From the IMG/VR virus record IMGVR_UViG_3300034375_006940, positions 1-22,585 of that record: a stretch of DNA of 22,585 nucleotides, one strand, 5' to 3'. Position numbers and translations under genes: made by a program. The notes below the pieces were generated by a model. It saw only the letters and a program-made list of their open reading frames with translations. It ran no database searches and had not been told where the DNA came from. Shown here one piece after another: positions 1-22,585 of this stretch (positions are counted from its first letter, which is position 1; each line of letters starts with the position of its first letter). The DNA comes from a virus.

Positions 1-632
1 ATTTTTGTGATTCGTTGTTCATAGATTTTAATGTTTTTATCCCAAATATCGAACACTTTTGGGTCTGGACTATACCTCTTAATTATTATGTCGCAGTTCT
101 CAAATTTAGGGTTAAAATAGACAAAATCCCAATACTTCCTACCAGTTATATACATCGACCATTGAACCTGGGCATAGTATTTAGGATCTATCTCTAAACT
201 ATCCATATAGCGGACATATTCTTTACCTAACGGACATTTAATCTCTATTCCAGCATCATCATTTATCAATCCATCTGGACTTGTACCAAACAATATCCCT
301 TGGCTAACATATCCAACATCATGCACTAAATTACCAGTCACTTGTGTATATCGTTCCTTTGCAACTGGTTCTAAATCGTGACCCCTTTGTTGAGCATAGT
401 TCTTTAACTCTTCTACATCACTCATTCCATTAATCAATTCATCTGCTTTTTGATACATCATCGTATATGCACCCACTCCTAATCCATCTTCTCCCTTACC
501 CTTAACAAGTAATGTATTGGAAGAAGTTCCACCAATTCTACCACATCTAATCTGATGCCACTCATCTGTGTTTTGGATGATGTCGTAGTGATATGTTATT
601 GGCCCTAAATGATTTGTTCCTGGTACCTTCAT
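1..632 (-). CDS. YqaJ-type viral recombinase / exonuclease (C-terminus cut by window edge)
   Basis: About 210 codons are visible before the left edge cuts the gene. Family signatures in order are a 'TDEWHQIRCGRIGGT' region (about residues 22-36), 'RGHDLEPVA' (83-91), the nuclease motif 'GTSPDG' (116-121) followed by 'IEIKCP' (129-134), and 'QVQWSMYITG' (155-164). D120, E130 and K132 fit the metal-binding catalytic residues of the lambda-exonuclease/YqaJ PD-(D/E)xK fold. By family knowledge such enzymes resect one strand of double-stranded DNA ends and work with a single-strand annealing protein; an ERF protein is encoded at 2677-3216. The ATG overlaps the thyX stop codon (ATGA), which suggests translational coupling. 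The call is firm; the missing end hides only C-terminal residues. Confidence 0.9.
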   Translation of the reverse strand, partial: MKVPGTNHLGPITYHYDIIQNTDEWHQIRCGRIGGTSSNTLLVKGKGEDGLGVGAYTMMYQKADELINGMSDVEELKNYAQQRGHDLEPVAKERYTQVTGNLVHDVGYVSQGILFGTSPDGLINDDAGIEIKCPLGKEYVRYMDSLEIDPKYYAQVQWSMYITGRKYWDFVYFNPKFENCDIIIKRYSPDPKVFDIWDKNIKIYEQRITK

Positions 633-1246
633 AAGTTAAATGCTTTAATGGTATGCTTAAATGGATTGCCTTCTATATCAATCACTAACTCTAACATAGC
701 ATAGGCTATCTCTTTTATTTCTTTCTGTGCATCTGGTTTATAACGTAAATTTAAGAAATGATAGAATGACCTCCAATTAAACATTACATCCATTGTGATC
801 TGACTGTTCATAGTCTTGAAAAATCTTGCACTTTCTTTTGCCCTCTTCCTTCCTAATAATTCTGTCAACTCAACTAGTGATTCATGATACAACTCATTCC
901 CCCTCTCTGTGTGTTCTACTAACTTCTGTGTCCATTTCACGTTCCAATCATCTGGGTAGTATACTTTGTTTTCTTTCAACTCTTTGTATCTAGCTGACTC
1001 TCCGTTTATACTTACTCCAATGCGGTGCTTTAATAAATGGATATGTGAGGCTTGATCCACAGTAACTAAAAAGTGTAATGATGACTTTTCAAATGGTGTG
1101 TGATGTCCATTGTCTGCCAACATTTTTAATAACTTGGGTATTCTCTCTAACTTATCCTTCTTCAACTCTCTACTTGTACTTGTCCAAGCTGACTGTGCGT
1201 GTGTAACATCAGAACCATAAAACCCAATTAATTCTACTTTATTCAT
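629..1246 (-). CDS. thyX: Flavin-dependent thymidylate synthase ThyX
   Basis: This 205-residue protein has the size and layout of ThyX, which methylates dUMP to dTMP using methylene-tetrahydrofolate and FAD. The signature region 'KHRIGVSINGESARY' lies at residues 73-87. 'NGHHTPFEKSSLHFLV' (46-61) matches the conserved histidine/Pro-Phe motif, and 'NWRSFYHFLNLR' (157-168) with 'DAQKEIKEIA' (172-181) matches the C-terminal substrate-binding region. Two details differ from the usual RHRx7S signature: the first residue is Lys, and eight residues rather than seven separate R75 from S84. Phages carry ThyX to raise dTTP supply during replication. It begins after a 66-base gap holding a direct repeat and overlaps the exonuclease gene by 4 nt. 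Confidence 0.95.
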   Translation of the reverse strand: MNKVELIGFYGSDVTHAQSAWTSTSRELKKDKLERIPKLLKMLADNGHHTPFEKSSLHFLVTVDQASHIHLLKHRIGVSINGESARYKELKENKVYYPDDWNVKWTQKLVEHTERGNELYHESLVELTELLGRKRAKESARFFKTMNSQITMDVMFNWRSFYHFLNLRYKPDAQKEIKEIAYAMLELVIDIEGNPFKHTIKAFNL

Positions 1247-1259
1247 TTGTATAGTTTTT

Positions 1260-1318
1260 TTGAATTACTTATCATTCGATTCAAGATATGTAAAGATAAT
1301 TTGAATAACTTATCATTC
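1260..1318. repeat. Pair of 18-bp direct repeats upstream of thyX
   Basis: The plus-strand sequence TTGAATTACTTATCATTC occurs at 1260-1277, and a copy with one mismatch (TTGAATAACTTATCATTC) at 1301-1318, offset by 41 bp or about four helical turns. Each copy carries 4-bp inverted arms (GAAT...ATTC). The pair fills most of the gap between thyX and the upstream small gene, and the second copy overlaps that gene's last codons. It may be an operator or protein-binding site. I found no good Bacteroidetes promoter between it and thyX. Confidence 0.6.
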
Positions 1319-1540
1319 ATCTAAATCAACTCCATTCTCTCCCATAATTTGAATAAACTCATCTTTACATTGATACATTGCTTTAAGAAACTCTTCATGC
1401 GTGTCATCTGGAACATATTTAGTCATTTGTCGTAAATACTGGTACATATCCCACGCAACATTTCGCCATTTGCTTCCATTGACGGCCATATCATACTCAT
1501 AATTATCTTTTGGCAGATTAAATATTAATTTAGCTTTCAT
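1313..1540 (-). CDS. Small hypothetical phage protein (75 aa)
   Basis: A 75-residue ORF with an ATG start preceded by the A-rich leader AAAATTAAAAACA. The sequence 'MAVNGSKWRNVAWDMYQYLR' (residues 18-37) resembles a widespread small phage protein type with the pattern 'NGSKWxxxxWDxxQxLR', which I recall from phage genomes but cannot name functionally. It is acidic at the C-terminus (ends DLDE) and has no membrane segment or signal peptide. It lies in a run of small genes between the HTH regulator and thyX, consistent with an early accessory role. Its last codons overlap the direct repeat at 1301-1318. Function unknown; coding status is well supported by length and context. Confidence 0.75.
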   Translation of the reverse strand: MKAKLIFNLPKDNYEYDMAVNGSKWRNVAWDMYQYLRQMTKYVPDDTHEEFLKAMYQCKDEFIQIMGENGVDLDE

Positions 1541-1827
1541 TGTTTTTAATTTTGATTAACAATAATTAGTAGTAATGCTTTTCGCTTGTATAATCATTAA
1601 ACTCCATTTTATCAATCCAATCTTTTGCCTCTTCTAATGTTTTTAAATTGCCATCATTATTAACATCCATTATTAGCTTGAACTTACCCCACCAATTCTT
1701 TTTATACACATAATAAGCAGCCTTGCCGTAAAAATGCCGTTTTTTAATTAAGTATTTGGCACTACTTCTGTTGCCGTATGTGGCACATTGGTCCTTGTTA
1801 TTTGTATCTTTCATTGTTTTTAATTTT
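1534..1827 (-). promoter_or_regulatory. Two identical 20-nt translation-start leaders
   Basis: The minus-strand sequence AAAATTAAAAACAATGAAAG is present exactly at 1534-1553 and again at 1808-1827, in each case spanning the start codon of a small gene (1313-1540 and 1566-1814). Neither leader has a Shine-Dalgarno motif. Bacteroidetes ribosomes often rely on A-rich unstructured leaders, so these are probably the translation initiation regions. The coordinates cover both copies and the coding sequence between them. Confidence 0.5.
1566..1814 (-). CDS. Small basic hypothetical protein (82 aa)
   Basis: I do not recognise this protein. It is rich in Lys, Tyr and Trp in the middle ('IKKRHFYGKAAYYVYKKNWW', about residues 23-42), then has a segment resembling a small alpha/beta domain ('GNLKTLEEAKDWIDKMEF'). 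No membrane helix is evident. The ATG follows a leader identical over 20 nt to that of the next gene (1313-1540), which supports this start. Upstream lies a 94-base intergenic gap with two palindromic repeats that could control it. It is probably an early accessory protein, but function cannot be assigned. Confidence 0.65.
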   Translation of the reverse strand: MKDTNNKDQCATYGNRSSAKYLIKKRHFYGKAAYYVYKKNWWGKFKLIMDVNNDGNLKTLEEAKDWIDKMEFNDYTSEKHYY

Positions 1828-1846
1828 TACTTGAATTAACAAATAG

Positions 1847-1907
1847 ATACCCATAAAGGTATAATATTTGCGTTTTATTTTATTTTGTACCCAAAAGGGT
1901 ATAATAT
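1847..1907. repeat. Pair of 21-bp palindromic direct repeats, candidate operator
   Basis: The plus strand reads ATACCCATAAAGGTATAATAT at 1847-1867 and GTACCCAAAAGGGTATAATAT at 1887-1907, offset by exactly 40 bp. Each copy has an internal dyad: ATACC-N6-GGTAT in the first and TACCC-N4-GGGTA in the second. The pair occupies the gap between two small genes, less than 300 bp downstream of the HTH regulator gene at 2186-2389. Two symmetric boxes on the same helical face are what a dimeric repressor site would look like. Which protein binds is inference. Confidence 0.6.
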
Positions 1908-1908
1908 C

Positions 1909-2181
1909 TTAATCCTCGTAATCTGGTTCATTGTCCTCTAATAATCTCGGTAACTGCTCATCAAACGCTTCATCTATCATATCATCTGTAATCCAAGAGG
2001 GTTTTTTATCCAAGTTAAATATCTGCCATATATCCGCAGTCGTTTCTTCTGGATAACCAGGATCGCCATTACTCAAATACATTCTGCCTGGTCGATAATC
2101 GTATCTAAACTCTATCTCTAACTCAAAATACTCGTATTGAGGTTCTTCTCTTTCAAACCCTAAAACTCCGTACATTTTCAT
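1909..2181 (-). CDS. Acidic hypothetical protein (90 aa)
   Basis: I do not recognise this 90-residue protein. It is strongly acidic, especially at the C-terminus (ends 'LLEDNEPDYED'), with many aromatic residues ('YEYFELEIEFRYDYRPGRMY', residues 16-35) suggestive of a small beta-rich fold. It has no membrane segment or signal peptide. The ATG lies only 4 nt after the stop codon of the HTH regulator, so the two are very likely co-transcribed; a second in-frame ATG two codons downstream is possible. Small acidic early phage proteins often bind host proteins, but there is no direct evidence for that here. Confidence 0.7.
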   Translation of the reverse strand: MKMYGVLGFEREEPQYEYFELEIEFRYDYRPGRMYLSNGDPGYPEETTADIWQIFNLDKKPSWITDDMIDEAFDEQLPRLLEDNEPDYED

Positions 2182-2185
2182 ATTA

Positions 2186-2389
2186 TTAGTTTTTTTCGAT
2201 TAATTGATAATTAGTTCCATCTGTAATTACATAGCAATTTAAAGCTTCGCATACATCTCTAATAAAATTAATGGAAGGCTTGTGCTTTGCATAGATATTA
2301 GCCTTGGTACAAGATAACTTGTCAGCTAATACTTCAACGTTTATCCCTTGTGATTTAAGGAAAGATTTAAGTGCTTTTTGAAAGTTCAT
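2186..2389 (-). CDS. Small XRE/Cro-like helix-turn-helix regulator
   Basis: A 67-residue protein with a single HTH of the lambda-repressor-like type: 'VEVLADKLSCTKANIYAKHK' (about residues 18-37) gives helix 2, the turn and recognition helix, followed by 'INFIRDVCEALNCYV', the typical helices 4-5 of HTH_3 proteins ('lxxiaxaLgv'). The rest is too short for an oligomerisation or peptidase domain, so it resembles Cro or an antirepressor-type regulator rather than a full CI repressor. It is the first gene after the terminator at 2410-2439 and heads the thyX/exonuclease segment. The palindromic repeats at 1847-1907 are candidate binding sites. Direct DNA targets are not shown by sequence. Confidence 0.75.
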   Translation of the reverse strand: MNFQKALKSFLKSQGINVEVLADKLSCTKANIYAKHKPSINFIRDVCEALNCYVITDGTNYQLIEKN

Positions 2390-2409
2390 TTATATTCTTT
2401 TTGATTTCT

Positions 2410-2439
2410 AAAAAAAGCCAGTAACTCAAGGCTACTGGC
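2410..2439 (-). terminator. Rho-independent terminator ending the replication operon
   Basis: On the minus strand a hairpin at 2439-2417 pairs GCCAGTAGC with GTTACTGGC (nine pairs including one G-U) around a 5-nt loop and is followed at once by seven T (2416-2410). It lies about 40 nt after the stop codon of the membrane-protein gene at 2480-2680 and only about 20 nt before the HTH gene start, so the next gene needs either read-through or a promoter inside this short space. Confidence 0.85.
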
Positions 2440-2479
2440 ATAATTACATCAACGTGCGTAATAAAGCATGAAAAAACAA

Positions 2480-2680
2480 CTATGACCCTCTTTGTATGTC
2501 ATCTATAGTGGATGGTATTCTAAACGCTATAATAATGCAGAATATAGTAAAGAAATAGCGACTAAACATATTCCACTCATTGTACTTAAAGTTTAGTTCA
2601 ATAAGACTAACAGTAGCGTAACACATAGTAGTAGTCAACACAAATACTATTATTCCAATTACAAGTTCTTTAAATGTCAT
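2480..2680 (-). CDS. Small two-helix membrane protein (66 aa)
   Basis: Two hydrophobic segments are clear: about residues 6-27 ('LVIGIIVFVLTTTMCYATVS...') and 41-54 ('RYFFTIFCIIIAFRI'), separated by a polar loop 'ELNFKYNEWNM'. The C-terminus is polar ('STIDDIQRGS'). The ATG overlaps the ERF stop codon (ATGA), so it is translationally coupled to that gene and is the last gene before the terminator at 2410-2439. Its position in the replication operon rather than the late region argues against a classical holin. Superinfection exclusion or membrane anchoring of replication are possible. I cannot assign a family. Confidence 0.65.
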   Translation of the reverse strand: MTFKELVIGIIVFVLTTTMCYATVSLIELNFKYNEWNMFSRYFFTIFCIIIAFRIPSTIDDIQRGS

Positions 2681-3216
2681 AACGATTCAATTTTTTTCTT
2701 TTGTGATAAAGTCAACTTGTGACCCCTTAATTTTAACAACTGTTCTTTACTAACGCTACCACTCTTAATTAATTGTATAGCCTCTTGTAATTGTTCATCG
2801 GTAATACCCTCTTCTTTTGCTTTTGCTGGAGGAGTCTTTGTTACTTGTCCATCGTCATCATCATGGCCTACTAGTAGATTAAAAGCTGCTACTAACGCAT
2901 AACGCTTGTAGTATGTGATGGTTGATCCTAACTTCTGTACGTCTTTAACATCTGGAATAACCCAGGTACTAGTGACAGAGTGTGCTTCATTCTCAATATC
3001 GACAATATGTAATTGTAAATGTTGAAGATTTGTGTCAATATCGACATAACCTTGAAATGATACTGCTAACTTCTGTTCAGTTAGATGTGGTTGTAGAGCA
3101 GTCATAATGTCCTTAACGTACAGACTATAACTGTTCTTTAGGAATGGATTTTTGCCACTTTCTTTAATCCCAATCATCTTTGACTGGATGGCAGCGATTT
3201 TTTTGTAAATGCTCAT
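2677..3216 (-). CDS. erf: ERF-family single-strand annealing recombinase
   Basis: This 179-residue protein carries the ERF signature 'QKLGSTITYYKRYALVAAFN' (residues 94-113) followed by the typical acidic turn 'GHDDDDG' (117-123). The N-terminal half ('ALQPHLTEQKLAVSFQ' and the 'VTSTWVIP' strand) also follows the family pattern. ERF proteins anneal complementary single strands during phage recombination and genome circularisation and pair with a nuclease; the YqaJ exonuclease at 1-632 is the obvious partner. The Lys-rich C-terminal tail (about 135-179) resembles a small helical module seen in several annealing proteins. It lies between the small gene at 3234-3533 and the two-helix membrane protein. 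The assignment is strong. Confidence 0.92.
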   Translation of the reverse strand: MSIYKKIAAIQSKMIGIKESGKNPFLKNSYSLYVKDIMTALQPHLTEQKLAVSFQGYVDIDTNLQHLQLHIVDIENEAHSVTSTWVIPDVKDVQKLGSTITYYKRYALVAAFNLLVGHDDDDGQVTKTPPAKAKEEGITDEQLQEAIQLIKSGSVSKEQLLKLRGHKLTLSQKKKIESL

Positions 3217-3233
3217 TTGTACTGTCTTTTTGT

Positions 3234-3533
3234 TTATAACGGATGTAGTTCGATGTTATTGTGGATGTAGGCTAATAATTCCTTACAAATCATTTTATGC
3301 TTCTCATCAGTCAAATCCATAATCATATCTGTATCTCTAGTCACTTCACCAACCGTAACGTCAAATAAGTCAGCAACTCTGGTGTAAGTGTATATTGTAA
3401 GGAATCCAAGGTATAAACAACCCCTAACGATGTAATACTCTTTATCTTTTGGTGTGTAGTCGTTGAAATGCGGAGCATCCTCTAATACATCATATATAGC
3501 GTTTCTAGCATCTCTACTAAAAAGGTAAGCCAT
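3234..3533 (-). CDS. Small HTH-like protein of the replication region (99 aa)
   Basis: The frame is open from a TTG at 3602, but I place the start at the ATG at 3533 because it is preceded by a purine-rich GGGGGAG about 4 nt upstream and overlaps the SSB stop by only 17 nt. The product has a helical pattern, with 'YTRVADLFDVTVGEVTRDTD' (about residues 49-68) looking like a helix-turn-helix and a charged helical tail ending 'AYIHNNIELHPL'. The general layout (HTH, charged linker, final helix with 'YI') resembles the C-terminus of the DnaA-like protein at 4563-4919, but the identity is too low to claim homology. Function is unknown; it may be DNA-binding. Confidence 0.65.
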   Translation of the reverse strand: MAYLFSRDARNAIYDVLEDAPHFNDYTPKDKEYYIVRGCLYLGFLTIYTYTRVADLFDVTVGEVTRDTDMIMDLTDEKHKMICKELLAYIHNNIELHPL

Positions 3534-3867
3534 TCGCTCCCCCTTGATTGTTAGTTCCATCTTCTTGTGATTTACGGTTAATAACTCGTATTTGGTCAAC
3601 AATAATCTCTTTGTTACTTACTTCTACTCCTTCCTTGTTTGTGTATGCGTTTGTACTAATCTTGCCTTTAACCAGGACTAAATCTCCTACCTCCATCTTT
3701 ACATCTCGATTAAATAACTTACATGAGTGCCACTCTGTTTTACTCTGCCACTCTCCACTCTTGTCTTTGTAGTTCTCTGTAGTCGCAACAGAAAATGGTT
3801 TAAGGGTGTCTACTTTACTCTCGTAGATTTTGCCAACCCTTCCAATAAGCATTACTTGATTCAACAT
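3517..3867 (-). CDS. ssb: Single-stranded DNA-binding protein
   Basis: A 116-residue OB-fold SSB. The N-terminus 'MLNQVMLIGRVGK' matches the first SSB strand. 'FSVATTENYKDKSGEWQSKT' (25-44) and 'EWHSCKLFN' (45-53) are the diagnostic core, and 'VGDLVLVKGKIS' (60-71) matches the later strand. The C-terminal tail is short and ends GLPF, like the DDLPF-type tip that recruits partner proteins, though less acidic. It protects single strands at the phage fork and probably works with the helicase and ERF proteins nearby. Its start lies 53 nt inside the end of the upstream HTH gene, and its stop overlaps the next gene by 17 nt. Confidence 0.95.
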   Translation of the reverse strand: MLNQVMLIGRVGKIYESKVDTLKPFSVATTENYKDKSGEWQSKTEWHSCKLFNRDVKMEVGDLVLVKGKISTNAYTNKEGVEVSNKEIIVDQIRVINRKSQEDGTNNQGGANGLPF

Positions 3868-4081
3868 CTTTAACGTATTTTAATAATGATTCTTTTTTAT
3901 AAAATTTAACTCTGTGTTTTCCTACTCCGCTGATTGGTCTAAAGAGATGTGAATATTTAGTTTTAATACTATGCCACTTGCCCTCTGACCAACCAGTAAA
4001 GTATTTAATCTCTGTACTTGATAGTATGTCCGGTAGTCTATCCCTCGCATACTTCCAATCTTTAATACCTAACTTTTTCAA
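3815..4081 (-). CDS. Winged-HTH / excisionase-like DNA-binding protein (88 aa)
   Basis: The central part, 'ILSSTEIKYFTGWSEGKWHS' (about residues 19-38) followed by a wing-like 'GKHRVKFYKKESLLKYVKD', follows the MerR/excisionase-type pattern (helix, turn, recognition helix, then a 'Rxr.....l..yi' wing). The start appears to be a TTG at 4081, because an in-frame TGA lies 9 nt upstream and no ATG follows. It overlaps the tiny ORF 4062-4223 by 20 nt and SSB by 53 nt in another frame, so coupling by re-initiation is likely. The role could be regulation or recombination directionality; no integrase is in the window, so an excisionase function is unproven. Confidence 0.65.
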   Translation of the reverse strand: MKKLGIKDWKYARDRLPDILSSTEIKYFTGWSEGKWHSIKTKYSHLFRPISGVGKHRVKFYKKESLLKYVKDVESSNAYWKGWQNLRE

Positions 4082-4223
4082 TTTGTTTCACTTGGTTTAG
4101 ACTAATATAGCCAAAATCCTTGTTATAACCTACTAATCTGCCATCTTTCTCAACTACCTCAAATACCTTTTTCTTCTTTGCAATAGGCACTAAAAACTTC
4201 TCTCCTTTCTTTAATTCAGACAT
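4062..4223 (-). CDS. Tiny basic ORF (53 aa)
   Basis: A 54-codon frame (with stop) starting ATG at 4223. Conceptual translation begins MSELKKGEKFLVPIAKKKKV and continues 'FEVVEKDGRLVGYNKDFGYI'. It fills what would otherwise be a 129-base gap, overlaps the stop of the upstream gene (4211-4561) by 13 nt and the TTG start of the downstream gene by 20 nt, as do other genes in this operon. The alternating hydrophobic and charged pattern suggests a small beta-barrel (SH3-like). It has no recognised family. Coding status is supported by packing and plausible composition, not by homology. Confidence 0.55.
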   Translation of the reverse strand: MSELKKGEKFLVPIAKKKKVFEVVEKDGRLVGYNKDFGYISLNQVKQIEKVRY

Positions 4224-4561
4224 ATATTAAATGTTATTCCAGTTTCATTAGTATTATACCTTACATCTTCAATCATTTGATCCACTTCAAAATACTTCGC
4301 TAAATTAGCTATTACAATACCATAATTCTTTAGATTATCCATCACTTCATAGTTTATAGCATCATCCAAGTAATTGATTAAAACATGACAAATCTCTTTA
4401 TTCACGTTTAAACTATCCCCCTCATTCTCCATAATATTCTCAATTACATCTAGTATTTCTATGGCTAACTCGTAGTCATCCTGGTTTGTGCTAAACAAAG
4501 CCATTTTTTTACCCTTTGCCATCTTTATTTTAGCAACTGCTTTTAGTCTTTCGGCTTCCAT
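4211..4561 (-). CDS. Hypothetical helical protein (116 aa)
   Basis: I do not recognise this protein. It is largely helical by composition. The N-terminus is basic ('MEAERLKAVAKIKMAKGKKM', residues 1-20) and the remainder acidic ('YELAIEILDVIENIMENEGD', about 30-49), with no membrane segment or signal peptide. It is followed directly upstream by the DnaA-domain-IV-like gene (1 nt between the stop of that gene and this ATG), so the two are certainly co-transcribed. An accessory replication role is a contextual guess only. Confidence 0.7.
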   Translation of the reverse strand: MEAERLKAVAKIKMAKGKKMALFSTNQDDYELAIEILDVIENIMENEGDSLNVNKEICHVLINYLDDAINYEVMDNLKNYGIVIANLAKYFEVDQMIEDVRYNTNETGITFNICLN

Positions 4562-4562
4562 A

Positions 4563-4919
4563 TTAATAATGTTTATTTATGTATGAATGAATACGATTAA
4601 TCCTTTCTCTAATTTCTTTTTCTTTACTCTCACTTACTTTAGTGCAAATGTTACAAACAGTAGATGGATGATAATTAGTTAGTTTAGAGATTAGAAAAGC
4701 TGGTACATTAAATATGTTATTAAGAGAAAATATATAGACATTACGCCAAGAATAAGCAACACGGCACTCATCCCTTTTAGCAGTCTTAAAAGCAATCCTA
4801 TTAATGCCAGTAATATCTTCAATAGCTTTACAACATAATTCATCAGCATCTTTACTAATTTCTAATTGTTCCTTGTCATTGAAATCATCAAAGTCAATAT
4901 CAAATCTAAATAAATTCAT
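4563..4919 (-). CDS. DnaA domain IV-like DNA-binding protein (candidate replication initiator)
   Basis: In this 118-residue protein the stretch from about residue 47, 'AKRDECRVAYSWRNVYIFSL', continuing to 'ISKLTNYHPSTVCNICTKV' (about 77-95), follows the layout of DnaA domain IV: a basic helix with 'Rxe...aR..a.yl', a helix 'ig..fggRdHtTV..a..ki', and a closing charged helix. The 'HPSTV' matches the DnaA signature 'DHTTV' that contacts DnaA-box bases, with the acidic residue replaced. The N-terminus is acidic and no AAA+ ATPase module is present. It lies 11 nt after the stop of the DnaB-type helicase gene. I infer an origin-binding or helicase-loading role; the similarity is moderate. Confidence 0.6.
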   Translation of the reverse strand: MNLFRFDIDFDDFNDKEQLEISKDADELCCKAIEDITGINRIAFKTAKRDECRVAYSWRNVYIFSLNNIFNVPAFLISKLTNYHPSTVCNICTKVSESKEKEIRERINRIHSYINKHY

Positions 4920-4930
4920 AGGTTTTTTAT

Positions 4931-6178
4931 TTAAAAGTTAACAAATTCTTTTATTCTGCTATGCCTTACATCATACTCGCATCGTATCTTTTTAAAACTA
5001 TCTCCATGTCTATTCTTTGTAATATATATATCAGTTATTCCAATTAAACTCTCTCCAGTTGCTTGATCTTCCACAACATCAATTGCCTCATATCTCCAAG
5101 GGAACGCAATAAAGTCTGCATCTTGCTCTAACTGACCACTACCTCTCAAATCACTACTCTTTGGAAACATACGTCCACCCTTATCTGATTCTCTACTCAT
5201 CTGACTTATGCCTACACAACACACTTTAGTGTTTAATGCTAATCGCTTTATTTCTGTAGATAACGTACTGATTTGCTCTAAAGTATTAGGGCCAGGTATA
5301 TTTATTAATTGAATATAGTCAAACACAACCACTTTAATACCATACTTCCTAATCTTTCTCTGAACATCATCCTTAATCTGATACCACTTATTCTTATTGT
5401 CGACAATAAAGAATGGCAACTCATATAACTCTGTAGCGAACTCTGTAACAATGCCTAACTCATCTTGCGTTAAATCCCCACTAATCTGCTTCTTGTAACT
5501 TAATCCAGTAGCAACATGACATAACTTTGCCATCAACTCTGTAGTAGTCATTTCTAACGAATAAAAAAGAACTGGAACACCCATCTTACACAAGTCATAA
5601 CATTCTTGGATCATCAAAGAAGTCTTACCCATTCCTGGTCTTGCAGCAACGACATTAAACCTACCACCCCTATAACCACCCATTATCCCATTGTACTTCC
5701 TCAATTCTGTCATTACAATACCACCTTCATCTTTAAGAGTAACATTACTATTAATGTCAGCAATGTATTCTTTAAAAGAATTGTATCTGTACTCTACATC
5801 AGTATTAATATCAGCATCAATCTCATTCTGCATCCTTTCTAAAGCGATTCTAGCCTCTTCTACGCTACTTCCATTCTCTAATGACTGTAAGGCTGATTGT
5901 AAGGATAAAACCTCCTCTTGCCTCTTATATTCATTTACAAACTCCTCCGCAATAGATTTAAAGTCTGCAACAGTTGACCCAGTAAAATCTACATTGTCAA
6001 ACTTAAAGATTACATCAGCTATACTTACTTCTTGATTCTCGCTATACTTGTTAAGAATAAACTCTGCGACTTTTGGATAAACTTTAAACATTTTAGGACT
6101 CAAATATCCTACTTCCTCCAACCACGAGTTATCATCAAGGATTGTCTGGAGGATTAACTGTTCTTTCTTTTGATTCAT
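4931..6178 (-). CDS. dnaB: DnaB-family replicative DNA helicase
   Basis: A 415-residue RecA-type hexameric helicase. The N-terminal collar domain (1-120) begins with the typical 'EQLILQTILDDNSWLEEV...'. The Walker A motif is ARPGMGKTS (179-187), Walker B is VVVFDYIQL (283-291), followed by the H3 motif 'GISQMSR' (323-329), H4 'SSDLRGSGQLEQDAD' (341-355) and the arginine-finger segment 'TKNRHG' (387-392). It would unwind the phage replication fork using ATP. No primase domain is fused and none was recognised in the window, so host DnaG may serve. The gene overlaps the upstream small gene by 44 nt. All core motifs are intact. Confidence 0.96.
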   Translation of the reverse strand: MNQKKEQLILQTILDDNSWLEEVGYLSPKMFKVYPKVAEFILNKYSENQEVSIADVIFKFDNVDFTGSTVADFKSIAEEFVNEYKRQEEVLSLQSALQSLENGSSVEEARIALERMQNEIDADINTDVEYRYNSFKEYIADINSNVTLKDEGGIVMTELRKYNGIMGGYRGGRFNVVAARPGMGKTSLMIQECYDLCKMGVPVLFYSLEMTTTELMAKLCHVATGLSYKKQISGDLTQDELGIVTEFATELYELPFFIVDNKNKWYQIKDDVQRKIRKYGIKVVVFDYIQLINIPGPNTLEQISTLSTEIKRLALNTKVCCVGISQMSRESDKGGRMFPKSSDLRGSGQLEQDADFIAFPWRYEAIDVVEDQATGESLIGITDIYITKNRHGDSFKKIRCEYDVRHSRIKEFVNF

Positions 6179-6425
6179 TTATTAGGTTTTGTAGGTCATC
6201 AAATATATGGTAAAACTTTAATAGTTCCTCTTCTTTTTCTAAAAAAGTTTTTGTGTTTGGGAAGTGTCGTAAAAATAAGTCTTGAACAACACCCATCTCT
6301 TTTAACTCTTTACAGAATTGTAAATGCTCTATTTCAAAAGATTTATGTAATTCTTTAACAGTATTACTCTTCTTTTCTTTCTTTTGTCTAGAGAGATGAT
6401 CTCGTAAGTTTAACCGTTGACTCAT
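6135..6425 (-). CDS. Hypothetical helical protein preceding the helicase (96 aa)
   Basis: This is a charged, helix-rich protein: basic N-terminus ('LRDHLSRQKKEKKSNTVKEL', residues 7-26) and a heptad-like central region ('EKEEELLKFYHIFDDLQNLI'). The C-terminus ends 'NPPDNP' and is encoded within the first 44 nt of the helicase gene in another frame. No family is recognised. Phage helicase genes are often preceded by a loader or accessory replication gene, and a small helical protein in this position would fit a helicase-loader role, but no loader signature is visible. Coding status rests on length, ATG start and tight operon packing. Confidence 0.65.
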   Translation of the reverse strand: MSQRLNLRDHLSRQKKEKKSNTVKELHKSFEIEHLQFCKELKEMGVVQDLFLRHFPNTKTFLEKEEELLKFYHIFDDLQNLINESKERTVNPPDNP

Positions 6426-6699
6426 AATTGCCCACTCTTAAATAATAACAGTCATTATCTTTGCTAATCTCTATATACTTATTGTCACTTAATATTCTGT
6501 AATTAGGTTTAGAATAAAAATAGACTAAATCAAACATCTCATGCACCCATACTTTTAATTGAAAGAGGGATGGATGACCAATAATATTACTTACATCGTA
6601 ATCAACAATAAACTTAATATCGCTATTTACAATATCTCTTACACATTCTCTCCACTTAATCTTTGACATTAATTTATCCAGTACTTCATTCCTGGTCAT
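6388..6699 (-). CDS. Hypothetical protein (103 aa)
   Basis: No recognised domain. The sequence is a mix of short helices at the N-terminus ('NEVLDKLMSKIKWRECVRDI', residues 4-23) and beta-like segments rich in Tyr, Val and Ile towards the end ('NKYIEISKDNDCYYLRVGNY', about 73-92). There is no membrane helix. It overlaps its neighbours on both sides (38 nt with the downstream gene and 14 nt with the upstream one), which is typical of this operon. Function unknown. Confidence 0.65.
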   Translation of the reverse strand: MTRNEVLDKLMSKIKWRECVRDIVNSDIKFIVDYDVSNIIGHPSLFQLKVWVHEMFDLVYFYSKPNYRILSDNKYIEISKDNDCYYLRVGNYESTVKLTRSSL

Positions 6700-6961
6700 A
6701 ATTCTTGTAACTAATTAAAGTCAACGTCAATATATCAAAAACGTGTTCAGTCATCTGTGCCAAGTAATCCTTATCATCTGCTTGAATATCAACTGAAAGA
6801 CACAAATCTAATGCAATAATAGATGCCCAATATACTCGTCTAAATGGCTTCTCTAATTCTTCTTGGGTAATGTACAATACTTTCTTTGATTCTTGTTTTT
6901 CAAAAAAATTGTGCTTCTCATTAATAGTAACACTAAACTTCTTGTAATTAAAGGTTGTCAT
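6686..6961 (-). CDS. Hypothetical protein (91 aa)
   Basis: I do not recognise this protein. It starts with a short beta-like stretch ('FNYKKFSVTINEK', residues 4-16), then appears helical ('PFRRVYWASIIALDLCLSVD' and 'MTEHVFDILTLTLISYKNYD'). The hydrophobic stretches are amphipathic rather than clear membrane segments. The ATG overlaps the stop codon of the replication-initiation-like gene (ATGA), so the two are translationally coupled and probably functionally linked. No catalytic motif is visible. Confidence 0.65.
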   Translation of the reverse strand: MTTFNYKKFSVTINEKHNFFEKQESKKVLYITQEELEKPFRRVYWASIIALDLCLSVDIQADDKDYLAQMTEHVFDILTLTLISYKNYDQE

Positions 6962-7572
6962 ATCATTTCAAATTTATTGATTACCGGTTGTTGTTTCTTT
7001 GTTTCTTTAACAAATATGCCACTCCACTCATTAATCATAGTCTGCTCAACTGCTTTAGTTAAATCCTCAATACTGTGCTTCTGGAAGAGATTAGTAATAT
7101 GTGTTATAGACTTTAATTCTTTAAACTTTTTCTTCTGTGACTTTGGACTTATGCGATACATCTGTTTCCTATATTCTAGATATTCGTTTAACAACTTCTG
7201 CTTGTCGGATGGTAAGTTAGATTCTACTTCTTTAGTCTGTACTGTTTCTACTTTTCTTGTTGTAGTCTGTGGAGTGTCGTAAAAATCATAATGCGATCCA
7301 ACCATCCTACCACTCTCATCCTTGTCAAACACTCTTACAACATAGCCTACTTCTTTTAATTCTTTTAGACATTTACGAATCGCAGCTTCAGTAACTCTAC
7401 CAGCTTCATTACTTAATGCCCTACTCAACCCATTTAAACTAACTTCAAAGTCAGATGGTAAAGATATTACATAAATAAGTAAGAATTTACTCTGCATTGA
7501 TAGGTTTTCTTCCTTTAAAATGTAATTAGGGATAACCGTATAATCCTTGTTTACTTTGCTTTTGATTGTCAT
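6958..7572 (-). CDS. Winged-helix replication protein, DnaD/replisome-organiser-like
   Basis: In this 204-residue protein the N-terminal about 95 residues match the phage replication winged helix. 'YTVIPNYIL' opens it, 'LSMQSKFLLIYVISLPSDFE' (24-43) follows, then the typical 'LSLNxLS...' region as 'VSLNGLSRALSN' and 'AIRKCLKELKEVGYVVR' (about 64-80, the recognition-helix and wing region). After a Thr/Lys-rich linker (about 100-115), the C-terminal part contains a helical region ending 'QTMINEWSGIF', like the DnaD/DnaB_2 tail whose 'W.gI' element contributes to DNA binding. Such proteins bind the phage origin and help recruit helicase, which is encoded downstream. It overlaps both neighbours by 4 nt. 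Confidence 0.75.
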   Translation of the reverse strand: MTIKSKVNKDYTVIPNYILKEENLSMQSKFLLIYVISLPSDFEVSLNGLSRALSNEAGRVTEAAIRKCLKELKEVGYVVRVFDKDESGRMVGSHYDFYDTPQTTTRKVETVQTKEVESNLPSDKQKLLNEYLEYRKQMYRISPKSQKKKFKELKSITHITNLFQKHSIEDLTKAVEQTMINEWSGIFVKETKKQQPVINKFEMI

Positions 7573-7874
7573 TTGCGGAGATTGTATATAAAGTTTAAAT
7601 AATTGCTAAAGTCTAGAATACATTCACTTATAACGTTATTAAGTAACGCATCTATATTCTTCTGTGCTTTATTGTAGAAGCCTAATAACTCTTCATGCTT
7701 ACCATCGTGATAATACACTACTCCCTCATCAATAAACTCTACATTGTAGTCAACTATAAATGATGGCAACCTTGTAACTGGAAGATAAGTAATTAATAAG
7801 TTTCCATTCTTGTAGACTAAATCATAAATGATTTGTCCATCGTAAATCCGAGATTGTGCTTTTATTATTTTCAT
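7569..7874 (-). CDS. First gene of the early/replication operon, hypothetical (101 aa)
   Basis: No family recognised. The N-terminal two thirds are beta-like ('SRIYDGQIIYDLVYKNGNLL', residues 8-27) and the C-terminal third is helical and hydrophobic ('SECILDFSNYLNFIYNLRK'). It is the first gene after the terminator at 7916-7945 and follows a plausible promoter with a very short untranslated leader of about 10-12 nt. Its stop overlaps the next start by 4 nt. Being first in the operon, it may be expressed earliest and most strongly; a regulatory or host-interaction role would fit but is only inference. Confidence 0.7.
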   Translation of the reverse strand: MKIIKAQSRIYDGQIIYDLVYKNGNLLITYLPVTRLPSFIVDYNVEFIDEGVVYYHDGKHEELLGFYNKAQKNIDALLNNVISECILDFSNYLNFIYNLRK

Positions 7875-7886
7875 AGAGAGTTAACG

Positions 7887-7917
7887 CAAGTTTAATTTAA
7901 TTATTGCAATAAAACAA
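7887..7917 (-). promoter_or_regulatory. Candidate Bacteroidetes-type promoter for the replication operon
   Basis: On the minus strand TTG (7917-7915) is followed after 20 nt by TAAACTTG (7894-7887), one mismatch from the Bacteroidetes -7 consensus TAnnTTTG with its -33 TTG. It sits between a strong terminator and the first gene of the replication block, where a promoter is needed. The start site would lie about 7 nt further on, just before the ATG at 7874. Confidence 0.5.
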
Positions 7918-7945
7918 AAAAGGGAGCAGAATAAATTCCACTCCC
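7916..7945 (-). terminator. Rho-independent terminator ending the structural operon
   Basis: On the minus strand the hairpin at 7945-7922 pairs ten bases (GGGAGTGGAA with TTCTGCTCCC, including two G-U pairs) around a 4-nt loop and is followed at once by six T (7921-7916). It lies about 25 nt after the stop codon of the last structural-region gene. Stem strength and T tract make this a clear intrinsic terminator. Confidence 0.9.
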
Positions 7946-7970
7946 CAAAAGACAGTACAAAAGAACTCTC

Positions 7971-8330
7971 TTAAATTCCCTTCCAATACTCAAGCATAGT
8001 CTTACCTCCATCAAATGTACTGCCAAGAAAATGATAAGACAACAAAACACCAACTATTGCATACTTGACTTTAGCACTATACTTATTATCAATATCTACC
8101 TCACTTAAATAAGCAGTTAATTCTTTACTCTCATCTACTGAAAGATCCTTTACTTCTTCTACAAATGTGGGAAAATCTTCTACTGCTTCTTGAATTTTAG
8201 GATAAGCATCCATAGCAAAAGCAAAAAACTTAACCAGGTCAAACTTACCACCCTTCAACGTACCCTCAAACTTATCTACCGCTTCTAATAAGTCAGCTAA
8301 TGTGTCTTTGATTTCTTCGATTCCTTTCAT
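7971..8330 (-). CDS. Hypothetical late-region protein (119 aa)
   Basis: An acidic, helical protein: 'DTLADLLEAVDKFEGTLKGG' (residues 9-28), then 'VEDFPTFVEEVKDLSVDESK' (about 50-69) and a moderately hydrophobic segment 'YAIVGVLLSYHFLG' (about 90-103). The pattern of a short helical N-terminus, 'gKf.l...f', then 'vkDLs.dE..el..y' resembles a small protein family commonly seen among late genes of phages, function unknown to me. The gene is the last of the structural unit, just before the terminator, and is separated from the tiny ORF upstream by a single base. A structural or lysis-region accessory role is possible. Confidence 0.65.
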   Translation of the reverse strand: MKGIEEIKDTLADLLEAVDKFEGTLKGGKFDLVKFFAFAMDAYPKIQEAVEDFPTFVEEVKDLSVDESKELTAYLSEVDIDNKYSAKVKYAIVGVLLSYHFLGSTFDGGKTMLEYWKGI

Positions 8331-8331
8331 G

Positions 8332-8427
8332 TTACTTCTTTTTTATTAGTTCTTTAATTTGTTTAACAATCGCATCAATTATAGTCAATATAGTAATTAC
8401 TTTATCGACTGTTATTTTTGGCTTCAT
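8332..8427 (-). CDS. Tiny coupled ORF (31 aa)
   Basis: An ATG at 8427 overlaps the upstream stop codon (ATGA) and its TAA ends 1 nt before the next ATG, so it fits exactly between two genes. The product begins MKPKITVDKVITILTIIDAI and ends 'KQIKELIKKK', a single amphipathic helix with an Ile-rich middle and basic tail. The precise packing and the AAG/AAA-rich end argue for translation; without it there would be about a 93-base gap in a unit where genes otherwise touch. Function unknown; a membrane-active or lysis-accessory peptide is conceivable. Confidence 0.5.
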   Translation of the reverse strand: MKPKITVDKVITILTIIDAIVKQIKELIKKK

Positions 8428-8687
8428 TTGACATTCTTTAAGTGAATAATTACTTCTTCCATTACTCGTGTGTTTTTCTCGATTAACTCATTATTCTTTA
8501 TAGTATTCTCCTTATAACACTCAATAATCTGGCCCTCTAATGCAGTCAACCGATCATTCATTCTATTGTATTGATTCCAAAGCGTGTATGCCATCGCTGA
8601 CATCATCGCAAACATCACAAATACGGCAAAGCCACTTGACTTTATTACTGAATCGAAATTGGGAAACTTGTCTATAATTGTCTTCAT
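8424..8687 (-). CDS. Small membrane protein with coiled coil, possible holin (BhlA-like)
   Basis: One transmembrane segment (about residues 19-38, 'GFAVFVMFAMMSAMAYTLWN') is followed by a charged helical region 'RLTALEGQIIE...' and 'ELIEKNTRVMEEVIIHLKNV'. A single N-terminal helix with a long charged helix carrying an 'ie.Nt.vm.ev' pattern recalls BhlA/UviB-type phage holin-like proteins. It lies at the end of the structural operon, where lysis genes are often found. No endolysin is recognised beside it, which weakens the holin reading. An alternative is a tail- or envelope-associated membrane protein working with the exported protein upstream. Confidence 0.5.
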   Translation of the reverse strand: MKTIIDKFPNFDSVIKSSGFAVFVMFAMMSAMAYTLWNQYNRMNDRLTALEGQIIECYKENTIKNNELIEKNTRVMEEVIIHLKNVK

Positions 8688-8688
8688 A

Positions 8689-9429
8689 TTAATCTATTTT
8701 CCTTAACATTACCCGATTCACGCCACTATCCATAACCCAAAATGGTGTATCTCTATCCTTGTTCCAATACTCTCTAAAATCAATCACATCATCAAACAAC
8801 CCTGTTACCTTTACCCTCCGATTCGTATATAACAAGAATCTACCTTCCCTTCCGTTTTCGACTTCTTCTCCACGTTGAGTTGTTTCCGTTATCCGCATAA
8901 ACTTGTCCACATTCAACCATATTATATCGCCACCATTAATCCTTGCAATCCATCTACCTTCGAATTGATTTCCGTACATTTCCCTTGTCTTGACAAAGAA
9001 TCCGTATCCTAACATATCTCGGATTATGTTGTTGACAGGTGCGTATAAGGATGCAGATTTTTCTCGTTTTTTTAACCTACTTGCATCTATGTAGTTATCT
9101 TCTTCGGCTCTATGTATAAGTTCAAAGGCGTATTCGGCTACTTCACTTGAATCCATTAATTGGTCGATTACGTTTATTTCGTATTCGTTTGTATTCGGTA
9201 ATCTTCTACCTGTGTAAACAACCAATGATTCAATCGTATCTATTACGGTTACGGTTTCGATTAAATTGCCTAAACTATCATATACTTCTTGCTCAGATTC
9301 GTTGTAGGTCTGAACCGTTTTGTAGTAGATTGTATCCGGTATCTGACCATTTATTGTTTTTGTCATTAAGACTATAATTAGAAACATTACTATTTCCAAT
9401 GCTTGTTTGAATGTGAATAAAGTTTTCAT
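8689..9429 (-). CDS. Exported protein of unknown function (246 aa) in the fibre cluster
   Basis: The N-terminus has a positively charged start and a hydrophobic core ('ALEIVMFLIIVLMTKTINGQ', residues 10-29), consistent with a Sec signal peptide cleaved near INGQ or an N-terminal anchor. The mature part is mixed: Thr/Val-rich beta-like stretches (about 35-75), a helical Glu/Lys-rich part (95-125), then 'GRWIARINGGDIIWLNVDKF' and 'REGRFLLYTNRRVKVTGLFD'. I recognise no catalytic motif or family. The DNA is rich in CpG compared with the tape-measure gene, like the adjacent fibre gene, which suggests the two entered together. It starts just after the S74 fibre gene ends (1 nt between). Confidence 0.65.
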   Translation of the reverse strand: MKTLFTFKQALEIVMFLIIVLMTKTINGQIPDTIYYKTVQTYNESEQEVYDSLGNLIETVTVIDTIESLVVYTGRRLPNTNEYEINVIDQLMDSSEVAEYAFELIHRAEEDNYIDASRLKKREKSASLYAPVNNIIRDMLGYGFFVKTREMYGNQFEGRWIARINGGDIIWLNVDKFMRITETTQRGEEVENGREGRFLLYTNRRVKVTGLFDDVIDFREYWNKDRDTPFWVMDSGVNRVMLRKID

Positions 9430-9430
9430 A

Positions 9431-10825
9431 TTAGTTATTTTCTAAAATTGTTAATCTATTGCTTAAATCTGATATTAGTGCTTTTAATTGTTCTATTTCG
9501 TTTGTTTGCGTTTTTATTATGGCTTGTTGTTCTTGAATCGCTTTGGTGAGTACCGAAATTAAATCGTTATAATTCATAATCTTCATTCCATCGTGCCTTG
9601 TTCCAATTACATCAGGAATAACTTTTTCAACTTCTTGTGCGATAAATCCGTAGCTTTTCTTTTCGTTATCCGCATTTGATATTAATCGGTAACTAACAGG
9701 ATTCAATTCCATAACCGCATCTAATCCTTTATCTGATGATTCAACATCTTGCTTTAATCTTATATCGGATACACCAGCGAATACGGCAGATATAATCGAA
9801 TCCGAAGCGTATATTTTACCTGTTACTTCAAGGTCGTAAGATGGCGAATCCGTACCTATACCCACATCGCCTTGTAACCTTGTTTTTGTTATAGATGAAT
9901 TACCTAATACTACGCTATTCGAACCCAAACCCCTTGCTTCCGAACCGATTACGATTTGATTTTCTTGTGCATCCGCCAATGGTCGTGCATCGTAACCGAT
10001 GAATACGGAGTTGTCGCCATCTGTGTTGTTTGCACCTGTGCTTGTGCTTCGACCTGCAATTTGTCCAATCGATGTGTTTTGATTGCCAGTTGTATTCTCT
10101 TGTAATGCGTTAGCCCCAATCCCTACGTTTTTACTTCCAGTTGTATTCTCCTGTAATGCTCGAGACCCAATCGCTATGTTTGCATATCCAGTGTTATTTT
10201 CAAATAAAGCTCGAGACCCAATCGCCATATTTTCATATCCACTTGTATTATCGTATAATGCATAATACCCAATTGCTGCGTTATTATTTCCTTCTGTGTT
10301 AAAATATAATGCTCTATAACCTACGCCCACATTCCTATTATCACCCCCATCATCAATTCTACCAGCATTTTCTCCAATAAATATACTATTACCTGTTGCA
10401 TCCAAATCCAACTTGCCATCTATTTCGACATCCGTACTAAACGTCTTTGCACCTGTTATCGTTTGAGTTCCAGCAACTGTAACGTAATCTGATAAATCTC
10501 CTTTCGTAGCTATAACCGTTGTTGTGTCCACTTTCAAAGGCGAACCAACCGTACCATCTCCTGTAATCGTAACGCCATCCGATAGTACCGAACTAATTAT
10601 ACTGGATGTAGCTGCTAACGTATCTCCTCCCAAAATCAAAAACGTATCCGCTCCGTACGATATAAATAAATCCCTTGAATAAACCATTCCAGAATCTGTT
10701 GGAGAAGAAATCAAAACCGAACCTGTAAGCGAATCCTTTGTAATCTGATTTAGTTTGATTCTGGGCGATTGGGCAAAGGTTGTGACCGATATTAATAATC
10801 CGAATATAATTAGTATTTGTTTCAT
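9431..10825 (-). CDS. Fibre/adhesin-like protein with S74 autoprocessing chaperone and signal peptide
   Basis: The 464-residue protein opens with a signal peptide-like segment ending 'TTFAQ' (1-19). It continues with a fibre element 'QTITGAKTF' (121-129) and six 17-residue repeats of the pattern 'N.aIG..AL..NttG' (about 165-266), as in trimeric YadA-head-like adhesins. The S74 domain begins near residue 350: 'VSDIRLKQD' gives the Ser-Lys dyad (S353, K358, the expected five-residue spacing), followed by 'LNPVSYRL', 'YGFIAQEVEKVIPDV' and 'NYNDLISVLTKAI', then a coiled coil (about 430-462). Such chaperones trimerise the fibre and cut themselves off. The role is probably host recognition. A signal peptide on a tail fibre is unusual. 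Confidence 0.88.
   Translation of the reverse strand: MKQILIIFGLLISVTTFAQSPRIKLNQITKDSLTGSVLISSPTDSGMVYSRDLFISYGADTFLILGGDTLAATSSIISSVLSDGVTITGDGTVGSPLKVDTTTVIATKGDLSDYVTVAGTQTITGAKTFSTDVEIDGKLDLDATGNSIFIGENAGRIDDGGDNRNVGVGYRALYFNTEGNNNAAIGYYALYDNTSGYENMAIGSRALFENNTGYANIAIGSRALQENTTGSKNVGIGANALQENTTGNQNTSIGQIAGRSTSTGANNTDGDNSVFIGYDARPLADAQENQIVIGSEARGLGSNSVVLGNSSITKTRLQGDVGIGTDSPSYDLEVTGKIYASDSIISAVFAGVSDIRLKQDVESSDKGLDAVMELNPVSYRLISNADNEKKSYGFIAQEVEKVIPDVIGTRHDGMKIMNYNDLISVLTKAIQEQQAIIKTQTNEIEQLKALISDLSNRLTILENN
10028..10333 (-). repeat. Six 51-bp coding repeats (17-residue YadA-head-like units)
   Basis: Residues 165-266 of the S74 fibre protein comprise six units of 17 residues starting at N165, N182, N199, N216, N233 and N250, each like 'NxAIGxxALxxNTTGxx'. 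At DNA level neighbouring units are similar but diverged. In-frame recombination between them could change repeat number and fibre length. Confidence 0.8.
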
Positions 10826-10826
10826 T

Positions 10827-12842
10827 TTAATTGCATTGTATTGTTATAGCATTTGTTATTGTCCTTACACTTCCACTATATACTGGTCTTTGCATTTTAA
10901 TATATTTAGAAGTAGATGTTATTGTTTCTGGATATGTATAAATTCCTCCAGTAGTATTTCTAATTAAAGAAAGATATCCAGTACCAGTAACATATTCAGA
11001 TATTAAATTACCATTATTAGTAAAAGTTGAGCCACTTATAGAACCAAAAATAACTGGACTTGATCCATAATAATTTTCAGCATAAAAAGATTGTGTTGTT
11101 TCTATTATCTTACATCCAATATATTCTGTTGGTATTGTCATTATTACTACGCTATCAGACGCTTGGTCTCTTATTGTTGCAGTTAATGTGTGTAAAGTGG
11201 TTATTGCATCTAATTCAATTACTCCACTTGAGTTTAGCGTTAACACTTGACCTTGCTTACCAGTAATTGCCTCATCCACATCAAACACATAATTATCCAA
11301 TGTAAACTCATTATTAGTCATGTCGTATTTAATATTAGTATTTAGCCTAACATCATTTGCTCCAATTCCGTTACTAATTAAAGCTGGATAATAACTACCA
11401 CTTGATATATATTGAACATCTACTGCTGCTGAATTTGATATAATTCCTACAATAGTATCATTAAATGTTTTAACACCATCTATTGTTTGATTAGTTGTAG
11501 TTAACACCGCAGTTCCTTCTAAACTTTGCAATTCAATCTCTCCGCTACTACTATTTAATCCTAATAGGTAACCATTCTTTCCAGTTGTATCTTGGTCAAC
11601 GTTGAATGTGTATTTGTTAGAGTTCAATTTCTTCATCTGACCATCTCCAATTACTGCCGTATCATCTCCTAATCCAGTCGCATTAGAACCTATCACAATT
11701 GAGTTGTCATTTTGACTTGTAACCGTTTTTGCGTTTGTACCAATTACAACTGCATTAGACGCTATCACATACGATGGAGATAAGAAATAGTTAGCCTTAC
11801 TGCCTATGATAACATTGCCACCAAATTCTGTATTCCTTCCAGCAAAATACCCAATAACAACATTGTCATTAGCATAATTCTCTGTAAAATATGCTTCTGT
11901 GCCTATAATAACGTTTCTTGCAGTAGTATTATCTTGCCGTATGCCATTACCAGCAAAATAGCCTAAATAAGTATTTCCTCCATCTGTAATATCTAATGCA
12001 CCATTTATACCAACATTGTTTTGAAATGTTTTTACTCCGCTAATAGATTGGTTTGTTGTTGTCAATACTACTCCATCTAATGATGGTATATCTGTTCTTA
12101 TCGCTAAAGCAGTATCGCTTAATTCTGTTCTATCCACATAATCATTCCAATACGCCTCATCCCCTAAATTAATAATCCCACTACCATTCGCATTATTCCC
12201 TTTTATTACCGTACCCAACCTTTGAATTATAACTCCTTCAGCAGTCGGTTTAGTAGATGTATAACCACCGCCACTTGCCACATACACTTCCGCACCATCG
12301 GCTAATCCAGTCGTATTTACTTGCTTGATATGACCTTTAATTAATCCTAATCCAACCGAACCAGATGCTATATCTTCTCCAGCAATTACTACGACTGGCA
12401 TCTTACTCGGATCGGATGCGTCTGCTGGAGCAACTGACCAATAGTTACCTTGAACTCCAGTAGCATACAATGGCGTACCTTTACTAATTAAGGATACAGT
12501 TCCATTATATATCGAATCCTCAATTGAAAGCGACTCAATAAAAATTTGTCCATTAACTTGATTAACATCAATACCTAATCCAGCATCGATTGTCCGCAAC
12601 AGAATGGGAATAATGGATTGGTCAGTAATTACAGTATCCGTACCAATCAAAAACGTACTGTCAGCAGAACGGAATCGCAATATGTTGTTAAAAGCTAAAT
12701 TTGAATCTAATCCAGTCACGATAAATTGCCCAGAATCCGTACCTTGTTTTAGTTGGTACAGTTCAAACCTAGGATAATTCTGACAACTAACTATAATCGG
12801 AATTAATAAACTAAATACTACTATAAATTGCTTAATACCCAT
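10827..12842 (-). CDS. Large fibre/tail adhesin-like protein with lipoprotein-type signal (671 aa)
   Basis: The N-terminus 'MGIKQFIVVFSLLIPIIVSC' has a hydrophobic core ending at C20 with a weak lipobox (I-V-S-C). Residues about 121-227 ('KGTPLYATG' ... 'GEDIASGSVGLGLIKGHIKQ' ... 'GAEVYVASGGGYT' ... 'RLGTV') match a module often found in tail fibres of marine and other phages. Then follow 'VLTTTNQSISGVKTF' (259-273) and a near copy 'VLTTTNQTIDGVKTF' (446-460), with YadA-like 'NVVIGYFAGRN' units between. The C-terminus (about 550-671) looks like a small beta domain, perhaps receptor-binding, without an S74 chaperone. The start overlaps the four-repeat gene by 22 nt. It is probably a fibre; its cellular location is uncertain because of the signal. 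Confidence 0.8.
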   Translation of the reverse strand: MGIKQFIVVFSLLIPIIVSCQNYPRFELYQLKQGTDSGQFIVTGLDSNLAFNNILRFRSADSTFLIGTDTVITDQSIIPILLRTIDAGLGIDVNQVNGQIFIESLSIEDSIYNGTVSLISKGTPLYATGVQGNYWSVAPADASDPSKMPVVVIAGEDIASGSVGLGLIKGHIKQVNTTGLADGAEVYVASGGGYTSTKPTAEGVIIQRLGTVIKGNNANGSGIINLGDEAYWNDYVDRTELSDTALAIRTDIPSLDGVVLTTTNQSISGVKTFQNNVGINGALDITDGGNTYLGYFAGNGIRQDNTTARNVIIGTEAYFTENYANDNVVIGYFAGRNTEFGGNVIIGSKANYFLSPSYVIASNAVVIGTNAKTVTSQNDNSIVIGSNATGLGDDTAVIGDGQMKKLNSNKYTFNVDQDTTGKNGYLLGLNSSSGEIELQSLEGTAVLTTTNQTIDGVKTFNDTIVGIISNSAAVDVQYISSGSYYPALISNGIGANDVRLNTNIKYDMTNNEFTLDNYVFDVDEAITGKQGQVLTLNSSGVIELDAITTLHTLTATIRDQASDSVVIMTIPTEYIGCKIIETTQSFYAENYYGSSPVIFGSISGSTFTNNGNLISEYVTGTGYLSLIRNTTGGIYTYPETITSTSKYIKMQRPVYSGSVRTITNAITIQCN

Positions 12843-13939
12843 ACTATTGTTATTTTTTCTCCACTTCTTGGAATAAAAGCAAAAGTTATACCTCCACTAA
12901 TATAATCATGTGAACTAATAAAACTATTCGATATATACTGCCCATTCCTATATATCATAATACTAGATAAAGCCTCTGGTAATTTACCCTCATTCTGTGT
13001 AACTGTAAATGTAGGTGTTGTGCCATCAGCAGTAAACTCTTCTTGGAACATTGCAAAAGCATTACTATTCGTAGGAGTAACTGTTTCTTCAACAAACCAA
13101 ATTAAGGTAATATCATCCCCACTATCTGGAGCAAAAGTTAAAGTAATAGTTCCACTACTTGTGTTTATACCAGTTATATAGTCGTTATTAATATGTTGAC
13201 CATTCCTCATTAACAAAATAGCATCTTTAGTTTTAGCCAACTCTCCTCCATTCTTTGTAACAGTAAAAGTGGTTTGTGTTCCATTAGCAATAAACTGCTC
13301 TTGAATTATTTTAACTGATTGAGGTAAATTAACAAACCAAACCGCAGCTATTGTATCATTACTACTTGGAGTAAAGTTTAAAGTAAACTGACCTAAACTT
13401 GGACTATATGTAGTAACTTTCTCGTAATCTAAAAAGATGCCATTAATATATAGGAACAACTCTTGTTTTCGCCTAGGTATTAACCCTCCATTTTTTGTTA
13501 CACTAAATGTAGAAGAAGAACCATCTGCATTAAATATTTCTTGAAAGATATTACTGTCAACTGTAGTCGTTTTCACAAACCACACTACACTAATTCTATC
13601 ATCTAAATCTGGAGTAAACGTTAATTCAAATGTACCATTAACTGAATCAAAAGAAGAAATGTAAGTGTCGTTTAACAATAAACCATTTCTATAGACATTA
13701 ATATCTGTACTTACCTCTGATAACTGACCTCCATTCTCTGTTACTGTATATGAATTACTTATCCCATCAGCAGTAAATACTTCTTGGTATATAAATCCTG
13801 GTGTTTGTGGTGTTTGAACTACTTCATTATCAGTAACAACCGCACCACCAGCAGACGCACTAGATCCTACTGCACCATAACTTGGAACAAACCTATATTC
13901 TTTAGACAAATAAACTAGTGACTTCTCTGTAAAACTCAT
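12821..13939 (-). CDS. Tail-associated protein with four ~71-residue tandem repeats
   Basis: After a short N-terminal part (1-50), the protein is four repeats at residues 52-122, 133-203, 213-283 and 299-369. Consensus elements are 'QE.FtADG...tFtVT.NGG.L' at the start, 'i..yrNG..i.n.yi' in the middle and 'G..tltF.P..gD.i..vWFV' at the end. The pattern fits compact beta domains arranged like beads and is often seen in phage baseplate or fibre-base proteins. The last repeat ends 'IVWVLSNL' as the protein terminates. It begins at the same base where the distal tail gene ends (1-nt overlap), so it is probably a tail tip or fibre-attachment component. Exact role unknown. Confidence 0.75.
   Translation of the reverse strand: MSFTEKSLVYLSKEYRFVPSYGAVGSSASAGGAVVTDNEVVQTPQTPGFIYQEVFTADGISNSYTVTENGGQLSEVSTDINVYRNGLLLNDTYISSFDSVNGTFELTFTPDLDDRISVVWFVKTTTVDSNIFQEIFNADGSSSTFSVTKNGGLIPRRKQELFLYINGIFLDYEKVTTYSPSLGQFTLNFTPSSNDTIAAVWFVNLPQSVKIIQEQFIANGTQTTFTVTKNGGELAKTKDAILLMRNGQHINNDYITGINTSSGTITLTFAPDSGDDITLIWFVEETVTPTNSNAFAMFQEEFTADGTTPTFTVTQNEGKLPEALSSIMIYRNGQYISNSFISSHDYISGGITFAFIPRSGEKITIVWVLSNL
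12833..13786 (-). repeat. Four tandem coding repeats (~240 bp period)
   Basis: These encode the four protein repeats starting at QEVF, QEIF, QEQF and QEEF, with offsets of 81, 80 and 86 residues. Protein similarity is clear. At the DNA level similarity is visible around each repeat start but has decayed, so the duplication appears old. Confidence 0.75.
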
Positions 13940-15867
13940 TAAGCGTCCTCTTTTATTTTATACCACACACCTCTTACTCTATCTGCTGCTAAATCATAAG
14001 TGCCTCCAAAAAACACCCAATATCCTCCATCATAACTAATTGCATAATGTGGTTGAAGAAATTCAGTATCTGGATCGTTCATAACAAACGATGTTTCCAT
14101 GAACTTTCGAACTGGAAGTAATTGTCCTTTTATAACCTCATTACACAATAACTGACTTATATTCTTTGCATCTCCATTATTACCTACCTTCCATCCGTTC
14201 TCTGTAATTACCCACTCATCAGAATCATTCTTAACCTCTATATGCCCAGGACTATTTAAGTTAGGGCCATCTCCTATTATAGTAGTAGTTTCAAATGTTT
14301 TATACGCTTTATTGTCGTTGTCTGCTTGAAATCTAATTATATCGTTTTGGTCAGTAAAAAAGCCAGTATGTATATACTGCATAAAAGTGTTTGCTACTTG
14401 ATAAGTTACAGTATAATAATCTTCTAAAACTGGTACTGAACCACCTTGCAATATTGAAGCTGCTGGGTCAATATAGTTTTCTATATACACTCTGTAAAAC
14501 TCAAACTTTACAGTCATGTCTCCATCAGTAGGTACATTAGGAATAATAATCTGTATGTTCTCTATTTTCTCTGGTTGATTTTCTGTTTCTACATATTGAT
14601 AAATGTAATAATATCCAGGAGTTGTTGACCATCTTTGATTCCTTAATCCATCTTCTTTTACCTTACTTCTCTGCCATGTAAAGTCGTTTTGGTAATAATG
14701 TGTCGCACTTCCATCATCTAATGTTATTTGTAACCTATATATAACGTAATGAGGTTGCCATTCACTAGTACCTACAACTTCTGTAAAACTTGTATAATAA
14801 GCAAGTGTAAAATCAAACTGTATTATTGACTCAAAGTTATTACTTGCAATATCTTCAACATCATAAGTACCCTCAAAATTGTAGTCCCAATATGCTCCAC
14901 TCAATAAGTTTCTTGTTGCTATATGTTCATACTCAACCCTTGCATATTGTAATGGACTAAAAAACTCAAACACACTACCACCCTCTCTGTATATTGGAGT
15001 AGTAGTAGGATTAGTTTGGTCATGTAAAATACTATAATCTTTAGTTGCACCACTTAATGAACCTAAAATAGCGTAATTATACTCATATACAGAGTTAGCA
15101 TTTAAGTATTCGTTTATTTGTGTAATATAGTAACCAGTAGCACTACTTATAATCCTACAACCAAATGCTTTGCATATCTCTTCCAATACCTCATAGCAAT
15201 TTCTATAAATATAATTACCCTTTGTATCTTTATGAAAGAACGCTCTGTGCGGAATCCTGGCTTTAGTTAAAACTGTATTTGTGGAGGAATAAGTATATTC
15301 TTGTGAGTGCCAATTAATAACTACACTAAATAGTGGGTCAGTAAAACTTGTGTAAGCATATATTACACTACCCAATTTCTGTAAAACATTATTAATGTGT
15401 TGGAAGATTGTAGCTTTTCCAGTATACGGAACACCATCATTATTATAATCTATTGTCTTTAGTGTATTTAAACCATCCTTTGCTCTTAAAACAAAAGTAT
15501 AGCCTACATCTAACTTAATATCTTCAATAGTGACTAAATCGACTAAAACATATCCAACCCATTTATAAGTAGATTCAGAACTTAATTGGTTAGTTCTTAC
15601 ATATACAAAATAACTATCATCGTAACTGCTAACTAAATCTTCTACAAAAGAATTTAATGTAGAATTATTAATTAACATACTAATTGATGCCTCACTACTT
15701 GTAATAGGACTAAACCTATTATCCTCATCTCCTCCAACGTCATATTTTATTTGTAAATCTTGTGTAGTAAATTCTGTTGGACTACCAACAAAAGTAGATT
15801 GATGAATCTCTATTATGTATTCTGCTCCTTTATCGCTATAAAATGTACTGTTAAATTTTACTGGCAT
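13939..15867 (-). CDS. Distal tail / tail-tip protein following the tape measure (642 aa)
   Basis: The N-terminus 'MPVKFNSTFYSDKGAEYIIE' with 'FTTQDLQIKYDVGGDEDNRF' and 'SPITSSEASISMLINN' matches a large tail protein I recall directly after the tape measure in Bacteroidetes siphoviruses and prophages. 'NNVLQKLG' and 'CYEVLEEICKAFGCRIISSA' (about 220-240) resemble the helical element of tail-tip hub proteins. It is beta-rich with no membrane segment or signal peptide. By position it should form the distal tail platform (Dit/Tal-like) to which the repeat and fibre proteins attach. Its start overlaps the tape measure stop by 1 nt. Family assignment rests on context and pattern rather than catalytic motifs. 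Confidence 0.75.
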   Translation of the reverse strand: MPVKFNSTFYSDKGAEYIIEIHQSTFVGSPTEFTTQDLQIKYDVGGDEDNRFSPITSSEASISMLINNSTLNSFVEDLVSSYDDSYFVYVRTNQLSSESTYKWVGYVLVDLVTIEDIKLDVGYTFVLRAKDGLNTLKTIDYNNDGVPYTGKATIFQHINNVLQKLGSVIYAYTSFTDPLFSVVINWHSQEYTYSSTNTVLTKARIPHRAFFHKDTKGNYIYRNCYEVLEEICKAFGCRIISSATGYYITQINEYLNANSVYEYNYAILGSLSGATKDYSILHDQTNPTTTPIYREGGSVFEFFSPLQYARVEYEHIATRNLLSGAYWDYNFEGTYDVEDIASNNFESIIQFDFTLAYYTSFTEVVGTSEWQPHYVIYRLQITLDDGSATHYYQNDFTWQRSKVKEDGLRNQRWSTTPGYYYIYQYVETENQPEKIENIQIIIPNVPTDGDMTVKFEFYRVYIENYIDPAASILQGGSVPVLEDYYTVTYQVANTFMQYIHTGFFTDQNDIIRFQADNDNKAYKTFETTTIIGDGPNLNSPGHIEVKNDSDEWVITENGWKVGNNGDAKNISQLLCNEVIKGQLLPVRKFMETSFVMNDPDTEFLQPHYAISYDGGYWVFFGGTYDLAADRVRGVWYKIKEDA

Positions 15868-18800
15868 TATCTATCCCTATTTCTTTTTGCTCGTTCTACA
15901 GATAATAATAAATCCGATCCACTCAACCTACTAGTCAATACCATGTTTCCTCCTCCAGTTTCTGCCAATATTCCTTTTAACTTATCCAACGGAGCAACAA
16001 CCTCTGGGTTTCTTCTATTTGTACCTTGTCCTTCTCCAATTAACGCATTGACTGGGCCATAGACTAATCCACCGTTAGCAAATGGTAAACCCTCTCTAAA
16101 TAACTTAAAGAAATTACCCTTTGTCCCTACTCCAAGACCTACTCCAAGTGCTGGAAATATAGTTCCAATTAATGTAAGTAAACCAGCAAAGATTAATGCT
16201 TTAGCAATTGCCTTTCCTATTTCAACAACTAACTTCTTTATAGACTGCCCAATAGCACTAAAAAAGTCATTTTCTTGAATTGTTTGATTTAATTCAATTA
16301 TTCTATCTTGTACATTCTGTATCTCACTTGCACTTGCTTCTCCACTCGCTCTTAATAATCTCAATTTCTCTGTTGCATCTACTAATTCTTGTTTTGCCTC
16401 TGCTCTTAATGTAAACGCTTCACTTATTGTATCTACTAATCCACTTGAAATACTACCAGCAAATCTTTTTATTGCATCTATGTTACTTACTAAAAACTGA
16501 TTTACTTTATTTAATCCGTTATACCACCTGGTAAAAGATTCCTCTGTTTGTTTTGCTGACTCTTGTGCTTTTGCAGTTAAATCAGCCATCTCTTTTGATC
16601 CTTTCGCAACCTTTACTAGTGTGCCATTTACTTTCTTATACTCAAAGTCTAACTGATTAGCATTACTTACAACTTCAAGTGATGGCTTTTTAAGGTTATT
16701 GAAAGAAGTAAATAAGTTATCTATTACAGTAGGGTCTTTAAGGTATAATGGTTTTAAAGAATCTCTTAAACCGTCTAATTGTTGCTTTAGTTTGTCAATT
16801 TTGCTTTGTGCTGCACCAACCTCTAATGCTTCTTCTAATGCACCTCCAACCGCCTCTATTTGCTTTTTAATATTCTCTACACTATCCTCTCCTAATATCG
16901 TTTTTCTTTTTTCTAGTAACGCTAACTCTTCATTTAATCCTTTAAAGACTTTATTTACCTTTTCTGCGGACTCTAATGCTACTAACTTCTGTCTTAATGC
17001 CTCTAACTCTACTTGTAAAGTTTGTATAACATTTGTTTGGTCACGCAACTCTTCATTAGCAAACGCATCTGTTATAGCTTTCTCAACATCCTTTATCTGA
17101 TTCTTTACAATATCTACCTCATCAGTACCTAATATCTTACCTAATTCAACTTGACCAGTTAATGCCGTTTCTAAATTAGTAAATAACTCCTCAACAGAAG
17201 TAACAAGTTCTTTAATACTGTTTTCAAAATTACTAATAGCTTCTTGTTCTCCAAGTGTTGCTATCTCTTCATTTATTTTATCTAAATTCTTTTCTAATAA
17301 GTTTAAACTACTATCAGTTTTACCGCCTAAATCTTGTAATGACTTTGTGAATTGAGAACCAGCTACTGCACCAAATTGTAATCCAGACTTAAAGTTTTCT
17401 GTAGTTACAATTGCAGACTCCATGCTTAATTTTGTCTGCCTTATATCTTCCTTTAACCTCTGTTGCTCCTCTCTTAATATTCTTAATTTCTCTACATTAG
17501 CTATTGATTTTAAATAATCATCTTGTGCTTTTGTTAACCCTTCTACTCCTGATTCTAATAACTTTACACTTGAAAATTGATTATTAGTAATTTCATTTAA
17601 TTCATTTAAAGCATCTTGTTTTTGTAATACTGAAGAAGTCGAATCCTCAATTACACTAATGTATGTTGATATAGAATCTCTTGCCTCATCATGCTTTTTC
17701 TTTGACTCTTCATTTGCTTTATTTATAGCATCTAAACCTCTATTCGCTTGAGCAACACTATTCTTAAAGTTGTCATAAGCAGCCTTACCTAATGTAACCG
17801 CACCAACAACTGCAATAAGTGGTAAAAGTAAATTACCAGCAATTACATTAAAAGCAATCATACTTCTAGTAGCAGTCGTTGTTGTTGCAGTTAATATTGT
17901 TAATGCTCTTCCTAATGTTTGAAAATACTTTACAACATCTAATGATGTTAATCCTAAAGTAATCATCGTTCTATACAACACTCTTATACCTTTCGTAAGA
18001 GTACCTACTATATATACTACTGGGCCAATAGAGGCTAATATCAATCCAAAATTAACTATTGATCTTCTCTGTTGCTCACTCAATGATGTAAAGAAGTTAG
18101 TTAATCTATCTATTTGATTTGTAATATTGCTTAATAAATTAGGTAAGTCAAGTGTTTCTGATATTAATTGACCTAATTTACTTGCAGCAATTTGTGTATT
18201 AATCCCAAAAGTTTCAATAGCTTTTGCTAATGATATTTGTACGTTTTGGAACTGTTCATTAGAAGCAATTGCTCTAGTAAGTCTATCTACAAATTCATCT
18301 GCACTAATATTAGCCTCTCTTAAACCTTCAGCAGTAACTGTACCAAATTCTTCTTGTAATACTTTACCAATCGCTGGAATCCTTGACTTAATAATCCTTA
18401 AATCTTGCTCCAATACTCTACCAACAGATAATGCCTGGGCAAACTGTCTTGTTATTTCCCCAATATCCTCCGCTTGAGATCCACTAACAGTAGCAGCAAT
18501 ACCTAACTGTTTAATAGTTTCTCTTGCTCTATCAGCACTAATACCAACCGCTTGTAATTGTAATGAGGCAGAAGCAGCACTCTTTAAATCTAAAGTAGTT
18601 CTTGCATCTCTAACAACATCTAATAACTTCTCTAATTCTTCTGCTCCAGATGTAGATGTGTCTGCAAAAACGTCTAAACCCTTCTCTAGTCTATCAAAAT
18701 CTGCAAATGTCTTAACTGCTGCTCCAGCAGCAAGTCCTAATGGAAGTGTTAAGTTAGTAGATAAAGTTTTACCTAAATCACGAGCATTATTGCTAAAACT

Positions 18801-18893
18801 AACTAATTGGCGTTCAACTTTATTGAACTTGGCAACAAACTGTTTGTCATCAAGTCCTAGTCGTATTAGTAAATCTCGAAAGTTCCCTGCCAT
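15867..18893 (-). CDS. Tail tape measure protein (1008 aa)
   Basis: The N-terminal 240 residues match the tape-measure domain: 'IRLGLDDKQFVAKFNKVERQ' (10-29), 'LTLPLGLAAGAAVKTFADFD' (49-68) and the 'SAASASLQLQAVGISADRAR...TIKQLGIAATVSGSQAEDIG' region. Hydrophobic segments lie near 275-300, 350-372 and 898-925, and the middle (about 380-870) is long, charged and coiled-coil-like. The protein runs the length of the tail during assembly and sets it; at about 0.15 nm per residue a tail near 150 nm is expected (rule of thumb). The chaperone pair lies immediately upstream, and the ATG lies 44 nt inside the end of its frameshifted part. A siphovirus is indicated. Confidence 0.93.
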   Translation of the reverse strand: MAGNFRDLLIRLGLDDKQFVAKFNKVERQLVSFSNNARDLGKTLSTNLTLPLGLAAGAAVKTFADFDRLEKGLDVFADTSTSGAEELEKLLDVVRDARTTLDLKSAASASLQLQAVGISADRARETIKQLGIAATVSGSQAEDIGEITRQFAQALSVGRVLEQDLRIIKSRIPAIGKVLQEEFGTVTAEGLREANISADEFVDRLTRAIASNEQFQNVQISLAKAIETFGINTQIAASKLGQLISETLDLPNLLSNITNQIDRLTNFFTSLSEQQRRSIVNFGLILASIGPVVYIVGTLTKGIRVLYRTMITLGLTSLDVVKYFQTLGRALTILTATTTTATRSMIAFNVIAGNLLLPLIAVVGAVTLGKAAYDNFKNSVAQANRGLDAINKANEESKKKHDEARDSISTYISVIEDSTSSVLQKQDALNELNEITNNQFSSVKLLESGVEGLTKAQDDYLKSIANVEKLRILREEQQRLKEDIRQTKLSMESAIVTTENFKSGLQFGAVAGSQFTKSLQDLGGKTDSSLNLLEKNLDKINEEIATLGEQEAISNFENSIKELVTSVEELFTNLETALTGQVELGKILGTDEVDIVKNQIKDVEKAITDAFANEELRDQTNVIQTLQVELEALRQKLVALESAEKVNKVFKGLNEELALLEKRKTILGEDSVENIKKQIEAVGGALEEALEVGAAQSKIDKLKQQLDGLRDSLKPLYLKDPTVIDNLFTSFNNLKKPSLEVVSNANQLDFEYKKVNGTLVKVAKGSKEMADLTAKAQESAKQTEESFTRWYNGLNKVNQFLVSNIDAIKRFAGSISSGLVDTISEAFTLRAEAKQELVDATEKLRLLRASGEASASEIQNVQDRIIELNQTIQENDFFSAIGQSIKKLVVEIGKAIAKALIFAGLLTLIGTIFPALGVGLGVGTKGNFFKLFREGLPFANGGLVYGPVNALIGEGQGTNRRNPEVVAPLDKLKGILAETGGGNMVLTSRLSGSDLLLSVERAKRNRDR

Positions 18894-19260
18894 CTAGCTT
18901 TTCTTTTTTAACAATTTTTGGAGAGTCCATTTTCTTCATGAGTGACGAAATCTCCTCTTTGCTTAAATTTTTCTTTTTTAATGTTGGCTTTTCCCAACTA
19001 AACTCTCCTAATTCTTTAGGATTCTTAATGCTCTTGCCCTTCGGCAAATGAACATTAATATTTAAAGCTGCATTATACCTTGCAATCTCGTATTGATTTT
19101 TTATATTCTCAAACCTTGCGTTCATCATACCTATAATAGCATTTGTAGCCATTCTAAAGTCTGCATCATAAAAGTCATCAATACTCCATCCTAATTCTCC
19201 TAGCAATTTTCTTTGTAACCAATCCTCTGTTATTGGCTCTTTCTCGCCCTCGTCTGTCTT
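18850..19260 (-). CDS. Tail assembly chaperone, -1 frame extension (GT-like C-terminal part)
   Basis: No ATG starts this frame near its beginning (only a TTG at 19206), but in the -1 frame relative to the upstream chaperone it is open from the A-run onwards. It reads 'KTDEGEKEPITEDWLQRKLL' and then 'GELGWSIDDFYDADFRMATN'. The 'W...lg..lGWs.ddFy.ad' pattern is typical of the T part of tail assembly chaperones. Read by frameshift at 19259-19267, the product would be about 244 residues (108 from the G part plus 136 here). Such a G/GT pair coats the tape measure protein before tube polymerisation. The tape measure start overlaps the end of this frame by 44 nt. The sequence is intact, not a broken gene. 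Confidence 0.85.
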   Translation of the reverse strand, partial: KTDEGEKEPITEDWLQRKLLGELGWSIDDFYDADFRMATNAIIGMMNARFENIKNQYEIARYNAALNINVHLPKGKSIKNPKELGEFSWEKPTLKKKNLSKEEISSLMKKMDSPKIVKKEKLDGRELSRFTNTTRT

Positions 19261-19583
19261 TTTTTTTGCTCTCCATCTCCTTGCGGAACACTATCATTAA
19301 AGGCTGAAGCTATCTGTTCTATTGCCTCTGGATAGTCATCTAAAAAATCAAAGAAATCAGGATCAAACTCCATATCAAAATCTTTCTTTGCTTTTCTATG
19401 TCCCTCCTTTAATCCTAAATAAAACAACTTCATTTGCCCCTCTAACCCAACTTCAGATATTAACTTTTCAATATCAATATTGGAAGAACCCTCTTTAGTA
19501 AACTCTTTTTGAAATTGTAAAACAACTCGCAAATTGAATGATACATAGAGAGTTCTTCCAGGTATTTTTAGTTCTTTGTACAT
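19230..19583 (-). CDS. Tail assembly chaperone (G-like), zero frame
   Basis: A 117-residue protein lying between the tail tube and tape measure genes, the usual place for the tail assembly chaperone. It begins 'MYKELKIPGRTLYVSFNLRV' and is helical after about residue 20, with an acidic middle ('DFDMEFDPDFFDFLDDYPEA', about 68-87). The last nine residues after the A-run ('RQTRARKSQ') are basic and unlike the preceding sequence, as expected when the biologically important alternative is a frameshift. Most ribosomes would stop here and make the short form; a fraction would shift to make the G-T fusion with 18850-19260. The short form is about the size of other phage G-type chaperones. Confidence 0.82.
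   Translation of the reverse strand: MYKELKIPGRTLYVSFNLRVVLQFQKEFTKEGSSNIDIEKLISEVGLEGQMKLFYLGLKEGHRKAKKDFDMEFDPDFFDFLDDYPEAIEQIASAFNDSVPQGDGEQKKRQTRARKSQ
19259..19267 (-). other. Probable programmed -1 frameshift (or slippage) site, A9 run
   Basis: The minus strand reads ...AAGGAGATGGAGAGC followed by nine A and GACAG. In the zero frame codons are CAA AAA AAA AGA; slipping back one base on A-AAA-AAA gives AAA AAA AAG and enters the open extension frame. A purine-rich AAGGAG ends 9 nt before the run, a spacing like the stimulatory Shine-Dalgarno of bacterial dnaX frameshifting. Transcriptional slippage on nine A is an alternative. Confidence 0.75.
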
Positions 19584-19599
19584 TTGTCTTTTATTTTAA

Positions 19600-20040
19600 T
19601 TAAACTACAGTTCCTACAGTTACTGCACCACTTACTTCAATTGTTCCATCAAAAGCAACTTCAGTATCAGCAGTAGCAGTTTGACTTAATGCAGTAATAT
19701 AACCACTACCGCTTAATTGTACATCTCCGCTAGTAGAAGTAGCCATTACCCAATAAATCTGTGTTCTTCCATTAAAGTAACCCAATAATCCACTCATATT
19801 ATCTTCTGATGCAGTTTCATCATATCTGACTAAACCACTAAAAGAAATTGAAGCAGACTTTGTTTTAGGGAAGATTTCTCTCCATCCTCCACTTCCACTA
19901 TCTTTTGTTGTAATATCAGTTACGTCTAAAGAAAATGAAATTGAAGATTCAGTAGCGTGAAAGATTTCTATCTCACTACCTTGTGTGCTACTTAAAGTAA
20001 GCCGTAGCAATGTTCCATCTATAAATCCAGTACTTGGCAT
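19600..20040 (-). CDS. Major tail tube protein
   Basis: This 146-residue beta-rich protein ('GTLLRLTLSS', 'FHATESSISFSLDVTDITTK', 'SGSGGWREIFPKTKSASISF', residues 28-66) follows the pattern of phage tail tube proteins of the TP901-1 major tail type, where 'tkDsggw.e...g.ksasis..gl' is diagnostic. It ends with a Ser/Thr/Val-rich stretch. Its place between the tail terminator and the assembly chaperones is the standard siphovirus order. Hexameric rings of it would form the tube through which DNA passes. The ATG start is 11 nt after the previous stop. Strong by motif and context. Confidence 0.85.
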   Translation of the reverse strand: MPSTGFIDGTLLRLTLSSTQGSEIEIFHATESSISFSLDVTDITTKDSGSGGWREIFPKTKSASISFSGLVRYDETASEDNMSGLLGYFNGRTQIYWVMATSTSGDVQLSGSGYITALSQTATADTEVAFDGTIEVSGAVTVGTVV

Positions 20041-20051
20041 AATTTTTTAAT

Positions 20052-20444
20052 TTAATTTTCTAATCTAATTCTATAAGATAACTCTATAAAATGGACATCT
20101 ATGTCAAAATCGAAAAACTCTTCTTCATCAAGATACCCAATTCTTTTTACTGTAACACCTTCAACTGTGCCACTATAGTTGTTTATTGCATTCTTTACCG
20201 CATCTGTAATATCCCTTAATGTATCATATTTTCTACTATACACATTAATATACGCAATAAAAGAAACGTTATCAGCAATTCCATTCTTTGTTACAACTGG
20301 ATCTGAACTTCTAGTCTTATATACAATAAAGGGAAATTCAGTCTTATCTGGAGCAAACGATGGATATACTTTATTCGTTCCCATCAATGTGGTTAATGCA
20401 GAATCTGCACTCAATAAACTATATAATACCTTCCCTATCTCCAT
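20052..20444 (-). CDS. Tail terminator / completion protein, DUF3168-like
   Basis: I choose the ATG at 20444, which overlaps the previous stop as TGATG, over a GTG one codon upstream. The 130-residue product has the DUF3168 pattern: 'VLYSLLSADSALTTLMGTNK' (about 6-25), 'VYPSFAPDKTEFPFIVYKT', a central 'YINVYSRKYDTLRDITDAVK', and closing strands 'HFIELSYRIRL'. Proteins of this family cap the tail tube and join it to the head connector. It lies between the HK97-gp10-like gene and the tube gene, as expected. Confidence 0.85.
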   Translation of the reverse strand: MEIGKVLYSLLSADSALTTLMGTNKVYPSFAPDKTEFPFIVYKTRSSDPVVTKNGIADNVSFIAYINVYSRKYDTLRDITDAVKNAINNYSGTVEGVTVKRIGYLDEEEFFDFDIDVHFIELSYRIRLEN

Positions 20445-20965
20445 CACTTAAACTTTAATCTTGTTTTAGCCTTTGCCCAAACTTTAACCGTAGCAAGTTC
20501 CATCGCCCTCAATGATTGTCTACCAGCTTTGGCTATTGTTGGCATAATTACTTTCTCTCTATATTTCTTTGAGTTACTGTCTTTACCAAAAGCCATGTGA
20601 GCATAATATCCATCCGACCTTGGAACAGTAGTTCCATATATTAACTGTTTAATTCTAGCAAAATTAGCACCCACAAATGTGTCTGTTGTACGCTTTAACC
20701 TTTTCTGTGCTACTCTAGCAAAACTCTTTTGCAAGTTGCCAGGTATATAGTATGCTTGAATCTTTTTCTTATAATATCTTGGATTTTGAAATGGATGTCG
20801 ATGTTTGTCTGGATGTTCACGCTTTGGAGTAATTCTACGACCAGCACTAACAAGTGGTTTAGCAGCACCAAAAGTTACTTTACGTTTTTCGGTTTTAGTC
20901 ATAAATTTACTGACTTCCTTCAAACGCCTATTTAAGTCTTGTATGCCTATAACCTTAATACTCAT
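20444..20965 (-). CDS. HK97-gp10-like tail/neck protein (173 aa)
   Basis: A strongly basic protein that starts 'MSIKVIGIQDLNRRLKEV' and contains 'AAKPLVSAGRRITPKR', 'PGNLQKSFARV' and 'YYAHMAFGKDSN' (about 120-131), following the HK97-gp10 family layout ('l...l..l....a..al..aa..i...ak...p..tG.L..si'). Members are neck or minor tail proteins between head-tail joining protein and tail terminator. It is longer than typical because of an inserted basic segment near residues 45-75 ('PKREHPDKHRHPFQNPRYYK'). It overlaps the head-tail joining gene by 11 nt. Role by family: tail completion; exact contact unknown. Confidence 0.75.
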   Translation of the reverse strand: MSIKVIGIQDLNRRLKEVSKFMTKTEKRKVTFGAAKPLVSAGRRITPKREHPDKHRHPFQNPRYYKKKIQAYYIPGNLQKSFARVAQKRLKRTTDTFVGANFARIKQLIYGTTVPRSDGYYAHMAFGKDSNSKKYREKVIMPTIAKAGRQSLRAMELATVKVWAKAKTRLKFK

Positions 20966-21308
20966 AGTTAATGCACTCTAATATCATATAATCCTTACTC
21001 TCCTCTCGTATTGCTACTATATTAAATATGTTCTGTGAAGAAGCCATCGTTAAATCCACTAACCTCATTTCTGTCGACAATCCAGTTCGTCTACGGATTC
21101 TATAAAATACAGATGTTGTCGCTACTTTTTGTTGTTCTTGCGACTTTTCATCCGTTCTCGTAATACGGAAATCAGCTTCAGCATATAAGGTAATATAGTC
21201 GCTAAAAGTGAAATCAGTTTCGCCATAAGAGTTCCTTGTTATCGTTCTTTGTTGAATTTTAACTTTACGGTTAAGGTTGCCAATCTTTTCACTTTTTAAA
21301 TACCTCAT
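20955..21308 (-). CDS. Phage head-tail joining protein
   Basis: A 117-residue protein with the typical opening 'IGNLNRKVKIQQRTITRNSY' (residues 8-27) and 'TLYAEADFRI' then 'ATTSVFYRIRRRTGLSTEMR' (about 63-82), matching the head-tail joining family related to SPP1 gp16 ('i.G.Ldrri.iq......d.yG......w......waev', then '....fr.ry...i...m.i'). It closes the portal channel and connects head to tail. The ATG overlaps the connector's stop codon by 1 nt. The DNA here is visibly richer in CpG than the tape-measure region, a possible sign of a separate history. Confidence 0.85.
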   Translation of the reverse strand: MRYLKSEKIGNLNRKVKIQQRTITRNSYGETDFTFSDYITLYAEADFRITRTDEKSQEQQKVATTSVFYRIRRRTGLSTEMRLVDLTMASSQNIFNIVAIREESKDYMILECINYEY

Positions 21309-21904
21309 CAGTAGCCTATTCCCATTCCGTACTTAATATTGTCCAAAATAACTCTACTTGCAGTTGGAAGTGTAGCCAAGTGATCCGTTCTATTCTCGTA
21401 ATACGTTGCAATTAAATATCGCATCGCTTGAAGAATATTCCCAGGTACATCAGAACCAGCATCTCCATAACCAGCAATATAAGTAACGGTTAAAGCATTA
21501 ATCTCATCTTGAATTGAGGGCCATGTATAACCGTTCTTTAATCCAATCCGAGCAACTGGTCTATGTGTGTCTACAACATACTCACTAGCACTCCACGTCT
21601 GACTATATCCATCTGTATCAATATAAGATATACTTGTTACACTTTGAACTGGATTTACTCCAAGATTAAAGTTTTGTCTAAGTTGATAATCCCTAACTTC
21701 AAAGTAATCCCACTTCTCTTCTATTGTCTGTGTAATTAATGCAGTCGATAGATACGTTTCTATATATTGCCGAACAGAAGTAATAATGGCAGTAATAAGC
21801 GTATCATCATCTGTATAGCTATCTTCTACTTTTAAATAGTTTTTAGCCTCACTTAAAGTGATTGGTTCAGTAGATGGTACACTTATTACTTTAAAAAATG
21901 CCAT
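21308..21904 (-). CDS. Head-tail connector protein (gp6/gp15-like)
   Basis: The 198-residue protein starts with 'STEPITLSEAKNYLKVEDSY' (11-30) and 'DDTLITAIITSVRQYIETYL' (about 33-52), the hallmark opening of gp6-like connectors ('vtLaeaK.hLrvd...ddd.li..li.aA..~ie...'). 'TVTYIAGYGDAGSDVPGNIL' (about 139-158) and 'AMRYLIATYYENR' follow the later family pattern ('vtY.aGy......vP..l..Ai..lva..YenR'). It forms a ring under the portal. It lies directly after the small head-associated gene, overlapping it by 1 nt (TAATG). A confident family call. Confidence 0.92.
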   Translation of the reverse strand: MAFFKVISVPSTEPITLSEAKNYLKVEDSYTDDDTLITAIITSVRQYIETYLSTALITQTIEEKWDYFEVRDYQLRQNFNLGVNPVQSVTSISYIDTDGYSQTWSASEYVVDTHRPVARIGLKNGYTWPSIQDEINALTVTYIAGYGDAGSDVPGNILQAMRYLIATYYENRTDHLATLPTASRVILDNIKYGMGIGY

Positions 21905-22131
21905 TACTTATTGGTTTTACGACTTTTAGTAGATTTATATTGAGTCTTAACAGTATCTCCTTGCTTATCGTCAGAGAATCCAACTGAAGCAGATTGTTCT
22001 TGTACTAATGTTGCAATGCCCTTGTTTACCAAATCTTTTGCAACTTCATCATTAACAAATCCTACTTCCCCTACGTTATAAGCTAACTTATGTGTCCCAG
22101 TAGGACTCTTTAAAAATCTAACCTTTGTCAT
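21904..22131 (-). CDS. Small head-associated protein (75 aa)
   Basis: The N-terminal half 'VRFLKSPTGTHKLAYNVGEV' (4-23) with 'EVAKDLVNKGIATLV' (about 29-43) follows a small phage pattern ('vr.l.......y..Gev..l..e.A..Li..GvA') often found directly after the capsid gene. The C-terminal part (45-75) is polar and basic, ending 'KSTKSRKTNK', and probably disordered. It could be a head completion or decoration protein. It starts 9 nt after the capsid stop and overlaps the connector gene by 1 nt. The specific role is not established. Confidence 0.7.
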   Translation of the reverse strand: MTKVRFLKSPTGTHKLAYNVGEVGFVNDEVAKDLVNKGIATLVQEQSASVGFSDDKQGDTVKTQYKSTKSRKTNK

Positions 22132-22140
22132 ATTTTCCTA

Positions 22141-22585
22141 TTAAGCAGTTAAGTCAATATCTTTAATCGCAGCAAAGTGTGATGGCCATCTCAATCCCAT
22201 ATCCCACCAGCTGTTTACTACCATAGTAACTACGGCATTCTTAGAAAGTGTGTAAGGATCAATAACGATGTCTAATCCACCAAACTGTGCGATGTATAAA
22301 GCGTTAAATGCTCCATAAATCATTGCAGACAAACCAGTACCACTACCTTTAGTCAAATCAGATGGTACATTGGTAGATATCATTGCGTTATAACCATTAA
22401 CCAATCCTCTAGGCATCTCTCCAGCACCTACTGCACTATCAGTATAAATGAATTGAGCAGTATTAGTAGCCTTTTCAGTAGTCTTTAACTTGCCTCTAAC
22501 TTGTGGATTAGTGATGTAAGCCAATCTACCAAAATCTGCATTGTCGATTGCTACTTCTTTTTCCAAGTCTACAACGTGTTGGAAA
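22141..22585 (-). CDS. Major capsid protein, HK97 fold (N-terminus beyond window edge)
   Basis: The frame is open to the right edge, reading 'FQHVVDLEKEVAIDNADFGR' upstream of the TTG that could be mistaken for a start, so about 147 codons plus stop of a larger gene are present. 'LAYITNPQVRGKLKTTEKAT' matches the conserved 'w.tnp...a.Lk..kd' region. 'NVPSDLTKGSGTGLSAMIYG' (a 'nvP' strand and G-loop-like turn) and 'GGLDIVIDPYTLSKNAVVTM' to 'PSHFAAIKDIDLTA' match the C-terminal A-domain of HK97-type capsid proteins, including the final 'f.~~~d'. It assembles the icosahedral head. The portal, protease and terminase genes would be expected upstream, outside the window. Confidence 0.92.
   Translation of the reverse strand, partial: FQHVVDLEKEVAIDNADFGRLAYITNPQVRGKLKTTEKATNTAQFIYTDSAVGAGEMPRGLVNGYNAMISTNVPSDLTKGSGTGLSAMIYGAFNALYIAQFGGLDIVIDPYTLSKNAVVTMVVNSWWDMGLRWPSHFAAIKDIDLTA

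Follow-up and report, generated by a model that had tools for sequence, protein, structure and literature searches.

Predicted Bacteroidota-type export signals on three consecutive tail-end genes of a viral genome fragment

Three consecutive genes at the end of the tail region of a viral record from a marine phage, here called A, B and C, begin with N-termini that resemble Sec signals and are directly followed by Gln. The explanation considered best is that A and B, and probably also C, are tail-end adhesin or fibre proteins of a Bacteroidota siphovirus, which would be made as Sec precursors and would nevertheless end up in the particles. As a whole, this explanation is given an even chance, and its parts differ in strength: based on the sequence comparisons described below, the predicted export signals are very probably real in A and B and likely real in C.

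Gene order and predicted export signals

The window, i.e. the whole stretch of DNA analysed, comprises a whole viral record of 22,585 bases and is probably a genome fragment. Every named gene lies on the minus strand. In the order of transcription, a head-tail connector, tail tube, tape measure, 642-aa tail protein and four-repeat protein are followed by A, B and C:

21308-21904, minus strand: head-tail connector
19600-20040, minus strand: tail tube (Pfam 4.1e-12)
15867-18893, minus strand: tape measure protein (3.3e-16), no signal, used as control
13939-15867, minus strand: 642-aa tail protein, no signal, used as control and as anchor for finding relatives
12821-13939, minus strand: four-repeat protein, no signal, used as control
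10827-12842, minus strand: gene A, 671 aa, with signal peptide, N-terminal module, decoration-like beta domain, BppL_N shaft segments and variable C-terminus
9431-10825, minus strand: gene B, 464 aa, with signal peptide, N-terminal module, repeats, S74 domain and coiled coil
8689-9429, minus strand: gene C, 246 aa, a conserved orphan with an N-terminal signal or anchor
8424-8687, minus strand: small holin-like membrane protein adjoining C (PHROG holin E 6e-4)

Downstream of the holin-like gene, on the same strand as the structural genes and after them, follow the replication genes for a DnaB-type helicase, SSB, an ERF annealing protein and ThyX (4931-6178, 2677-3867, 629-1246). Neither an integrase nor a recognisable endolysin was noted in this fragment.

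All ORFs of the window were subjected to a rule-based signal test, which comprises a basic n-region, an uncharged hydrophobic 8-mer, small residues at -3 and -1, and Gln at +1. Exactly three of the 36 ORFs passed, namely A, B and C. The reading frames, strand, coordinates and signal-like N-termini before Gln, which had been proposed from the sequence alone, were confirmed. Shuffling of the first 45 residues resulted in 0.083 matches per 36 ORFs, and three matches were reached in none of 2000 sets. Together with the position counts in related loci given below, the shuffles rule out a chance origin of the three signals. Gln directly after the signal corresponds to the Q-rule of Bacteroidetes for substrates of signal peptidase I (SPI) (PMC5837995, PMC10653852), and according to the rule-based test A, B and C all show the Sec signal, the small residue at -1 and the Gln at +1 of such substrates. 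The predicted signals are as follows:

12783-12842, minus strand: signal peptide of A, MGIKQFIVVFSLLIPIIVSC before Gln, SPI-type site, Gln invariant in 12 orthologues
10772-10825, minus strand: signal peptide of B, MKQILIIFGLLISVTTFA before Gln, kept in 7/7 orthologues
9346-9429, minus strand: signal peptide (or anchor) of C, ending in VLMTKTING before Gln, Gln kept in 6/6 orthologues

Conservation of the signals in orthologues

Relatives of A, B and C were taken from viral contigs. Throughout the resulting 25 sequences of the three families, Gln at +1 is invariant (A 12/12, B 7/7, C 6/6) and the residue at -1 is small. Among the orthologues of A, the signal varies in frame from 18 to 26 residues, the residue at -1 is Cys, Ser, Gly or Ala, and the mean pairwise identity amounts to 0.37 in the signal compared to 0.74 in the first 50 mature residues. 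On account of this variation in length, -1 residue and identity, the N-terminus of A behaves like a cleaved signal. For B, identities of 0.68 in the signal and 0.91 in the first 50 mature residues were determined. Furthermore, in both A and B a start codon is absent between the signal and the conserved module that follows it, so that any version made without the signal would also be missing a piece of the module. The evidence is weakest for C, whose signal (identity of 0.62) has not diverged further than its mature start (0.53). The signal of C is 28 residues long, and its orthologues carry Lys at -2. Hence C is the least certain of the three, and its N-terminus may be an uncleaved anchor.

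A weak lipobox (IVSC) had been noted in A, according to which A would be a lipoprotein cleaved by signal peptidase II and tethered to the membrane. The window and its closest relative indeed carry Cys directly before Gln in a lipobox-like context. However, the ten other orthologues of A show Ser, Gly or Ala in place of Cys while retaining the Gln, and the signal of the paralogue B ends in TFA before Gln. Since the residue at -1 varies and the Gln is constant, the site is better explained as an SPI site and the lipobox as an accident of two close sequences. With the Cys present in 2/12 orthologues, the assignment of A as a lipoprotein was rejected and is regarded as very improbable.

Architecture of A and B

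The following domains were assigned in A and B:

12603-12782, minus strand: mature N-terminal module of A (QNYPRFELYQL...DSGQF), the most strongly conserved segment of the protein and a homologue of the B module
12168-12578, minus strand: beta domain of A, like trimeric capsid-decoration and phi29 head-fibre base proteins (AlphaFold, Foldseek, tblastn)
12021-12077, minus strand: BppL_N segment in A, a domain found N-terminally in lower baseplate / receptor-binding proteins, the best of two (Pfam PF18338, above cut-off)
10583-10771, minus strand: mature N-terminal module of B (QSPRIKLNQITKDS...), homologous to that of A
9608-9769, minus strand: Peptidase_S74 / chaperone-of-endosialidase domain of B (Pfam PF13884 1.3e-15; PDB 6f45 2.7e-5)

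The mature N-terminal modules comprise about 57 residues and match each other in profile comparison with 94.8% and an E of 4.9e-8. In both proteins this module is the best conserved part, and the C-termini are mosaic and variable. A and B combine a conserved N-terminal foot, a variable modular C-terminus and fibre domains, as is characteristic of tail fibres or receptor-binding proteins. The BppL_N region of A additionally gave weak PDB matches (TP901-1 BPP, receptor-binding protein).

For the beta domain of A, the comparison with decoration and head-fibre base folds resulted in a Foldseek probability of 1.00 and E values of 0.003-0.05 at moderate model confidence. For this domain, tblastn revealed related sequences in Flavobacterium phage immuto and in cyanophages, where they form part of fibre-like proteins. 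The matched folds belong to capsid decoration and head-fibre base proteins, and the gene sits among tail genes, so that A may be located on the tail or on the head. In one related locus (L156, 5974-9886), A is present as a 1070-aa variant (QYPRIILKQLEK), B is missing and C lies directly after A.

The C-termini of A, B and C were also searched for sorting domains of type IX secretion (T9SS) cargo, which gave no NCBIfam match even at E 1. Due to the lack of such a domain, a reading of the three proteins as T9SS cargo was ruled out.

The S74 domain of B and the likely host

The C-terminal S74 domain of B scored 57.8 bits compared to a curated cut-off of 22, and the matched structure, PDB 6f45, is a long tail fibre. 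The Ser-Asp pair is conserved in the alignment, which is a sequence observation on the putative autocatalytic release.

The sequence-only reading had considered an S74 domain on an exported protein especially odd. In a survey of 79 cellular S74 genome loci, nearly all from Bacteroidota, 61 showed a Q-rule signal, 6 another signal and 5 none, while the start was cut off in 7. Since 61 of the 72 proteins with intact start carry a Q-rule signal, export of S74 proteins is normal in Bacteroidota, and the supposed oddity disappears.

Compared to cellular Bacteroidota proteins, the S74 domain of B reached up to 84 bits, whereas at most 52 bits were obtained with the other phage S74 domains compared, the cellular set being picked by similarity and the phage set being small. 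In a tree, the S74 modules of the window clade are scattered among the cellular ones, mostly with weak support and with few forks resolved. Because of the composition of the two sets, these data go as far as suggesting that the C-terminal S74 modules of the window clade were exchanged with the cellular gene pool of Bacteroidota. To this extent, the earlier proposal of fibres captured from host adhesins receives partial support, namely for the S74 modules.

The Q-rule signals, the kinship of the window tape measure to that of Cellulophaga phage phi39:1 (3.3e-31) and the Bacteroidota-like S74 domain point to a likely host within the Bacteroidota. A genome scan for a prophage or host with the 642-aa tail protein gave no match.

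Position of the signals in related viral loci

Q-rule signals were mapped in 80 viral loci that have related tape measures. Of the 653 ORFs that precede the tape measure or occupy one of the two places directly behind it, none passed the test (0/545 upstream, 0/69 at the first and 0/39 at the second position). At positions three to six after the tape measure, 23/97 ORFs passed; these counts include near-identical contigs and are not independent, and most positives belong to the window's own clade. Positives beyond this clade are phi39:1 and the locus L207, and a separate search revealed L063 as a further lineage. The lack of signals in the upstream tail genes, which the sequence-only reading had described for the window, was thus found there and across all 80 loci. 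In L063 (5407-10754) and L207 (14052-18564), the tail genes end with clusters of Q-rule signal proteins, among them ones of 654 and 998 aa.

Among the records examined, some of them covered in part, no Q-rule signals on tail proteins were seen for crAss001, phi14:2, phi46:1, Helsingorvirus, Cbastvirus, P2559Y, P12024S, P12002L, 6H, B40-8, 11b and immuto. As other flavophages and crAss001 do without them, the trait is lineage-specific, and since many flavophages lack signals on their tail proteins, fibre function does not generally depend on export.

Virion proteins of cultured Cellulophaga phages

The GenBank records of the Cellulophaga siphophages phi10:1, phi19:1 and phi39:1 flag virion proteins detected by MS/MS (depositors' notes, no peptides). 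Ten tail-end proteins carry such notes (phi10:1 gp091-094, phi19:1 gp101-104, phi39:1 gp25-26), which are not ten independent cases because homologous or almost identical proteins occur among those of phi10:1 and phi19:1. Eight of the ten passed the Q-rule test (phi10:1 gp091-094, phi19:1 gp101-103 and phi39:1 gp26), phi19:1 gp104 showed a signal without Gln, and phi39:1 gp25 was signal-like by eye only. From the other MS-listed virion proteins of the three phages, 0/30 passed. In phi10:1, gp091-095 (L027, 15948-22979) form five consecutive Q-rule signal genes, four of them MS/MS-listed and the fifth pectate-lyase-like; this region offers a cultured system in which the export of phage adhesins could be examined.

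The earlier choice lay between captured adhesins and display on the infected cell. A third reading, as virion components, is missing from it and has the best support, namely these MS/MS listings of relatives. By analogy with the three cultured flavophages, for which the MS/MS listings exist, A and B are likely virion components, while for C this is a possibility of slightly less than even weight. Cleavage of the signals in A, B and C is a prediction. Against the explanation as a whole, envelope vesicles co-purifying with virions could account for the MS/MS detection, and Flavobacterium phage immuto carries a related domain on a protein without a signal.

Alternatively, the exported proteins could stay with the infected cell, in the periplasm, the outer membrane or on the surface, and serve adhesion, receptor masking or exclusion without being part of the virion. 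The Q-rule signals as such would fit this, as would the similarity of the S74 modules to exported cellular Bacteroidota proteins and the Q-rule proteins of unknown role in Porphyromonas gingivalis phages (excerpts of PMC10367356). On the other hand, the late-gene position directly after the tail genes, the fibre architecture, in which the foot is conserved and the tip varies, the MS/MS notes on such tail-end proteins in three cultured phages and the lack of any T9SS C-terminal domain family up to E 1 argue against it, and display on the cell alone is regarded as unlikely.

The hydrophobic N-termini could also stay in place uncleaved, anchoring fibres that are put together in the cytoplasm or tagging them for assembly. 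This would agree with the general knowledge that tailed phages assemble in the cytoplasm, and the MS/MS notes speak to the presence in particles, not to processing. However, Gln at +1 and a small residue at -1 recur in three window-clade families as well as in phi10:1, phi39:1, L063 and L207, and a fit to the signal peptidase rule of the host phylum would be surprising for an assembly tag. In addition, the signal of A evolves fast compared to the module after it. Retention of the N-termini is therefore considered quite improbable.

Gene C

For C, no known family, no relative outside the clade and no fibre domain were found, and its low-confidence model gave no structural match. This lack of a fibre domain or fold match, the adjoining holin-like gene downstream and the long signal with Lys close to the site would fit a protein that is anchored by its N-terminus and acts in the envelope or as an accessory to lysis; such a protein would belong with the lysis genes after it and would not be a fibre. 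Such a role is a serious candidate, although somewhat short of an even chance, since the order A-B-C is kept in several loci with invariant Gln, and C stays beside A in L156, where B is absent. In another relative (L007, 13141-17089), the place after C that is taken by the holin-like gene in other relatives is occupied by two long fibre-like ORFs without signals.

Possible route to the particle

Since tailed phages are thought to assemble inside the cell, virion-listed proteins with export tags are puzzling. According to the favoured explanation, A and B, and probably C, would be made as Sec precursors, and host SPI would remove the signal at the Q-rule site, which exposes an N-terminal Gln open to cyclisation by the host. 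The conserved N-terminal module would be the foot by which the protein binds the particle, the mosaic C-terminus would bind the receptor, and the S74 domain of B would serve as folding chaperone. Until lysis, the exported proteins would be kept in the periplasm (or envelope); at or after lysis, they would attach to particles set free from the cytoplasm. Sec export and incorporation in particles can be combined either by docking outside the cytoplasm or by assembly in the cytoplasm from protein that escapes an inefficient export. Of these, we favour docking at or after lysis, tentatively and at a little less than even chance. Fibres and decoration proteins of other phages can join finished particles in vitro. 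A two-compartment assembly is not described for tailed phages in the literature searched.

That some Bacteroidota tailed phages send receptor-binding proteins via the host Sec system and add them outside the cytoplasm at or after lysis is a tenable idea that falls somewhat below probable. Adhesins in the virion that bear a phylum-specific export signal would imply either that assembly has a second site or that the fibres have a further function before lysis, such as receptor masking or cell coating. As the cultured phages phi10:1, phi19:1 and phi39:1 carry such proteins, the question is directly testable. Furthermore, a Q-rule signal after the tape measure could serve as a sequence cue for adhesins in uncultured Bacteroidota phages.

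Comparison with known systems

With the described Q-rule SPI substrates of Bacteroidetes, A, B and C share the basic n-region, the hydrophobic core, the small residue at -1 and the Gln at +1. While those substrates are cellular periplasmic, outer-membrane or secreted proteins, A, B and C are phage late genes. Q-rule signals in phages are already known from Porphyromonas gingivalis phages, for which five such genes of unknown function are described and proposed to modify the host outer membrane; in the excerpts of that source, no link to fibres or virions is drawn (PMC10367356).

B resembles S74 tail fibres in its C-terminal S74 domain followed by a coiled coil, whereas the S74 fibres of Pelagibacter phage HTVC112P and of SPO1 have no signal peptide. 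The fold of the beta domain of A is shared with the phi29 head-fibre base protein gp8.5 and trimeric capsid decoration proteins; unlike these, A belongs to a group of tail genes and additionally carries a signal, a module, a shaft and a tip.

Compared to the tail-end proteins of Cellulophaga phages phi10:1, phi19:1 and phi39:1, most of which carry Q-rule signals, A, B and C show the same place after the tape measure, and phi39:1 and the window have a tape measure family in common. In contrast, no homology of A, B and C to the signal-bearing proteins of these phages was detected, and the pectate-lyase-like members of the Cellulophaga phages are absent from the window. In the literature searched, neither a paper on exported tail fibres in virions nor a described mechanism for extracytoplasmic docking was found. 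Compared to this literature, the new observation is that of Q-rule signals on fibre-type genes, which are conserved in orthologues and coincide with MS/MS-listed virion proteins of cultured flavophages.
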